This document shows, piece after piece, positions 1-64,000 of a stretch of 64,000 nt of DNA. The DNA is from Marinomonas foliarum. Its GTDB lineage: Bacteria > Pseudomonadota > Gammaproteobacteria > Pseudomonadales > Marinomonadaceae. A program made the translations under genes and the position numbers. Each line of letters begins with the position of its first letter. Within the stretch, counting starts at the first letter, position 1. Under the pieces are notes generated by a model. It ran no database searches. It was not told the DNA's origin and saw only the letters and a list, made by a program, of their open reading frames with translations. Location: NCBI RefSeq assembly GCF_003337275.1, contig NZ_QPJQ01000020.1, positions 1 through 64,000 of the forward strand, given 5' to 3'.

Positions 1-88
1 CAAGTGGGTTAAGTGGTGATTAAATGTCGCTTCTGAGGAAATACTGTCACAAGCTGAAAGTCAGCTAAAAATTGTCTTACTTGTTCGT

Positions 89-889
89 ATGTTCCTTAAA
101 CTTGGTCATTCTTCTATTTTATTAAAAGTCTATGGAGAGTATTGGCTGATTGATCCTGTATTCTCGGATCGTGCATCACCGTTTCAGTTTGTTGGACCAA
201 AACGATTCCACCAGCCGCCAATTAGTTTAGAAGATTTACCTCCTATCGATAAAGTCTTGATTTCCCATAATCATTACGATCATTTAGACAAAGCGAGCAT
301 CAAAATTTTGCTCGCGAAAACGCAACAGTTTCTGGTGCCAAAAGGAGTCGATGGGGATCTCATTAATTGGGGAGTCGAGGCCAATAAAATTGTTACATTC
401 GATTGGTGGCAAGAACTTCAGACTAACCAAGGTTTGGTTGCCTTTACGCCTACACAACATTTTTCTGGTCGTGGAATGGGCGATGGCAATACCACCTTAT
501 GGGGATCTTGGGTCATTAAAACACCACAAGAAAGCGTTTTCTTCAGCGGTGATTCTGGCTATTTTTCAGGATTTAAAGAGATTGGCGACAAGTACGGGCC
601 CTTTGATCTTACCATGGTGGAAACGGGCGCTTACGATAAAGACTGGGCGGATATCCATATGAAACCAGAGGAAAGTATTCAAGCACATATGGATTTACAG
701 GGTAAAGTGATGATGCCAATTCACAATGGCACTTTCGATTTGGCATTTCATACCTGGCATGATCCGTTTGATCGGGTAGTTACTGAAGCTGAACGTCGTG
801 AAGTGACGTTAAGTACTCCAGAATTTGGTCGTATATTTTCCATTATCGATTTGCCGCCGTTAACGCCTTGGTGGCAACAGGCACCTTAA
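89..889 (+). CDS. MBL-fold metal-dependent hydrolase (UlaG/NAPE-PLD-like)
   Basis: A 266-residue metallo-beta-lactamase fold protein. The metal-binding motif SHNHYDHLD lies at residues 59-67 (His60, His62, Asp64, His65), with further metal-ligand candidates in FSGDSGYF (about 152-159) and PIHNGTFD (about 210-217). The wording around the motif (GPKRF, PPIDKVLISHNHYDH) fits the cytoplasmic UlaG/NAPE-PLD-like group, whose substrates vary, so no substrate is assigned. No convincing Shine-Dalgarno precedes this ATG, and members of the family usually carry extra N-terminal sequence before the LGHSS strand. An in-frame TGA at 17-19 closes the frame upstream, so the 5' end may be damaged or the start may differ. 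Family assignment is firm; function and start are not. Confidence 0.8.
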   Translation: MFLKLGHSSILLKVYGEYWLIDPVFSDRASPFQFVGPKRFHQPPISLEDLPPIDKVLISHNHYDHLDKASIKILLAKTQQFLVPKGVDGDLINWGVEANKIVTFDWWQELQTNQGLVAFTPTQHFSGRGMGDGNTTLWGSWVIKTPQESVFFSGDSGYFSGFKEIGDKYGPFDLTMVETGAYDKDWADIHMKPEESIQAHMDLQGKVMMPIHNGTFDLAFHTWHDPFDRVVTEAERREVTLSTPEFGRIFSIIDLPPLTPWWQQAP

Positions 890-959
890 TCAGCCCACCT
901 TTCGCCAGACCTCGGCGCTTTGCTATCTTCTGATAACCAAGCGCTGAAGCTATCTATCA

Positions 960-1853
960 TCAATAAAAGGCTTTGCCAGCTTCCCGTAGATATTGAATCA
1001 ATGTCTGCATTTTTTTGGGGAGGTGACCAAAAGGATATTGCAGATAAACCGGAAGTGGCTTGCCCTGCCATTCAGGCAAGCACGAGACAAACACTTCAGG
1101 ATGTCGTTTTATATGTTTATCTGCAAAATAATGGGGCAATAAGCCAACGCCTTTACCTTGAATAATAGCTTCTGCATGCAAAATATATTGGTCTACCGTA
1201 AGACGTGATTGCGGCAGATCAAACGATACATCGCCCTCTGTCTCATGCTCTAGGGTGATGTTGTTTTGTTCATTCTTTAAGGTATCAACCCAAGCGTAAT
1301 GATTAAGCTCTGTCGGATGATTTAACATACCAATGCGTTCCAAATAGTCTGAGCTGGCATACAAACCTTGGCTTAGAGCACCAATCTGCTCAGACCGTAG
1401 CTGATCATTAACCGGCTCACCAACCCACACGCATATATCGTTGCTTTTTATTTCTTGGAACAACTGATTGCCAGTGCGGACTTCAATATTAACCTGAGGA
1501 AACTCTTCTAGGAAATCAAACATGAGTCCCGAAAACCAACCTCGAACTAGCGTTGTGTGAACATACACTACTAACGACCCACTAATTTCATCTTTCAATT
1601 CTTCAACCGCTTTGTGTCCTTCATCGGCGACATGGAGCAGTTTTTTGGCAAACGGCAAGAACTTAATCCCAGCCTCATTGGCAAAAAGTCGGTTGGCTTG
1701 CCGACGCAGTAAAGGCTGATTTAACGCCTCTTCTAAGTGGCTAATGCGACGACTTAACGTGGATTTAGATACACCAAGTTCCTGAGCACTTTCCTTAAGG
1801 CTGCCTGTTTCCATAACGGACACAAACGTCCTCACCTCATTCAAATCGTACAT
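960..1853 (-). CDS. LysR-family transcriptional regulator
   Basis: A 297-residue LysR-type regulator of normal family length. The N-terminal winged helix-turn-helix spans roughly residues 3-62 (GSLKESAQELGVSKSTLSRR is the recognition region). The rest is a substrate-binding domain of the periplasmic-binding-protein type. It is transcribed away from the TonB receptor gene at 2110, with about 256 bp between the two starts, the usual arrangement for a LysR protein that controls its neighbour. The neighbouring gene also has a Fur-like box, so this link is only an inference. Ligand unknown. Confidence 0.9.
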   Translation of the reverse strand: MYDLNEVRTFVSVMETGSLKESAQELGVSKSTLSRRISHLEEALNQPLLRRQANRLFANEAGIKFLPFAKKLLHVADEGHKAVEELKDEISGSLVVYVHTTLVRGWFSGLMFDFLEEFPQVNIEVRTGNQLFQEIKSNDICVWVGEPVNDQLRSEQIGALSQGLYASSDYLERIGMLNHPTELNHYAWVDTLKNEQNNITLEHETEGDVSFDLPQSRLTVDQYILHAEAIIQGKGVGLLPHYFADKHIKRHPEVFVSCLPEWQGKPLPVYLQYPFGHLPKKMQTLIQYLREAGKAFY

Positions 1854-2025
1854 TCACTTTTCCCCTGATCTACCTTTAAACATTCTTAAGATGCAGTCCA
1901 AATTTTGCTTTTCTGTTCACTTTAATACAGCCCTCATAAAACTAGCTGGTCTTGAGGTCTCTTGCAGATGTTGCAAAAAGAGGAACAGAACGTGCCACCA
2001 CAAAAAGTGAATATTATCAGATAAT

Positions 2026-2044
2026 ACAAATGATAAGCATTCTT
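2026..2044. promoter_or_regulatory. Fur-box-like operator
   Basis: The 19 bases acaaatgataagcattctt match 13 of 19 positions of the classical Fur consensus GATAATGATAATCATTATC when aligned by hand. The site lies about 65 bp upstream of the TonB receptor start, where iron repression would be expected. AT-rich sequence just before it (2008-2025) could hold a second, overlapping half site. Binding is inferred. Confidence 0.55.
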
Positions 2045-2109
2045 AATATCTTTTGTGTGCCAAATTATACGAGATAAACACTACTTCTACTACGGAGAAA
2101 TTGTTCATA

Positions 2110-4065
2110 ATGACCCCTTCAGCTCGCTATTATAAACTGACCACTTTAGCCGCCCTAATCAGCGCTACCACTTATTCAGCAACACTATTAGCAGAAGAGA
2201 ATACTGTTGACCTAGATAAATTGGTTGTATCGGCTTCGGGATATGAGCAACAAATCACTGATGCCCCTGCATCTATTACCGTCGTTACTCAAAAAGAACT
2301 TGAAAAGAAAGCTTATAGAGATGTCACAGATGCCTTGAAAGATGTGCCTGGTGTTATGGTAACGGGTGGTGGTTCTTCTGGAGATATATCCATGCGTGGT
2401 ATGAGCGGAAAATACACTCTCATACTTGTCGATGGAAAGCGCCAAGGCTCACGCGAGACAAGACCAAATAGTGATGGCCCTGGTATTGAACAAGGTTGGA
2501 CGCCACCATTATCAGCCGTTGAGCGTATTGAAGTTATCCGTGGCCCAATGTCTTCGTTGTACGGCTCAGATGCGCTTGGTGGTGTTATTAATATCATCAC
2601 CAAAAAAGTACAAGATAAATGGGGTGGTGAGTTGTCATTAAGCACAACACGTCAAGACAGTTCAGTATCAGGCGATAGCCAACAGGCCGACTTAATGCTG
2701 AGCGGACCTTTAATAAAAGACAAGCTAGGTTTACAGCTTTATGGTCAAATTTCACAGCGTGATGAGGACAATATTGTTAATGGTTATGCGGATCAAGAAA
2801 TTACAAATGGCACAGCTAAACTCTCTTGGCTTATGTCAGAACACCAAAACCTAACCTTTGAAGCAGGTAAAGAAACACAAAATAGAACAGTCAGTTTAGG
2901 AAAATCCGCTGGGGCAAGAGCATCATCTGATAGTGATGTCGACTACGATCGTGAGCACTACGCCATCACCCACACCGCAAACGTGAATGACAATCACCTT
3001 GAAACTTACCTAACTCACGAAGAAATCGACAACCCTAGTCGTGATATGAACTATCAAAATACTGTACTTAACAACAAAACAGTACTTCCATTCGATGCTC
3101 ACATATTGACCCTTGGTGGACAATTCGACTATCAAAAACTAAAAGATGAAAGTAACACTCTTTCGAATGGACTGGATGAGCTTACTCGTTGGAACATGTC
3201 ATTATTTGCAGAAGACGAATATTTTGTTACTGATGATCTATCTTTAACAGGCGGCTTACGCTACAACGAAGATGAAAACTACGGTTCAAACGTATCACCA
3301 CGACTATATAGTAACTGGTCATTCGCTCCAGATTGGACATTGAAGGGAGGCATAAGCTCTGGCTACCGTTCACCCGATCTTCGTCAAGGTACAGATGGTT
3401 GGGGACAAGTAACAGGTGGAGGTGATGCGGTAATTTTAGGTAACTCTGATTTAAAACCCGAAGAAAGTACAAGCCACGAAATTGGCCTTTACTGGGATAA
3501 TCAACAAAGTACACAACTCAGCGCAACCGTCTTTCATACAAATTATAAAGATAAAATCACCGAAACAAGACTGTGTAATGCTTCTTGCGTGTATCAGGGT
3601 GAAAATTATCGTTTTATTAGCGAACGCGTAAACGTAGATCGTGTAGTAATGCGAGGTGTTGAGCTTACCTTCTCGCATCAATTCACAGAAACTGTGTCCT
3701 TAGCAGCGAACTACACCTATACAGATTCAGAACAAAAAACTGGTGATTTCGCAGGAAAACCGTTAAATCGTCTGCCAGAGCACATGGCTAATGCAACACT
3801 GAACTGGGATACAACACCTAAACTCACTTCTTGGACTCGCGTGAACTACCGAGGGTCATCTAGTGAAGGTTTAGGCCGCACGTCAATGGAGGAAGCAATT
3901 CCTTCCTATACCTTTGTCGATACAGGCATCAGTTACAACGTCAACAACACAGTGTCTGTTTATGCGGGCATATACAACTTTTTTGATGAAAAAGTAGATT
4001 ATGATACTTACAACAAGGTATTAGACGGTCGTCGCTATAATGCCAAAGTAAAAGTAGTCTTCTAG
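2110..4065 (+). CDS. TonB-dependent outer-membrane receptor, CirA/FepA-like
   Basis: A 651-residue receptor from the ATG at 2110, chosen because a signal peptide starts there (hydrophobic stretch ending in TLLAEEN) and cggaga lies upstream; an in-frame ATG at 2053 would place a polar extension before the signal. Next comes a TonB-box-like stretch (DKLVVSAS) and the plug domain (about residues 35-150, with TDAPASITVVTQKEL and RIEVIRGPMSSLYGSDALGG). The remainder is a 22-strand beta barrel ending in a phenylalanine (KVKVVF), typical of outer-membrane proteins. The plug wording fits the catecholate siderophore receptors CirA, IrgA and FepA. With the Fur-like box upstream, ferric-siderophore uptake is likely, but the ligand cannot be read from sequence. 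Confidence 0.88.
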   Translation: MTPSARYYKLTTLAALISATTYSATLLAEENTVDLDKLVVSASGYEQQITDAPASITVVTQKELEKKAYRDVTDALKDVPGVMVTGGGSSGDISMRGMSGKYTLILVDGKRQGSRETRPNSDGPGIEQGWTPPLSAVERIEVIRGPMSSLYGSDALGGVINIITKKVQDKWGGELSLSTTRQDSSVSGDSQQADLMLSGPLIKDKLGLQLYGQISQRDEDNIVNGYADQEITNGTAKLSWLMSEHQNLTFEAGKETQNRTVSLGKSAGARASSDSDVDYDREHYAITHTANVNDNHLETYLTHEEIDNPSRDMNYQNTVLNNKTVLPFDAHILTLGGQFDYQKLKDESNTLSNGLDELTRWNMSLFAEDEYFVTDDLSLTGGLRYNEDENYGSNVSPRLYSNWSFAPDWTLKGGISSGYRSPDLRQGTDGWGQVTGGGDAVILGNSDLKPEESTSHEIGLYWDNQQSTQLSATVFHTNYKDKITETRLCNASCVYQGENYRFISERVNVDRVVMRGVELTFSHQFTETVSLAANYTYTDSEQKTGDFAGKPLNRLPEHMANATLNWDTTPKLTSWTRVNYRGSSSEGLGRTSMEEAIPSYTFVDTGISYNVNNTVSVYAGIYNFFDEKVDYDTYNKVLDGRRYNAKVKVVF

Positions 4066-4105
4066 TTAATGCTCTTTTGACTTTCCCTTTGTGTTAACAG
4101 CACAC

Positions 4106-4146
4106 AAAAAAAACCACGCTCTCCGAAAGAAAAGCGTGGTTTTTTA
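4106..4146. terminator. Bidirectional rho-independent terminator
   Basis: The arms aaaaaccacgct and agcgtggttttt form a stem of about 12 bp around ctccgaaagaaa, with A and T runs on the two sides. It sits between the convergent TonB receptor and glycyl-tRNA synthetase genes and can serve both. Confidence 0.85.
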
Positions 4147-4161
4147 TATCATCAATAAAAA

Positions 4162-5538
4162 CTAGTTTTTATTGATGAAGTAGTTAATTACGTAAGCAGG
4201 AAGATCTGCTGCGTTCACAACAATCTGCTCCATAGTGTCACGGTCACGAACCGTCACTGGTGCACCTTCTTGTTCGATAGAATCGAAGTCGACAGTGACA
4301 CAGATAGGCGTACCTACTTCGTCATGACGACGGTAGCCTTTACCTACGTTACCTGTGTTTTCATAAAGAATGCGACCAAGACCTAGTTTCTGCAGCTTGT
4401 TCTTCAACTCTTTCGCAAGCGCAACGATCTCTGGCTTGTTCTTCTTAAGCGGCATGATAGCCACTTTGATTGGTGCTAGATGCGGTTTGAACTTAAGCAC
4501 TGTACGAGTCGAACCGTTTGGTAGTTCTTCTTCTGTATAAGCTTCTGTCATTACAGCCAATAGGCCACGATCTAGACCAGCAGAAGGTTCGATACAGAAA
4601 GGAACTTCCCATTTGTTCGCTTCAAGGTCACGGATAGCCAACTTAGCTGTGGAATGCTCGTTCTTTTTCACTTTTGCAGAAAGACCAAACTCTTCTTGTG
4701 CTTTCGTGTGAGAGCCTAGATCGTAATCGGTGCGGTTCGCAACACCTTCTAATTCCTCAAAGCCATGTGGAAACTTGTACAAGATATCTACAGTAGATTT
4801 AGAATAATGAGCTAGATCATCACCTGTCACGTATTCAAACTGGATATTTTCTTCGGCAAGACCTTGATCTAACCACCACTGTTTACGTGCTCCAACCCAG
4901 AATTCATGCCATTTCTCATCCTCACCTGGCTTACAGAAGAACTCCAATTCCATTTGTTCGAATTCACGAACACGGAAAATGAAGTTACGTGGTGTGATTT
5001 CGTTACGGAAAGATTTACCAATCTGTGCGATACCGAATGGCAAAGTACGGGAAGTCGAGTCAACCACGTTTTTGAAGTTCGTGAAGATACCCTGTGCTGT
5101 TTCTGGACGAAGGTAAGTATAAGACTCTTCGTTCACCATTGGGCCAACGTTGGTTTTAAACATCAAGTTAAAATCACGAGGCTCAGTCACATTGGTAGAA
5201 CCACAGTTGTCACAGACTTTAATGTCTTTCATGTGGTCAGCACGCATTCGGGATTTACACTCATGGCAATCTACCATTGGATCGGTAAAAGTATCCTCAT
5301 GACCAGAATATTTGTAGACGTGTTTGTTTTGAATGATCGCAGCATCCAAACCCTCTACATCGTCGCGCTCATAAACCATGGCGCGCCACCAAGCGGCTTT
5401 TAGGTTGTTTTTTAATTCAATACCTAGCGGACCGTAATCGTAAGCACCTTGCATACCACCGTAGATTTCACTGCCTTGGAAAATAAATCCGCGACGTTTA
5501 CATAGGGAGACGAGTTCATCCATTGTTTTAGCTGGCAT
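4162..5538 (-). CDS. glyS: Glycyl-tRNA synthetase, alpha2 (single-chain) type
   Basis: A class II synthetase of 458 residues that charges tRNA-Gly. The N terminus has the typical [33 protein letters not shown] follows, and a Cys4 zinc-ribbon-like segment ([13 protein letters not shown] ... CDNCGS) comes before the motif 2 region ([20 protein letters not shown]). Motif 3 is near [12 protein letters not shown], and a C-terminal anticodon-binding domain begins near [11 protein letters not shown]. This is the homodimeric GlyRS of archaea, eukaryotes and many Gram-positives. Most gammaproteobacteria use an unrelated alpha2beta2 enzyme (GlyQ plus GlyS), so this form is unusual here. The ATG at 5538 is preferred, with AAGGTG upstream; a TTG seven codons earlier (5559) is an alternative. 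Confidence 0.93.
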
Positions 5539-5809
5539 TTCTAAACACACCTTAAGCAAAATTCGTTAAATAAGGACATGAGAGCCATTTTGGCATCATG
5601 TTCAAGTAATCATAGCCGACCATTGTACTCGTTGACCCAATTTCGCTCAATGGCGATTCTTGATTAGAGCACTACAAAAAACTTTACACTTATTTGTACA
5701 TAAATAGGATAAAACAAGGATATAAAGTACTGTTTTAAAGTCTATTTTGTTAGATAATTCGCATTGTTTTCATATTTATATTTTTCGGTACTTTTTCAAA
5801 GGTAACAAC

Positions 5810-6250
5810 ATGCGTTTTTATAAGTCTGTAGTGGTCACTCTCGCTACATTGAGCATAGTTCCATTTATTTTAGCCACTTATTTGAATCTTTCTCACAGCA
5901 CTCTATTTGGTAAAACTGGCGTAACAATTTTTGCAACCTATGGAGCCATTATCCTGAGCTTTCTCAGTGGTATTATTTGGGGACGAGTAATAGAGCAACC
6001 GGAAAGTGGTGCCGGTAAAATATTATTGATTTCCTCTAATATCGTTTTGCTCTCAGCATGGTGCTCGTTACTGCTGAGTACACCTGAATTGTCAGTCGTA
6101 TTGCTGTTGCTAGGCTTCATTACTATTTTCTGGCTAGAAGCAAGATGGTTGAAGCCATCCTATGTAAACAAAGCCTATTTGACGCTCCACTTTGGCATCA
6201 CATCGCTCGTCTGTATTATGCATTTGCTGGTTTTATACCCGCATTATTAA
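5810..6250 (+). CDS. DUF3429-like integral membrane protein
   Basis: A 146-residue protein with about four or five membrane segments. The stretch YGAIILSFLSGIIWGRVIE is characteristic of DUF3429 proteins, small inner-membrane proteins of unknown function. The ATG at 5810 is chosen because AAAGGT lies 6-11 bases upstream and the protein then begins MRFYKSVV, close to its first membrane helix; the frame is open further upstream to a TTG at 5747. It stands alone between glyS (divergent) and a minus-strand small gene. Confidence 0.7.
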   Translation: MRFYKSVVVTLATLSIVPFILATYLNLSHSTLFGKTGVTIFATYGAIILSFLSGIIWGRVIEQPESGAGKILLISSNIVLLSAWCSLLLSTPELSVVLLLLGFITIFWLEARWLKPSYVNKAYLTLHFGITSLVCIMHLLVLYPHY

Positions 6251-6406
6251 TAGTGCTAGCTGAAACAAACTGATCTAAGTCTCTTTCCCAAACGTATCAT
6301 TACTCGACAATTTAATAGATTGGCAGTATTTCAGACAATAAAACCGCTTACCTTGACTGGAACAACCAAACAATTGAGTGGTAAGCCTTAAAATATCCGC
6401 GTTATT

Positions 6407-6667
6407 TTATTTAAGCAGAGGATCATCTTTTGGCAACAACTTCTGAATCCACAACGCTAGTTTGTGCTTCATACTTGGCAAGTCTTCCTTGTCAGCAGGC
6501 AAGCCCACCACTAACTTATCCAGCACCAACAAGCGATAAATCGCCTCGGTTTTCTCATTAGCCGACATAGTCGAAGAAAAACCTGCGTAGCCACGTTTAA
6601 GCGCATAATTTTCGCCAACCTGAATGGCTTTTTTACTAAGAGCGGCTTCATTTTTAATTTTTTTCAT
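6407..6667 (-). CDS. Small DUF5062-like protein
   Basis: An 86-residue soluble, lysine-rich protein that begins MKKIKNEAALSKKAIQVGE and contains KRGYAGF and PSMKHKLALWIQKLLP. The pattern matches my recollection of DUF5062, a family found in Vibrio and related marine gammaproteobacteria, with no known function. It has its own promoter region and ATG start, and no operon partner. Confidence 0.6.
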   Translation of the reverse strand: MKKIKNEAALSKKAIQVGENYALKRGYAGFSSTMSANEKTEAIYRLLVLDKLVVGLPADKEDLPSMKHKLALWIQKLLPKDDPLLK

Positions 6668-6846
6668 GTTGTTCCTTATCTACTGGTGCATCACACGATT
6701 TCCTCGACTCTATCAGTTTTTTATCACCAACCCAGCATTTCAAACAAATAAAGGTAAAAAACACCTTAATAAACATTCTGTTAGCTGTTTCCAACATCTA
6801 GATAAAACACTTAAGTACGACCAAAGGATAAGAGCAAATTCAATTT

Positions 6847-6858
6847 ATTGTCGACAAT
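6847..6858. promoter_or_regulatory. Palindromic operator candidate 1 for the GntR regulator
   Basis: ATTGTCGACAAT is a perfect 12-bp palindrome 71 bp upstream of the gntR start. TTGTnnACAA-type dyads are typical of GntR proteins of the FCD subfamily. A near-identical copy lies 53 bp downstream, which supports a specific regulator site. Binding by the adjacent GntR protein is inferred. Confidence 0.6.
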
Positions 6859-6899
6859 CTACCTTGATAAACCGCTAAAACCAGACTATAACTAGCAAT

Positions 6900-6911
6900 A
6901 TTGTTAACAAT
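6900..6911. promoter_or_regulatory. Palindromic operator candidate 2 for the GntR regulator
   Basis: ATTGTTAACAAT is a perfect palindrome that differs from the copy at 6847 only in its two central bases. It lies 18 bp before the gntR start. The centre-to-centre distance of 53 bp is close to five helical turns, which would put both sites on the same DNA face. Confidence 0.6.
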
Positions 6912-6929
6912 AAAGTATTTCGTCTTCTT

Positions 6930-7619
6930 ATGAACAACCTTATTTCTATCAAATCTGCGACACTGTCTGAAGACATCGCCCAACAGCTCACTAATGCCAT
7001 TGTGCAAGGACAGATCCCCCAAGGGAGCAAGATATCTGAACCAGAGCTCGCCAAACAATATGGCGTTTCCCGCGGGCCATTAAGAGAAGCCATCGTGAAA
7101 TTAGAAGGTCTTGGTCTTGTCACCCGCACCGCCAATGTGGGTGCTCGTGTTATAGAACTGAACACTCAAGATATGCTCGACACCTTCACCATGCGAGAAG
7201 CATTAGAAGGCATGGCCGCTCGCTTAGCCGCCAGCAAGATGCCATCAGATGAAATAAACAACTTGTATGCATTGCTCGATAAGCACCAAGCACACCTAGA
7301 TGCCAATCAAGACGAACATTACGTGCAACAAGGCGGCAACGACGATTTTCACTTACGCATCATTCACGCCAGCGGCAACGCCAAGCTTATTCGTTTATTG
7401 ACCGAAGAACTGTATGCAGTGATTCGCATGTATCGTCGCCACACAGCCGACCAACGCAGCGATCCACGCCAAGCCTTACGCGAGCACAAAGCCATTCTCG
7501 ATGCGATTGCCAATCACGAAGGTGATCTCGCAGAACTACTCATGCGCCGCCATATCAGCCGCGCCAGCCGGCTATTAAAACAAGCGATGGAGCATTCTGC
7601 TATCGCTTCCCGCACTTAA
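6930..7619 (+). CDS. GntR-family regulator (FCD subfamily), likely controls prpBCD
   Basis: A 229-residue GntR protein. The winged helix-turn-helix is at about residues 10-75 (SEPELAKQYGVSRGPLREAI holds the recognition helix). The C-terminal all-helical FCD ligand domain includes the expected metal or ligand residues in DDFHLRIIHASGN and the later histidine-bearing MRRHI. It is the first gene of a run with prpB 28 bp downstream, and two matching palindromes lie in its promoter, so autoregulation and control of the methylcitrate genes is the likely role. In enterobacteria the Prp regulator is instead the unrelated sigma-54 activator PrpR. The effector, perhaps methylcitrate or propionyl-CoA, is unknown. 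Confidence 0.88.
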   Translation: MNNLISIKSATLSEDIAQQLTNAIVQGQIPQGSKISEPELAKQYGVSRGPLREAIVKLEGLGLVTRTANVGARVIELNTQDMLDTFTMREALEGMAARLAASKMPSDEINNLYALLDKHQAHLDANQDEHYVQQGGNDDFHLRIIHASGNAKLIRLLTEELYAVIRMYRRHTADQRSDPRQALREHKAILDAIANHEGDLAELLMRRHISRASRLLKQAMEHSAIASRT

Positions 7620-7647
7620 TTAAAATCGTTCTAAAGAGAGGAAAATA

Positions 7648-8526
7648 ATGACAATACTTTCAGCAGGCGCCCGTTTTAGACAAGCCGTCGCAACCCAATC
7701 GCCACTGCAGGTTGTCGGCGCCGTGAACGCATATTGCGCCATGATGGCCGAACAAACTGGTCATCATGCCATTTACTTATCTGGCGGCGGCGTTGCTAAC
7801 GCCTCCTATGGTTTGCCAGACCTTGGCATGACCGATTTACACGACGTATTAGAAGACGTTCGACGTATTACTTCCGCCTCTAACTTGCCATTACTGGTCG
7901 ATATCGATACTGGCTTTGGCGGTGCATTTAATATCACTCGAACCATTCAGAAAATGGAAAAAGCTGGCGCGGCGGCAGTGCATATTGAAGACCAAGTTCA
8001 ACAAAAGCGTTGCGGCCATCGCCCGAATAAAGCCATTGTCAGCCAAGACGAAATGGTCAATCGCGTTAAAGCCTGCGTAGACGCTCGTGTCGATGACAAC
8101 TTTGTCATTATGGCTCGCACCGATGCCTTGGCCGTGGAAGGCATGGAATCCGCCATTGAACGAGCGATTGCTTGTGTTGATGCCGGCGCAGATATGATCT
8201 TCCCAGAAGCCATGATCACCTTGGACCAATACAAAGAATTTGTCGCTGCTGTAAAGGTTCCCGTTTTGGCAAACATCACCGAATTTGGCGCTACGCCTTT
8301 ATTCAGCAAAGAAGAATTGGCCAGCGCTGGCGTGGATTTAGTGCTCTACCCACTGAGTGCATTTCGAGCAATGAACAAAGCCGCGCTCAATGTGTATCAG
8401 CATTTATTGAACGACGGTCACCAACGTAATGTGGTCGACAGCATGCAAACTCGTAACGAGCTTTATGAATTTCTCAACTACCATGAATACGAAGACAAAT
8501 TAGACGCGCTCTTCTCTAAGAAATAA
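7648..8526 (+). CDS. prpB: 2-methylisocitrate lyase
   Basis: A 292-residue enzyme of the isocitrate lyase/PEP mutase superfamily that splits 2-methylisocitrate into pyruvate and succinate, the last step of the methylcitrate cycle for propionate use. The catalytic signature KRCGHRPNK is at about residues 123-131, with IEDQVQQ before it and the metal-site region [10 protein letters not shown] at about 82-91. AGAGAGGA lies just upstream of the ATG. It lies between gntR and prpC. The 3' end runs into degenerate 15-bp tandem repeats that contain the stop codon. Confidence 0.95.
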
Positions 8527-8574
8527 GAGTCTAAGAAATAAAAGCCTAAAAAATAAAAACTTAAGATAACAACA
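8515..8574 (+). repeat. Degenerate 15-bp tandem repeats at the prpB 3' end
   Basis: Four consecutive 15-base units (8515, 8530, 8545 and 8560) follow the pattern tctaagaaataaaag with growing divergence; units 1 and 2 differ by one base. The prpB stop codon lies in the first unit. They fill much of the 108-bp gap before prpC and may be slippage products. Confidence 0.75.
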
Positions 8575-8634
8575 AGTAAAGCGTTTAAATATTTTCAACG
8601 AATCTCAAAACAAATAAAAATATGAGGTAGGAAA

Positions 8635-9774
8635 ATGGCTAAAGTACTTTCTGGCGCAGGTCTACGCGGCCAAAGCGCAGGTGAAACCGCACTCTGCACC
8701 GTGGGCAAAGCAGCCTCCGGGTTAACCTATCGCGGCTACGACATTGATGTCTTAGCCGACAAAGCGAGCTTTGAAGAAGTCGCTTATCTTCTGCTGTACG
8801 GCAAGTTACCTAACCGCACTCAGCTGCACGACTACGAACAAAGATTAATGAGTTTACGCAGCTTGCCTGAAGAGCTAAAAGCCGTCTTGGAGCTTATCCC
8901 TAAAAGCGCTCATCCGATGGATGTGATGCGCACCGGCTGCTCTTTCTTAGGTAATCTAGAGCCAGAGCTGCCATTTGAAAAGCAACCTTCTCTAGCACTG
9001 CATACTGCGGATCGATTGGTCGCGACGCTGCCAGCTATGGTGGTTTATTGGTATCGTTTCACCCATGATGGCGTTCGCGTAAATACGCACAATGCCAACG
9101 TGCCTTCCTTGGCGGGTCATTTTCTCACCATGCTGCATGACAAAGAACCAAGCGCCCTCCATACGCAAGTCATGAATGCGTCTTTGATCTTGTACGCTGA
9201 GCACGAATTCAACGCTTCCACTTTTACTGCTCGTGTTTGTGCTTCCACCTTGTCAGACATGTATTCATGCGTTACTGGCGGTATCGGCAGCTTACGCGGG
9301 CCACTTCATGGTGGCGCAAATGAAGCCGCGATGGACATGATAGAACCATGGAAAACCCCAGACGAAGCCGAAGCGGCCTTGATGCAAAAACTCGCCAATA
9401 AAGAAAAAGTCATGGGCTTTGGTCACGCTATTTACAGTGAGCGCGATCCCCGTAACGACATCATCAAAAAGTGGGCAAAAACACTCAGTGAAGACGTCGG
9501 TGACGATCACTTATACGCGGTATCAGAACGTTGTGAAGAAGTTATGTGGCGCGAGAAAAAACTCTTTTGTAATGCGGATTTTTTCCACGCCAGTGCTTAT
9601 CGCTTTATGGGGATTCCAACCAAGTTATTTACGCCAATTTTCGTTTGCTCTCGTGTCACAGGCTGGGCTGCTCACGTCATGGAACAACGGGCGAACAACC
9701 GCATTATTCGACCAAGCGCCGATTATATTGGACCAGATCATTCTGAGTGGGTTGATATTGACGACCGTCATTAG
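8635..9774 (+). CDS. prpC: 2-methylcitrate synthase
   Basis: A 379-residue citrate synthase family enzyme that condenses propionyl-CoA and oxaloacetate to 2-methylcitrate. The N-terminal SGAGLRGQSAGETALCTVGK is typical of PrpC, and the length fits PrpC rather than the longer GltA. The family histidine and active-site regions are visible in LRGPLHGGANEAAM and MGFGHAIYSERDPR. The ribosome-binding site is gaggtagga. It lies between prpB (108 bp upstream) and prpD (46 bp downstream) on the same strand, so the three probably form one operon. Confidence 0.95.
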   Translation: MAKVLSGAGLRGQSAGETALCTVGKAASGLTYRGYDIDVLADKASFEEVAYLLLYGKLPNRTQLHDYEQRLMSLRSLPEELKAVLELIPKSAHPMDVMRTGCSFLGNLEPELPFEKQPSLALHTADRLVATLPAMVVYWYRFTHDGVRVNTHNANVPSLAGHFLTMLHDKEPSALHTQVMNASLILYAEHEFNASTFTARVCASTLSDMYSCVTGGIGSLRGPLHGGANEAAMDMIEPWKTPDEAEAALMQKLANKEKVMGFGHAIYSERDPRNDIIKKWAKTLSEDVGDDHLYAVSERCEEVMWREKKLFCNADFFHASAYRFMGIPTKLFTPIFVCSRVTGWAAHVMEQRANNRIIRPSADYIGPDHSEWVDIDDRH

Positions 9775-9820
9775 TCCAACAAACAAACACATGAAACCTT
9801 TGCGCAATTAAGGATAAGAA

Positions 9821-11308
9821 ATGAGCAACAACGTAGATTTAAATAACCGCCCGGATTACGACAAAGTCATCCAAGACATCGCGGATTATGTACTGAACTT
9901 TAAAGTAGAAAGCCAAGAAGCCCTCGACACAGCACGCAACTGTTTAATGGATACGCTCGGCTGTGGCTTGCTTGCTCTACGCTTTCCAGAATGCACCAAG
10001 CACCTTGGCCCAATCGTACAGGGGACTGTCGTGCCAAATGGTGCTCGTGTACCGGGCACGTCTTTGTCTCTCGACCCTGTGAAAGCGGCGTGGGACATTG
10101 GTTGTATCATTCGCTGGTTGGATTATAACGACACTTGGTTGGCGGCAGAATGGGGCCATCCTTCTGATAACTTAGGTGGCATTCTGGCAGTAGCCGATCA
10201 CCTGTCACAAGTTCGACTATCGAACGGCGAAAGTCCGATGACCATGCGCGAAGTGTTAGAATCCATGGTGATGGCACACGAAATCCAAGGTGTTATCGCT
10301 CTAGAAAACTCTTTCAACCGTGTGGGTTTGTGTCACGTGTTACTAGTTCGTGTTGCCTCTGTTGCTGTGGTAACCAAGATGATGGGCGGCGATAGAGAAC
10401 AAATCATGGCGGCGATTTCGCAAGCTTGGGTCGATGGCTCCGCTCTGCGTACTTATCGTCATGCGCCAAACGCAGGTTCACGCAAGTCTTGGGCGGCAGG
10501 CGATGCGACTTCTCGTGCAGTTCGCCTAGCGGATATGTCGATGCGAGGCGAAATGGGCATTCCTGGTGTACTTACCGCGCCACAATGGGGTTTCTATGAT
10601 GTGTCTTTCTCGAAGACCAACAAAGATCAAGCCATCAAGCCTGACGCACAACGTCAGTTTTCATTTTCACAAGATTATGGCACTTACGTAATGGAAAACG
10701 TCTTGTTCAAGATCTCTTTCCCAGCAGAATTCCATGCTCAAACCGCTGCCGAAGCATCTGTTATTCTGCACCCTCTAGTGAAAGATCGTTTAACAGAGAT
10801 CGACAAGATCGTCATTCGTACTCATGAATCAGCAATTCGTATTATTTCCAAGTCCGGCCCATTAGCGAATGCTGCCGACCGCGACCATTGCTTGCAATAC
10901 ATGGCCGCTGTGCCATTGGCGTTTGGTAATTTGATCGCCGAACATTATGAAGATGACTTTCATGCAGCTAACCCGATCATCGATGAACTGCGTAACAAGA
11001 TGGAAATCGTTGAAGACAAACGCTTTACTGCTGAATATTTAGAGTCCGATAAGCGCTCTATTGCCAATGCGATTCAAGTATTCTTTAAAGACGGCAGCAG
11101 CACTGAAGAAGTCGTGGTGGAATATCCAGTTGGACACCGTCGTCGCCGTGAAGAAGGCATTCCGTTGTTAGAGCAGAAGTTTAAAAACAACTTGGCAACT
11201 CGTTTTCCAAGCCGCCAATGCCAAAACATTTTTACGCTTTGCAAGGATCAAGCCGCTCTTGAAAGCACGGCAGTGAATCGCTTCATGGATTTATTTGTTA
11301 TTGCGTAA
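9821..11308 (+). CDS. prpD: 2-methylcitrate dehydratase (PrpD)
   Basis: A 495-residue MmgE/PrpD family enzyme that dehydrates 2-methylcitrate to 2-methyl-cis-aconitate. The PrpD core is clear: [20 protein letters not shown] (about 98-117), [19 protein letters not shown] (152-170), [20 protein letters not shown] and [13 protein letters not shown]. Residue 171 is Cys (GLCHVLL), where the E. coli protein as I recall it has Asp (GLDHVLL). With PrpD in the operon, no AcnD/PrpF pair is needed, and none is present. A propionate-activating PrpE gene is also absent from the window. The start follows aaggataagaa. Confidence 0.95.
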
Positions 11309-11324
11309 ACCATCGATGTCATCC

Positions 11325-11358
11325 AAATAAGCGCTGAATCACTCGGCGCTTATTTCTT
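11325..11358 (+). terminator. Terminator after prpD
   Basis: The perfect 10-bp arms aaataagcgc and gcgcttattt flank an 11-base loop and are followed by ctttg. It lies 17 bp past the prpD stop and probably ends the gntR-prpBCD transcript. Confidence 0.8.
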
Positions 11359-11719
11359 TGCTTAAATCCACCTTCCTTAACTCTGCCTGTCATTTTGTAT
11401 CTAGCCGATATACCACAAGAACAAAGCGATATAATTCGCACCTTCACCAATCGCTTACAAAGAGATTTATCTACGCTTAAGTCAGAATTATAGCCTTGTG
11501 GTTATAAAACACTCACAAGCCTACTTTCTAATACGTAAAGACAGCCTATCTATTATCGGTTCTTACCTTTGATTCTTTTCGTTCACAAAAAGCCACAAAA
11601 AGAAGAGTGTAAGGAAATTGTAACCAACACTTCTTACATGTATCTTTCACCGAAAATAAAAACAAGTCTCATACAGGACATTCCTCCCTATCCAAAAAAT
11701 TGCAAGGATTCTTTGCTAT
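11359..11719. other. Non-coding stretch upstream of the chemoreceptor
   Basis: Together with the prpD terminator this is the only gene-free stretch over 300 bp. It is AT-rich and should hold the promoter of the chemoreceptor gene. I see no RNA gene, no clear promoter of a named class and no reading frame with a ribosome-binding site. Imperfect arms around agaagagtgt and acacttctta (about 11601-11637) could form a weak hairpin. Confidence 0.4.
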
Positions 11720-13753
11720 ATGATTTCTGTTTTTAAAAAAACCTCGCTACCAAAGCAGCTTAGTTTTGGTGCGTTCATGAGTATTCTCGTAATATTCACT
11801 TTGATTGTTTTAATTATTGATCGATTATTTAGCTACCAAATCAATGATATAGTCAGCAGCCATCAACAAAAAGAAGCCGCGCTTGTGGCTGAGCAGCTAG
11901 AAAGCAAATATCAACTTCTCACCAAAACGGCCAATCGTTTCAGCGGTATTTTAGTCAACCAACTTGAATCTATCTCGATCGATAATGAGCAAACTACGCT
12001 TATCAATAATCAGCTACTTCCTACTCTAACGTTGAATAATCAAGTCATTAATGAGAACGCAAAATTTCTAACCGACTTTGCTCATTCCGCTCAACTTGAA
12101 GCGAGTTTGCTAGTAAAAACAACTAAAGGTTTGGTAAGAGCGAGCACTACCCTAAAAGACTCAACGGATCGTATCGCCGCAGGTAGTATTGTTGACATAC
12201 CCGCGGCTGTAAAAGCCCAGCAAACCAACACAGCCCAGATTGCTCAAACACTGTTGTGGAACAAGAAATACATTAGCCATTATGAGAATATTCCCAATAA
12301 CCCAAACTTGATGATTGAACTGCTTATTCCTTATTCCGCAATTCTTGAATCGTCCGCCAAATCAATTAATGCCATGCAATTTGGAAAAAGCGGTTACATT
12401 TACGTCACTGACACTGGCAGTAATGAGGCAACCCTACTTATTCACCCAAGCTTGGCGGGAAAGAATCTCTATACGGAATTCCCTGAATTAAAAGATACCT
12501 TTAAAAAAATGTATCAAGAAGACAGCGGCATCGTGTCTTATGCATTAAAAATTGCCGGCAAAGGTGACAAGGCACGTTCATCAAAAGCGGTTTATCAGCA
12601 TGTAAAGGGCTGGAACTGGGTAGTCACGTTGAAATCCTATAACGATGAATATCAAGAAGAAATTAATGGCATCATTTGGGCGATTATTGGTGTATGCGTA
12701 ATAGCGGCACTAGTCTTGAGCGTCGTATTATGGTGGTTTATCCGCTATTCCTTAGCACCGTTAAAAGAAATATCTTCTGCGCTGAATCAGTTAGGTAAAG
12801 GCAATCTGTCTTTCCGCTTTGAACAGAAAAAAGATTCAGACAGCAAAAACGAAATCGACTTATTACAAAACGACTCGATTCGAATGCGTGATAACTTAAT
12901 TAATCTTGTTAAGAACATTTTACGCTCCAGTCAGGAATTACTGGCATCAACGGAAGGCATTTCCAACGCTAATACTAACTTGCGCCAAAGCGCTACAGAG
13001 AGCCAAGATTCTAGCGCCCAGGTTGGGTCTGCTATCACACAGATAGCAACCTCTATTCAAGAAGTAGCTCAAAGCTCTAACCAAGTGTCTGAAGAATCGA
13101 TTAACGCCAGAAAGCTAACAGAAGATGGTAACAGCGCAGTACAAACTGTAGAAGAGACAGTAAGCGCCCTATCTTCAGCGTTTAGCCAAGCCTCGGACAC
13201 CGTTCAGCAAGTAGAAGAAAGTTCAAAAAATATTGGAGATGTTGTTACTGTCATCAGCAATATTGCCGAACAAACCAACTTGCTTGCTCTTAATGCTGCT
13301 ATTGAAGCAGCCCGTGCAGGCGAACAAGGACGTGGATTTGCGGTTGTTGCTGATGAGGTACGAGTGCTTGCACAACGCACACAGCAATCTACTGAAGAAA
13401 TTCGCAATGTGGTTGAGAAATTGCAAAGCAATAGCCGATCTGCGGTAAATGACATGGAGCAAGGCCGTAACCAAGTCGACAACAGCGTACAACAAGCGAA
13501 TTATGCTCATAGTCTTTTAACGAAGATTTATCAATCGATGCTAAACGTCGAAATGGGTATAAATAATGTTGCAGCGGCAACGGAAGAGCAAAGTGTCGCT
13601 TCAACACAGATTAATCAAAACGCGGAAGAGCTTCAGCAGTCGGCTATTGCCACCCTTGGACTTGCCAATACCTCCCAAGAGCACAGCCAACATATCCGTG
13701 AATTGGCCTCTCAGTTACAAAAAGACTTGGCAATCTTCACTTTGAAAAAATAA
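11720..13753 (+). CDS. Methyl-accepting chemotaxis protein with periplasmic Cache domain
   Basis: A 677-residue transmembrane chemoreceptor. Membrane segments lie at about 14-36 and 314-337. Between them is a periplasmic region of about 275 residues that reads as a Cache-type sensor ([31 protein letters not shown]). A HAMP linker follows (about 338-400), and then a long coiled-coil signalling domain with the hairpin tip [20 protein letters not shown] and [20 protein letters not shown], which contacts CheA and CheW. Methylation sites are expected in the flanking Glu/Gln-rich helices. No C-terminal CheR tether is seen. It stands alone between prpD and tmcA; the ligand is unknown. Confidence 0.93.
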
Positions 13754-13796
13754 CCTTTGAAAAAACAACCAACTTTGCATCAGCATTCGTTGGCAC

Positions 13797-13835
13797 TTCC
13801 TTGTGGTCACAGTATGATAGTGTGACCACAAGGAA
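13797..13835. terminator. Perfect 15-bp hairpin between the chemoreceptor gene and tmcA
   Basis: The arms ttccttgtggtcaca (13797-13811) and tgtgaccacaaggaa (13821-13835) match perfectly around a 9-base loop and are followed by ttttattta. The hairpin can terminate the chemoreceptor transcript. Its right arm also contains AAGGA, the only Shine-Dalgarno candidate for the tmcA ATG at 13847, so on any transcript that reads through it would bury the tmcA ribosome-binding site. Confidence 0.7.
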
Positions 13836-13846
13836 ATTTTATTTAT

Positions 13847-15949
13847 ATGTCTGACTACCGCCGCCATTGCTTTATTTTAAAAGGCTCGCCTTGCGAGGTT
13901 TTGTCAGACTTTCTTCGTCTGTGTAAAAATATCTCTGCACCGCTTATTGCTGCTCATGATGTGAGCCAATATGACGAATTACTAGCTCCATCGTTAACCA
14001 AAAAACAGTTTAAGACTTGTTCTTTTAAACAAACCCGACAAGAGCTCGGCAGCAGCCACGATGCTGTTTTGGTGGATTTGACTCATGGAATATCTGCCAG
14101 TGCATTGGCTATTTTAGCAGGCACGGTTAGAGGCAATGGCCTTTTTGCTATCGCTTTACCAAACCAAGACTGGTTGAAAATGGCCGACCAAGAGCTATCT
14201 CGTTACTTGCCTTGGCCATACGAGCCTGAACAGGTTTATTCAAATTTCAAACAGTATCTACTCGAACACTTAAAAAGCACTTCGCCTTTTCAATGGCTAG
14301 AGCCTCAGCAAGTCTCCTCGTTACCAGAACTGCCCCCTCTGAATGCCAATGCGCCACTAACACCAGAACAATCAAGTGCTCAATCATGTTTATTTGCTGA
14401 ACAAGCACAATCTTACGTATTGATTGCGCCTCGTGGCCGCGGGAAATCCACCTTACTAGGTGATAGCTTGGCCAAGCTTTTAAAAGCGGGGAAACGTGTA
14501 GCAATTACTGCGCCCAACCAAGATGCCATTGTGAGTCTAAAAGCTCGGTTTGAAAGCCTCCTTGGATCGTCCAACGCCGAGCTGCCTTTCTATGCTCCTG
14601 ACGCTCTAGTAGATGATTCAACGTATTGGGATTTTCTGTTTGTAGATGAAGCCTCAATGATCCCGTTACCTTTGCTAATGGCATTAAACCAAAAAGCCAA
14701 TCACTGCCTGTTTAGTACAACTAATTATGGTTACGAAGGCTCAGGGAAAGGCTTTGGAATTCGTTTCTGCCGACATTTAGCATCACAAAAAACCACCAAG
14801 TCATTGGCGTTACAACAGCTTGTTTTAAGCCAACCTATTCGATGGGGGGAAAATGACCCACTGGAAAACTGGATAAACAACACGCTCTTGCTAGCACCTA
14901 AAGAGCAAGTAGAGCAAGTAGAGCAGATAGTAAATACCAGTGTTTCAGTTAAGCCACCCAATGGCACAACCGCAAAAAAAATACTCACTGGTAAAAACTG
15001 GTTAGAAAACTCCGACTTACTCAACGATACTTTCCAATTGTTAGTAAGCGCCCACTATCAAACGTCAGCAGATAACTTGCGCTGGATATTAGATGACCCA
15101 TCCGTAACCAGCTTTATTTCGATGACAGCAGAGCAAATACACAGCGTTGCAATAGTAACTGAAGAGGGACATTTACCAGAAGACTTGAGTCTAGCGGTAA
15201 TGCAAGGAAAACGCCGTCCTCGGGGACACTTAGTACCGCAATCGTTGCTCGCTCACGAAGGGCTAGAAAACGCTGGACAGTACGGCTACTGGCGTATCAG
15301 CCGTATTGCAACAGAACAGTCTCAGCAAAACACGGGGTTAGCAAGTCAGCTGCTGAGCTACATAGAAGAGTCGGCAAATAAACGCTGTGATTTTTTATGC
15401 TCCAGTTTTGCAGCGACACCCGATGTAGTGTCTTTTTGGCTCAAAAATGGTTACCTACCAGTTCGATTGGGAACAGCAAAAGATCAAGCTAGCGGCAGTT
15501 ACTCAATCATGATGGTAAAACCACTAACAAAGCTAGCCACTCAGCAAGCAGCGAAATGGCATTCAGGGTTTATGGAGCAATTCTCAATAAACCTACTTTT
15601 ACAATATGCCGATTTATCTATTGAGTTAATTTTACTTATTTTGAGACAGTACTCTTTCCATCAGACCGAAGTACCGCATTTCGTTAAGCTAACACAGCAA
15701 GATTCTCACAATATTGCGCTATTTGTAGAATTTCACCGTCCTTTTGACAGTATTCGACCCACTTTCCTCAAGGCGACATTCAATCTTGCCTTACAGGGTC
15801 AATTAACACCTACAGAGCCAAGTCATCAGCTGTTGTTAGAAGCGGCATTAGGTAGAAATACTGAACAAACACGTCAAAGTTCGAACCTATCCGGTAAGAA
15901 AGCCATGCACCAGAGTTTCAAAAAACTCCTTTCAACTGTTCACTCATAA
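13847..15949 (+). CDS. tmcA: tRNA(Met) cytidine acetyltransferase TmcA
   Basis: A 700-residue enzyme that makes N4-acetylcytidine at the wobble position of elongator tRNA-Met, using acetyl-CoA and ATP; E. coli TmcA has about 670 residues. An N-terminal domain is followed by an RNA-helicase-like ATPase with Walker A (APRGRGKST from residue 194) and Walker B (FLFVDEASMIPLPLL). Then comes a GNAT acetyltransferase module (GYWRISRIATEQSQQNTGLA and FAATPDVVSFWLKNGY) and a helical C-terminal tail. A single-gene unit between a hairpin and a terminator. The short run EQVEQVEQ near residue 348 reflects a small nucleotide repeat. Confidence 0.95.
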   Translation: MSDYRRHCFILKGSPCEVLSDFLRLCKNISAPLIAAHDVSQYDELLAPSLTKKQFKTCSFKQTRQELGSSHDAVLVDLTHGISASALAILAGTVRGNGLFAIALPNQDWLKMADQELSRYLPWPYEPEQVYSNFKQYLLEHLKSTSPFQWLEPQQVSSLPELPPLNANAPLTPEQSSAQSCLFAEQAQSYVLIAPRGRGKSTLLGDSLAKLLKAGKRVAITAPNQDAIVSLKARFESLLGSSNAELPFYAPDALVDDSTYWDFLFVDEASMIPLPLLMALNQKANHCLFSTTNYGYEGSGKGFGIRFCRHLASQKTTKSLALQQLVLSQPIRWGENDPLENWINNTLLLAPKEQVEQVEQIVNTSVSVKPPNGTTAKKILTGKNWLENSDLLNDTFQLLVSAHYQTSADNLRWILDDPSVTSFISMTAEQIHSVAIVTEEGHLPEDLSLAVMQGKRRPRGHLVPQSLLAHEGLENAGQYGYWRISRIATEQSQQNTGLASQLLSYIEESANKRCDFLCSSFAATPDVVSFWLKNGYLPVRLGTAKDQASGSYSIMMVKPLTKLATQQAAKWHSGFMEQFSINLLLQYADLSIELILLILRQYSFHQTEVPHFVKLTQQDSHNIALFVEFHRPFDSIRPTFLKATFNLALQGQLTPTEPSHQLLLEAALGRNTEQTRQSSNLSGKKAMHQSFKKLLSTVHS

Positions 15950-15980
15950 AATGGGTGGCCAACCACCCATTTAAATCTAT
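15949..15980 (+). terminator. Terminator after tmcA
   Basis: The perfect 10-bp arms aaatgggtgg and ccacccattt enclose ccaa, and the tail is taaatctattt. It begins at the last base of the tmcA stop codon. Confidence 0.8.
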
Positions 15981-16032
15981 TTCATGTGTGCAATCCCCCC
16001 GATTAAATGATTAAAGATCTTCACCAGAATTG

Positions 16033-16083
16033 CTAAGAATAAATTTAACTCAATAAATTCATACAGTTAGAATAAATCTAAAG
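16033..16083 (+). repeat. Two AGAATAAAT direct repeats upstream of dctP
   Basis: Two copies of agaataaat, within taagaataaattta (16034-16047) and tagaataaatcta (16068-16080), are spaced 33 bp apart, about three helical turns. They lie directly upstream of the sigma-54-like promoter. Between them actcaataaattc (about 16048-16060) loosely resembles an IHF site. They could bind DctD or IHF, although the downstream copy is very close to the -24 element. Confidence 0.4.
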
Positions 16084-16085
16084 AT

Positions 16086-16102
16086 TTGGCACGGATTGTG
16101 TA
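16086..16102 (+). promoter_or_regulatory. Sigma-54-type promoter of dctPQM
   Basis: TTGGCACGGATTGTGT fits the -24/-12 class. The -24 part TGGCACG (16087-16093) is a full match, and the spacing is right. The -12 part reads GTGT in place of TTGC. It lies about 115 bp before dctP. A sigma-54 activator gene (dctD) is in the same locus, and DctB/DctD control of C4-dicarboxylate transport through sigma-54 is well established. Confidence 0.6.
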
Positions 16103-16218
16103 AACAGTATGATAAGCACCACCTGTTTTGCTCTGCCTGCCTCCGATATGGACTTAGAGAAATATCAGGCTAAAAACCAGGTAAACAATAATAATTCAGT
16201 TTTTGGAGTCTTATAACA

Positions 16219-17211
16219 ATGAAAAAAATCAGCCTTGCTCTTACATCTTTAGCTCTTGCTCTTTCTGCTGGTACAGCGGTAGCAAACTGTGATTCAGGTG
16301 AGCGTGTTGTTAAATTCAGCCACGTAACTGGTGGTACTACTCACCCTAAAGTGGTTGCTGCAAATAACTTCGCAGACCGCGTAAATAAAGAAATGAACGG
16401 CAAATTGTGTGTTGAAGTTTTCCCTAACTCCACATTGTTTGGTGATTCAAAAGAACTTGAAGCGCTACTTCTAGGTGACGTTCAACTACTTGCTCCTTCA
16501 CTATCGAAGTTCGGTTCTTACACTGATAAATATGGTGTATTTGATCTACCTTTCATCTTTAAAGATATGGACCACGCCATCCGCTTCACTAAAACAGCAG
16601 AAGGCAAAAAGCTACTTACCGAAATGGATGAGTACGCTGGCTTTGTTGGTCTAGGCTACTGGATGTCTGGTATGAAGTATTTTTCTGCCAACAAACCTCT
16701 TTTGGTTCCTAGCGATGCAGAAGGCATGAAATTCCGTGTACAAACATCTGATGTTGCAAAACAAATGATTGCAGCAATGGGCGCTTCGCCTCAAGCAATG
16801 GCATTTTCCGAAGTATACGGCGCCTTGCAAACAGGTGTTGTAGATGGACAAGAAAACACTTGGTCAAACATCTACACGAAAAAATTCTACGAAGTACAAG
16901 ACAGTACAACTGAAACCAACCACCAGTTGTTAGCTTACTTGTTTATGACGTCTTCTGAGTTTTTGCAAAGCCTTTCTCCTGAAGACCGCGTTCAATTTAC
17001 TCAAATTGCTGATGAAGTGACACAAGCAGCCAACTTGAATGTAAAAGCAGCAGAAGCGGCTAACCGTGAAAACATTCTAAAAGCTGGCGGCAAGATCAAT
17101 ACCCTTTCGCCAGCCCAGCGCCAAGAATGGGTCGATACTATGAAGCCTGTTTGGAAGCAGTTTGAAAGCTACATCGGTAAAGATTTGATTAACGCTGCTG
17201 CCGGCGCTTAA
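16219..17211 (+). CDS. dctP: TRAP transporter solute-binding protein DctP
   Basis: A 330-residue periplasmic binding protein with a signal peptide (hydrophobic core at about 5-18, cleavage near AVANCDSG). The DctP fold is shown by VVKFSHVTGGTTHPKV, FPNSTLFGDSKELEALLLGD and MKFRVQTSDVAKQMIAAMGA. The last of these contains the Arg that binds the substrate carboxylate, followed by AFSEVYGALQTGVVDGQENT. It captures organic acids, probably C4-dicarboxylates (succinate, fumarate, malate) given DctB/DctD next door, and hands them to DctQM. It is separated from dctQ by 169 bp with a hairpin, which usually means more binding protein than permease is made. Confidence 0.92.
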   Translation: MKKISLALTSLALALSAGTAVANCDSGERVVKFSHVTGGTTHPKVVAANNFADRVNKEMNGKLCVEVFPNSTLFGDSKELEALLLGDVQLLAPSLSKFGSYTDKYGVFDLPFIFKDMDHAIRFTKTAEGKKLLTEMDEYAGFVGLGYWMSGMKYFSANKPLLVPSDAEGMKFRVQTSDVAKQMIAAMGASPQAMAFSEVYGALQTGVVDGQENTWSNIYTKKFYEVQDSTTETNHQLLAYLFMTSSEFLQSLSPEDRVQFTQIADEVTQAANLNVKAAEAANRENILKAGGKINTLSPAQRQEWVDTMKPVWKQFESYIGKDLINAAAGA

Positions 17212-17230
17212 TTCTTTTTTACCCAGCAGT

Positions 17231-17264
17231 AAGCTGACCCGAAAGGGTCAGCTTCTGTGGTTTT
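17231..17264 (+). terminator. Attenuating hairpin between dctP and dctQ
   Basis: The perfect 10-bp arms aagctgaccc and gggtcagctt enclose a gaaa tetraloop, followed by ctgtggtttt. It would end part of the transcripts after dctP or protect their 3' end. Confidence 0.7.
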
Positions 17265-17284
17265 CATCTGGTTTTTTCTTGGCT

Positions 17285-17305
17285 TAATCTGCTCCGAGCA
17301 GATTA
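17285..17305. repeat. 21-bp palindrome upstream of dctQ
   Basis: taatctgctc and gagcagatta are perfect 10-bp arms around one central base. With so short a centre, a dimeric protein site is at least as likely as an RNA hairpin. It lies 75 bp before dctQ. Confidence 0.5.
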
Positions 17306-17380
17306 CCTCCCAAAACCGACCAAATGCACCACTAACCTGCTTATTAATTTGTTCTGGTCCACTTAGTTAAGGAGACCCCC

Positions 17381-18058
17381 ATGGCACTTTGGCCGCACCT
17401 TTATTTACTTATTTTTATTATTATTCTTTGGGCATTAGAGAAACGCTTCCCAAAAGTCATGGAACGGGCTGAAGAAAATCTACTAATGATCGTTATCTCC
17501 TCAATCATGGCGGTATCGTTCGGACAGGTTATTGCTCGTTATGGGTTTAACACGGGCTGGGATGCTGCACTTGAATTCAATACAGTCGCCTTCTCTTGGT
17601 TAATCCTATTGGGCATGAGCTACGGTATCAAAACTGGCCTTCACTTAGGTGTCGATATCGTTTTGAATGCAGTTCCAAAGCCAGTAACAAAAGCTATGTC
17701 TTTGTTTGGCGCAGCGGCCGCTATGCTATACGGACTTATCTTGCTCGACTCAACTTGGTTAGCAATGCTAGGTGTTGATGTGAGCGGTGGCGCAATCGAA
17801 TATTGGTTGAAAATGTTCAAAATTGGCATAGGTTCAGAAGAACTCCGTTACCCTGAATTCGTACAAGAAATGTTTGGTTTGCGTCCACGCGTTCACCGTT
17901 GGATTGTTCTTGTTATTCTGCCAATTAGTTTGGCTCTACTTTCTTATCGATCTCTGCAAGCCTTTATCGATATCGCTCGTGGCAAACGTGCAATGTTGAT
18001 CAGTGGCCATGAAGCACAAGATCTTGTTAAAGAAAATCAAAACGTCTTGAAAGACTAG
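17381..18058 (+). CDS. dctQ: TRAP transporter small permease DctQ
   Basis: A 225-residue membrane protein, the small permease subunit. The central segment RYGFNTGWDAALEFNTVAFS and SWLILLGMSYGIKTGLHLGV is typical of DctQ. It is longer than most DctQ proteins because of an extra N-terminal helix and a loop of about 40 residues (GVDVSGGAIEYWLK to RVHRW). It works with DctM in Na+-driven import. It follows a leader with a palindrome, has ggaga before the ATG, and ends 16 bp before dctM. Confidence 0.88.
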   Translation: MALWPHLYLLIFIIILWALEKRFPKVMERAEENLLMIVISSIMAVSFGQVIARYGFNTGWDAALEFNTVAFSWLILLGMSYGIKTGLHLGVDIVLNAVPKPVTKAMSLFGAAAAMLYGLILLDSTWLAMLGVDVSGGAIEYWLKMFKIGIGSEELRYPEFVQEMFGLRPRVHRWIVLVILPISLALLSYRSLQAFIDIARGKRAMLISGHEAQDLVKENQNVLKD

Positions 18059-18074
18059 GCGTAGGAGCTTAATT

Positions 18075-19688
18075 ATGGAATCAATCATTCTATTTTCATT
18101 GGTACTAATCCTGCTGTTTATCGGCTTGCCGGTTGGTATTTCATTGGGCTTATCGTCCATACTATTTATTACTTTCTTCTCACATGACTCTCTGTCATCT
18201 GTGGCGATCTCTCTGTTTGGTGCTGGTCAGCACTATACCTTGCTCGCTATTCCATTTTTCATCATTGCCTCGTCTTACATGTCGACCGGCGGCGTAGCGA
18301 AGCGTTTGATTAACTTCGCCATTGCCAGCGTTGGTCACTTCCGTGGTGGCTTGGCGATGGCATCGGTATTGGCATGTATGATGTTCGCAGCCTTGTCTGG
18401 ATCCTCTCCAGCAACCGTTGTTGCCATAGGTACGATTGCCATTGCGGGTATGACACAAGTAGGTTACTCAAAAGAATTCGCAGCTGGCATCATTGCCAAT
18501 GCAGGTACCTTGGGTATTTTGATCCCACCATCCATTGTAATGGTAGTGTACGCGGCATCCGTTGACGTATCTGTTGGTCGTATGTTTTTGGCGGGTGTTA
18601 TCCCTGGCTTAATGGCTGGCGGTATGTTGATGCTAGCAATCTATGTGGTTGCACGTATCAAAAAGCTACCTGCTGAAGAGTGGAAAGGTTTTGGCCACCT
18701 TATTCGTGGTGGTAAAGAAGCAGGCTGGGGCTTGTTCCTAGTTGTTATCATCATGGGCGGTATTTATGGTGGTGTATTCACTCCTACTGAAGCCGCTGTT
18801 GTTGCTGCTGTGTACTCTATGTTTATCGCACTGTTTGTTTACCGCGATATGGGCCCATTAAAAGGTAAAACATGGACAAACGACAACGATGCTCCGCATG
18901 CTCGAGTTGGTTTTAATGGTACCGTTTATGGTGTGTCCTTCTTCCTAGTGTGGGAAATCATGTCCTTTTTCGTGTTCGCAGACAGCGAAACAGTGACCGG
19001 CGGTGACCGTGCTATTTGGGGCGCTATAATGTCCGTTGCCTTGGCGATTTTCTATGTTTACAAACGTTCTAGTAAAATAGAAGAATCCGTTGGTAAATGC
19101 TTGTCTGCAGGTGTGCCTATTTGGGGGCGAAACTTGTCTATGATGCTACGTGGCTTTTTTCCTTCTTTGTTTGGCGAAGAATCTCGAAAAGTTATGTTAG
19201 AAGGCACTAAGACAACCATCATGCTGATGTTTATCATCGCAAACGCTTTGCTGTTTGCTCACACCTTGTCTGCAGAACGTATTCCGCAAATGATCACAGA
19301 GTGGATGCTTGGTGTTGGCTTTAACTGGTTTACCTTCCTAATCGCTGTAAACATATTGTTGCTAATTGGCGGTCAGTTTATGGAGCCATCGGGTCTTTTG
19401 GTTATCGTAGCGCCTGTTGTATTCCCAATTGCAATGGAGCTAGGTGTTGACCCGATTCACCTTGGTATCATCATGGTGGTAAACATGGAAATCGGTATGA
19501 TCACGCCACCAATTGGTTTGAACCTATTTGTTACCTCCGGCATCACTGGTATGAGTTTGGCGCGTGTCGTAAAAGCGGCCATGCCATTTGTATTAGTATT
19601 GATGGTGTTCTTAGTGATGGTAACTTACATCCCAGCTCTTTCTACTGCATTGCCGTACAGCATCATGGGACCTGAAATCATTCAATAA
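18075..19688 (+). CDS. dctM: TRAP transporter large permease DctM
   Basis: A 537-residue membrane protein, the ion-coupled transport subunit. DctM signatures include FGAGQHYTLLAIPFFIIAS, FAALSGSSPATVVAIGTIA, GTLGILIPPSIVMVVYA, FTPTEAAVVAAVYS and MITPPIGLNLFVTSGI. Most DctM proteins have about 430 residues. The extra length is an insertion of about 110 residues at roughly 255-375, with two more hydrophobic segments, just after the FTPTEAAVVAA region. It is translated right behind dctQ, and a strong terminator follows. Confidence 0.92.
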   Translation: MESIILFSLVLILLFIGLPVGISLGLSSILFITFFSHDSLSSVAISLFGAGQHYTLLAIPFFIIASSYMSTGGVAKRLINFAIASVGHFRGGLAMASVLACMMFAALSGSSPATVVAIGTIAIAGMTQVGYSKEFAAGIIANAGTLGILIPPSIVMVVYAASVDVSVGRMFLAGVIPGLMAGGMLMLAIYVVARIKKLPAEEWKGFGHLIRGGKEAGWGLFLVVIIMGGIYGGVFTPTEAAVVAAVYSMFIALFVYRDMGPLKGKTWTNDNDAPHARVGFNGTVYGVSFFLVWEIMSFFVFADSETVTGGDRAIWGAIMSVALAIFYVYKRSSKIEESVGKCLSAGVPIWGRNLSMMLRGFFPSLFGEESRKVMLEGTKTTIMLMFIIANALLFAHTLSAERIPQMITEWMLGVGFNWFTFLIAVNILLLIGGQFMEPSGLLVIVAPVVFPIAMELGVDPIHLGIIMVVNMEIGMITPPIGLNLFVTSGITGMSLARVVKAAMPFVLVLMVFLVMVTYIPALSTALPYSIMGPEIIQ

Positions 19689-19740
19689 CGATTTAATTCC
19701 AAAGCGCACTTAATAATGTACGAAAACATTCATAAATTTT

Positions 19741-19765
19741 GACGCCCTTCGGGGCGTTTTTTTTG
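19741..19765 (+). terminator. Terminator after dctM
   Basis: The GC-rich arms acgccc and gggcgt with a ttcg loop are followed by a run of eight T. It is a textbook intrinsic terminator 53 bp past dctM. Confidence 0.9.
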
Positions 19766-19871
19766 TTTATTGTTTACAACTTTACAGCACTTTTTCCTCT
19801 TCACTCTATGGCTGTTTTTTGTTCTGATGGAGTAAAGCATTTATCATTCATTTGCATCTATAAGGATTTTA

Positions 19872-21632
19872 ATGATGCTATCAACCCGTTGGTTAAAAAC
19901 ATTCCGTCTTATTCCCTTACTTACTTTTGGTTCTTTTGCTCTCGCAGCAGAGCAAGCCGCCGATACCGTTGCTCCAGAAGGAGCCAACGGCATAGAAGAT
20001 AAAACCTTAGCTCACGCAGAAAAGTTCATGGTGGCGACAGCTAACCCAGAAGCCAGCAAAGTAGGCTATGATATTCTCAAAGCTGGCGGATCAGCGATTG
20101 ACGCCCTAGTTGCAGTACAAATGGTTCTTGGCTTGGTTGAGCCTCAATCATCCGGATTAGGAGGAGGCGCTTTTGCAGTATATTACGATGCAGCTAATCA
20201 GAAACTCACTACCTTTGATGGCCGAGAAACTGCACCGCAAGAGGCCTCTCCCGAGCTGTTTCAAGATGAAAACGGCAAGCCTTTAGCCTTCTATGACGCT
20301 GTAGTAGGTGGTCGTTCTGTTGGTACTCCAGGAACAGTTAAACTCATGGGTGACTTACATAAACGCTATGGCACTTTACCTTGGCAAGATTTATTAGCGC
20401 CAGCCACAGAGCTGGCTCAGAAGGGTTTTATCGTGTCTCCTCGCTTGGCAAATGCTATCCAGAGCAGCGCTGAGCGTCTATCTCGCTACCCATCAACAAA
20501 AGGCTACTTCTTCAATTTAGATAATACACCCGTCCAAGCCGGCACTCGATTAACCAATACCCAATATTATGACACCTTACGTTTTATTTCGACGTATGGA
20601 GCCGATGAGTTTTACACAGGGAAAATCGCAAAAAATATTGTTTCATCGGTACGTGGCGCCATAGACAACCCAGGAGTTCTGTCAGAGCAGGACTTCCTTA
20701 GTTATCGTATAAAAGAGCGCCCACCTATCTGTTTACCTTATAAAGAATATGACATTTGCGGCATGGGGCCACCAAGCTCTGGCGCCTTAACTGTTGGGCA
20801 AATTCTCGAAATTACTGAGCAATTCGACCTTGCAGCTTTAGGCCCTAACTCACCAGAAGCTTGGCAAATAATTGGGGAAGCATCTCGCCTTGCCTTTGCC
20901 GACCGTGGTCGTTACATGGCAGACACTGACTTTGTCCCGATGCCTCAAGGCTTATTAGACAAATCGTATTTGGCCGAACGAGCCAAGCTCATCACGAAAA
21001 ACAAAGCATTAGAGAGTGTTGAGGCTGGCGAGCCAGAATGGCGCCATCCGATCAAGCAAGCCAATGACATAGCGATTGAACTGCCTTCCACCAGCCATAT
21101 TTCTATTGTCGACAAAGACGGTAATGCCGTCTCTGTAACCACCACAATTGAAAATGCTTTTGGCTCAAATATGATGAGCAATGGTTTTTTGCTAAATAAT
21201 GAGCTGACAGACTTCTCTTTTAAATCTCACCAAGATGGCTACCCGATCGCTAACCGTTTAGAACCGGGTAAACGCCCTCGTTCTTCTATGTCGCCAACCA
21301 TTGTGATGAAAGACAACAAACCTTATTTGGTAGTTGGTTCCCCTGGCGGCTCCCGTATTATTGGTTACGTGGCCAAGACGCTTATCGCGCACCTTGAATG
21401 GGGCATGGATATTCAACAAGCCATTAACTTGCCAAATATGCTGAATCGATTCGGTACCTTTGATTTAGAAAAAGGTACACAAGCCGCATCATACGAAAGT
21501 GCGCTCAAGAAAATGGGCTACAAGGTGTCGGTACAGGATTTAAATTCTGGAGTGCAAGGTATCGTTATTCAGCCGAATGGTTTAGCTGGTGGCGCGGACC
21601 CAAGACGAGAAGGCTTGGTGTTAGGGGATTAA
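19872..21632 (+). CDS. ggt: Gamma-glutamyltransferase, exported
   Basis: A 586-residue Ntn-hydrolase that transfers or hydrolyses the gamma-glutamyl group of glutathione and related compounds in the periplasm. A signal peptide ends near FALAAEQ. The large-subunit part has ATANPEASKVGYDILKAGGS and GLGGGAFAVYYD. Self-cleavage should occur before Thr407 in PSTSHISIVDKDGNAVS, which makes Thr407 the catalytic N-terminal nucleophile of the small subunit. The substrate-site motifs RPRSSMSPTIV and VGSPGGSRII are present. The ATG at 19872 has AAGGA five bases upstream; the ATG at 19875 is also possible. It lies behind the dctM terminator, so it probably has its own promoter. Confidence 0.93.
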   Translation: MMLSTRWLKTFRLIPLLTFGSFALAAEQAADTVAPEGANGIEDKTLAHAEKFMVATANPEASKVGYDILKAGGSAIDALVAVQMVLGLVEPQSSGLGGGAFAVYYDAANQKLTTFDGRETAPQEASPELFQDENGKPLAFYDAVVGGRSVGTPGTVKLMGDLHKRYGTLPWQDLLAPATELAQKGFIVSPRLANAIQSSAERLSRYPSTKGYFFNLDNTPVQAGTRLTNTQYYDTLRFISTYGADEFYTGKIAKNIVSSVRGAIDNPGVLSEQDFLSYRIKERPPICLPYKEYDICGMGPPSSGALTVGQILEITEQFDLAALGPNSPEAWQIIGEASRLAFADRGRYMADTDFVPMPQGLLDKSYLAERAKLITKNKALESVEAGEPEWRHPIKQANDIAIELPSTSHISIVDKDGNAVSVTTTIENAFGSNMMSNGFLLNNELTDFSFKSHQDGYPIANRLEPGKRPRSSMSPTIVMKDNKPYLVVGSPGGSRIIGYVAKTLIAHLEWGMDIQQAINLPNMLNRFGTFDLEKGTQAASYESALKKMGYKVSVQDLNSGVQGIVIQPNGLAGGADPRREGLVLGD

Positions 21633-21652
21633 AAGCAAACATTCTCAATAGG

Positions 21653-22411
21653 TTATAGTAAGGCAATGGACTGCCAAACCAACCTTAACGCCATAGCGGT
21701 TAACACTATATTAAAAATTCGATGAAAATGACGATCAGGCATACGCTTTAGCACTTTAAGCCCAACCCAAGTACCTACTGCGCCGCTAATAACCATACAA
21801 AACAGTAAAGGCAACCAATCAACTAGCGGAAATCCAGCGACTTCAAAAACTGTAATTTTCAGCACATGCTGTAACGACATCGCGGCCGCAAATGTGGCAA
21901 CAGTTCGAAAACGGTCAGCGTGAATTTGCTTGATAAAAGCGGCCACTAACGGCCCCGTTGCGCCAGCAAACAAAGTAATAAAGGTCGTCACACCGCCTGC
22001 AATGACGGTTCCCCAAGGACCAAGCACCATTTTTGGTAGCTTTGGCCCCCAGCATAAATACAAAATAAATAACGCAATCGTTAAATACATAATAGCAGGT
22101 GGTAGCGAAACCAAGACAAAACTGCCAATAAAAGCTCCCAACAAGGCGCCTGGAACAAATGTTGCTATTAGCTTCCAGTCAATATGACGCCAGCTCATCG
22201 CCGCTCGACCAGCGTTAGACCCTAGCTGTGCGACGCCATGCAGTGGAATAATAAGCTGTGGCGGTAACACCTGCGCCATCACGCCAAGCAACATAACGCC
22301 ACCCCCCGCGCCAAAACTGGCGGTAAAAAAAGACGTTAATCCAGACACAATAACAAGAAGGATAAATAAGTGCGGAGACACTTGATCAAAAAGCAATGCA
22401 GTTAAATTCAT
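21653..22411 (-). CDS. TauE/SafE-family permease
   Basis: A 252-residue integral membrane protein with about seven or eight helices. The two family repeats are visible in TASFGAGGGVMLLGVMAQ and TLFAGATGPLVAAFIKQIHA. TauE/SafE proteins are implicated in the movement of sulfite, sulfoacetate or other organic anions; the substrate here cannot be told. It lies 96 bp downstream of dctD on the same strand with no clear terminator between, so it may be read together with dctB-dctD. Its stop is 20 bp from the convergent gamma-glutamyltransferase gene. Confidence 0.85.
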   Translation of the reverse strand: MNLTALLFDQVSPHLFILLVIVSGLTSFFTASFGAGGGVMLLGVMAQVLPPQLIIPLHGVAQLGSNAGRAAMSWRHIDWKLIATFVPGALLGAFIGSFVLVSLPPAIMYLTIALFILYLCWGPKLPKMVLGPWGTVIAGGVTTFITLFAGATGPLVAAFIKQIHADRFRTVATFAAAMSLQHVLKITVFEVAGFPLVDWLPLLFCMVISGAVGTWVGLKVLKRMPDRHFHRIFNIVLTAMALRLVWQSIALL

Positions 22412-22507
22412 ATCGTCGACAGGAAATCACATGGAATAAAGGCGGCAGGATAGCAAAATGGGCGTCTGAAATCTCAGCCACCCTATTCTTATTCGTGATA
22501 CAGAAAA

Positions 22508-23866
22508 TTATTGCTTATAAATATCTTTATCAAGATCGTACTTACGCATCTTGTCGTAAAGCGTTTTACGCGGTAAACCAAGAGCATCCATCGTCCCTTT
22601 GATGGAGCCTTTTTGGCGCAGCAATTCTTGCTCTAACAAGGTTTTTTCAAAGCGCTCTAATTGCTCAGGGAGCGTCATCACGCCTGGGTTGTTTTCATTG
22701 ATAATGATCTGATCAAACTCGAAAGACCCCGCCTCACCCATCAGCACATATCGCTCGGCTAGGTTACGTAACTCACGGACATTCCCCGGCCAATCGTAGC
22801 TCAGCAAGCTGTGCATTCGCGCGGCTGAAAGCGCTTCTGCCTCACGTTTATATTGGGCTATAGCCACCAAACAAAAATGCTGCCAGAGCAAAGAAATATC
22901 GTCCTTGCGCTCTCTTAGCGGCGGAATATCGACTCGTACAACGTTGAGTCGATAGTACAAATCTTCACGAAAGGTTCCACCTTCACTTAGCTGTTTGAGG
23001 TCAACCTTGGTCGCGGCTAAAATACGCAGATCCAGATCAATCGCCGTATTAGAACCTAAACGCTCTAGGCGACGTTCTTCTAACACTCTCAGCAAGCGGA
23101 TTTGCATAGACATCGGCATGCTTTCAATTTCATCAAGAAACAAAGTTCCGCCGTTGGCGTGTTCCAGCTTACCAATACGCTGCGTCTTGGCATCCGTAAA
23201 TGCGCCTTTTTCATGACCAAATAATTCAGACTCCATTATAGAATCTGGCACAGCGCCGCAGTTAATTGCCACAAAAGCATGACCACGACGAGAGCTGTGT
23301 TCATGAATATAACGTGCCACTAACTCTTTGCCCGTGCCCGTTTCCCCTTGAATAAGAATATCCGCACCGGTATCAGCTACATGCAACAACGCCTGACGCA
23401 GACGATGGATGCCTGGCGTATTACCAATAATCCGTGGTCCAGGGGCATTTTGCGCCGCCAATTCCAAACGTAAATTGCGGTTCTCTAAAGTAAGTTGTCG
23501 CTTTTCTGAGGCCCGGCGTACTACGTCTAGAAAATCTTCATTGGAAAAAGGCTTTTCAATAAAATCATAAGCGCCATCGCGAATGGCACTCACCGCCATG
23601 CTGATATCACCATGCCCCGTAATGAGAATAAAAGGAATTTCCGCGTCTATTTTTTTAACGTCTTCAAATAATTCTAAACCACTTTTACCGGGCAAATTAA
23701 TATCGCTGACAATCACACCAGACCAATCAAGAGAAAGCTTTTCAATGACGCCTTGCGCCGAAGCAAACTCAGCAACATCGAAGTCTTCCAGCTGTAAAGT
23801 CTGAGAAATCGCAATCCGAACGGCTTGCTCATCATCAATTAATATTACTTTCTTACTGTCTGGCAT
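22508..23866 (-). CDS. dctD: Sigma-54-dependent response regulator DctD
   Basis: A 452-residue activator in three parts. The receiver domain has phospho-acceptor Asp55 (VIVSDINLPG) and Lys105. The AAA+ domain has Walker A GETGTGKE (174-181), the sigma-54 contact loop GAFTDA (221-226, in place of the more common GAFTGA) and Walker B LFLDE (242-246). The C-terminal Fis-type helix-turn-helix is GTMDALGLPRKTLYDKMRKY. When phosphorylated by DctB it should drive sigma-54 transcription of dctPQM, whose promoter carries a matching -24 element. Its ATG overlaps the dctB stop by one base, so translation is coupled. Confidence 0.93.
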   Translation of the reverse strand: MPDSKKVILIDDEQAVRIAISQTLQLEDFDVAEFASAQGVIEKLSLDWSGVIVSDINLPGKSGLELFEDVKKIDAEIPFILITGHGDISMAVSAIRDGAYDFIEKPFSNEDFLDVVRRASEKRQLTLENRNLRLELAAQNAPGPRIIGNTPGIHRLRQALLHVADTGADILIQGETGTGKELVARYIHEHSSRRGHAFVAINCGAVPDSIMESELFGHEKGAFTDAKTQRIGKLEHANGGTLFLDEIESMPMSMQIRLLRVLEERRLERLGSNTAIDLDLRILAATKVDLKQLSEGGTFREDLYYRLNVVRVDIPPLRERKDDISLLWQHFCLVAIAQYKREAEALSAARMHSLLSYDWPGNVRELRNLAERYVLMGEAGSFEFDQIIINENNPGVMTLPEQLERFEKTLLEQELLRQKGSIKGTMDALGLPRKTLYDKMRKYDLDKDIYKQ

Positions 23867-26157
23867 TAGGGTTCCTCTGCTATAAGAGACTGAGATGACT
23901 GATGCTTAAAGCGAGGTAGACTAACACAAAACTCAGCACCGCCTTCGGTCAGGTTTTGAGCAACAATTTGACCTCCCATCACGTCTACAATTCGCTGGCT
24001 AATAGATAACCCTAAGCCCAAGCCTAATCCCGACGATTTGGAAGTAAAAAATGGTTCGAAAAGGTGTTTGGTAGCTTCTTCACTCAAGCCGTTCCCTGTG
24101 TCTTGTACACAAATAACGATCTGATCTTGCGTGGCTTTTTGTTTAATAAATACTCTACGCTCATTATTTGAATCTTCTAAAATAGCATCGGCAGCATTGG
24201 CTAATAAATTCACCAAGACTTGCTCTAAAAAGACCATATCGCCATTCACGATAAAATCTTGATCTTCAGCCACTACCAATTCAATGCCCACTTCCTTATA
24301 ACGTGGGGTCATGATTTTAAGTGCTCCCATTATAGCCGTTTGAACAGCTATTGGACCTTGCTGAACATCACCTTTGCGGGCAAACACTTTAAAGCGCGCA
24401 ATAATGTCACCCATGTGGTGACCTAGTTGGCTTATGTGCTGTAAATTAGCGTGGGCCTGCTCGTATTGACCACGATCCAAAAACTTTAAACCATTGCCTG
24501 CAAAAGCTCGAATAGCTGTTAATGGTTGGTTTAACTCATGATTCAAACCCGCACTTAATTGCCCTAACACTGCTAATTTTGCAGTTTGAATAAGCTCTCT
24601 CTGGGTGCCTTTATGCTCCTCAATTTCTTGACGAAGCCGAGTGTTAGCATCTTGCAATTCAAAGGTACGCTCCTTTACTCGCTCTTCAAGTTCGATTCTA
24701 GCCTGAGTAATATCTTGTTCAAAGCGCTTACGCTCTGTCATGTCATGGAAAGTAACCAAGTAACTTAGACGATTGGGTAATTGCATCTGACACAGGGTCA
24801 TCTCAACTGCTACCGCATGCTCTGAATAACACAGATAACCTTCACGAGTCAGAACTTTAACCCCTAAATCATTAGCTACCGTCAGCAGATCATCCTGATA
24901 ATGCATATCTGGGCCGCTTTTATTATAGGGTTGAAATAATATATTCAGAGGCTCTCCCACCAAAGGCGCCAATGGTTGACCCACCAACTGTTCAACTGCT
25001 GGGTTAAAGGACTCAATTCTGTAGTGCTCATCCAAAGTCACCAAACCTGCCTGTGTGTTTTGTATCACTTCACGAATATAGGCTTGATTGTGGCGCGTCA
25101 TTTCATTGGCGTCTGATCGCTCGCGCAACATACGGCTTCGCAGCAGTGCAAGTCCAAACAGCAGCCCTGTGATGGTCACACCACCAGCAAAAATTGCTCG
25201 CCATAGGGAGATTTCTTCATTAATGGTTTTCAGTGGCGCTAATATTGATATTTTAAAATCCAATAACCGAATAGGACGACTCATTCGCAAAAAAGACTGC
25301 CTTTGTAATATCTCAACCCCGTCAACAACAGTGTCTTCCAGAATGTCAATTTCTTGGGACTTCTCGTCAAAGTTTTTTTGATAGACAATCGCTAGCTTTT
25401 CAATGGATTTACCAAAATAACGTTGCGAGTCGGCAATACGCTGAAGTTCAGTATGAGACAACTCTCCTAATACTCGGTACAGCCAATTAGACCGAGAACT
25501 ACTAAATACAATACCGTCAGGATCCAATAATAAAAATTCGTAATGTTGATTGGCAAAACGCTTTTCGAACTGTGTTAAGTCGACTTTTACAACAGCGACA
25601 CCTATAACAGAGTCGCCTTCATAAACAGGATATGAGAAATAATAACCACGGCGGTTAGATGTTGTACCAAGGGCATAATAACGCCCAGGCTTACCTTGGA
25701 TGGCGTCTTTAAAATAAGGCCGGAAAGCAAAGTTACGTCCGACAAAACTGGCACTCTCTCGGTAGTTAGAAGCGGCGATAGTCAAGCCATCAGTATCCAA
25801 AATATAGCTGTCAGACGCTTCTGTAATGCGGTTAATTTGTTCCAACTCACGGTTGAGCTGATTAATATCCGATTCAAAACCATCTCGAAGTGCTTTACTA
25901 ACACGGTCGTTGGAGGCCAATAATGTCGGCATATGTTGGTATTTGGCAATTGCACTTTCCAAGACACTGGCAAGCTGATTTAGCTGCTCAAAAGAATCAA
26001 TCCGCAGCTCTTTAACTTGCTGATTGCGTAATGCTTCCCCACCCTTCAAAATAGACAAAGAAGAAATGATGAAAATAATAATATATAGCCAAAAAACATG
26101 CTTTTTCATGCGGTTAGCATCGAACAATTTTGCAACAAAACGATTACTTTGATTCAA
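23866..26157 (-). CDS. dctB: C4-dicarboxylate sensor histidine kinase DctB
   Basis: A 763-residue membrane kinase. One helix near residues 19-41 and another near 318-341 bracket a periplasmic double-Cache sensor (SYILDTDGLTIAASNYRESA, FVGRNFAFRPYFKDAI, GRYYALGTTSNRRGYYFSYP), the typical DctB layout. A PAS domain, a coiled coil and the dimerisation helix with His540 (GLNHELNQPLTAIR) follow. The ATPase domain has NLLANAADAI, DTGNGLS and GLGLGLSIS. It senses dicarboxylates outside the cell and phosphorylates DctD. It is the first gene of the dctB-dctD unit. Confidence 0.93.
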   Translation of the reverse strand: MNQSNRFVAKLFDANRMKKHVFWLYIIIFIISSLSILKGGEALRNQQVKELRIDSFEQLNQLASVLESAIAKYQHMPTLLASNDRVSKALRDGFESDINQLNRELEQINRITEASDSYILDTDGLTIAASNYRESASFVGRNFAFRPYFKDAIQGKPGRYYALGTTSNRRGYYFSYPVYEGDSVIGVAVVKVDLTQFEKRFANQHYEFLLLDPDGIVFSSSRSNWLYRVLGELSHTELQRIADSQRYFGKSIEKLAIVYQKNFDEKSQEIDILEDTVVDGVEILQRQSFLRMSRPIRLLDFKISILAPLKTINEEISLWRAIFAGGVTITGLLFGLALLRSRMLRERSDANEMTRHNQAYIREVIQNTQAGLVTLDEHYRIESFNPAVEQLVGQPLAPLVGEPLNILFQPYNKSGPDMHYQDDLLTVANDLGVKVLTREGYLCYSEHAVAVEMTLCQMQLPNRLSYLVTFHDMTERKRFEQDITQARIELEERVKERTFELQDANTRLRQEIEEHKGTQRELIQTAKLAVLGQLSAGLNHELNQPLTAIRAFAGNGLKFLDRGQYEQAHANLQHISQLGHHMGDIIARFKVFARKGDVQQGPIAVQTAIMGALKIMTPRYKEVGIELVVAEDQDFIVNGDMVFLEQVLVNLLANAADAILEDSNNERRVFIKQKATQDQIVICVQDTGNGLSEEATKHLFEPFFTSKSSGLGLGLGLSISQRIVDVMGGQIVAQNLTEGGAEFCVSLPRFKHQSSQSLIAEEP

Positions 26158-26282
26158 GTGTTTATCCTAATATATGTGCTAACTAATATGTTTCTTAGAT
26201 TGAATTCATCAGGCCTTTCAGGCATCTTTGGATAACAGGTGAAATTGTGCACCTTTTATGAATTATATTAAATAGGATCAAA

Positions 26283-28847
26283 ATGCATTCCATCAGTATT
26301 CATAGCCTAACAATTGAGGACCTTGATCAAAAACTGAAAGGAATGCTGTCGCCCGATCTTATCCAACTGTACGGCACTTTTCCGTTCGAAGAGGCAAAAA
26401 CATGGGCAAGCTATCTTACCCAACGCTTTCCGGATGCTTGCCGTATAGGTATGGCAAGCCAGAAACACATTTCAAATGGCCTAGTCAAAAGCAGTGGCGC
26501 TACGCTTATATTATCCTATTTTGAACATAGCCACCTGAGTTATAACTCCGCGCCCTATGACAGCGCTAAAGTAGAGCAATCAGGACAACGACTTTTTGCT
26601 CCATTTCTTGCTAGTGATGACAAAAATCTGGCCAGTGTTTATATCCTGCTCGTAGATTCTAGAGATGCCATTCAAGATGCGTTCTTCCAAGTATCACTAG
26701 AAAATGACCTAGTCATAAGCGGTGGTCGTGCTGGGCTTTCTGACATTTCGAACAGCTGGGTGCTGTGTCAGAATGAGGTATATCAAGAGCAGGCTGTTGC
26801 TGTTGGTATTACTGGTGAATACCTAATACAAAAGAATGACCTCTTTGTCGATAACATTGCTATTGGTCGGCGTATGCTCATTACCGAGAGCGATGGTAAA
26901 GTACTCAAACAAATAGACCATTTACCTGCGCAGCAAATCTACCAACGTTATTTATCTAATGGTGAGCGGATTAGCCTATCATTAGCGAATAAATTTGCAC
27001 TCAAGACAGTACATAACAATATTGAAATCAATGCAGTGCCATTAAGTTGGGAAAATGATGGCAGCATACTAATGAGCGAAGCGCTTCCTGAAGGCGCTTA
27101 TGTGAAGTTTCTTTACTTTCACCCTGTTCAATCTCTGCTTTCTATCGCACCTAAAATACAAAGCCTGAACGAACAAAGCCCTGATAGTATTTTTATTTTT
27201 AACTGCATTAGTCGCGAAGATTATGTCGATGAAGAGCCAAGCGATCAACTACACATGCTCAACCAAATTATTCCACTTCATGGTACTTATTGCTTTGGTG
27301 AGTTTTTTTCGTCTCAATTTGGCACAAAAAGCATGCAACATACGTTGACCTATTTAGCCATCAGCGAGTCCGGCGGTGAACAAAAGCGCAGACCAACTCC
27401 ATTACAACTGCTAGATGATAGTGATTCTTTGGCGCCCATGTTTAACCTGATTAGCAATACATTTGAAGAGCTAGAGCAAGAGCACGCTTCTTTTGGCAAA
27501 AACACAAAAACAGACACCGCGAGCAATGACTGGCTATATGATTTACAAACAGGCTTGCTAAATCGTTTTTCATTGATTGGCCGCTTAAATAACTCACAAG
27601 ATATTTCCCATCTCGCCGTTTTTAAAATACGTAACTTTCGCTTGATTAATCAGCAATATGGCTACCATGCTGCAGACGATTTGTTTGCCCAACTTGCCCA
27701 TTATTTAAAACGTCGTTTAGGAACAAACTCGGTAGGCATTGAATTCACATGCTATCGTCTATCCGCCAATGAAATAGCCATCTCCATTCATAACAGTATT
27801 GCCCCCCATAAAATATTTAGGCTATTTCGCAACCTTGCTGAAGAGATTGAAAACGAAGAGTTCTCCACCACGAAAAAAGTAGAACAGCTACTCACTTTAA
27901 GCCTTTCTGTTGGTATGGCTTCTATATTGGATCAAAACGGTCGTGCGTTGTGCGAACAATCACACCTTCTTATCAAAGCAAGTGAAGCAAGACGGTTCGC
28001 TCAAATGAACAACCAACCCATTTATTGGAATGGTGACCTACCTGAAAGCACGTCGACTGAAGAAAATTTGGATTGGATTATTAAAATTCGTAAAGCCTTA
28101 GAGAACGCTGATATTCTGGCCTACTTTCAACCCTATTATGACAGTAAAACGGGTGATGAAGTGGGTGCAGAAGCTCTATTAAGAGCACGTATCGATGGAA
28201 AAATAGTAAGTCCCGCTCTATTTTTAGATCTAATAAAACAAACCCAGCTTTATGCCAAAATAACGCTATTCATGCTGGCTAAATGTGAGCACACTCTAAA
28301 GACCTATCCCAATGTTAAAGTCGCATTAAATTTGTCCGTTCTAGACTTCAAACACTATGCAACCCTAAAAGCATTGCGACATTTTTTTCAACGCAATAAT
28401 GTCGAAGGTCGATTGACTCTGGAAATTACCGAATCAGAATCCATCCAAGACTATGACTGGATTAGCCCAATTATTAATGAATTTAGAAACGCTGGTGCAT
28501 TGTTAGCTATCGACGATTTTGGCGCGGGCTACTCAAATTTAGAAAAGCTGATAGCACTGAACCCAGACATTCTCAAACTGGATGGTTGTATTATCAAAAC
28601 CATTGATAAAGACGAAAAACTGCATAAATTAGTACAACATACCAACAACTTAGCTCACTCGTTAGGCATTAAAACACAAGCTGAGTTTGTCCATAATGAA
28701 GCTGTTCAACAACGGCTGATTGATCTTAATATTGATTACTTACAGGGCTATCATTTATCTGAGCCACTCAGTGAATCAGACTGGCTTAATAAATATAAAG
28801 ACAATGAAGTTCAGAGCAGCTCGCCTTTTGATCAAGCTCGATTATGA
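26283..28847 (+). CDS. FIST sensor protein with degenerate GGDEF and EAL domains
   Basis: An 854-residue cytoplasmic protein with no membrane segment. An N-terminal FIST domain pair covers about 1-375 (ending SQFGTKSMQHTLTYLAI); FIST domains are proposed small-ligand sensors. A GGDEF domain lies at about 418-560, but the signature position reads RLSANEIAIS, so it should not make cyclic di-GMP. An EAL domain covers about 590-835 with GAEALLRAR, ALNLSVLD, LEITESES, AIDDFGAGYSNLEKL and LKLDG, which keeps most catalytic residues; the later position usually written AEGVE reads TQAEFVHNEA. The likely role is ligand-controlled cyclic di-GMP hydrolysis. The 3' end overlaps convergent epmA by 16 bp. 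Confidence 0.87.
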   Translation: MHSISIHSLTIEDLDQKLKGMLSPDLIQLYGTFPFEEAKTWASYLTQRFPDACRIGMASQKHISNGLVKSSGATLILSYFEHSHLSYNSAPYDSAKVEQSGQRLFAPFLASDDKNLASVYILLVDSRDAIQDAFFQVSLENDLVISGGRAGLSDISNSWVLCQNEVYQEQAVAVGITGEYLIQKNDLFVDNIAIGRRMLITESDGKVLKQIDHLPAQQIYQRYLSNGERISLSLANKFALKTVHNNIEINAVPLSWENDGSILMSEALPEGAYVKFLYFHPVQSLLSIAPKIQSLNEQSPDSIFIFNCISREDYVDEEPSDQLHMLNQIIPLHGTYCFGEFFSSQFGTKSMQHTLTYLAISESGGEQKRRPTPLQLLDDSDSLAPMFNLISNTFEELEQEHASFGKNTKTDTASNDWLYDLQTGLLNRFSLIGRLNNSQDISHLAVFKIRNFRLINQQYGYHAADDLFAQLAHYLKRRLGTNSVGIEFTCYRLSANEIAISIHNSIAPHKIFRLFRNLAEEIENEEFSTTKKVEQLLTLSLSVGMASILDQNGRALCEQSHLLIKASEARRFAQMNNQPIYWNGDLPESTSTEENLDWIIKIRKALENADILAYFQPYYDSKTGDEVGAEALLRARIDGKIVSPALFLDLIKQTQLYAKITLFMLAKCEHTLKTYPNVKVALNLSVLDFKHYATLKALRHFFQRNNVEGRLTLEITESESIQDYDWISPIINEFRNAGALLAIDDFGAGYSNLEKLIALNPDILKLDGCIIKTIDKDEKLHKLVQHTNNLAHSLGIKTQAEFVHNEAVQQRLIDLNIDYLQGYHLSEPLSESDWLNKYKDNEVQSSSPFDQARL

Positions 28848-29809
28848 GCAAAAGGTAAAACCTCGGCAATATGCGACTTATGACAGATTAACATCAAGAG
28901 TCGATCCACGCCTAACGCAACTCCTGCGCAATCAGGTAAACCATGCGCTAAAGCACTAATGAGTCGTTCATCAAACTGTCTATTCGCCAACCGCATTTCA
29001 ATTCGGGTCATCTTATCTTCGGCAAAACGTTTTGCCTGCTCATTGGCATCGGTCAATTCGTGGTAACCATTTGCCAGTTCCATACCCTGCCAATACAGCT
29101 CAAACCTAGCTGCCACTAATTGGCCTTTATCATCTAAGTGAGTCTTCGCAAGTGCCGCCTGAGACGCAGGATAGCTATGAATAAAGCACGGCGTATATTG
29201 ACCAATCGCAGGTTCTACCACGCTAGAAAAAAGCAACTCTAGCAAAGTATCTCTATCCTCCTCTTGTAAACCGTATTCTGTGTATTCATGAGCACATTCT
29301 TGTAGCTGGAACAGTGTTGCTGTGAAAGGATCCAATCCCGTATGACGTAAAAACGCCAATTGATAACTGAGTCGCTCGCACGTCAACGTCTCGTCATTTA
29401 ACAGTACCGACAGCAACTGTTGAATCTCATCCATTAATTGCCAATGATCGAAATCCACTCGATACCATTCCAACATAGTAAATTCGATACTATGGCGACG
29501 GCCAACTTCCTCGGCTCGAAACACTTTGCCTAACTGATAAATAGATCCTGAACCAGCACAAAGCAGACGCTTCATAGCAAATTCTGGAGAGGTTTGAAGA
29601 TAATAAGTCAGGTCTTCTCCTTGGGAACGGGTCTGACTGGTGAGCACTTCAATATGCGGATCCGTGATACTCCCCAGAGACAAACACTGTGTGTCCACCT
29701 CCATCACCTCACGGGCATCAAAAAAAGCACGAATGGCTTTCAGTAACTGCGCGCGCTTTTGTAAAGTCGAAAGGTCAGCACTGGGTTGCCACAAAGAAGC
29801 ATCGTACAT
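28832..29809 (-). CDS. epmA: EF-P--(R)-beta-lysine ligase EpmA (PoxA/GenX)
   Basis: A 325-residue class II lysyl-tRNA-synthetase paralogue without the anticodon-binding domain, as expected for EpmA. The core motifs are FRAEEVGRRHSIEFTMLEWY (motif 2) and AGVALGVDRLLMLICH (motif 3). It attaches (R)-beta-lysine, made by EpmB, to Lys34 of elongation factor P. Both efp and epmB are in this window about 18 kb away. The gene ends inside the 3' end of the convergent FIST-EAL gene and starts 49 bp from the LysE gene stop. Confidence 0.95.
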   Translation of the reverse strand: MYDASLWQPSADLSTLQKRAQLLKAIRAFFDAREVMEVDTQCLSLGSITDPHIEVLTSQTRSQGEDLTYYLQTSPEFAMKRLLCAGSGSIYQLGKVFRAEEVGRRHSIEFTMLEWYRVDFDHWQLMDEIQQLLSVLLNDETLTCERLSYQLAFLRHTGLDPFTATLFQLQECAHEYTEYGLQEEDRDTLLELLFSSVVEPAIGQYTPCFIHSYPASQAALAKTHLDDKGQLVAARFELYWQGMELANGYHELTDANEQAKRFAEDKMTRIEMRLANRQFDERLISALAHGLPDCAGVALGVDRLLMLICHKSHIAEVLPFAHNRA

Positions 29810-29857
29810 AGAAAAGCACTCTGAAAAATAAAGTGCATCATAACAAATACTGTAACG

Positions 29858-30496
29858 TTAATTCAGCTTACTCAGCAGTATTTTAATGCCCGCAACACCA
29901 AACATCAGCGCGAAGGCAGCATCAAAGCCGCGTTTCATTTTGAAATAGCCTTGGCGAATCCGTGGGTTGGAAAACAGAACAGCGTAGCCCAAATTTATGC
30001 AAGCGCTTTGAATCGTTAATAAGGTAATCACAGACAACAAACCTTGTGTGGAAACCGAACTCGGCATCCCCATGGCAAATAACGATCCTATAAACAAAAT
30101 CGCTTTAGGATTGGTTAAATGGATAGCCAAACCACGAAGATAAGCTGAACGTAAAGATGTTTGTTGAGTCTCTAGCGTGGTCAACATTTTGCTCGTATCC
30201 GATTTATTAGCCATCGCTGAATGACAGGATTTGTAAGCCAAGAATAATAAATATGCCGCACTAACATAACGTAAGCTTTCGAATAGCCAGACATTCGCAT
30301 ACAGCACAGCGCCTAAACCAAAGGCCGCCGAACAAGACCAAAATAGTGAACCTGTTGATATTCCCGATGCCAACGCCAGACCTTGCACGCGCCCCTGATT
30401 CATTGACGTCGATGCAATCGCCAAGGTCGCCGGCCCAGGGCTCGCCATAACAACAAAAGCACCAATTAATATCAGGGCATAGTGGATTTCTTGCAT
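29858..30496 (-). CDS. LysE/RhtB-family exporter
   Basis: A 212-residue membrane protein with about six helices. The N-terminal segment GAFVVMASPGPATLAIAS is the LysE/RhtB signature, and LTNPKAILFIGSLFAM is a second conserved region. Members export amino acids or derivatives; the substrate is unknown. The start overlaps the end of the upstream EamA transporter gene by 25 bp, so the two are one transcription unit and may be translationally coupled. Confidence 0.9.
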   Translation of the reverse strand: MQEIHYALILIGAFVVMASPGPATLAIASTSMNQGRVQGLALASGISTGSLFWSCSAAFGLGAVLYANVWLFESLRYVSAAYLLFLAYKSCHSAMANKSDTSKMLTTLETQQTSLRSAYLRGLAIHLTNPKAILFIGSLFAMGMPSSVSTQGLLSVITLLTIQSACINLGYAVLFSNPRIRQGYFKMKRGFDAAFALMFGVAGIKILLSKLN

Positions 30497-31383
30497 GAAT
30501 CACCTCTCAGTCTTTTAAAGAAACTTAATTGCGGCAATGCCATTTGCCCAACAAACAGACCCAACAAAATCAATACGGCGGCGATGATCTGAGTCGTTTC
30601 TATTGGCTCATGGTAAAACCAATAGCCGCCTAAAATACCAAACACTGGCACCAACAAGGTCATTGGAGCCACGCTCGAAACTGAGTATTTCATTATCATC
30701 TTATTCCAAAACCAGTAACCCAATAATGTCGTTGGGTAAGCTTGAAATAAAACCGAAAACAGCGTCCATTGGGTAAATTGATTCGGCAACTCAGTGACAG
30801 CTTGCATCCCTTCAAAAATAACCGCAAGCAATAACAAAGGCAAAGGTGCAAACAACATCCCCCAGATGTTAAAAGCAAAAACCGCTTTAGTATTCGCGCG
30901 TTTTACAATCAAACCATTAATACTCCAAAACATTGACGCCATTAACACCAGCACTAAACCTTTGCCAGTCACCGAACCGCCTTCAGAGTACATAATCAAA
31001 GCAAGTCCCAGCAACGCCAACCCAGCGCCGAGCAACTTATTATGAGTAATGGTTTCGTTTAGACACAGCCTGCCCACCAATAAACTACTAACGACACTCA
31101 TATCCAACAATAAAGATGCCATTCCCGCCGAGACACCCGCGCCAATCGATAAGGTGGTTAACCCCCAAACACCGACACCAAAAGACAAACCGTAAGCGAT
31201 CAGATAACGCCACGGCACATCTGGTTTTTTAATAAAAAAGATCAAAGGAAACACCGCAAAACTAAAACGCAACGCGGTAAGCACTAAAGGATGAACACTG
31301 TTCACACCCAGCTTGATCACACTAAAATTCAATCCCCACAACGCCATCAAGGCAAACAGCAAGCCAAAGTCTCGTAGTTTCAT
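30472..31383 (-). CDS. EamA/DMT-family transporter
   Basis: A 303-residue membrane protein of the drug/metabolite transporter superfamily with two EamA repeats (about 7-140 and 150-290) and ten predicted helices. Recognisable parts are ALWGLNFSVIKLGVNSVHPL and LVPVFGILGGYWFYHEPI. It likely exports a metabolite or amino acid. It is transcribed divergently from the MocR-type regulator, and their shared promoter region carries a long inverted repeat. Confidence 0.9.
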   Translation of the reverse strand: MKLRDFGLLFALMALWGLNFSVIKLGVNSVHPLVLTALRFSFAVFPLIFFIKKPDVPWRYLIAYGLSFGVGVWGLTTLSIGAGVSAGMASLLLDMSVVSSLLVGRLCLNETITHNKLLGAGLALLGLALIMYSEGGSVTGKGLVLVLMASMFWSINGLIVKRANTKAVFAFNIWGMLFAPLPLLLLAVIFEGMQAVTELPNQFTQWTLFSVLFQAYPTTLLGYWFWNKMIMKYSVSSVAPMTLLVPVFGILGGYWFYHEPIETTQIIAAVLILLGLFVGQMALPQLSFFKRLRGDSCKKSTMP

Positions 31384-31431
31384 TATTCGTTCCTAGTAAA
31401 TAAAATCTGTTGTAAACAATAACGAAGGCGC

Positions 31432-31497
31432 TCAGTTACACGCGGTGTTTCTATTCGAAACTACCGCCTACCTCACAGAAACACCGCGTGTAACTGA
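31432..31497. promoter_or_regulatory. Perfect 21-bp inverted repeat in the eamA-mocR promoter region
   Basis: The arms at 31432-31452 and 31477-31497 are perfect reverse complements with a 24-bp spacer. Each arm also contains its own smaller dyad: ACACGCGGTGT (centre 31443) and ACACCGCGTGT (centre 31486). The two dyads are 43 bp apart, about four helical turns. The arrangement fits two binding sites for a dimeric regulator, most likely the adjacent MocR-type protein. Confidence 0.7.
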
Positions 31498-31617
31498 ACA
31501 TAGCTAAGCATTTCCTTCAGAAAGAAGTATCACTAGAAAACCAAAAAGAACACAGATTCAATTTTTTATAAAAATAAGAGTACAATTTGAAGAAAGGAAA
31601 TACTTTTGGGGAATGTT

Positions 31618-33072
31618 ATGGCGCTTTACGAAACACTGGCTCGGCATTATATAGACGATATAAAAGCGCAAAGACTGCCTGCAGGAAGCCGTTTGCCAGC
31701 GTTACGGACAATGGCAAAACAGCATCAAGTCAGCATGACCACCGCGACTAAAGCCTACGACTACCTTCAACAAACAGGTTGGATTTATGCGCAGCCACAG
31801 TCAGGGTATTTTGTTGCCAACCAAATAGAAGCAACCAGCTTCCCAAGTTTAGACATCAAAAGCATTGAACAGAGGGATCCAAAACGCTTTGCGCCGTTAA
31901 ATGGCTATAACCCTGCCTCGGCGCTTTTTAGTCCGCTTGGCACCTCGATGATTTCGCCAGAATTACAACCTAGCGTCGCACTGCAACGCAGCATTAAACG
32001 TGTCACTCAAAGAGCTGGAAAGCATCTCTTTCAATACCCAGAAACACAAGGCGACAAAGGCCTGAGAAGCGCCCTTGCGGAACATTTTCGTCATAACAAT
32101 CTGGCCTTTTCAGCAGCCGACTTTGTGATTACCAATGGGTGCATTGATGCGGTAAGACTGGCGATCGAAAGCGTAACCAAAGAAGGCGATACCATCGCCA
32201 TAAGCTCTCCTTGCTTTAGTGGCTTGCTCGATTTACTCAGCACCCTTTCCCGCAAAGTGATTGAAATTCCTATTCACGATAATGGCTTGGATTTAGACCA
32301 CTTAGAAACTTTATTACAACAAGGCTTGATCAAAGCTTCTCTGTTCAGCACATCAAATATGAATCCCACCGGTATGACGCTGCCCGTTGAGCAAAAGCAG
32401 GCACTCGCGACACTTGCGGCGAAATACAAAACGCCGATGATAGAAGACGACGTCTATTTCGAATTAAGCCACCAGAAACAACAAACGCTACCCGCAAAAT
32501 ATTGGGATAAAGAAGGATTTGTTATTTGGTGCGGTTCTTTTTCTAAAACATTAGCGGCGGGCTTGCGGCTTGGTTGGTGTGTTCCGGGTCGATATTTAAC
32601 GCCTTATCTTAATCAACACGCCTTAACCAGCTTTGGTGTGAATGGGCTTATACAGTTTTGCATGGCGGAATTTATCAACACCTGTGAATATCGCTCCCAT
32701 GTGAATAAAATACGTACGGTGTTGAACCAACACATCCACTATTATCAACAATTTTTGCTCGAGCACTTACCCGCCACAGCGAAAATCAGTGCTCCACAAG
32801 GCGGCATTGTACTTTGGGTGCAAATCCCCAGTTTAAATGCTGTGCAGCTTGAAAAAGAAGCCAATAAACAGGGCATAGACATCCGCAGCGGAGCGTGTTT
32901 TAGCACCCACGACTTTTACCACGATTGCTTTCGACTCAACTGCGGTTGGCCGCTGCAAAATACTGGGGATAAACACAGTACTTATCAACAATTGATCAGC
33001 TTATGCGGAATAATAGAGCAATTATTAAATTGCCCCATCGCCAAAAATAAAAGATCTCACCTCCCAAATTGA
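31618..33072 (+). CDS. MocR-type regulator (GntR helix-turn-helix plus aminotransferase-like domain)
   Basis: A 484-residue fusion. The winged helix-turn-helix at about 5-70 includes PAGSRLPALRTMAKQHQVSM and QPQSGYFV. The fold type I aminotransferase-like domain follows, with the PLP lysine in the motif GSFSKTLAAGLRLGW, plus STSNMNPTGMTLP and EDDVYFEL. MocR proteins use PLP or a PLP adduct as effector and often regulate the divergent gene. Here that is an EamA-LysE exporter pair, so it may sense an amino compound. The ATG at 31618 has gggga upstream; a TTG at 31606 with aaagga is an alternative start. Confidence 0.9.
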   Translation: MALYETLARHYIDDIKAQRLPAGSRLPALRTMAKQHQVSMTTATKAYDYLQQTGWIYAQPQSGYFVANQIEATSFPSLDIKSIEQRDPKRFAPLNGYNPASALFSPLGTSMISPELQPSVALQRSIKRVTQRAGKHLFQYPETQGDKGLRSALAEHFRHNNLAFSAADFVITNGCIDAVRLAIESVTKEGDTIAISSPCFSGLLDLLSTLSRKVIEIPIHDNGLDLDHLETLLQQGLIKASLFSTSNMNPTGMTLPVEQKQALATLAAKYKTPMIEDDVYFELSHQKQQTLPAKYWDKEGFVIWCGSFSKTLAAGLRLGWCVPGRYLTPYLNQHALTSFGVNGLIQFCMAEFINTCEYRSHVNKIRTVLNQHIHYYQQFLLEHLPATAKISAPQGGIVLWVQIPSLNAVQLEKEANKQGIDIRSGACFSTHDFYHDCFRLNCGWPLQNTGDKHSTYQQLISLCGIIEQLLNCPIAKNKRSHLPN

Positions 33073-33116
33073 AATGAGATCCTTTGCGTTTTAGCTAAGT
33101 CTTTACTGGTTATTTT

Positions 33117-34748
33117 TTAAGGCAAAAGCGGTAACCCAAGCTCTGCAAGGAACTTGTTATGCTCTGCCTTTGCCTTGTCAATAGACTGCTCAATATCCAA
33201 TAGACTTCGGTTAACGTCTTGTAGATTAATTTTCTTTTCTTGTTTTGCTGTACTGACATAACGTGAAATATTCAGATTAAAATCGTTTTTTTCAATCTCA
33301 TCCATTGAAACTCGGCGTGAATAACGCTCTTCTTCCTTACGAAATTGATAAGTGCTGACTATCTTATCAATATCGTTTGGCTCAGCATCTACCCCTTCGC
33401 GCAGCTTATTTTGACGTTTGCCTTTTTCAAAATGTTCCGCCGCGTTAATAAACAATACATCATCGTACTTTTTGCACTTTTTCAGCACTATGATACAAAC
33501 TGGTATGCCAGTAGAGAAAAACAAATTAGCCGGTAATCCGATAACGGTATCGATATGGCCATCTTTTAACAATTTGGTGCGAATACGCGCTTCTGCGCCA
33601 CCACGAAATAAGACACCATGGGGCAGGATAATCGCCATCGTGCCTTCATCACTTAAAAAGTGAAAACCATGCAATAAGAAAGCAAAATCAGCAGCTGATT
33701 TCGGTGCTAGACCATAGCCTTTAAAACGGAAGTTCTCCCCAAGGGCTTCATTTGGCTCCCAGCGGTAACTAAAAGGAGGATTGGCTACCACGGCATCGCA
33801 TAGCAGCTTTTTCGCTGGATTCATTTCATTGAGTAAATCCCAATCATTCAGCAGTGAATCACCATGATGAATCTCGAACTCGGAGTCTTTCATCCCATGT
33901 AACAGCATGTTCATGCGCGCAAGGTTATAGGTGGTAATATTGGTTTCCTGCCCATAGATTCGACCAATACTGCCACCCGCCTCTTTCAGCTTATTACGCA
34001 CATTTAACAACAACGAACCAGAACCACAGGCGAAGTCTAATACCTTATTCAGTTTGTTCTTTTTGCCCATCGCCGGTTCTTGGCTGTCCAGCGTGACAAT
34101 CTCAGACAATATGGTAGAAATTTGCTGCGGTGTATAAAATTCACCGGCTTTCTTGCCCGAACCGGCGGCGAATTGCCCGATCAGATATTCATAGGCGTCA
34201 CCAAGCACATCGCTACTGGTTGAAAATCCGGCTATACCTTCGGCGATTTTGGAAATAATGCTACACAGCTTGGCGTTACGAAGGCTGTAGTTTTTGCCCA
34301 GCTTTTCCGAATCCAGATTAATCTCCGAGAACAAACCCTGAAAACTGTTTTCAAAGGATTTGTTTTCGATGTATTTAAAACCCTGCTGTAAGGTGAGCAA
34401 AAGATCATCTTGCTGTGTTCTGGCAAGCTCAGCGATACTGCTCCACAAATGCGCGGGTTCAATCACATAATGCACTTTACGGCGCATTTGCTTTTCAAAC
34501 TCTGGAATATCCTCTTCGTTTTGTTCATACCACACACTTAACGGCGCGCGTTTATCCTCTTGTGCAAGCTGCGGATAATCCGGTCCCAATTCCCTTTTTG
34601 CGGCGGCTTCATAATTGTCAGACAGATAGCGCAAGAACAGAAAAGACAGCATGTAATCGCGAAAATCATCGGCGTTCATCGCGCCGCGTAAATCATCAGC
34701 AATACCCCAGAGGGTACTGCCCAGTTTGTTTAAATCGTGTTCGGTCAT
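33117..34748 (-). CDS. hsdM: Type I restriction-modification methyltransferase subunit HsdM
   Basis: A 543-residue N6-adenine methyltransferase. The N-terminal helical domain has LGSTLWGIADDLRGAMNADD and YMLSFLFLRYLSDNYE. The SAM-binding motif is VLDFACGSGSLLLNV, and the catalytic motif is VVANPPFSYRW. With HsdS it methylates the recognition site, and it is needed for restriction by HsdR. It is the last gene of the operon; its ATG overlaps the stop of the PrrC-like gene by four bases (ATGA), so the methylase and the nuclease are coupled. Confidence 0.95.
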   Translation of the reverse strand: MTEHDLNKLGSTLWGIADDLRGAMNADDFRDYMLSFLFLRYLSDNYEAAAKRELGPDYPQLAQEDKRAPLSVWYEQNEEDIPEFEKQMRRKVHYVIEPAHLWSSIAELARTQQDDLLLTLQQGFKYIENKSFENSFQGLFSEINLDSEKLGKNYSLRNAKLCSIISKIAEGIAGFSTSSDVLGDAYEYLIGQFAAGSGKKAGEFYTPQQISTILSEIVTLDSQEPAMGKKNKLNKVLDFACGSGSLLLNVRNKLKEAGGSIGRIYGQETNITTYNLARMNMLLHGMKDSEFEIHHGDSLLNDWDLLNEMNPAKKLLCDAVVANPPFSYRWEPNEALGENFRFKGYGLAPKSAADFAFLLHGFHFLSDEGTMAIILPHGVLFRGGAEARIRTKLLKDGHIDTVIGLPANLFFSTGIPVCIIVLKKCKKYDDVLFINAAEHFEKGKRQNKLREGVDAEPNDIDKIVSTYQFRKEEERYSRRVSMDEIEKNDFNLNISRYVSTAKQEKKINLQDVNRSLLDIEQSIDKAKAEHNKFLAELGLPLLP

Positions 34749-35929
34749 GTTGGTTTCCTTGCTGAAGGCTCAGCAAATATTTTCGGCAGGTCAAACTGAA
34801 AGCTGGCAATAAAATCTTTAAGAATCTGTCGAAACAGGTTTTGGTTATCTTCGCCCATTGGAGTAGGTTCAAAAATGGCATAACTGCCGTGACTAAGTAG
34901 GTTAAGAACACGGTTAAACAGTGCTCTATTCTCATCATTGTCGATCTTCTTGAGGCAAAAAGAGATGTCTGAATGCCCAAAAAAAGCAGCGGTCTTTTCC
35001 ATAATGCTACGCAGAGCATTGAAGTGAAATGTGTATAGCTTACCTGTTTCTGGATCGGCGGCTTTTTGTAATTCGGCAAGGCTGGCGACATGATGAAAAA
35101 AAGGCGTGTCTTCAGTAGGCTGAAGAGTATAAATGCCCTCGCTATTAGGACGATGGAGAAAATAGCGTCTGTGTTTTACCTTAGGTTCGTTTTCCTTCGC
35201 TCTACCGATTTCATTGCACATCACATTAAAAAATAATGAATGATGAGAAGAAACGACGATTTTAAGTGGGTTCGATATACCACTCTCGTTTTTACGGTTT
35301 GTCGCACGGCGAAGGAGTTTGGCTAAATCACAGGTAATCGCGACTGCATTGTTATCATCAAGAGAAGAAATCGGATCATCAACATAAATATATTTGACCC
35401 ATTGATAAGATTCGTGACTATCCAGAATCCGCTCGCAGATCGCCATAAATATGCACCATATAAAAATGCTTTCTTCACCTCGCGAAATTTTGATGTTTTC
35501 CTGCGTATCTTTGCTGAATTTCACAAAATAAGGTTTGGAGAATGTTTCACCCCCTTGTCGAATTTCTTTGTAATCAAAATCGAAACCAAAATCAGCATAC
35601 CGACTAAGGTATTCATCGATAGTCGGTTCAAGCCCTAAGCTTGAAAAACCATCAAAAAATCTTGATTCATAATTCACTTTTAATCCGCGTGCAGAATCAT
35701 TTTCAAGATCGTTTTCCCAGGTAAATAAGTCTTCCGTGAAGGCGTTAAAATACAGCGTATCCGGTTTTCCGTTATTGTTACGCTTGCCTCGATCTTTAAA
35801 ATCCATCGATAACCGAGTCTTTCCTGTACGGTTGTAAGCGTACAAAAGAACCAATTCCTTATCGTTTAGGTCATCACGCAATCGGGTTACCAGACTATTC
35901 AGATTTTGATAGGTGCGAACCCCACTCAT
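34745..35929 (-). CDS. prrC: PrrC-like anticodon nuclease
   Basis: A 394-residue protein, close in length to E. coli PrrC (396). The ABC-type NTPase part has a P-loop LLYAYNRTGKTRLS (residues 28-41, an unusual glycine-poor form), an ABC-like signature ISRGEE (148-153) and Walker B YIYVDDPISSLD (180-191). The C-terminal part carries Arg307, Glu311 and His347 in ALRSIMEK and NLLSHGSY, matching the order of the known Arg-Glu-His triad of PrrC. Established for E. coli PrrC: it is held silent by a type Ic restriction complex and cuts tRNA-Lys when phage blocks that complex. The location inside an hsd operon supports the call. The ATG at 35929 has gaggtgag upstream. Confidence 0.8.
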   Translation of the reverse strand: MSGVRTYQNLNSLVTRLRDDLNDKELVLLYAYNRTGKTRLSMDFKDRGKRNNNGKPDTLYFNAFTEDLFTWENDLENDSARGLKVNYESRFFDGFSSLGLEPTIDEYLSRYADFGFDFDYKEIRQGGETFSKPYFVKFSKDTQENIKISRGEESIFIWCIFMAICERILDSHESYQWVKYIYVDDPISSLDDNNAVAITCDLAKLLRRATNRKNESGISNPLKIVVSSHHSLFFNVMCNEIGRAKENEPKVKHRRYFLHRPNSEGIYTLQPTEDTPFFHHVASLAELQKAADPETGKLYTFHFNALRSIMEKTAAFFGHSDISFCLKKIDNDENRALFNRVLNLLSHGSYAIFEPTPMGEDNQNLFRQILKDFIASFQFDLPKIFAEPSARKPT

Positions 35930-36237
35930 GCTCTCACCTCGGCCATAGACTCCCATGCGGAAGAGTAATAAAAAGCGATATTCGCATCCAAATTATGCTG
36001 ACTAATGCGGTACTGCTTGCAATCAGTAGCAGTTGTAAAGAAATCCCTTACAACTGAACCCTCAATAAGCTCTTGTTCTAAATATATATTGTTCAAGTAC
36101 TGACCAATATTCTGCTTACTCATCCCAAACAGCTTTGCCATCATCTTCTGGACAAGCAATACGATTTCATTGACAAAACTTATATCTCGCGTAATTTGGC
36201 TGGCTTCTATTTTGTAAAATACATTACTGTCCGTCAT
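35926..36237 (-). pseudogene. Truncated RhuM-like gene
   Basis: A 103-residue reading frame that matches only the N-terminal third of RhuM-type proteins, which usually have over 300 residues. The match runs from LLVQKMMAKLFGMSKQNIGQ through YLNNIYLEQELIEGSVVRDF to QYRISQHNLDANIA. The frame then turns into YYSSAWESMAEVRA and stops. It shares ATGA with the start of the PrrC-like gene, so it may survive as a short leader that couples translation. RhuM genes often occur inside type I restriction loci. Whether the short product has a function is unknown. Confidence 0.65.
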
Positions 36238-36313
36238 AGAACTACACTCAGGTTATGATCTTGCTCGTTCCTACGCAGGAGAGAGGGTAAATCTGTAAAA
36301 AAGTTTTTACTCA

Positions 36314-37159
36314 TCATAAAAGACTCAACTGAGTTGGCTCCTCAGTAGCTGGCAGAGAAGCAGCTATACCATAAATTCTACGAATAGAGTCATCTTCAAT
36401 CGGTAAATCAATCACTTCGTCGTTGTAACTCAAAACCCGTATTACCAGATACTTAACTTTATTTGTAGGTCGCTTAACTAGCTGTACTCTCATTACATCT
36501 TTGGTGTGCAAAGGCAAAGCGTCTATCTTGACTTTCTCCCAGAATTTACCAGTCAAATCTTTATCAAAAGCAAATGCGCTTTCTGTATCCTCAACAATTT
36601 CTATTTTCCCGCGCCAAGAACGCTTTCCCTTCCAGTCAGGACTGGAAACCGTAATATCAGTCTCACCTAAATATATATGCTCTTCGTCAGGTAGCTTCTT
36701 GATATATAAATAGAAATTATTTTTTGGTATAGGAGGAAAACTTCCCATTCTGAATGAATCAATGCATTTATCATTCTGAAACTGTCTATAAATTTTGTTT
36801 TTACTTTTTATACAATCCCTTGGAAGCTCATCAGGCAATTCAGCAGCTTCTGTGGTGACAAATTCATTTACCTTCTGAATAATAAATTCTCGACCTTTTT
36901 TAGCCCACTCCTCGGAGGTCTCCCCTGTCAATAGAATTGATATAGGGTTAATTCCAATAAAGCTAATTACAACTCCTGTAACAGCTAACGTTGTTTTCCA
37001 TCCACCTTCTTCAGGTATGCCAATTTGTATTTCTACATCAAGACCAAATAACGCAGCAATTTCCTTGTATGACTCTATTAGAACAAGCAAGGAGTCTGAG
37101 TTTATTTCATGCTTTCCTTGAAGATTGCCGAAGTGTATTGGGAGATTAACAGGCTCCAT
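36314..37159 (-). CDS. Unrecognised protein within the hsd operon
   Basis: A 281-residue protein of a family I do not recognise. The N-terminal part is amphipathic (LLVLIESYKEIAALFGLDVE). A hydrophobic segment at about 57-77 (TTLAVTGVVISFIGINPISI) could be a single membrane helix. The rest is soluble, charged and beta-rich by appearance (FYLYIKKLPDEEHIYLGETD, SPDWKGKRSWRGKIEIVED). It follows hsdS by four bases from the ATG at 37159, which has gggga upstream; an earlier ATG at 37174 would overlap hsdS by 11 bp. The position suggests an accessory defence role. By eye the gene is more AT-rich than its neighbours. Confidence 0.75.
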   Translation of the reverse strand: MEPVNLPIHFGNLQGKHEINSDSLLVLIESYKEIAALFGLDVEIQIGIPEEGGWKTTLAVTGVVISFIGINPISILLTGETSEEWAKKGREFIIQKVNEFVTTEAAELPDELPRDCIKSKNKIYRQFQNDKCIDSFRMGSFPPIPKNNFYLYIKKLPDEEHIYLGETDITVSSPDWKGKRSWRGKIEIVEDTESAFAFDKDLTGKFWEKVKIDALPLHTKDVMRVQLVKRPTNKVKYLVIRVLSYNDEVIDLPIEDDSIRRIYGIAASLPATEEPTQLSLL

Positions 37160-37163
37160 GCTC

Positions 37164-38456
37164 TTATTCCCCATCTATCTTAGGGAAGAGCTGCTGCATC
37201 AATCCCTTTTTATGAGCTTTCAACTCTTCAATCTTTTGGGCTTGCGCGGCGATCAGGTCGTCAACGGATGATAAGCATTCAGCGATTTTTTGTTGCTCTC
37301 CCCCAACTGGTGGAAAACAAATCTCAAATTCATTGATCTGTTTAGCGCTTATATGTGGAATCCCGCTACTAGTATTAATTCGATCTACATATGAATGAAA
37401 TTTTCTTGAATGTATATGTTGAAATATAAATTGAATTGTAGATTCACGCTTTGATCTTAAACGTGCTACTCGTTGAATCAGTAACGATCCAGCATCTTTT
37501 TCCGTAACAATCGCCGAATTCTTTCCCACTTTGGAACCATCCATTCCAATAATTAAGTCGTTGACATTCAATCGGTACTTTTCAAGCGGCACAGCATCAC
37601 CCAAGAAAAATCTATCGATCTTTGGGCTATGACGAATGAAGCCTTCTGTAATATTTATCCCTCTCATCAAAGGAATGCCGCTAGGGTCACCTGAAATGTC
37701 CTGGCTTTTGAAAGGAAATCCTGAAAGCAATTTAACTTTTTCACCCAATGAATACAGCACCCACTCCCCTGTATCCCAAAACTCAGGAAAACGCAGTGTG
37801 GGAACGCTTTCTCCCTCAGAGGGAAAGAGGTTTTGCACTAATCCCTTTTTATAGGATTGTAGTGCTTGGTGCTTTTGTATATGCGCGGTGATCAGTTCAT
37901 CAAGGGAAGACAGGCAATCGGCGATTTTTTGTTGTTCTTCTCTATCAACAGGTGTTGGCAATATGATGCTAAAAAAATCATCTGGGCGAATATTCAATAA
38001 TCCATCACTCCGAGCTCCACTCGTGATGAATTTCAGAATCTGCCTTCCATGATAGTTGTTATCAAAGTAACCTTTATAAAAGTCCGGTACATAGCCTGTC
38101 TTGAACCGAAAACTGATAAAGGCGTTAGGGGCAGCGACTTCTTCAAATTCTTTGAGTCTGTAAACTGCTCCCTGTTGAAATGTCTTGGAATTTCCTTTGT
38201 TATAAGAAAATTCTCCGGCCTTTAAAACGATGTAGTTTTTATACTGCTTACCAGATATATCCCTACTAAATTTTTCAGCTTGAGAGACAAATCCTTTCCC
38301 TGCAGTTATGCTAACGGTTGTCAATTTTCTATCGCCAACCTTCTTAGTAATTCGATCACTAATCTCACCTAACTGCGGCGAACTCCAACCCTCAGCATTT
38401 TCAAACGCAGGAAAACGCAGCTCTGGTACTAATTCTTGTTTCATATTCTTACTCAT
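37164..38456 (-). CDS. hsdS: Type I restriction-modification specificity subunit HsdS
   Basis: A 430-residue DNA-recognition subunit with two target-recognition domains. Each begins with a similar phrase (PELRFPAFENAEGWSSPQLG near the start, VPTLRFPEFWDTGEWVLYSL near the middle). Each ends in a conserved helical repeat (EEQQKIADCLSSLDELITAH and GEQQKIAECLSSVDDLIAAQ, both followed by a KKGL motif). This two-fold layout implies a split recognition sequence, which cannot be read here. The ATG at 38456 is preferred; codons before it overlap an hsdR 3' remnant. It is followed closely by the unrecognised gene. Confidence 0.93.
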   Translation of the reverse strand: MSKNMKQELVPELRFPAFENAEGWSSPQLGEISDRITKKVGDRKLTTVSITAGKGFVSQAEKFSRDISGKQYKNYIVLKAGEFSYNKGNSKTFQQGAVYRLKEFEEVAAPNAFISFRFKTGYVPDFYKGYFDNNYHGRQILKFITSGARSDGLLNIRPDDFFSIILPTPVDREEQQKIADCLSSLDELITAHIQKHQALQSYKKGLVQNLFPSEGESVPTLRFPEFWDTGEWVLYSLGEKVKLLSGFPFKSQDISGDPSGIPLMRGINITEGFIRHSPKIDRFFLGDAVPLEKYRLNVNDLIIGMDGSKVGKNSAIVTEKDAGSLLIQRVARLRSKRESTIQFIFQHIHSRKFHSYVDRINTSSGIPHISAKQINEFEICFPPVGGEQQKIAECLSSVDDLIAAQAQKIEELKAHKKGLMQQLFPKIDGE

Positions 38457-38505
38457 ACGCTGCCAACCTCGCAATTTCTCGCCCTTGGGCAAGTTGATTA
38501 AGCAA
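38449..38505 (-). pseudogene. Remnant of a second hsdR 3' end
   Basis: Read on the minus strand, this stretch encodes LLNQLAQGREIARLAAYE and then a stop. The intact hsdR at 39392 ends LLNKLAQGREIAGLAAYE and then a stop. By hand the DNA matches at about 43 of 60 bases, so it is a diverged homologue and not a recent copy. The match fades upstream of about 38506. It implies that an hsdR gene once ended directly before hsdS and that dinD plus the present hsdR replaced it. Confidence 0.8.
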
Positions 38506-38531
38506 GAGAAAACAGACTAGTTTATTGCTCA

Positions 38532-39374
38532 TTATTCTTCCAGCCCATTGGGATTTTTCAGCGCTTTCTTTTCCGCCGATGCTAAGCGCCGTTCGACCTT
38601 TTTCACATCTTCGGCGGGAGCTAGGCTTTCTGGGCGAATACCTCGGCTTAGCAGGGTTTGGCGCACGGCTTCGTTGTTGGTGACATGCTCTTGGGAAATA
38701 TGTTGTTCACGATTCATCGCCTGTTCGCGGGCATTGTGAATGGTGATTTCAGTGGCAAAGTCTTTGGCCTTAAGGATGATGGTGGGGGCGAAATCCGCCA
38801 GTGGGCGGTTGTCTGGCACCTGCCATTGAGCTTTCATAGCTTTGGTGTTTTTGCCAAACAGGGCGGTATCGCCTTTACTGCGAATGAGCGCAAAGTTCTG
38901 ATTGTCGCCGGTTTGCTCAAAAATCACATTCGACAATTCTTTTTCGGTAGCAGACAGCTTTTTGCGCGCCGTTAACCGTTCCGCTTCCAATAGACGCTGC
39001 TCAATCAACTCTGCCTTGCGGGTCTGCATGGCGAAGTAGGTTTGAGCAAAGGCAATCGCTTGTTTGGCTGGGTCACCATTTTGGGCAATGAGATAGCAGG
39101 CGTAGCGCGTCAGCATAATATCGCTAATCTCCCTTTGGCTACCAGAGCCAAGTTCGACCATTTTCCCGACGTCAGCAAAATGGTCGGTGATATCATGATC
39201 CGACACTTCGCAGGCCGTCTTCGCTTTGGATATGGCGTTGAGGAAGTTATCCCATTTGCTATAGCCAAGCAGATGTTGTAAATCCCGCGCGAGCCAATAT
39301 TCTATGCCGTTATCCGTTTGCTGAGCGTGACCTTCGAAGTTTTCTGTCAGGGTGTGGATCATGTCATTTTTCAT
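38532..39374 (-). CDS. dinD: DinD-like DNA-damage-inducible protein
   Basis: A 280-residue protein with the DinD pattern: IEYWLARDLQHLLGYSKWDN, ACEVSDHDITDHFADVGKMV, MLTRYACYLIAQNGDPAKQA and FAQTYFAMQTRKAELIEQ, then a charged helical C terminus. E. coli DinD (274 residues) is SOS-induced and promotes disassembly of RecA filaments. The gene lies 17 bp after hsdR with a strong AAGGAG site and precedes the hsdR remnant and hsdS, so it is co-transcribed with the restriction genes. No LexA box was identified upstream. Its role here is unknown. Confidence 0.85.
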   Translation of the reverse strand: MKNDMIHTLTENFEGHAQQTDNGIEYWLARDLQHLLGYSKWDNFLNAISKAKTACEVSDHDITDHFADVGKMVELGSGSQREISDIMLTRYACYLIAQNGDPAKQAIAFAQTYFAMQTRKAELIEQRLLEAERLTARKKLSATEKELSNVIFEQTGDNQNFALIRSKGDTALFGKNTKAMKAQWQVPDNRPLADFAPTIILKAKDFATEITIHNAREQAMNREQHISQEHVTNNEAVRQTLLSRGIRPESLAPAEDVKKVERRLASAEKKALKNPNGLEE

Positions 39375-39391
39375 TTTGCGCTCCTTGCGGG

Positions 39392-42300
39392 TTATTCATA
39401 GGCCGCTAGCCCTGCGATTTCACGCCCTTGGGCGAGTTTGTTGAGTAGTGGTAACAATTCTTCCATGAGTGCCAGTTCGGCCTGTGTACGTGCTTTCCAA
39501 CCTAAATCTAAGGGTTCCAGTAATTCACTGAGCTTTTCACCATCAAAGATCATGCGATCCATAATGCTGTCAACAAAGCCTTGTAAGGCTGGACGTTCTA
39601 TACCGTGTTGTTCTGCGATAGCGGCGAGTTCATTAGCGGATTTTTCAGCCTTGAATTGTTGGTAACCTTCACGAATGATTTTTTCCGTCAAGCTTTTATC
39701 GGTTGGCAGGCTGTTGATATAAGCCACAATATCGTCGCGTTCATCCATCAGGTTTGCGCTGGAGCTGATTAAATCAATCAGTTGTTGACGACTCATTTTG
39801 TGTTTACTGGGTTTATCATCATCGGTAGATTTGGCGATTAGACCGATAATGTAGTCATAATCGATGACGGCAGAGGCAAACAACACCAATTCAAATTCGA
39901 GCTGTTGTATCGGATCGTTAGGGTCATCGCTACCTTTGGCTTGCTGGGCTTTTAGGCGCTGAGCGGTTTCCAGATAGGAGCCTCTTAAGGCCCGCAGGTC
40001 ATCTTCGGGCAATAGGGTATTGATGGTTTCTTTTTGCGCGTCGTCAAGGTCAGTGTATTGATCGAGATGGGTTTTTAGACGCTGTACTTCTTTGAAACGA
40101 TTGATAAATTCAATACGTGCGGCGTCACCTTTAAGGTTGTAAACGGCTTCTGGCTCACATACTTTGCCGGTGTTCCCATTTATTGCGGCCTCCCCTTGAG
40201 CACCACTTTGGGCTATAAACTGGCTCATTGCCGCGACAGCCTGCTGGTATTTTTCAATGACTTTGGGCGCAGGATCGACCAGCCAGATTTCTTTGGCGCG
40301 GTCTTTATCCTGCCCTGAGAATCGAGCAATTGCAGTATTAACGGCTTCTTCCTGATAACGAAAGTCAAGAATATTGCCATAAGGCTTGGTATCGTTGAGC
40401 ACACGGTTAGTACGTGAAAAGGCTTGAATCAAGCCGTGGTACTTTAGGCTCTTATCCACATACAGAGTGTTAAGGTATTTGGAATCAAAGCCTGTGAGCA
40501 ACATATCTACCACGATAACAATGTCGATTTTGTTTTTATGTGGGTAATCGGCATTGCTGTATTTCTGGTCTTTGATGCGTTGCTGCACGTCCTGATAATA
40601 CAGATCAAACTCATTGATGGTGTGGTTGCTATTATATTGTGCGTTGTAGTCGGCAATAATAGTTTTCAGAGCAGCTTTTTTCTCATCTGGTGCTTGCTGG
40701 TTGTCGGCTTTTTCTTGCGGCAAATCTTCTTGTATTTGCTGCACATCTTTATTGCCTTCAGCTGGCGGTGAAAACACACAGGCGATATTTAACGGTATAT
40801 AAGCGTCATCTTCTGCGAGTTTTTGTTGCTGGGCCTGTTTAAATAGCTGGTAATACTCAATGGCGTTGTTGATTGAGGCAGTGGCCAATATCGCGTTAAA
40901 GCGGCGGTGATTGGTCGCTGCATTGTGTTTTTTCAGTATCTCCGTGACTACAGCCTCAGTGGATGGCAGCTTAAGCTTTACTTGCTTTTGCTTACCCGCT
41001 TTGTCGCCTATGACCTTTTTGGCTTTTTCACCAAAATAGTCGATATGAAAACGCAGCACATTGCGGTCTTCAATGGCATTGGTGATGGTGTAAGGGTGCA
41101 ACTGCTGTTGAAAAATATCTTCGGTAGTTTTGTATGACCCTACCGTGCCATCAATTTGTTTGTAAGTGGCGTTTTCTTCAAATATGGGGGTGCCCGTGAA
41201 ACCAAACAATTGTGCCTTAGGGAAGAAGGTTTTGATTGCTTGGTGGTTATCACCAAATTGGGAGCGATGGCATTCGTCAAAGATAAAAACGATTCTTTGG
41301 TTACGTAGCGGTTCAAGACGCTCTTTGTAGGTTTGCTTGCCATTCTGTTTATGTAGCTGATTGCGCTTGCTGTTTTCATCCAATGCAAGGCCAAGCTTTT
41401 GAATAGTGGTGACGATGACTTTATCGGCATAGTCTTCCGATAACATGCGTCTTACTAAGGCTTCGGTGTTGGTATTTTCTTCGACACAACCTTCTTGAAA
41501 CTTGTTGAATTCCTCACGGGTCTGGCGGTCAAGATCTTTACGGTCGACCACAAATAAGCATTTATCAATGTCTGGATTGTCTTTCAGCAATGTGGACGTT
41601 TTAAACGATGTCAGAGTTTTACCGCTGCCGGTGGTATGCCAGATATAACCGTTACCCCGATTTTGATGGATACAATCGACTATCGCCTTCACCGCATAGA
41701 TTTGGTAAGGGCGCATGATCATCAGTTTTTGCTCACTGGCAACTAACACCATATAACGGCTGATCATCTGGCCTAAGGTACATTTTTTTAGGAAATGGTC
41801 AGCAAAATCATCCAAATGAGTGATCTTGGAGTTGTCTTCACGAGCAAGTTGATAAATAGGCAGAAAGCGTTCATCGGCATTAAAACTGAAATGCTGATTA
41901 TGATTGTTGGCAAAGTAGAGAGTGTTACTTTGATTGCTGACAATGAAAAGCTGCATAAAACACAACAGTGTGTTGGTGTAGCCATTGCCGATGTCGTTTT
42001 TGTATTCGACAATTTGCTCCATAGCTCGGCGTGGTGACAGCTCTAGGGTTTTCAACTCAATTTGCACAACAGGAACGCCGTTGATTAACAAAATAACATC
42101 GTAGCGGTGATGGCTATTGTCGGTATTGATGCGTAATTGATTGATGACTTCAAAGTCGTTTTTGCACCAGTCCTTGATATTAACCAAGGTGCATTGCAGC
42201 GGCGTGCCGTCATCGCGCTGAAACGTATTGCGTTCTCGAAGGGTTTTAGCGGCTGAAAAAACATCGGCATTGACGATTTCATCGCGTAGGCGGGCGAACT

Positions 42301-42454
42301 CAGAATCCGTCAGTTTGACGTAGTTGAGGGCTTCAAACTTTTCACGAAAATTTTGTTCGAGCGTGACTTTATCGCGAATATCTGGGCGATAGCTGTATTT
42401 GAGTCCCTGCAGCTTGGCAATAAGGTTATTTTCTATACTATGCTCTTTAATCAT
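39392..42454 (-). CDS. hsdR: Type I restriction endonuclease/translocase subunit HsdR
   Basis: A 1020-residue restriction subunit. The nuclease domain has the PD-(D/E)xK core YDVILLINGVPVVQIELKTL. The translocase domain has Walker A HTTGSGKTLTSFK, the DEAD-like motif FIFDECHRSQFG, GFTGTPIF and later helicase motifs including VDMLLTGFDSKYLNTLYVDK and QAFSRTNRVL. It pumps DNA and cuts away from unmethylated sites. The wording around GYIWHTTGSGKTLTSF and DECHRSQFG is close to type IC enzymes such as EcoR124, the class associated with PrrC. It is the promoter-proximal gene of the operon. Confidence 0.95.
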   Translation of the reverse strand: MIKEHSIENNLIAKLQGLKYSYRPDIRDKVTLEQNFREKFEALNYVKLTDSEFARLRDEIVNADVFSAAKTLRERNTFQRDDGTPLQCTLVNIKDWCKNDFEVINQLRINTDNSHHRYDVILLINGVPVVQIELKTLELSPRRAMEQIVEYKNDIGNGYTNTLLCFMQLFIVSNQSNTLYFANNHNQHFSFNADERFLPIYQLAREDNSKITHLDDFADHFLKKCTLGQMISRYMVLVASEQKLMIMRPYQIYAVKAIVDCIHQNRGNGYIWHTTGSGKTLTSFKTSTLLKDNPDIDKCLFVVDRKDLDRQTREEFNKFQEGCVEENTNTEALVRRMLSEDYADKVIVTTIQKLGLALDENSKRNQLHKQNGKQTYKERLEPLRNQRIVFIFDECHRSQFGDNHQAIKTFFPKAQLFGFTGTPIFEENATYKQIDGTVGSYKTTEDIFQQQLHPYTITNAIEDRNVLRFHIDYFGEKAKKVIGDKAGKQKQVKLKLPSTEAVVTEILKKHNAATNHRRFNAILATASINNAIEYYQLFKQAQQQKLAEDDAYIPLNIACVFSPPAEGNKDVQQIQEDLPQEKADNQQAPDEKKAALKTIIADYNAQYNSNHTINEFDLYYQDVQQRIKDQKYSNADYPHKNKIDIVIVVDMLLTGFDSKYLNTLYVDKSLKYHGLIQAFSRTNRVLNDTKPYGNILDFRYQEEAVNTAIARFSGQDKDRAKEIWLVDPAPKVIEKYQQAVAAMSQFIAQSGAQGEAAINGNTGKVCEPEAVYNLKGDAARIEFINRFKEVQRLKTHLDQYTDLDDAQKETINTLLPEDDLRALRGSYLETAQRLKAQQAKGSDDPNDPIQQLEFELVLFASAVIDYDYIIGLIAKSTDDDKPSKHKMSRQQLIDLISSSANLMDERDDIVAYINSLPTDKSLTEKIIREGYQQFKAEKSANELAAIAEQHGIERPALQGFVDSIMDRMIFDGEKLSELLEPLDLGWKARTQAELALMEELLPLLNKLAQGREIAGLAAYE

Positions 42455-42663
42455 GAGTTCGCCCTACACTATCCATTTTTTAAACTCGCTAATTTTAGCA
42501 TTGATAAGTAATTTATCTTCATCAACTTTCAAAAAAATATGGTGTTGTTGTTTACACACAACCGATTGCACCTTTACTCCTTTAATCCTAACCTTTAGAT
42601 CAATAAAAGCGCCCCAAACCCTTTAGGTAAGTAATAAGAGAAACACTAAGAGGAATAATGATT

Positions 42664-42909
42664 ATGTCTTATCGCTCTGTAAAATTGGTTAAACGCCCTA
42701 CACTGGAAATTACCGAAGATGCCTTCAATATTGTTAGCCAAGATCTTCCAACGCCATCTGAAGGCGAAGTACTTGTAAAACTCTCTCACCTATCTTTAGA
42801 CCCTGCTATGCGTGGTTGGATGAGCCCTGATGAAAACAGCTACATTCCACCAGTAAAATTAGGCGATACCATGCGCGCCAGTGACATAGGTGAAGTGGTC
42901 AAAACGTAA
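42664..42909 (+). pseudogene. Truncated zinc-independent NADP-dependent oxidoreductase (CurA/MDR-like)
   Basis: An 81-residue frame that matches the N-terminal quarter of MDR enzymes of the CurA/YncB type, which normally have about 330-345 residues. The retained part includes VKLVKRPTLEITEDAFNIV, LSHLSLDPAMRGWMSP and DTMRASDIGEV. It stops at VKT and a terminator follows at once. The NADP-binding and catalytic parts are lost. AGAGGA lies nine bases before the ATG at 42664, so the start region is intact. It lies beside the restriction operon, which suggests loss during local rearrangement. Confidence 0.8.
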
Positions 42910-42942
42910 AAGGGAATGGCCAAGTGGGTCATTCCCTTTTTC
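42907..42942. terminator. Bidirectional terminator
   Basis: The 11-bp arms aaaagggaatg and cattccctttt flank gccaagtgggt and carry A and T runs on the two sides. It lies between the truncated oxidoreductase and the convergent SDR gene. Confidence 0.85.
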
Positions 42943-42974
42943 ATTTAGATCGATGTCATAAGCCGAATGGTGAA

Positions 42975-43703
42975 TTATAGATCAAACTGCGACGGCAACA
43001 TCACCACATCCCGAATCGTCACATGACGAGGACGCGTTAACATAAAGATCAAAGCTTCTGCCACATCGCTGGCATCCATCAAGCTGCCTTTCGCTTTCGC
43101 CTCTGCAAGTTTCTCTGCTGGCCAATCAGATAATAACGACGTGATCACTGGACCAGGCGATACCGAGCCAACGCGAATACCATGTTGACCCACTTGACGA
43201 CGTACGGTTTGCACAAAGCAATTCATCGCCCATTTCGATGACGCATAAACCGGTTCCCAAGGCGTCGGATAGTGCCCCGCCAAAGAGCTGGTGACTAATA
43301 TATCGCCCACGCCTCGTTCTATCATATGCGGCAAAACATCACGGACATTTTTCATCACCACGTTAATGTTTAAATTGAGCATCCGATCTATCGCATCATT
43401 TTCGGCATCAACGAGATCTCCGCCCACATACAAGCCCGCATTGGCGTGAAAAATATCAATGACGTTGGTTTTTGCTAAAATGTTTGGTATCAAGGCAGCG
43501 CACGCGGCAGGATCCAATAAATCCACCACTAAGGTCACAACCGCACCGCCATGTTTGTCTTGCAACGCCTTTAGTGCCGACTCATCTCGGTCAACAATAA
43601 CTACCTGTGCGCCTTCGGCCATCATAGCTTCGGCACTGGCAAGACCGATTCCGGATGCGCCACCCGTCACGACAGCGACTTTCCCTGTTAATGTTTGAGA
43701 CAT
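42975..43703 (-). CDS. SDR-family oxidoreductase, ribitol 2-dehydrogenase-like
   Basis: A 242-residue short-chain dehydrogenase. The nucleotide site is VTGGASGIGLASAEAM, the NAG-type motif is HANAG, and the catalytic Tyr and Lys are in EPVYASSKWAM after SSLAG. The wording IDIFHANAGLYVGG, EPVYASSKWA, VRRQVGQHGIRVGSVSPGPV and TRPRHVTIRDVVMLP is close to Klebsiella ribitol 2-dehydrogenase RbtD as I recall it. A polyol or a related secondary alcohol is a plausible substrate. No sugar-alcohol operon surrounds it, so the substrate is open. Confidence 0.87.
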   Translation of the reverse strand: MSQTLTGKVAVVTGGASGIGLASAEAMMAEGAQVVIVDRDESALKALQDKHGGAVVTLVVDLLDPAACAALIPNILAKTNVIDIFHANAGLYVGGDLVDAENDAIDRMLNLNINVVMKNVRDVLPHMIERGVGDILVTSSLAGHYPTPWEPVYASSKWAMNCFVQTVRRQVGQHGIRVGSVSPGPVITSLLSDWPAEKLAEAKAKGSLMDASDVAEALIFMLTRPRHVTIRDVVMLPSQFDL

Positions 43704-43958
43704 GTTTTATCCTGCTTATTGTTATTGAAAGGTATCAACACGCTACCATTCTAACCACGGAAAGTTCTGCTACTTTTTTGCTTATAACTAAACCAAATAG
43801 GGAGATTTACCAATAAAAAGCGCATCCGAGACAGCATTTCAGTGAATGTTCAATTTTTTTGATCAATTACCTCAAAAAGCTCCGTTATTCTATTTCTTTT
43901 TTTTATATATAGTACGCACAACTTAAACAGAGCATCACTCACACCGAGGTAAATAAAT

Positions 43959-44396
43959 ATGGCATCTTTCATTCAAAAAATGACTAACACAACGTCTGGC
44001 GTCGCTAGCACCATTTTGCGTATTCCAGTGGGTTTAATCCTTATGGCACATGGCGCGCAAAAATTGTTCGGGTCTTTTGGCGGTTACGGTTTGGAAGGCA
44101 CTGGACAATGGATGGCCTCTATCGGTTTAGAGCCGGGTTACTTGATGGCACTTTTGGCAGGTAGTGCCGAATTCTTTGGCGGCTTGGCACTGGTGATCGG
44201 TTTACTGGTTCGCCCAGCGGCCGCGGTGGTTGCTTTTACTATGCTTATAGCCATTTTCTCTGTGCATTTTTCAAATGGCTTGTTCATGGCAAACAACGGT
44301 TATGAATACGCGTTAACGCTTTTGGTGATTGCCGTGTCTTTGCTCTTCAGCGGCGCAGGTGCTCTCTCTGTGGATAAAACCATTTCGGCTAAATAA
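43959..44396 (+). CDS. DoxX-family membrane protein
   Basis: A 145-residue protein with four membrane helices. ILRIPVGLILMAHGAQKLFG and LLAGSAEFFGGLALVIGLLV are DoxX family signatures. DoxX proteins of this type are linked to redox homeostasis, but their biochemical role is poorly defined. A gaggtaa site precedes the ATG. It is a single-gene unit, divergent from the SDR gene and ended by a strong terminator. Confidence 0.88.
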   Translation: MASFIQKMTNTTSGVASTILRIPVGLILMAHGAQKLFGSFGGYGLEGTGQWMASIGLEPGYLMALLAGSAEFFGGLALVIGLLVRPAAAVVAFTMLIAIFSVHFSNGLFMANNGYEYALTLLVIAVSLLFSGAGALSVDKTISAK

Positions 44397-44428
44397 TGAT
44401 TCGTTTTACTAAACTGTAGATAGTTGCC

Positions 44429-44464
44429 AAAAACCTCGATACCAAAATATCGAGGTTTTTATAT
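44429..44464. terminator. Bidirectional terminator
   Basis: The perfect 13-bp arms aaaaacctcgata and tatcgaggttttt enclose ccaaaa. It lies between the convergent doxX and universal stress protein genes. Confidence 0.9.
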
Positions 44465-44476
44465 TTTATTTGACCT

Positions 44477-45451
44477 TTATAAGGATATCGGTGACACAAA
44501 ACCATCTGGCTTTAACGTTAAAACAGAGCATTGAAGTTGGGCAAGTATAGTTTCTGCTGTATTACCAATAATCACTCCAGCAATACCAGATCTTGCTACA
44601 GTCCCCATTACCATCAGATCAGCATTAATGTTGTTGGCTAACTTAGGTAGCTCCCGATCAGGTGTCCCTTGCACAACATGGGGTTGTGGTGACAAATACC
44701 GAAAAGTTTCCTCTCCAAGCATCTGCTTCAAACTATCCATCATCGTGTTCATCTGATAGCGTCTATTACGATATTCACTCTCAAACAACTGCTTCTCCAC
44801 CTTCTCTGGTTGTTCCACCCATAAACCAATAAAACCAGCATGAGGAACATCATATACATTCACTACGTGTAATGTCGCCATTTCTGATAATGCTATCAAA
44901 CTCGACAATTCTAAGATTTTTTTATTCAATTCGTACTTGATTTCTTGTGGACCAAACTCAAACTCATTGTCAAAATCAACTGCTGCAATAATATTTTTAT
45001 GCTTTGGCTTTTCATCTTTCTTAATTAACCAAACTGGACATGGGCATTTACGCAACAAATGCATATCATCACTACCTAGAAGGCGATCAAGCCAATCAAG
45101 ATTTGTCACCTCTTTAACCACTAAATCGAATTGCTTATCGTATACAGCACGAATGGTTTCTATGTACTTTTTGCCAAAACGAACCTCTGCAGTCGTATTC
45201 AACGATTGGTCTATCGATTGAATAAATGCGTTTAACCTATTATGCTCTTTTTCTAAAACTTTACCCTTTATCTCTTCTTCTGTTATACCAGTCAAGTGAA
45301 CAAGTCCCGTCGACTTGATATCAGGATGAATATACAACAAAGTCAAGTTTGCCTGATTGACCTTTGCTAAATTAATGGCCTGAACAAATGATGGTGAAAG
45401 TGCATTGGTATCATTATTAAGTACGTAGACAATATTATTAAATTTTTTCAT
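44477..45451 (-). CDS. Universal stress protein, tandem UspA domains
   Basis: A 324-residue cytoplasmic protein with two Usp domains (about 1-145 and 150-315). The second carries a nucleotide-binding loop of the form MGTVARSGIAGVIIGNTAET, typical of ATP-binding Usp proteins; the first has a weaker site (GSDDMHLLRKCPCPVWL). The layout resembles UspE. It overlaps the antiporter gene by four bases (ATGA), so the two are translated together and may work together in ion or pH stress. Confidence 0.9.
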   Translation of the reverse strand: MKKFNNIVYVLNNDTNALSPSFVQAINLAKVNQANLTLLYIHPDIKSTGLVHLTGITEEEIKGKVLEKEHNRLNAFIQSIDQSLNTTAEVRFGKKYIETIRAVYDKQFDLVVKEVTNLDWLDRLLGSDDMHLLRKCPCPVWLIKKDEKPKHKNIIAAVDFDNEFEFGPQEIKYELNKKILELSSLIALSEMATLHVVNVYDVPHAGFIGLWVEQPEKVEKQLFESEYRNRRYQMNTMMDSLKQMLGEETFRYLSPQPHVVQGTPDRELPKLANNINADLMVMGTVARSGIAGVIIGNTAETILAQLQCSVLTLKPDGFVSPISL

Positions 45452-47160
45452 GGCAAAGTTCCCTTTGTAAGTTGCGATTGCTCAACTTGAATATTCAGAC
45501 CTTCTAATAACAATTCAGTAGCACGATCAGCTGCATCCTGAAATGGCTCTAGGATAAGGTTTACCCCAAGGCGATTTAACTCTTCAGTTTCCAATTTACT
45601 ATGTGATACAGCAGCCAACTTCCCACTAAAACTGGTCGTTTCAACAAGCTGCACAATCGTTTTTCTGGTGTCCTCGAAAGACACACCAGTATGATGATGT
45701 GGAATAGTAGAGACAATCCATCTAGCCTGACGTAAAGGCAACTCAGCGATAAATTCTGCATCAGTAACGTCTCCATAAGCGGTGTGAAGACCTAGCTGCC
45801 CCCAGAGTTTCGTCGCCGATGGGTTAAAGTCAACGCCCATCACTATTACGCCTTGCTCATTTAATCTTGTCGCAATAGCGGTGCCTAATCGTCCTAATCC
45901 AAAAACAACAACTTGAGGATGATTGCTCGGTCCTTGCTCAGAATTTTGCTCACGAGTGGTATTTTCCCGCTCAAATATATCAAGTACTGGCTCAAAGAAT
46001 GTGTACAGCTGATGAGAATAAGTAATCATGTAAGTTGATACTGCAATGGTAATAATACCCACCAACGTCACCAATCCCAAAATATCCTGCGAAACATGCC
46101 CCAAACTGATGCCCATCGCAATAAAAATAAGAGAAAACTCACTTATCTGAGCTACCGTTAACCCGGCTAAAAAAGCCGTTCTTTTTCGATAGCCCATGAC
46201 TCCCATAATAATAAGCACAATAAGCGGATTACCAATCAATACAAACAATGAGAAAATAATAGCGCCATAAATATTTGAACCTAGCAACGACAAATCCAAT
46301 GTTGCGCCCAATGCGATAAAGAAAAACAAAAGTAAAAAATCGCGTAACGGCGCCAACCTAGCGGCAATACTTTCTCTAAAAGGCGTAGAAGCTAGGGACA
46401 CACCCGCTAATAAACCACCAACTTCCATACCAAGACCCACCATATGACCGACTGCCGCAAATAAGGCAGCTTGTGCAATCGCATAAATGACAAGTAACTC
46501 TGGAACCCGCGCCAATAAACTAGTCAAAGGATTGGCAATATATCGAATAAACAGGATGACAAATAACAGCAGCCCCATGGCTGAACCCGCAACATGCCAT
46601 ACTGATGAATCGTTAGAATCACCGTGCCCAGAACCAATACCAATCGTCGCTAACACAATCATCGCCATGACAACCACAAGATCCTGAACAATCAGGAAAC
46701 CAAGCGCAATTTGTCCATGTAGAGAATCAATTTCTCTTTTATCCGACAAAAGTTTTACAATGATAATCGTTGAAGAGAAAGTAAGAGCAACCGCAAGATA
46801 TAGGCTTGAAGTGGTATCCAAACCTATCATGAGACCAATCAGATACCCTATGATAGAGGTAAAGGCAACTTGTCCAAGACCTGTTAATACAGATACCCAA
46901 CCAATTGACTTGATTAACTTTATATCCAACTTTATGCCAACCAGAAAAAGCAAAATAGCAATTCCGAGCTCAGAAAGAAGTTTAATTTGTTCCTTAGAAT
47001 GAACAATATCTAAAACCGATGGCCCAGCTATCAAGCCCACTGCAATAAAACTAACAATCAAAGGTTGTCTGAGTAATAAGCCAACAAAACCTATAAGTGC
47101 AGCCAACACTAATAATGCTGCAATTTCATTGAAAGACGACTGGGTAATTAATTCAAACAA
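45448..47160 (-). CDS. Kef-type cation:proton antiporter with TrkA-N domain
   Basis: A 570-residue CPA2-family protein. The first 390 residues hold about 12 membrane helices, including the conserved IAILLFLVGIKLDIKLIK region and GQIALGFLIVQDLVVVMAMI. A cytoplasmic RCK/TrkA-N Rossmann domain begins near residue 405 (VVVFGLGRLGTAIATRLNEQ), with a dinucleotide-type GxGxxG. Such proteins move K+ or Na+ against H+ and are gated by nucleotides or glutathione adducts. It is the first gene of a two-gene unit with the universal stress protein. Which cation it moves is not evident. Confidence 0.9.
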   Translation of the reverse strand: MFELITQSSFNEIAALLVLAALIGFVGLLLRQPLIVSFIAVGLIAGPSVLDIVHSKEQIKLLSELGIAILLFLVGIKLDIKLIKSIGWVSVLTGLGQVAFTSIIGYLIGLMIGLDTTSSLYLAVALTFSSTIIIVKLLSDKREIDSLHGQIALGFLIVQDLVVVMAMIVLATIGIGSGHGDSNDSSVWHVAGSAMGLLLFVILFIRYIANPLTSLLARVPELLVIYAIAQAALFAAVGHMVGLGMEVGGLLAGVSLASTPFRESIAARLAPLRDFLLLFFFIALGATLDLSLLGSNIYGAIIFSLFVLIGNPLIVLIIMGVMGYRKRTAFLAGLTVAQISEFSLIFIAMGISLGHVSQDILGLVTLVGIITIAVSTYMITYSHQLYTFFEPVLDIFERENTTREQNSEQGPSNHPQVVVFGLGRLGTAIATRLNEQGVIVMGVDFNPSATKLWGQLGLHTAYGDVTDAEFIAELPLRQARWIVSTIPHHHTGVSFEDTRKTIVQLVETTSFSGKLAAVSHSKLETEELNRLGVNLILEPFQDAADRATELLLEGLNIQVEQSQLTKGTLP

Positions 47161-47390
47161 TTTCGACTCCTTACTCTAAAAATAGGGTAAAAAAAATGAA
47201 AATCTGCAGTATTGACTTACACAAAATTTCTCCACCGATGTCAGATTGCTCCTTGATACTAAAACGCTTTCTCACTTTCTGCCAATCATTAAACGAATAA
47301 GCTGTTGACTTAAAAAAGAGTAAACATGCTTTATATTGATTTAAATCATAAAAATATTCAAAAAAGCTACAATCCTAAAAAATGGCTATA

Positions 47391-47425
47391 AAAAAGCCCC
47401 GATCGTTTCCCATCGGAGGCTTTCA
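47391..47425 (-). terminator. Terminator after efp
   Basis: On the minus strand the arms gcctccgat and atcggggc form a GC-rich stem, with one bulge or mismatch, followed by a run of six T. It lies about 24 bp past the efp stop. Confidence 0.8.
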
Positions 47426-47448
47426 TGTTCAGAACGCTAAAGCAGGAA

Positions 47449-48024
47449 TTACTTACCGGTGGCGCGAGAAACGTATTCGCCAGTTCGCGTATCAATACGT
47501 AATACTTCACCAATATTGATAAATAACGGCACTTTTACAACCGCACCGGTCACTAAAGTAGCCGGTTTAGAACCTCCGTTCGCCGTATCACCTTTAACAC
47601 CTGGATCCGTTTCTTTTACTTCAAGCTCAATGAAGTTAGGCGCCGCAACAGCCAATGGAGCACCGTTATAAAGAGTCACAACGTATCTTTCTTGCTCTTT
47701 TAACCATTTAACTGTGTCACCAACTGCGGTTTCATCAGCAGCATGTTGTTCAAAAGAACCATCCACAGCCATGAAGTGCCAAAACTCGCCGTCGGTGTAC
47801 AAGTACTCCATATCGGTGTCCATAACATCAGCAGACTCAAGCGTATCACCAGATTTAAAAGTACGTTCCCAAACTCGGCCAGAACGTAGGTTACGCAACT
47901 TCAAGCGGTTAAAGGCTTGGCCTTTACCTGGTTTAACGTGTTCGTTATCGATAATCGCACATGGATCACCGTCAACCATTACTTTCGCGCCGCTGCGCAT
48001 ATCGCTGGTAGAAATATTAGCCAT
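47449..48024 (-). CDS. efp: Translation elongation factor P
   Basis: A 191-residue three-domain factor that relieves ribosome stalling at polyproline. The modified residue is Lys34 in [10 protein letters not shown]. Lys34 at the tip of the loop, together with epmA and epmB in this window, indicates (R)-beta-lysylation. The C-terminal signature is [20 protein letters not shown]. It is divergent from epmB, with about 187 bp between the starts, and is a single-gene unit closed by a terminator. Confidence 0.97.
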
Positions 48025-48211
48025 ACATCCTCACAGTATATTTTTAGAGAAAAGGCTCAGACTGGCGTATCATGTCAGTCTCAAGATCTCTGCGAACTTC
48101 TTTTGATGCCATTTAGAATGGCTAAATAAGCAAATAAAAAGAGCGTTTGCAAAGGTCTCGGAGAGCCACTGGCCGAATCGGCCCAAATAAGTTGGCGCAA
48201 TCATAACCTAA

Positions 48212-49255
48212 ATGAACACAATTTTGCAGATATTTGACGTGATCCCTATTCAAACTAAGAACAATTTAAGCTGGTCCCAACACCTGTCACAGGCTCTAAC
48301 CTCCTTACCTGAACTGGTTGAGCATTTAGGTCTCTCTAAAAGCCTAGCTCGACAAGGAATAGAAGCACATGAAAGTTTCAAATTACTGGCGCCTCGACCT
48401 TATTTGTCTCGCATTGAATATGGCAATCCAAACGACCCGCTGCTGCTACAAGTTTTACCTAGTGCCACAGAGATGCAAAAGGCCGCAGGTTACACAAAAG
48501 ACCCTCTAGAAGAAGCCGATCATAATCCGCAAAAAGCCATCGTGCATAAGTACAAGCGCCGTTTGCTAGTCATTACCACTGGGACTTGCGCTGTCAATTG
48601 CCGATACTGCTTCCGCCGACATTTCCCTTATGGTGACAATCAACTCGCGCAAGCCGAATGGCAATCCGTAATAGACTATTTAAAGGATCATCCCGAAATT
48701 AACGAAGTCATTTTAAGTGGTGGTGATCCATTAATGATGAAAGACGCGCTACTTGCTGACAAAGTTCGTAAGCTCGAAGCCTTGCCACAAATCAAGCGAT
48801 TACGTATTCATTCGCGCTTACCTGTGGTCATTCCAAACCGAATCTGCGAAGAGATGCTAGAGTGGATCAAGGCTAGCCGCCTCGACATCGTCATGGTGTG
48901 GCATATTAACCATGCCAATGAAATGGATGCAGAACTGGCTCAGGCGGCTTTTAAACTGAAAAGAGTAGGCGTCACCCTGCTAAACCAAGGCGTACTATTA
49001 AAAGGCGTGAACGACTCTGTAGAAGCACAAGTGAATTTGAGCGAGGCCGTATTCGATGCGGGTATTTTACCTTACTACATGTTCACTTTAGATCCAGTAG
49101 AAGGTGCAGCACACTTTGATATTGCCATCGAGGACGCGCAACGCTTGATGGGAAAAGTGGCTGCTGAATTACCGGGATATTTGGTGCCGAGGCTTGCTAA
49201 AGAGATTCCTGGGAAATCGGCTAAAAGCGTCTTCGCACCTCTGTTGAATGCTTGA
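48212..49255 (+). CDS. epmB: EF-P beta-lysine 2,3-aminomutase EpmB (YjeK)
   Basis: A 347-residue radical SAM enzyme related to lysine 2,3-aminomutase, which turns (S)-alpha-lysine into (R)-beta-lysine for EF-P modification. The iron-sulfur motif is CAVNCRYC with Cys126, Cys130 and Cys133, followed by FRRHFPY. EVILSGGDPLMMKD and RLRIHSRLPVVIPNRI follow, and a PLP lysine is expected near the C terminus (about 339). The length matches E. coli EpmB (342). The ATG lacks a strong ribosome-binding site. The short dyad GGCCGAATCGGCC (48171-48183) lies in its leader. Confidence 0.95.
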   Translation: MNTILQIFDVIPIQTKNNLSWSQHLSQALTSLPELVEHLGLSKSLARQGIEAHESFKLLAPRPYLSRIEYGNPNDPLLLQVLPSATEMQKAAGYTKDPLEEADHNPQKAIVHKYKRRLLVITTGTCAVNCRYCFRRHFPYGDNQLAQAEWQSVIDYLKDHPEINEVILSGGDPLMMKDALLADKVRKLEALPQIKRLRIHSRLPVVIPNRICEEMLEWIKASRLDIVMVWHINHANEMDAELAQAAFKLKRVGVTLLNQGVLLKGVNDSVEAQVNLSEAVFDAGILPYYMFTLDPVEGAAHFDIAIEDAQRLMGKVAAELPGYLVPRLAKEIPGKSAKSVFAPLLNA

Positions 49256-49287
49256 TCTCAGGAGTTTATAAAGAGTTCTTGGGGTAG

Positions 49288-50667
49288 CTATCTTAACAGC
49301 GCAATACGACCGACTTTTACTTGCTGGCGTCGAATAAAGGCATTCGGGGCCAGTTGGTATAAGTCACCATTTTGACCAACAAGTTGACTTGGTACATGGC
49401 TCTGTTTTGCAACTTCAGCATGAGCATCCAAATGCTGCGGTTCGCCATGAACAGGAATGGCCAGTTGAGGCTGCACCCAAGTATAAAGTTGCTTAAGCTC
49501 TTCGCGGCAAGGATGACCACTAACGTGAATGGTTAAGTCAGTTTCATGAGCTTGTAAAGTACGAATTTTTCGACCTTTAAATTGCTCGGCCAGCCTGTCG
49601 ATAGCTTGTTCATTGCCCGGAATGCGCATGGAACTAAAAATCACCAGATCGTCGGCTTCAAGACTCAAATCATAGCAATTGTCTGCAGCGAGACGATTCA
49701 ACGTTGCTCTTGGCTCCCCTTGACTTCCAGTTACCACCGCAAGCACTTCTTCTCTTGGTAAATAACCTAGATGCGCCGCATCGATGATCGGCAAATCATC
49801 TGGCCAATGGCCTGTCACCCGTGCGGCGCTGACCATGTTGGTTAACGACCTTCCGATCAAGGCAAGATACCGGCCTGTTTCTTTTGCCACTTGCCCCAGT
49901 GCCACTAAGCGCGCGACATTACTACTAAAACAACCAACCACCACACGATTTTTTTCTGCTGCAATAGTTTGCAATAATCCCTGATAACAATCACTTTCAG
50001 ATGGCGAAAAACCGTCTTTTAATGCATTGGTGGAATCACACACCATGGCAAGAATGTTTTCTTTGGCTAAAGCTTGAAAAGCTGCGGGAGAAAACGCATC
50101 ACCCAAAATGGGCTTTTTATCGATTTTCCAATCACCCGTATGAAAGATACGCCCAACAGGCGTGTCGATGGTCATCGCATAAGGTTCTGGAACCGAGTGA
50201 GTCAATCCCAACCACTTGACATTAAATACGCCAATGTTTTTGCTTTCGTTTTCTTTCACTTCAATAATCGGCACTTGATCGGTTAAACCTACTTGAACCA
50301 ATTTGCGGCGCAACACTTCTGCAGTAAAAGCAGTGGTATAAACCGGACATTTGAAACGTCGCCACAGAAAGGGCAAAGCGCCCACATGATCTTCATGGGC
50401 GTGAGTAATGACGATGCCAGCTAAACGTTCTTTTTGTTCAGTAATAAAACTCGGATCAGCACAAACGATTTCGGAGGTACGCTGGTCATCAGGCGTTAAC
50501 GGCTCGTTAAAGGAAACACCGCAATCCACCATCAACCATTGGCCATCATGACCATAAAGGTTCATGTTCATGCCAATCTCGCCGGTGCCACCTAAAGGCA
50601 AAAACCATAAGTCCTCTTGCGAGGGAATCAAAGATGAAATAACGCACTCCTTGTGAATACTAGTCAA
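49288..50667 (-). CDS. RNase J-like MBL-fold ribonuclease
   Basis: A 459-residue beta-CASP metallo-beta-lactamase protein. The opening LPLGGTGEIGMNMNLYGHDG and the metal motif HAHEDH (residues 89-94) are RNase J hallmarks. THSVPEPYAM, HTGDWKIDKKP, VCDSTNALKDGFSPSES and VHVSG-type ends (HVSGHPCREELKQL, PVHGEPQHLDAHA) follow. Bacillus RNase J is about 555 residues, so this form lacks most of the C-terminal domain. An RNA-processing or exonuclease role is likely but untested. It is convergent with epmB. Confidence 0.87.
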   Translation of the reverse strand: MTSIHKECVISSLIPSQEDLWFLPLGGTGEIGMNMNLYGHDGQWLMVDCGVSFNEPLTPDDQRTSEIVCADPSFITEQKERLAGIVITHAHEDHVGALPFLWRRFKCPVYTTAFTAEVLRRKLVQVGLTDQVPIIEVKENESKNIGVFNVKWLGLTHSVPEPYAMTIDTPVGRIFHTGDWKIDKKPILGDAFSPAAFQALAKENILAMVCDSTNALKDGFSPSESDCYQGLLQTIAAEKNRVVVGCFSSNVARLVALGQVAKETGRYLALIGRSLTNMVSAARVTGHWPDDLPIIDAAHLGYLPREEVLAVVTGSQGEPRATLNRLAADNCYDLSLEADDLVIFSSMRIPGNEQAIDRLAEQFKGRKIRTLQAHETDLTIHVSGHPCREELKQLYTWVQPQLAIPVHGEPQHLDAHAEVAKQSHVPSQLVGQNGDLYQLAPNAFIRRQQVKVGRIALLR

Positions 50668-50738
50668 TCCTCTCTATGGTACGCATTTTTCATCAATATC
50701 CCAGCACACTCGTAGCGATTGGATAAAAGAAACCAAAA

Positions 50739-50781
50739 TAAAAAACCTCTTTCTACTTTTGAGGTAAAAAGAGGTTTTTAT
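50739..50781 (-). terminator. Terminator after the amidohydrolase
   Basis: The arms ataaaaaacctcttt and aaagaggtttttat pair around about 16 bases and have A and T runs on both sides. It lies downstream of the minus-strand amidohydrolase gene. Confidence 0.8.
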
Positions 50782-50807
50782 CAAATCAGAAAAATCTCAA
50801 AAATGGC

Positions 50808-52214
50808 TTATAGAACTTCTTCACCATTCGCTATCACTGTATCTCGTACGGTTTGAGTATAGTCTTGAGCCTCTTTCAAGATAGCCGCTTCATCTACAGT
50901 GAGAATTTTTTTGTCTTCCATGAGGATTTTTCCATCGACTATGCTGTGTCGAACATCGCTAGGATAGGCCGAATAAACCAAGGCAGAATATGGGTTATAC
51001 ATTGGCACCATATGTGGCGCTTTGGTGTCGACAACAATAATGTCCGCTAGTTTTCCAACTTCCAATGAACCAACGCGATCTTCCATATGCAATGCTTTTG
51101 CAGAGCCCAATGTTGCCATATCAATGACTTTAATCGGCGGCATAGCAGCACGATCTTGATTGACTAACTTATGTACTTTAGCGACCTGACCAAACTCCGC
51201 AATCGTACTTAGGTTATTGCCGGACATTGGACCATCTGTACCTAAACCAATGCGTACACCTTCGTCGTACATTTTCAAGGCTGGAGAAACACCTTTCGCC
51301 GATTTAATATTCGCGCTCATGTTATGCGCCACGCCCATACCACTTTCTTTGACAAGTTCAATATCATGGTCGTCAACTAGGATCATATGAGCGCCAACTA
51401 AATGCCCATTCAAAGCACCAATATCATGCATGTATTGCACTGGACTTTTACCATCTGCACGCGCTGAAATTTTTTCCTGCTCTGTGTGAGATTCAGCCAA
51501 ATGAATCAAAACAGGAACATTTTTCTCTTTGGATAAATCAGATACCCGCTGCAATACTTCTGTCGTGTTGGTATAAGGTGCATGAGGCGCAAATGCTGGT
51601 GTAATTCGTGGATGATCTTTGTATTCTTCAATAAAGTTCAAAGCATAGTTAATGCCTTCTTCGGCATTTTTTGCATCGGCGACGGGAAACTTAATGACAG
51701 TTTCACCAAGCACAGCACGCATACCAATTTGATCGACTGTTTTCGCCACTTCATCTTCAAAGTAATACATATCAGCGTAAGTCGTCACACCACCACGTAG
51801 CATTTCAACGTTGCCGAGATTAGCACCGATACGCACCATATCGCGGGTGATAAGCTTGTTTTCAAGAGGGAAAATATAACGATGTAAACGATCTGGCACA
51901 TCATCTGCCAAAGAACGTAAAACGCTCATAGATACATGTGTGTGGGTGTTGATTAAACCTGGCATGACGATATCCCCATCCACATCCAACACTTTTTCTG
52001 CGTCAAACTGATCCGCTAATGATGCATCACCCACTGCTAATATTTTATTGCCTTTAATTGCGATAACACCATTTTGATAGAGTGTTTTGCTTTTATCCAT
52101 GGTCAAAACGGTAGCGTCTTTGATTAGCAAGTCGACAGATTCTGCGCCCCAAGATGGCACAGATAACGTCGTTGTTGCTAATACTGCCAATAAGACACTT
52201 TTTTTAAACTGCAT
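50808..52214 (-). CDS. Exported amidohydrolase (MTA/SAH deaminase-like, TRZ/ATZ type)
   Basis: A 468-residue metal-dependent hydrolase. From the ATG at 52214, with AAAGGA upstream, it begins with a signal peptide (MQFKKSVLLAVLATTTLS, cleavage near SWGAE). The amidohydrolase barrel has the metal motif GLINTHTHVSMSVLR, AFAPHAPYTN, LIHLAESHTEQ, VAHNMSANIKSAKG and GLGTDGPMSGNNLS. The closest family is the adenosine/5-methylthioadenosine/SAH deaminase-like group, whose members also act on other cyclic amines or guanidines. An exported form is less common, so the substrate is uncertain. It stands alone between two terminators or promoters. Confidence 0.85.
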   Translation of the reverse strand: MQFKKSVLLAVLATTTLSVPSWGAESVDLLIKDATVLTMDKSKTLYQNGVIAIKGNKILAVGDASLADQFDAEKVLDVDGDIVMPGLINTHTHVSMSVLRSLADDVPDRLHRYIFPLENKLITRDMVRIGANLGNVEMLRGGVTTYADMYYFEDEVAKTVDQIGMRAVLGETVIKFPVADAKNAEEGINYALNFIEEYKDHPRITPAFAPHAPYTNTTEVLQRVSDLSKEKNVPVLIHLAESHTEQEKISARADGKSPVQYMHDIGALNGHLVGAHMILVDDHDIELVKESGMGVAHNMSANIKSAKGVSPALKMYDEGVRIGLGTDGPMSGNNLSTIAEFGQVAKVHKLVNQDRAAMPPIKVIDMATLGSAKALHMEDRVGSLEVGKLADIIVVDTKAPHMVPMYNPYSALVYSAYPSDVRHSIVDGKILMEDKKILTVDEAAILKEAQDYTQTVRDTVIANGEEVL

Positions 52215-52336
52215 TCGATTGTCCTTTATTAGATAATGTTCCAAGTTAGTCGTCCTTTAATAGCGACAACATTGCTCAATAATACCTGCATGTTTTATTC
52301 CAACACAGACACAAGCTGAAAATCTAGGATGAGAAA

Positions 52337-53269
52337 TTGAATAATATCGGAAGCAAATTTAAGAACGGCCTTGGCAAAGCAGTAACCTACTTTATTTTAC
52401 TCTCTTGTTTCGCTGTTTTGGTCATCTACGCAGTACAGCGCTTTGGTGGGGATTACGCTGAGCAAAAGATTCAAGAACAACTAGAACTATCTGGCCTCGC
52501 TCCTTTTGTTCATTATGAAAGTGTTCATCTGGATCCATTCACCCTGACGCCTTCACTAGAAAATGTTAGCTTTGGCAATGAGTTTTCCCCATGGCTAAGG
52601 TTTGCCAGAATATCTTTGAACAGTTATCCGATCAATTACCCAGATCTAGACGTGGATTTTTGGATTCAAGAAAGTCCAATAGACAGTCTATCCCGTGATA
52701 CAAGAAACCTAATGCGTGCTGCTGGAATCGAAACCTTACTGGGTAAAGGCTCTTTTACTTCCAAGGTGGAGGGTAACAAAGTGTCATCAAGCTTCGCGCT
52801 AGACATTAAAGATATTGGCAAGCTAGCTTGGGCGTCAGATATAAGTGTATTAGATAAAACCATTGCGATGGATAATCTGCGTTCCGATGTTCTTGCCTCT
52901 TTTGCATTAGGCCAGCCAGAAGCGCTCCCCATCATCTATGGCGATGCCATTGAAGTGCGTTCTTTGAAAGTAGAGTACGAAGAGTCAGGGTTAATTGCTC
53001 ACTTGGTTCCTAAATCAGCGATCTCAAGCGAGTCAACTGAAAACCAACTAAACGGATTGAAATACGCAAGTCAGGCTTTGGGGCTGGCACCAGCCAACTC
53101 AAAAGAAGCAGAGCTGATTGCCGAGGCGTTATTGAGGTTTTTAAAGCAACCAGAAAAGCTAAACCTTACACTGTCGCCTTCATCAGCGATTAGCCTAAAA
53201 GAGCTCGCACTACTGGCAAACGAAGGTACGCTTTATAAAGACAGTAAGATGGAACTATCAACCAAGTAG
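52337..53269 (+). CDS. Membrane-anchored protein of unknown function
   Basis: A 310-residue protein that I do not recognise. One membrane helix lies near the N terminus (about 15-33, AVTYFILLSCFAVLVIYAV), and the rest should be periplasmic. The pattern of FVHYESVHLDPFTLTPSLEN is faintly like AsmA or DUF748-type proteins, but too weak to name. The start codon is TTG at 52337 with AGGATGAG eight bases upstream. It is a single-gene unit with a bidirectional terminator after it. Confidence 0.75.
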   Translation: MNNIGSKFKNGLGKAVTYFILLSCFAVLVIYAVQRFGGDYAEQKIQEQLELSGLAPFVHYESVHLDPFTLTPSLENVSFGNEFSPWLRFARISLNSYPINYPDLDVDFWIQESPIDSLSRDTRNLMRAAGIETLLGKGSFTSKVEGNKVSSSFALDIKDIGKLAWASDISVLDKTIAMDNLRSDVLASFALGQPEALPIIYGDAIEVRSLKVEYEESGLIAHLVPKSAISSESTENQLNGLKYASQALGLAPANSKEAELIAEALLRFLKQPEKLNLTLSPSSAISLKELALLANEGTLYKDSKMELSTK

Positions 53270-53276
53270 AACGCTT

Positions 53277-53315
53277 ATTTACAGCCCAAGTGCGTGGACA
53301 AATGGGCTGTAAAAA
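53277..53315. terminator. Bidirectional terminator
   Basis: The 11-bp arms tttacagccca and tgggctgtaaa flank agtgcgtggacaaa, with an A run after the right arm. It lies between two convergent genes. Confidence 0.75.
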
Positions 53316-53319
53316 ACGT

Positions 53320-53697
53320 CTAAAAAGGATTAAACATTTCGCGATAAGATTGGTTAGAAGTCGCTCTGGCGATGCCTTTCACCATTCTGAAAATTGACCA
53401 AATCCAGACACCAAGCAACACAATATAACCAATAAAAAAGAATGCTAATATCACACCCACGACACTCCAGAAAATTCCCCACCAAAAAGTACCAATGATA
53501 TTAGCGTAGTGGTCTTCAAAAAACGTGCCGCGAGCTTCGTCCGCTTTCACCATGGCCCAAATCGCACCAATAAACCAAAACACACCAGTAAATATGCCCA
53601 GCAGCATAAAAATATAAGCAATCACTACATTACTTTTAGCATTTTCCTCTCTTGGTGTTAGCGGTTTAAAGCGATTATCAGGCTCAAATCCGGACAT
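53320..53697 (-). CDS. DUF4870-like small membrane protein
   Basis: A 125-residue protein from the ATG at 53697. Three membrane segments (about 25-50, 65-90 and 92-110) follow a short acidic N terminus. The layout and the motif VWIWSIFRMVKGIARA resemble DUF4870 membrane proteins, whose function is unknown. An ATG two codons earlier is also possible. Confidence 0.7.
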   Translation of the reverse strand: MSGFEPDNRFKPLTPREENAKSNVVIAYIFMLLGIFTGVFWFIGAIWAMVKADEARGTFFEDHYANIIGTFWWGIFWSVVGVILAFFFIGYIVLLGVWIWSIFRMVKGIARATSNQSYREMFNPF

Positions 53698-53862
53698 ATT
53701 CAAACACTCCGTTATTCAATAAAATTTTGTCTAATAAGCATAATGGGGATAGTTTGAAAATTATCGCCCTCTTCTTATCAGCTTTATGATTTCTTTTCAC
53801 TACGAATACTTGTAACGTGGTCTTTTTCCGTTCTGTTTTCACCCATACTGCCAAGGAATACC

Positions 53863-54339
53863 ATGACAAACGTGACGATTTTAGTCGATGTTCAAAATGT
53901 CTATTACACCTCGAGACAAGCATTTGGGCGTTCTTTCGACTACAACACTTTTTGGCAACAGGCCACAGAAGGTCGCAATGTAGTAAAGGCTATCGCTTAC
54001 GCTATAGACCGAGGCGATGAGAAACAGCGTCAATTTCAAAACATTTTACGTGCGATTGGCTTTGAGGTGAAATTAAAGCCTTTTATTCAACGCTCGGATG
54101 GTTCCGCCAAAGGTGATTGGGATGTGGGCATTGCTATCGATGGCATAGAACATGGTAAAGACAGCGATGTGCTGGTGCTGCTTTCTGGCGATGGAGACTT
54201 CGATATTCTGGCTAAAACGCTCAGAGAAAAATACCAAACCAGAGTGGAAGTTTATGGCGTTGAATCCTTAACAGCACAGTCGCTCATTAATGCTGCAGAT
54301 AGCTTCTCCCCTATCGATAACAAATTGTTACTAAAATAA
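53863..54339 (+). CDS. NYN-domain (LabA/DUF88-like) putative ribonuclease
   Basis: A 158-residue single-domain protein of the PIN-like NYN fold. The conserved acidic residues are in TILVDVQNVYYTSR near the start, KGDWDVGIAIDGI and LLSGDGDFDILAKTL, which together form a metal site as in other NYN nucleases. Members process RNA, but the target is unknown. The start has aaggaatacc upstream. It is 80 bp upstream of the diguanylate cyclase gene. Confidence 0.85.
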   Translation: MTNVTILVDVQNVYYTSRQAFGRSFDYNTFWQQATEGRNVVKAIAYAIDRGDEKQRQFQNILRAIGFEVKLKPFIQRSDGSAKGDWDVGIAIDGIEHGKDSDVLVLLSGDGDFDILAKTLREKYQTRVEVYGVESLTAQSLINAADSFSPIDNKLLLK

Positions 54340-54419
54340 ATACAACATAGCTATATTTATAAGGGAGAATGTTGAACTCAAAATTTTGCATGCTTACATT
54401 ATAGACACACGAAACCCAA

Positions 54420-55469
54420 ATGACGAACACCAAAAATCCACACCTAATCGAAACAAGAGTCACGCTTCATAAGTGGCTAAGCCTTAGCACGGGGATTGTT
54501 CTCTTATTTTTCTGCTTCCTCAATTTTGTATTGCTGTATCAAAATGCTATTGCCTTAGTGGATGGCGTATTTGGCGTACTAAATTTGTACTTTTTTTATA
54601 AGGCCAACCAAGGAAGAATGAAGCGTTGGCACAATAATATGCTAATCCTTTCTCTTGCTTCGGCTGTTTTGTATGCCTTCTACTTTGCAGATATAAGGGC
54701 TGGGGCAGTATACTGGCTTTTGGTTTTGCCACCTTTGTTTTGTCTACTACTCGGAGCCAAACGAGGGCTATTCTGTACAATTCTCTTATCTTTTCCTGCT
54801 ATTTGGATGTTATTCATCAAATCAGACACGCAAGAATTTATTCCTTACCGATCCGTGCTTAACTTTGTCCTAGCGTATTTTCTGGCATACATGGTTTGTT
54901 ATTTCTACGAAAACCAATACACAACAAGAGACAAAGCTTTACAAAAAATGGCCTTTCAAGACCCATTAACTGGTGCAAAAAACCGCCATGCACTAGAGCT
55001 TTTTTTTGAATACTTCAACAAGCAAGCAATAGACCCATTCAAAGAAAAAGCGCAAGAGCCACATTTACTGATTATTGATATAGACTTCTTCAAAAGCGTT
55101 AATGACGAGTTTGGTCATGATGTGGGGGATTCAGTCTTAGTAGAAATTACTGAACTATTACATTACTACGCGGACAAGCAGCAGGTTTATCGGATTGGTG
55201 GCGAAGAGTTTTTGATCGTGTTGCAAGATTACTCTTCTTCGGAAGCGTTCAGCTTTGCAGAGAGAATTCGTAGAAACATTGAGAATTCTGTTTTCCTATA
55301 CCACGAACAAGATATCAAAATCACCGTAAGTATTGGCATTGCCCAACTGAAAAAAGGCCAAACCTTCAAAGAGTTTTTTAAAGTTGCAGATAAAAATTTA
55401 TATTCAGCGAAGAACAAAGGCCGCAACTTGGTCCATCATGAGATGCTCACAATAGCAGAGCAACTTTAG
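54420..55469 (+). CDS. Membrane diguanylate cyclase
   Basis: A 349-residue protein. About six hydrophobic segments form an N-terminal membrane sensor (residues 18-165). A GGDEF domain with DPLTGAKNRHALELFF, LLIIDIDFFKSVNDEFGHDV and the active-site motif YRIGGEEFLIVL (GGEEF) follows. The active site looks intact, so it should make cyclic di-GMP. No RxxD inhibitory site is obvious. It is counterpart to the FIST-EAL phosphodiesterase elsewhere in the window, though no direct link is shown. Confidence 0.9.
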   Translation: MTNTKNPHLIETRVTLHKWLSLSTGIVLLFFCFLNFVLLYQNAIALVDGVFGVLNLYFFYKANQGRMKRWHNNMLILSLASAVLYAFYFADIRAGAVYWLLVLPPLFCLLLGAKRGLFCTILLSFPAIWMLFIKSDTQEFIPYRSVLNFVLAYFLAYMVCYFYENQYTTRDKALQKMAFQDPLTGAKNRHALELFFEYFNKQAIDPFKEKAQEPHLLIIDIDFFKSVNDEFGHDVGDSVLVEITELLHYYADKQQVYRIGGEEFLIVLQDYSSSEAFSFAERIRRNIENSVFLYHEQDIKITVSIGIAQLKKGQTFKEFFKVADKNLYSAKNKGRNLVHHEMLTIAEQL

Positions 55470-55508
55470 CATTAATCGCAACTCCGCCTTCTCCATTGAG
55501 TCAGGGTA

Positions 55509-55730
55509 TTATTCACTGAAGGTTTCCAAAAAAAGCGCTTCAACCTTGTCTCTCGCCCAAGGCGTTTTGCGCAAAAACTTAAGACTAGACTTAACCGATG
55601 GATCGCTTTTAAAACAATTAATATTGATGCGAATAGCCAACTCTTCCCAACCGTAATGCTCCACCAGATCCGTGACAACCTTCTCTAGTTTAACGCCATG
55701 CAAAGGGTTATTAGCTTGTGTACCACTCAT
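55509..55730 (-). CDS. VF530-family small DNA-binding protein
   Basis: A 73-residue protein with the VF530 (DUF2132) pattern: [40 protein letters not shown] and [20 protein letters not shown]. The structure of the Vibrio fischeri member suggested DNA binding; the biological role is unknown. It is convergent with the diguanylate cyclase gene. Confidence 0.87.
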
Positions 55731-55900
55731 TTGACTTTATCCTATTTAACTATTACCAATATCCGCAAGTATACAGTAAAAGCAGAATAATCCGTTGATA
55801 AAGCCTCTTTAAAGATTAAATCAACAGACAAACAAGCAATGTTATTTGACTATTACAATAAATCCCCGAAAAATAGAGAAAAGTATAGGAGAATGTATTA

Positions 55901-56188
55901 ATGGGTATCTTATCTAGCCTTAAAGGGCTATTTGCTGGCGGCGAAAGCGCACCAGAAAAAACAGAAGACGTCGTAGAACACAAAGGCTTTTCAATTGTAC
56001 CAGCACCGATGAAAGATGGTGGCCAATACAGAGTAGCTGCAACCATTACCAAAGGTGAAGGCGAAGAGCAAAAAATACATAACTTCATTCGCTCGGATTT
56101 AATGCCAAGCCGTGACGAATGTATCGAAATCACATTACGCAAAGCCAAGCTTACGATTGATCAACTTGGCGATAGTATTTTTAAATAG
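55901..56188 (+). CDS. HlyU-family transcriptional regulator
   Basis: A 95-residue protein that matches the PF10115 HlyU family: MGILSSLKGLFAGGE, EHKGFSIVPAPMKDGGQYRV and FIRSDLMPSRDECIEITLRK. The family is annotated as a haemolysin activator, although that name is shared with an unrelated ArsR-type HlyU of Vibrio. Expression control of virulence is not implied here. It is followed 18 bp later by the alpha/beta hydrolase gene on the same strand, so they are probably co-transcribed. Confidence 0.85.
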   Translation: MGILSSLKGLFAGGESAPEKTEDVVEHKGFSIVPAPMKDGGQYRVAATITKGEGEEQKIHNFIRSDLMPSRDECIEITLRKAKLTIDQLGDSIFK

Positions 56189-56206
56189 TTGATAAATAAG
56201 GCGATT

Positions 56207-57217
56207 ATGAGTGCACCTATAGGACAACACTGGAAACAGGTTAATGACTGTGAAGACCTATTAGGTGCCGACTTTAGAGCACGCACCTTTGCCTTTGCTG
56301 GGCCAAAAACACAAGTACACACAACTCTAATTAATCACCTTGGTAACCCATCGGCAACCAAAGCCATATTATACGTACATGGCTACACGGATTATTTCTT
56401 TCAAACAGGATTGGCCGAACATTTTATTCAGCTTGGCTACCGTTTCTACGCAATTGACCTCCAAGGCTATGGACGCTCCATTCGCCCTTCGACACCGCCG
56501 AATTGGTGCGAGTCCCTTGAACAATACGGTCAAGATTTAGACATTGCCTTGGCTACGATGAAAGCAGATGGCGTTGATGATATTGTCATTCTAGGACACT
56601 CAACTGGTGGCCTTGTCGTATCAACTTACTTATCCCAGCCCTATGCTTTACCAGAACGAGAAAGCTACTATCAAATAGCCTTTCCCACTATCAGCGGCTT
56701 GATTTTAAACAGTCCATTTTTGGCGTTACCATTCCCACCAGCCGTTCTTAAGCGCATTAGCTGGCCCATTCGAATCTTAGTATCACTGCTGCCCTTTTCT
56801 TATTTGCGCGCCAAGAAATTTACGCTGTATGCCAAAACAATACACAGTACATTCGGTGGTGAATGGGATTACCGATTAGATTGGAAGCCTGCACAAGGTT
56901 TTGATTTATCCTTCCATTGGCTTAGGGAGATTATTATTGCGCAGCGTAATTTAGCAAATCAGCGCATAACGATTCCAACCTTACTATGTCGTTCAGATAA
57001 CAGTACCATTGGCAAAAAGACGATTGAAGAAACTCAGCAAGGTGATGCTGTGTTAGACATTGACAGCATGCAAGCTGCCGCAAACAAAGCCTTCGACAAC
57101 CTATCGACAGCCATCATACCGAAAGGCTTTCACGACCTTTATTTGTCTCATCCACCAGCCCGAGCTGCCTATTTATCAGCAATAACAAGCTGGTTAGAAG
57201 CACAAGATAACACCTAG
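56207..57217 (+). CDS. Alpha/beta hydrolase (lysophospholipase-like)
   Basis: A 336-residue serine hydrolase of the S33/monoglyceride-lipase type. The nucleophile elbow is LGHSTGGL, the oxyanion region is YVHGYTDYFF, and the distal histidine is in PKGFHDLYLSHP. It lacks a signal peptide, so a cytoplasmic lipid or ester substrate is likely. The ATG at 56207 has aagg upstream and 18 bp from hlyU. Its stop lies four bases from the stop of the convergent SDR gene. Confidence 0.88.
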   Translation: MSAPIGQHWKQVNDCEDLLGADFRARTFAFAGPKTQVHTTLINHLGNPSATKAILYVHGYTDYFFQTGLAEHFIQLGYRFYAIDLQGYGRSIRPSTPPNWCESLEQYGQDLDIALATMKADGVDDIVILGHSTGGLVVSTYLSQPYALPERESYYQIAFPTISGLILNSPFLALPFPPAVLKRISWPIRILVSLLPFSYLRAKKFTLYAKTIHSTFGGEWDYRLDWKPAQGFDLSFHWLREIIIAQRNLANQRITIPTLLCRSDNSTIGKKTIEETQQGDAVLDIDSMQAAANKAFDNLSTAIIPKGFHDLYLSHPPARAAYLSAITSWLEAQDNT

Positions 57218-57221
57218 AAGG

Positions 57222-58055
57222 CTAAGCACCTTGACGTCGCATCACCCAGTCTAATAAACAGGTTGGCAGCAAACGCCTCATAATAACAGCTCCATACGTT
57301 GGTAAAGTTACGTAATAACGCGCTTTGGGGCGAGTCGATTCCAAGGCATGAATCAATTTTTCAACCACCGCACTGGCTGGCAAGGTTTGCGATGAGGTCA
57401 CGCCCTCTTTGCTCAAACGCGCAATCGCTTCCGCATAACCTTTTTGGTGACGGCTGTTCTCCATATCAATATTGTCTTGCAGAGCAAGCAAAGCATTGGC
57501 ACGAAATCGACTTTCAATGGGGCCAGGCTCAATCAAACTCACTTTTATCGGCGTATCCGACAACTCCAAACGCAAGGTATCGGTCAAGCCCTCTAAAGCA
57601 AACTTACTGGCGTTATAAGCACCACGGAACGGCGCCGCAACCAAGCCGAGTACAGAGCTATTATTGACAATACGACCGTAGCCTTGGGCTAACATGATTT
57701 TCAGCACTTTGGTTGTGAGTTCATGAGTACCAAAGAAATTACACTCAAACTGTGCTCGCAAGGCTTTCACTGGCAAATCTTCCACTGCGCCAGGTTGTCC
57801 GTAAGCACCATTATTAAATAAGGCAAACAGCTGACCATTAGTAATCGCCAGTGTTTCTTGCAAGCCCTTTTCTATTGAAGCCGAATCGGCTAAATCCAAC
57901 TGAACGACGTGTTTGATGCCTTGAGCTTGTAATGCATACACATCGTCTTGTTTACGACAACTTGCTACCACAATAAAATCACGCTCTTGAAGCATTCTGG
58001 CGGCTTCTAGGCCAATCCCTGTGGAACAACCTGTGATAAGAATAGAATATTGCAT
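57222..58055 (-). CDS. SDR-family oxidoreductase (YbbO-like)
   Basis: A 277-residue short-chain dehydrogenase. The nucleotide site is ILITGCSTGIGLEAARML, the NAG-type motif is NNGAYG, and the catalytic residues are in NNSSVLG and GAYNASKFALEGL. It ends in an extra C-terminal helical region (TYGAVIMRRLLPTCLLDWVM), as in E. coli YbbO, an aldehyde reductase. The substrate is unknown. A single-gene unit. Confidence 0.88.
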   Translation of the reverse strand: MQYSILITGCSTGIGLEAARMLQERDFIVVASCRKQDDVYALQAQGIKHVVQLDLADSASIEKGLQETLAITNGQLFALFNNGAYGQPGAVEDLPVKALRAQFECNFFGTHELTTKVLKIMLAQGYGRIVNNSSVLGLVAAPFRGAYNASKFALEGLTDTLRLELSDTPIKVSLIEPGPIESRFRANALLALQDNIDMENSRHQKGYAEAIARLSKEGVTSSQTLPASAVVEKLIHALESTRPKARYYVTLPTYGAVIMRRLLPTCLLDWVMRRQGA

Positions 58056-58220
58056 TGCGATTCCTTAGAAGAATAATCGTTGTGCTTTCGATGGTACCAA
58101 AATGCCCTGCAAAGAGCTTTCATCTTGATTCCAATCGGCACTGGATTATTTCAATTCATACTTATCGCATAATGAGATAATGTTTTTACAAAAAAATCAC
58201 GCATATATAGGCAACATACG

Positions 58221-58239
58221 TTATATTAGATAAATATAA
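58221..58239. promoter_or_regulatory. AT-rich dyad upstream of the persulfide-dioxygenase-like gene
   Basis: TTATATT and AATATAA are perfect 7-bp arms around five bases, 47 bp before the ATG. AT-rich dyads of this kind are used by ArsR-family sulfide or persulfide sensors such as BigR at similar genes. No ArsR gene is in the window, so this is a weak inference. Confidence 0.35.
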
Positions 58240-58286
58240 TATACTTATTACAAGCAATGAATAAATAACGAATACTGAGGTGAATA

Positions 58287-59168
58287 ATGACAACGAATCT
58301 TCCTGACAAGACCAAGGTAAAAGCATTTTTCGATAAAGACTCCAATACCTTTTCTTATGTTGTGAATGATCCTGCGTCTTCTAGCTGCGCCATTGTCGAC
58401 AGTGTATTGGATTTTGACTACGCCTCTGGCGGTACATCCCACAAAGGCGCTGACGAAATTATTGCGTACGTCACCACGCACAAACTAAAAGTGGAATGGC
58501 TAATCGAAACTCATGTCCATGCAGACCACTTATCTGCTGCACCTTATATCCAGAAAAAGTTAGGTGGAAAAATAGGCATTGGCGCCCAGATCACCAAGGT
58601 ACAAAAAACCTTCTCCCAAGTATTTAATGAAGGCGCAGACTTTTTACACGATGGTTCTCAGTTTGATTACTTGTTTCAAGATGGGGAAACTTTCTACATT
58701 GGTGAAATGCAATGCACTGCTATTCACACACCTGGCCATACGCCCGCGTGCTTTACTCATGTTATAGGAGATGCTGTCTTTGTAGGCGATACCTTATTCA
58801 TGCCAGATGCTGGTACTGCACGTGCTGACTTCCCTGGAGGCGATGCTGGCGTGCTGTATGATTCCGTACAAAAGATACTAGCCTTACCTGAAGAACACAG
58901 AATCTTTATGTGCCATGACTACTGCCCGAATGGTCGTGAGTTGAAATACCAAACAACAGTAAAAGAGCAGCGCGAGTTAAATATCCACGTCAAAGAAAGT
59001 ATCAGCAAAAAAGCCTTTGTTGAATTACGTGAGACGCGCGATAAAACATTGGCTATGCCTCGCCTAATCTTACCTGCGCTGCAAATCAATATGCGAGCAG
59101 GACATTTGCCGAAGCCAGAAAACAATGGGTTGTCTTATCTAAAAATCCCACTGAATGCGTTCAAATAA
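58287..59168 (+). CDS. MBL-fold hydrolase, persulfide dioxygenase-like (ETHE1/Blh type)
   Basis: A 293-residue metallo-beta-lactamase protein. The metal motif is THVHADHLSAA, with IHTPGHTPACFTHVIG, FVGDTLFMPDAGTARADFPG and FMCHDYCPNGRE; these are the motifs of ETHE1 and Blh enzymes. Such enzymes oxidise glutathione persulfide to sulfite in sulfide detoxification. The Asp and His positions needed for a mono-iron site are present by inspection. It stands alone with no rhodanese or SQR gene nearby. A gaggtg site precedes the ATG. Confidence 0.87.
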   Translation: MTTNLPDKTKVKAFFDKDSNTFSYVVNDPASSSCAIVDSVLDFDYASGGTSHKGADEIIAYVTTHKLKVEWLIETHVHADHLSAAPYIQKKLGGKIGIGAQITKVQKTFSQVFNEGADFLHDGSQFDYLFQDGETFYIGEMQCTAIHTPGHTPACFTHVIGDAVFVGDTLFMPDAGTARADFPGGDAGVLYDSVQKILALPEEHRIFMCHDYCPNGRELKYQTTVKEQRELNIHVKESISKKAFVELRETRDKTLAMPRLILPALQINMRAGHLPKPENNGLSYLKIPLNAFK

Positions 59169-59199
59169 AACCGAATAAGTAACTCCATAAGCGCACTAA

Positions 59200-59232
59200 A
59201 TCGTAGGTAACTCACTCAGTGCCACCTACGAT
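59200..59232. terminator. Possible terminator hairpin
   Basis: The 9-bp arms atcgtaggt and acctacgat flank 15 bases between two convergent genes. There is no T run, so intrinsic termination is uncertain. Confidence 0.4.
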
Positions 59233-59251
59233 CATTAGTGTTTTCTAGAGA

Positions 59252-61348
59252 TTATTTTCGAGTGTAGCGATACAGCGTCTTATACTCATCATCTTGTAGG
59301 CAATAAAAGCTATCCTCTTTCGCACCCAGAATCTGACAAGTAAAGTCGACATCTTCCTGTTGTTCCCACTCACTATCGCAGCTACTACGGTACTGGCTCT
59401 CGCTACCTGTTTCTTCGATCATACCGAAAGCATACTGCCATTCGAAACGACTTTCGTAAACATTACAGCTGTTCGCTTCATCTGTATCAATAAATGTACC
59501 GGCACCATCTTCATTGAATGTTTCAACACCTGCCGCAACCCACTTACACTGCTCATTTAGATACTCAATATTGAAGCTACTGAGCAGATCTTTACGACTA
59601 ATATTTTTGAATTTTGCCAAGTCTTTAAAATACATAGACCAAGAACTTTCGTAACCTTTGTCATTAAATCCTTCACGAATATTTAAATTAAAGGGCACAC
59701 TAGTAAGCGCAGCTGAAACAGTATATAGATCGGTACAGTCTTGACCCATATTGGCACCTAGTTGCCCTAGGTTCATGGTCAAATCACCTAACTTGGTACT
59801 GTCCATGGCAATGGCAACCATTCCTCTCTTGGTCACCTCCTCCGTAGTTAACTGCTCAGCTACTTGCTTACTTTTCTCTCCAGTATAAGCGACTAAATGT
59901 TTCCCTTTAATCGCCACAAATGTATCCATCGGTAAGCCGCTGTCAGCTAAATTCACCGCGCTTCCGTCAGTTGGAATCTGAATACCACGAAGTATAGGAA
60001 TATACTGAGCAGCAAGTGCTGCCAATACGTCTGGCTTCTCACTGGTAATAGTTGCAATGGCATCGTAATTGGCACCAATTTGGCTACTTTCATTCTTTTC
60101 TACATCAAAAATACCGAAACTCACACCAGATAAGTTCTGCGCCATGCTAGTAAATACAGAAAGTGCGGCAGGGTTCTGTTCACGCAACTTTGCTTGCGCC
60201 GTAAGTAATGGTTCACAGCTAAAGTCAGCTGTTGTGAATTGGCGCCACAAGCTCGTTAGCACAGGCGAAACCATATCAGATGACACACCCACACCTAACC
60301 CAAGAGCCAAGTCGCTACTGCCATTCAAATAGCTTGGGATAAAACCACGTAATTTATTCAACTCACCAAGAATATTGGCATTTTTAATTTCTAATGCATA
60401 AGAAAAGTCCAACGCCATGTCATCACCCTGAACGTCATAGTGATTAACACCAAAGACAATACGAGGCGCCCCAGACACAATATTGACGATGTCGGCTTTA
60501 CATTGCATTTGTGCAGCACTTAACTCTGGTAAGTCATCACCAATCAATGCTCTTACTTGTTTATGAGTGCGAGAATCTTTATCTAAGATCGCATTTGCGA
60601 TGTTCTGCAAATTCATATAACCATGGGAAGCAGCTAAGAAGTTATAAGCCTCACCATCGTTCTTCCAACTATCAGCAGGCATAGGCTGCGCAGGTTTCGC
60701 TAAGGCAAAGCGCTGCTCTTGCGCTACTTTATCTTCTTTTTGCGATATAACCGCTGTAGTAAGCACTTGATCCTTGATCATAAAACCAAGTTTCAACACG
60801 ACGTCATCTTTATTTACTAACTCAACCGTCGTTAACGTCTGACCACCAATCGTCTCCGAACCAAGAGTGACATCCGTTTCTTGCGCTGCTTGTTTTATCA
60901 GCGTTAAAAACGTGTCCTCATTTTCTAACGCTATGCGCGCAACAGGAAAAACCCCATCCAGATAAATAACACTCGCGCCTTCAATATCAAGACCATAATG
61001 TTGGAATGTTTCTAAACCGCCATTATGCGCTACGTCGTAGTAGTCTTTCACCAGCCAATTAACAAAATCCAAGCCCTTACTGGGAGGCAAAGATTCGAGC
61101 AACTCCATTACAACTTCGGCATCGCCGTTGCCTTTCAACTGCGCCATCATCTCATCAGAACTAGTGACAAGTTCTTCATTCGAGACACCGCCTAAGAAAA
61201 GCGCCGTGTCAGCAGGGACATATTCAATCATACTGTCGATCGAATTGTCTTTTTGGAACCAGCCCAACACATCCAAGTTAAAGCCAAATGCCGCAGCGGA
61301 AGACAGACAAGCCACAACAGCTGCCGATTTAAAAAACGTTCCTTTCAT
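59252..61348 (-). CDS. Large secreted protein of unknown function
   Basis: A 698-residue protein that begins at the ATG at 61348 (GAAGGA upstream) with a signal peptide (MKGTFFKSAAVVACLSSAAA, cleavage near AFGFN). The stretch MIEYVPADTALFLGGVSNEE is reminiscent of DUF3352-type exported proteins, but I cannot name the family with confidence. Cysteines cluster in the last 130 residues (EQCKW, NSCNV, SSCDSEW, FTCQIL, FYCLQDD), which suggests disulfides in the periplasm. No membrane anchor is seen after the signal. It stands alone. Confidence 0.8.
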   Translation of the reverse strand: MKGTFFKSAAVVACLSSAAAFGFNLDVLGWFQKDNSIDSMIEYVPADTALFLGGVSNEELVTSSDEMMAQLKGNGDAEVVMELLESLPPSKGLDFVNWLVKDYYDVAHNGGLETFQHYGLDIEGASVIYLDGVFPVARIALENEDTFLTLIKQAAQETDVTLGSETIGGQTLTTVELVNKDDVVLKLGFMIKDQVLTTAVISQKEDKVAQEQRFALAKPAQPMPADSWKNDGEAYNFLAASHGYMNLQNIANAILDKDSRTHKQVRALIGDDLPELSAAQMQCKADIVNIVSGAPRIVFGVNHYDVQGDDMALDFSYALEIKNANILGELNKLRGFIPSYLNGSSDLALGLGVGVSSDMVSPVLTSLWRQFTTADFSCEPLLTAQAKLREQNPAALSVFTSMAQNLSGVSFGIFDVEKNESSQIGANYDAIATITSEKPDVLAALAAQYIPILRGIQIPTDGSAVNLADSGLPMDTFVAIKGKHLVAYTGEKSKQVAEQLTTEEVTKRGMVAIAMDSTKLGDLTMNLGQLGANMGQDCTDLYTVSAALTSVPFNLNIREGFNDKGYESSWSMYFKDLAKFKNISRKDLLSSFNIEYLNEQCKWVAAGVETFNEDGAGTFIDTDEANSCNVYESRFEWQYAFGMIEETGSESQYRSSCDSEWEQQEDVDFTCQILGAKEDSFYCLQDDEYKTLYRYTRK

Positions 61349-61548
61349 TGTGAATCCTTCAAAATGCATTAAATGATATTTAAAATCATATTTTAAAAAC
61401 GGTTTAATTTTAGCGTTAAACAGTACGAAGAGCCATGGCTGCTATCCACTACTGTTTAGGGGCATTTATGACGTAAACAGACAAATCTCTAACTCATCAC
61501 AACCCTACAATAGTTCTCCTTTAACTCAATCTATAATCTGGAGCTACT

Positions 61549-61893
61549 ATGTCTGACTTTATCACCGTCATGCGTGAAACCTGCCCTACTCCTGTGGTAA
61601 ACGCAACAAAATGGACTCGTATTGGTGGCGATCCGCATACAGTAAACCTAAACGCTTACCTTTCAGAAGACGGCAGCAAAATCATGGGTACTTGGATTTG
61701 CACTCCAGGCAAGTTTGAAGTGAACTACGATAAATGGGAATTCTGTCACTTCCTAGAAGGCTACTGCATTATCACCCCTGAAGGCGAAGAACCAAAACAC
61801 CTAAAAGCAGGTGATGTATTCGTTATTGAACCAGGTATGAAAGGCACTTGGGAAGTAGTAGAAACCGTTCGTAAATACTTCGTATTCGCTTAA
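61549..61893 (+). CDS. Cupin-fold protein (DUF861, cupin_3)
   Basis: A 114-residue single-cupin protein. GTWICTPGKFEVNYDKWEFC and HFLEGYCIITPEGEEPKHLK with LKAGDVFVIEPGMKGTWEVV are typical of the DUF861 family, which includes ureidoglycine aminohydrolase-like proteins and many of unknown function. No purine-degradation genes are nearby. A ggag site precedes the ATG. Confidence 0.88.
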   Translation: MSDFITVMRETCPTPVVNATKWTRIGGDPHTVNLNAYLSEDGSKIMGTWICTPGKFEVNYDKWEFCHFLEGYCIITPEGEEPKHLKAGDVFVIEPGMKGTWEVVETVRKYFVFA

Positions 61894-61930
61894 ATCGCTC
61901 TTCAAAGTAGTCGTTAACAAACGTATCTCA

Positions 61931-61973
61931 ATAAATGCCAGCAAATAGTCGTTTCTGTCTGCTGGCATTTTTT
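61931..61973. terminator. Bidirectional terminator
   Basis: The 11-bp arms aaatgccagca and tgctggcattt flank 16 bases and are followed by ttt. It lies between the convergent cupin and M20 peptidase genes. Confidence 0.85.
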
Positions 61974-61974
61974 A

Positions 61975-63135
61975 CTAGCGGCCACCATCCAGACCATTTA
62001 ACTGACGAATGATATCCAGAAACAAATCACGACCGACGGGAAGTAACCCATCGGGAAAGTCGTAATCAGGGTTGTGTAATTGCGGGCTAGCTTGCCCTGC
62101 GCCCAAGGCGAACATAGCACCTTCCTTGGCTGTCGCGGTAAACTGTCCAAAGTCCTCCGACCAACGCATTGGTTCATCTAATAATACAAAAGGCGTTTGA
62201 GTGTTATCACAAGCACAGACGACCAAATCACAGCCTTGTTGAGAGTTCACGCTAGCTTGAAACACATCATCGTATTCAAACGAAATACTTAGGTTTTCAC
62301 TCTTTGCCACAGCTTGAGAAAAACGTTCAGCTTCCTCTACCAAGGTTTGCATACCTTCATTACTTTCACTGCGCAACGTCACCATAACCACCGCATCGCC
62401 CGGCGCTGTACCAAAGGCAATTTCACCTAGCTTGGCGTGAATAACCGTTACCCAATTTCGCCCTGTGGTCTCTTGTTGCGGAATCTTTGCTGGCAGTGAG
62501 TTTAGCTCTTGGATAATTTGGCACATGGCATTGGCAGGACTTACGCCATTTTCAGGATGCGCCGCGTGGGAGGTTTTGCCTTTTAAATAGATAATCATGC
62601 CCCGAGACGCACAATTAAACGTACCCACTCGTACAGCTACCTTACCTAACTCTAAGCCAGGATAATTGTGCAACGCAAAAGCATAATCAGGAAGGAGAGC
62701 CGCAAAACGCGCATCGTTTACGACTTGAATCGCTCCCATACCAGTTTCTTCTGCTGGTTGAAAACACAGCACAACACGGCCTTTTTGCGGGCGATGTTTC
62801 GCCAATTCTGCACCCAATGCAGTCACTATACTCATGTGACCATCGTGACCGCATTTATGAGAAACGCCTTTCACCTGTGAGCGATGTGCAAAGCTATTGG
62901 TTTCTTCAATCGGTAAGGCGTCCAACTCACTACGAATCAAAGTCGTTGGCCCACTTTCAGCGCCATTGAATACAAACGCCAGACCCGTTCCGCCAAGATC
63001 GGTGATAACTTCATCCGCAGAGAAAGCCTGAAACTCTTCGAGAATTCGAGCCGTCGTCGCTTGCTCTTGATTAGACAACTCAGGGTTCTGATGAAGGGTT
63101 TTACGTAACGCGATTAACTCATCAAAAGATTGCAT
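61975..63135 (-). CDS. M20-family amidohydrolase/peptidase
   Basis: A 386-residue metallo-amidohydrolase of the M20D type (hippurate hydrolase or N-acyl-amino acid deacylase group). LRKTLHQNPELSNQE, HKCGHDGHMSIVTALG (metal ligands), CFQPAEETGMGA and FALHNYPGLELG are clear; the C-terminal part ends with LHNPDYDFPDGLLPVGRDL. No signal peptide, so it is cytoplasmic. The exact N-acyl substrate cannot be read. It stands alone between a terminator and its own promoter. Confidence 0.9.
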   Translation of the reverse strand: MQSFDELIALRKTLHQNPELSNQEQATTARILEEFQAFSADEVITDLGGTGLAFVFNGAESGPTTLIRSELDALPIEETNSFAHRSQVKGVSHKCGHDGHMSIVTALGAELAKHRPQKGRVVLCFQPAEETGMGAIQVVNDARFAALLPDYAFALHNYPGLELGKVAVRVGTFNCASRGMIIYLKGKTSHAAHPENGVSPANAMCQIIQELNSLPAKIPQQETTGRNWVTVIHAKLGEIAFGTAPGDAVVMVTLRSESNEGMQTLVEEAERFSQAVAKSENLSISFEYDDVFQASVNSQQGCDLVVCACDNTQTPFVLLDEPMRWSEDFGQFTATAKEGAMFALGAGQASPQLHNPDYDFPDGLLPVGRDLFLDIIRQLNGLDGGR

Positions 63136-63279
63136 AGTTGGGCCTGTTAATTAAGATATTACGAGTGACTTTTGTTGCCTTCATTCCAGTCATCACACAT
63201 ATCAAGATTGTCAAACTTATAAGGGAATTGTAGACATCAAAGAGAAAGCATAGGACAAACGTATTTTAGTCATTAAAAA

Positions 63280-63759
63280 TTAAAGCTGCTTTTTCATATT
63301 TACCAACTGAAAAAATTGGCCATTAGAAAGCGGCTCTTGAACACGCCCAATCTCGGTAAAACCTCGTTTTCGGTAAAAAGACTCACCCGACAAAGTGGAA
63401 GCTAAAAACAACGACTTAACACCTCTTTCAGAGCAATACTTTTCACAATAATCAAACACGCTTGAAGCGACACCTTTTCTGGCATATTCAGGTGCAACAA
63501 AGAAGCCTCGAATCTCGGCACTCGTTTCTTCATCCAATGACAAAGACACACCGCCACAGCCAGCAATTCGCCTATCTATTTCGGCAACAAAATACTGTCC
63601 AGAGTGGATGAGAGTATCTAAACCACTAATCAACTCCAACGCCGCTTCAATCTCTGATTCCTCATAAACCCCACGCTGAAGCTCACGCGTGGAGCGATTG
63701 ATTAATGCTTCAATCGACTCTAGCTCTTCTATTTTTGCTGCTCGGATAGTGAGATTCAT
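63280..63759 (-). CDS. GNAT-family N-acetyltransferase
   Basis: A 159-residue acetyltransferase. The acetyl-CoA site is in IRGFFVAPEYARKGVASSVF, followed by GVKSLFLASTLSGESFYRKR and GFTEIGRV. The substrate is unknown; a small amine or a protein N terminus are both possible. A single-gene unit. Confidence 0.9.
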   Translation of the reverse strand: MNLTIRAAKIEELESIEALINRSTRELQRGVYEESEIEAALELISGLDTLIHSGQYFVAEIDRRIAGCGGVSLSLDEETSAEIRGFFVAPEYARKGVASSVFDYCEKYCSERGVKSLFLASTLSGESFYRKRGFTEIGRVQEPLSNGQFFQLVNMKKQL

Positions 63760-63918
63760 AGAATAATTTCCTTGTTAACTGCTAGCTAACTCAAAAGCTC
63801 CAAACAATATTTGCGCTATATTTCTATCATACAGAATAGTTCTGGTAAAAATATTCCCTCACACATAGATATAGGACAAGATTAAACCAAGCGTTGTTTT
63901 AAAAAGTTTTCAGGCAAT

Positions 63919-63945
63919 AAAAAAGCGAGCCGCAGCTCGCTTTTT
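63919..63945 (-). terminator. Terminator of the gene cut by the window edge
   Basis: The arms aaaaagcgagc and gctcgcttttt enclose cgca, with A and T runs. It lies 20 bp downstream of the minus-strand stop at 63966 and most likely ends that gene. Confidence 0.8.
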
Positions 63946-63965
63946 CGATTCCAAAGAAGAGAAAA

Positions 63966-64000
63966 CTAAGTGCTAACCCAAGGCTCTGGAATGATGCTCT
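63966..64000 (-). CDS. C-terminal end of a minus-strand gene, cut by the window
   Basis: The frame that ends at TAG (63966-63968) reads SIIPEPWVST on the minus strand, and an intrinsic terminator follows in the same direction. Only the last eleven codons are in the window, so the product cannot be named. Confidence 0.4.
   Translation of the reverse strand, partial: SIIPEPWVST

Follow-up and report, generated by a model that had tools for sequence, protein, structure and literature searches.

The question raised by this locus is whether an open reading frame placed directly before hsdM, within a type I restriction operon of Marinomonas foliarum, encodes a PrrC anticodon nuclease, and whether its gene order and its P-loop set it apart from other members of that family. 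The window, i.e. the whole stretch of DNA that was analysed, comprises 64,000 nucleotides, and the features discussed are listed in Table 1. Our preferred reading, which is drawn from sequence comparison and to which we assign a probability of roughly 0.85, is that the gene would encode a PrrC-family latent anticodon nuclease of a branch with the gene order hsdR-hsdS-prrC-hsdM (R-S-C-M), within the operon of its own type I enzyme.

Table 1 Features of the hsd-prrC locus, in window coordinates.
Feature	Position	Strand	Remarks
hsdM	33117..34748	-	543 aa, open
prrC (ABC-NTPase + HEPN-type anticodon-nuclease domain)	34745..35929	-	394 aa, open
Arg307-to-His347 stretch, including Glu311 and Arg340	34889..35011	-	computed from residue numbers
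P-loop AYNRTGKT (residues 31-38)	35816..35839	-	computed from ATG at 35929
RhuM-like stub	35926..36237	-	103 aa; matches N-terminal part of PADLOC PDC-S05 models
gene X	36314..37174	-	286 aa, or 281 from internal ATG
hsdS	37164..38492	-	442 aa, open
DinD-like gene	38532..39374	-	280 aa; NCBIfam PRK11525, Pfam Bro-N
hsdR	39392..42454	-	1020 aa, open; Pfam EcoR124_C, NCBIfam TIGR00348
hsd-prrC islet	33015..42564	.	absent between aligned flanks in same-genus L158, L159; ~9.55 kb

The prrC gene starts with the ATG at 35929 and stops at 34747-34745 on the minus strand; use of an in-frame upstream ATG would give a length of 403 residues. Its stop overlaps the start of hsdM in an ATGA (34748-34745), and its own start is overlapped by the stop of the RhuM-like stub, again as ATGA. 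The 394-residue gene, its ABC-type motifs including AYNRTGKT, the residues Arg307, Glu311 and His347, and the four-base overlap with hsdM had all been listed in the earlier note, and were confirmed on the minus strand. When searched against PADLOC, residues 15-390 of the 403-residue reading matched the PrrC model PDLC02360 with 425 bits (E 5.4e-128), the weaker PADLOC matches being to PDC-S06 models at 35.5 bits and less. Pfam assigned AAA_13 (2.1e-11), NCBIfam gave no match to the protein, and in PHROGs the protein matched phrog_23661, a family without a name, at 183 bits. A tblastn search of a phage collection with prrC gave no match, and in a PDB sequence search no match was better than E 0.074, 14 of the 15 matches being to cytochrome c peroxidase. 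The protein contains the sequences AYNRTGKT, SRGEE, YVDDPISSLD and SSHH, the assignment of which to individual ABC-NTPase motifs is our own assumption. The list of PrrC motifs in the available part of PMC2610378 consists of Walker A, signature, Walker B/D-loop and linchpin His, and 394 residues falls within the 341-416 residue range given there for PrrC. The block TLYFNAFTEDLFTWENDL is common to both PrrC branches and is a candidate for the 15-residue PrrC box of the N-domain. As hsdR, hsdS and hsdM are all present beside prrC, the gene is linked to a type I hsd system. Profile, motifs and hsd genes thus support the original suggestion of a PrrC-like anticodon nuclease within a type I operon, and we hold it as almost certain that the gene is a PrrC.

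The catalytic residues were followed across 101 aligned rows, made up of the window, 79 of the best 80 of 558 loci, 11 further R-S-C-M loci and 10 loci in E. coli order. The triad proposed earlier stood when examined in these relatives: Arg307 and Glu311 are each present in 101 of 101 rows and His347 in 100, as is Arg340. The spacing Arg340-x6-His347 fits the HEPN Rx4-6H motif, which is assigned to PrrC and RloC in the available part of PMC3710099. One row, L061 251-1441, is the sole case among the 101 in which the catalytic His is replaced (by Arg); this copy may be inactive, or the replacement may stem from faulty assembly. An AlphaFold model of PrrC, built with an 80-sequence alignment, has a mean pLDDT of 81.8 and a pTM of 0.76, with low confidence at the P-loop (blocks across residues 31-60 scoring 60, 68 and 74). 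The modelled C-terminal helices span residues 280-290, 301-316, 332-346 and 360-377. Arg307 and Glu311 are predicted to lie approximately one turn apart on the helix 301-316, and His347 just past the helix 332-346. The best structure matches in the PDB are the Rad50, RecN and SMC heads and PtuA; with Foldseek, TM-scores by query were low, 0.22-0.30 for the eight matches having E values of 0.001 or less.

The operon reads, on the minus strand, hsdR, DinD-like gene, hsdS, gene X, RhuM-like stub, prrC and hsdM. As previously claimed, prrC is found directly before hsdM and distant from hsdR, approximately 3.5 kb beyond the hsdR end. The further claim that this order is unusual is true in comparison with E. 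coli EcoprrI only, for which the available part of PMC3014915 gives hsdM-hsdS-prrC-hsdR (M-S-C-R); among the nearest relatives, and in the PrrC170 system described below, the order is the usual one. Indeed, the full R-S-C-M set is found in 66 of the best 80 among 558 confirmed loci, a set that favours the window's own branch because it was ranked by closeness to the window, and gene order was therefore rejected as a novelty. Taking one gene at a time over the same best 80 of 558, an upstream hsdS is present in 74, a downstream hsdM in 77 and an upstream hsdR in 70, while the E. coli order is seen in none, neighbours having been searched with window-type queries only. In thirteen of the remaining 14, at least one of the genes was not called, in most cases close to the end of a contig. 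The hsdR call is missing in five loci, and both hsdR and hsdS calls in four where prrC starts within 300 bases of the stretch end; L074 and L097 are without hsdM, the stretch ending soon after prrC; L109 is without an hsdS call; and L071, where hsdM was not called, has an hsdR-like match of only 33 bits lying 4.9 kb downstream. The last, L102, is reordered, with hsdS-like pieces after hsdM and not before prrC. Exact four-base overlaps were found in 45 of these 80 for prrC/hsdM and in 61 of 80 for hsdS/prrC, counts that hinge on the chosen start codons, which for L077, L085 and L086 are too far upstream.

Five of seven plasmid R-S-C-M loci have all four genes annotated in that order; in L032 and L035 some genes are unannotated and sequence matches give R-S-C-M, with the L035 hsdR in two frames. 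The M-S-C-R order is present in all ten E. coli-type loci examined, five of which are annotated, while the other five have a further gene before hsdR. In either layout, prrC thus follows hsdS if no gene intervenes. On the 101-row tree, obtained by a quick method with SH-aLRT support only, a single change separates R-S-C-M from M-S-C-R (SH-aLRT 99). L076, with a prrC frame in two pieces, was excluded from the 80-row alignment and the tree, in which the other 79 loci were all labelled R-S-C-M, including the exceptions with missing or reordered genes. L161-L164 are not in the tree, L033 was excluded as a copy of L048, and the L129 branch is very long (6.57). In a 16-row alignment, the frames of ten rows (L002-L010 and L012) run from stop to stop, and their first residues may precede the start codon.

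The two branches also differ in the stretch that contacts the anticodon in E. coli PrrC, which reads TEDTPFFHHV in the window and GDSNKSFSYH in an E. coli-type PrrC; we take the letters NKSFSYH to be the PrrC tRNA-recognition sequence. NKSFSYH is found in six of ten E. coli-order rows and none of 91 R-S-C-M rows, whereas TP.F.HV is found in 84 of 91 R-S-C-M rows and none of the ten in E. coli order. This pattern would suit a PrrC branch that cuts another tRNA, its contact stretch having diverged from that of E. coli PrrC, and the available part of a review states that PrrCs differ in their recognition sequence and may therefore differ in substrate (PMC3014915). We nevertheless consider a different target unlikely. 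A similar D-S-P-F form occurs in some E. coli-order proteins, and PrrC170 of Klebsiella quasipneumoniae points to tRNA-Lys. According to the available text of PMC11555353, PrrC170 was cloned as HsdR, HsdS, PrrC and HsdM with 300 nt before hsdR and shares 35% identity with EcoPrrC. It is described there as conferring protection against T1 and T7 and as halting growth upon expression, and tRNA sequencing identified tRNA-Lys as its target. From its gene list and identity, we infer that PrrC170 belongs to the R-S-C-M branch; the PrrCs of the plasmid R-S-C-M loci L036, L117 and L123 share 34% identity with that of L118, which is of the E. coli type. In the window's genome, a 15-base loop pattern has four matches, all within tRNA-Lys(UUU) genes. 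Given these four matches and the target of PrrC170, tRNA-Lys is the best guess by analogy, and on balance the probable target of the window PrrC.

The P-loop had been singled out in the earlier note for lacking the usual glycines, a point that does not survive as an oddity. Ala occupies position 1 in 100 of the 101 rows, the remaining row having a gap there, and E. coli-type PrrC shares this Ala. An Arg at position 4 distinguishes a subclade: the residue is Arg in 49 of the 101 rows, Gly in 49, Cys in one, Ala in one and unread in one (Arg 47, Gly 31, Cys 1 and gap 1 in the 80-row alignment). A single change on the tree accounts for Arg at position 4, and the 49 rows that carry it all lie within a 50-row group with a support of 100, the fiftieth being without a P-loop; the Arg is therefore a fixed subclade marker, as opposed to decay. 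A degenerate P-loop was rejected, Asn33, Gly36, Lys37 and Thr38 being invariant in the 79 of 80 rows of the 80-row alignment that have the loop. A fixed substitution of this kind, arising once and shared by almost half of the rows, might suggest, in keeping with the altered nucleotide control proposed in the earlier note, that Arg34 alters GTP, ATP or dTTP dependence in the subclade, but the same four unchanged residues argue against it, and we find this reading more doubtful than that of a different tRNA. In the literature searched, which was without most subscription papers, no naming of the R-S-C-M branch or of its P-loop Arg was found. Since both gene position and P-loop are common to many relatives, the window PrrC is an ordinary protein of known type, a genuine and probably working member of a common branch.

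The operon carries two extra genes, gene X and the RhuM-like stub, between hsdS and prrC; the name RhuM is our own assumption for a stub matched by PADLOC PDC-S05. Through the overlap of its stop codon with the start of prrC, the stub could keep prrC translationally coupled. Gene X gave no match in Pfam, NCBIfam, PADLOC, PHROGs or plasmids and was matched in two of 398 phylum genomes, one of which is the window's own. A homologue (421 bits) occupies the hsdS-prrC slot of locus L131, and gene X is a candidate unnamed embedded defence gene. The cargo of this slot varies: L038 carries a DUF1016/YhcG nuclease there, whereas L098 and L133 carry Fic proteins. Plasmid R-S-C-M loci of E. coli and Klebsiella have two extra genes between hsdR and hsdS (L036 3943-7730, L117 3967-7754, L123 2970-6757), for which the annotations are TrlF family AAA-like ATPase and RNA-binding domain protein in L036 and L117, and histidinol-phosphatase and RecG in L123. 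Examples of genes embedded in type I operons include tgvAB of Vibrio cholerae (PMC11411939) and DarTG2 of E. coli (PMC12255303), as given in the available parts of these papers. Directly past hsdM, at 33085-33049, lies a 15-pair stem with a T-rich tail, a consensus match of a kind not clearly above shuffles: the terminator scan gave 13 sites versus 9.3 in shuffles (sd 3.1). The promoter scan gave 11 sites versus 19.6 in shuffles.

In the same-genus loci L158 and L159, matches to window positions 31526-33014 and approximately 42563-42899 adjoin, with around 40 bases between them. As these flanking matches are neighbours, the intervening hsd-prrC stretch is absent there, and the operon is, to judge from the flanks, an inserted islet. 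A third same-genus locus, L160, has no match to window 29851-42975 and is therefore without the operon and more. At 42658-42909 (+) the window contains an 83-residue ORF that we take to be the start of an oxidoreductase gene; L158 and L159 have approximately 780 more bases at this point, and the gene thus seems truncated in the window. In a search of 37 genomes, of which 24 (the window's own among them) belong to the window's genus, prrC was matched in five: the window's own and four others of the same genus, with 34-37% identity in the best segment and with E. coli-type genes as best matches. Of these four, L161 and L164 have the order M-S-C-R, with one gene ahead of hsdR in L161; L162 shows a gap before hsdR, and L163 is cut at the contig end before hsdM. 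Their E. coli-type prrC loci place both PrrC branches in one genus. A close HsdM (E up to 1e-150) was found in 14 genomes of a 369-genome class sample, and a prrC match adjoins it in seven; three of these matches are full-length and the other four, as far as the examined stretch extends, are partial. Four of the 14 loci have no prrC match upstream, and three are cut at the contig end on that side. The R-M enzyme hence does not need prrC, which is, on these counts, an optional passenger of the window's hsd lineage.

The reduction of the RhuM-like neighbour to a stub, the presence of other cargo in the hsdS-prrC slot elsewhere, and the two-piece prrC of L076 (one of the best 80 of 558 loci) would be in line with prrC being a decaying remnant. 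In the window, however, all four of prrC, hsdM, hsdS and hsdR have open frames, and prrC retains its full set of motifs, making decay very improbable. It is hardly credible that the protein is instead an RloC-like self-regulated anticodon nuclease, an identity we rejected: it shares the ABC + HEPN organisation and triad, but has 394 residues versus 658-897 in the available part of PMC2610378, contains no CxxC and is encoded inside a complete hsd operon.

Returning to a PrrC of the R-S-C-M branch, we consider it likely that the latent and triggered logic applies to the window protein. PrrC would be bound to the HsdR/HsdM/HsdS complex and kept silent. Disturbance of the Hsd complex by a phage anti-restriction factor would lead to NTP hydrolysis in the ABC domain, freeing the C-terminal HEPN RNase, which would cut a tRNA anticodon loop, most likely that of tRNA-Lys(UUU), and so stop translation. 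Phage T7 carries the anti-restriction protein Ocr, and an Ocr-like factor as the trigger is speculation. As regards a possible type Ic assignment of the locus, HsdR matches Pfam EcoR124_C with 225 bits, but HsdR and HsdM are 32% and 34% identical, respectively, to their counterparts in the E. coli-type prr locus L118, and the partner enzyme therefore differs along with prrC; HsdS aligns with that of an E. coli-type prr locus over 10 residues only. In view of this divergence of all three Hsd proteins, the silencing contacts and the trigger could differ. A bolder proposal, which we regard as rather improbable, is that R-S-C-M constitutes a second, long-separate PrrC/type I pairing, of which the Arg-P-loop subclade may differ from E. 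coli PrrC in its anti-restriction trigger and nucleotide signal, or in the tRNA cut.

The following comparisons with known systems draw on the available parts of the respective papers. Neighbourhoods combining PrrC-like, R-M and RhuM genes were noted in 2013 (PMC3710099), and the same three kinds of gene are together in the window, although its RhuM-like gene is merely an N-terminal stub of 103 residues. RloC (PMC2610378) likewise combines an ABC-NTPase with an Arg-x3-Glu ... His triad, but is approximately twice the size of the window PrrC, has a coiled coil and a CxxC zinc hook, and is mostly unlinked to R-M. The PrrC170 system has the same hsdR, hsdS, prrC and hsdM order, to which the window adds the DinD-like gene, gene X and the RhuM-like stub; at P-loop position 4, where the window has Arg, Gly is found in three related PrrCs encoded on plasmids of Klebsiella and E. 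coli. E. coli PrrC with EcoprrI (PMC3014915) has in common with the window the ABC-NTPase and Arg-Glu-His triad, the size, the type I linkage and the location of prrC after hsdS if no gene intervenes, but differs in its M-S-C-R order, in the Gly at P-loop position 4 and in its tRNA-contact stretch. The identity between the window PrrC and an E. coli-type PrrC is 30%. What appears odd against the E. coli textbook case is a large PrrC branch that has a type I partner of its own and distinct signatures in the tRNA-contact stretch and the P-loop, and a comparison of the two branches could reveal which Hsd, nucleotide and tRNA contacts PrrC really needs.
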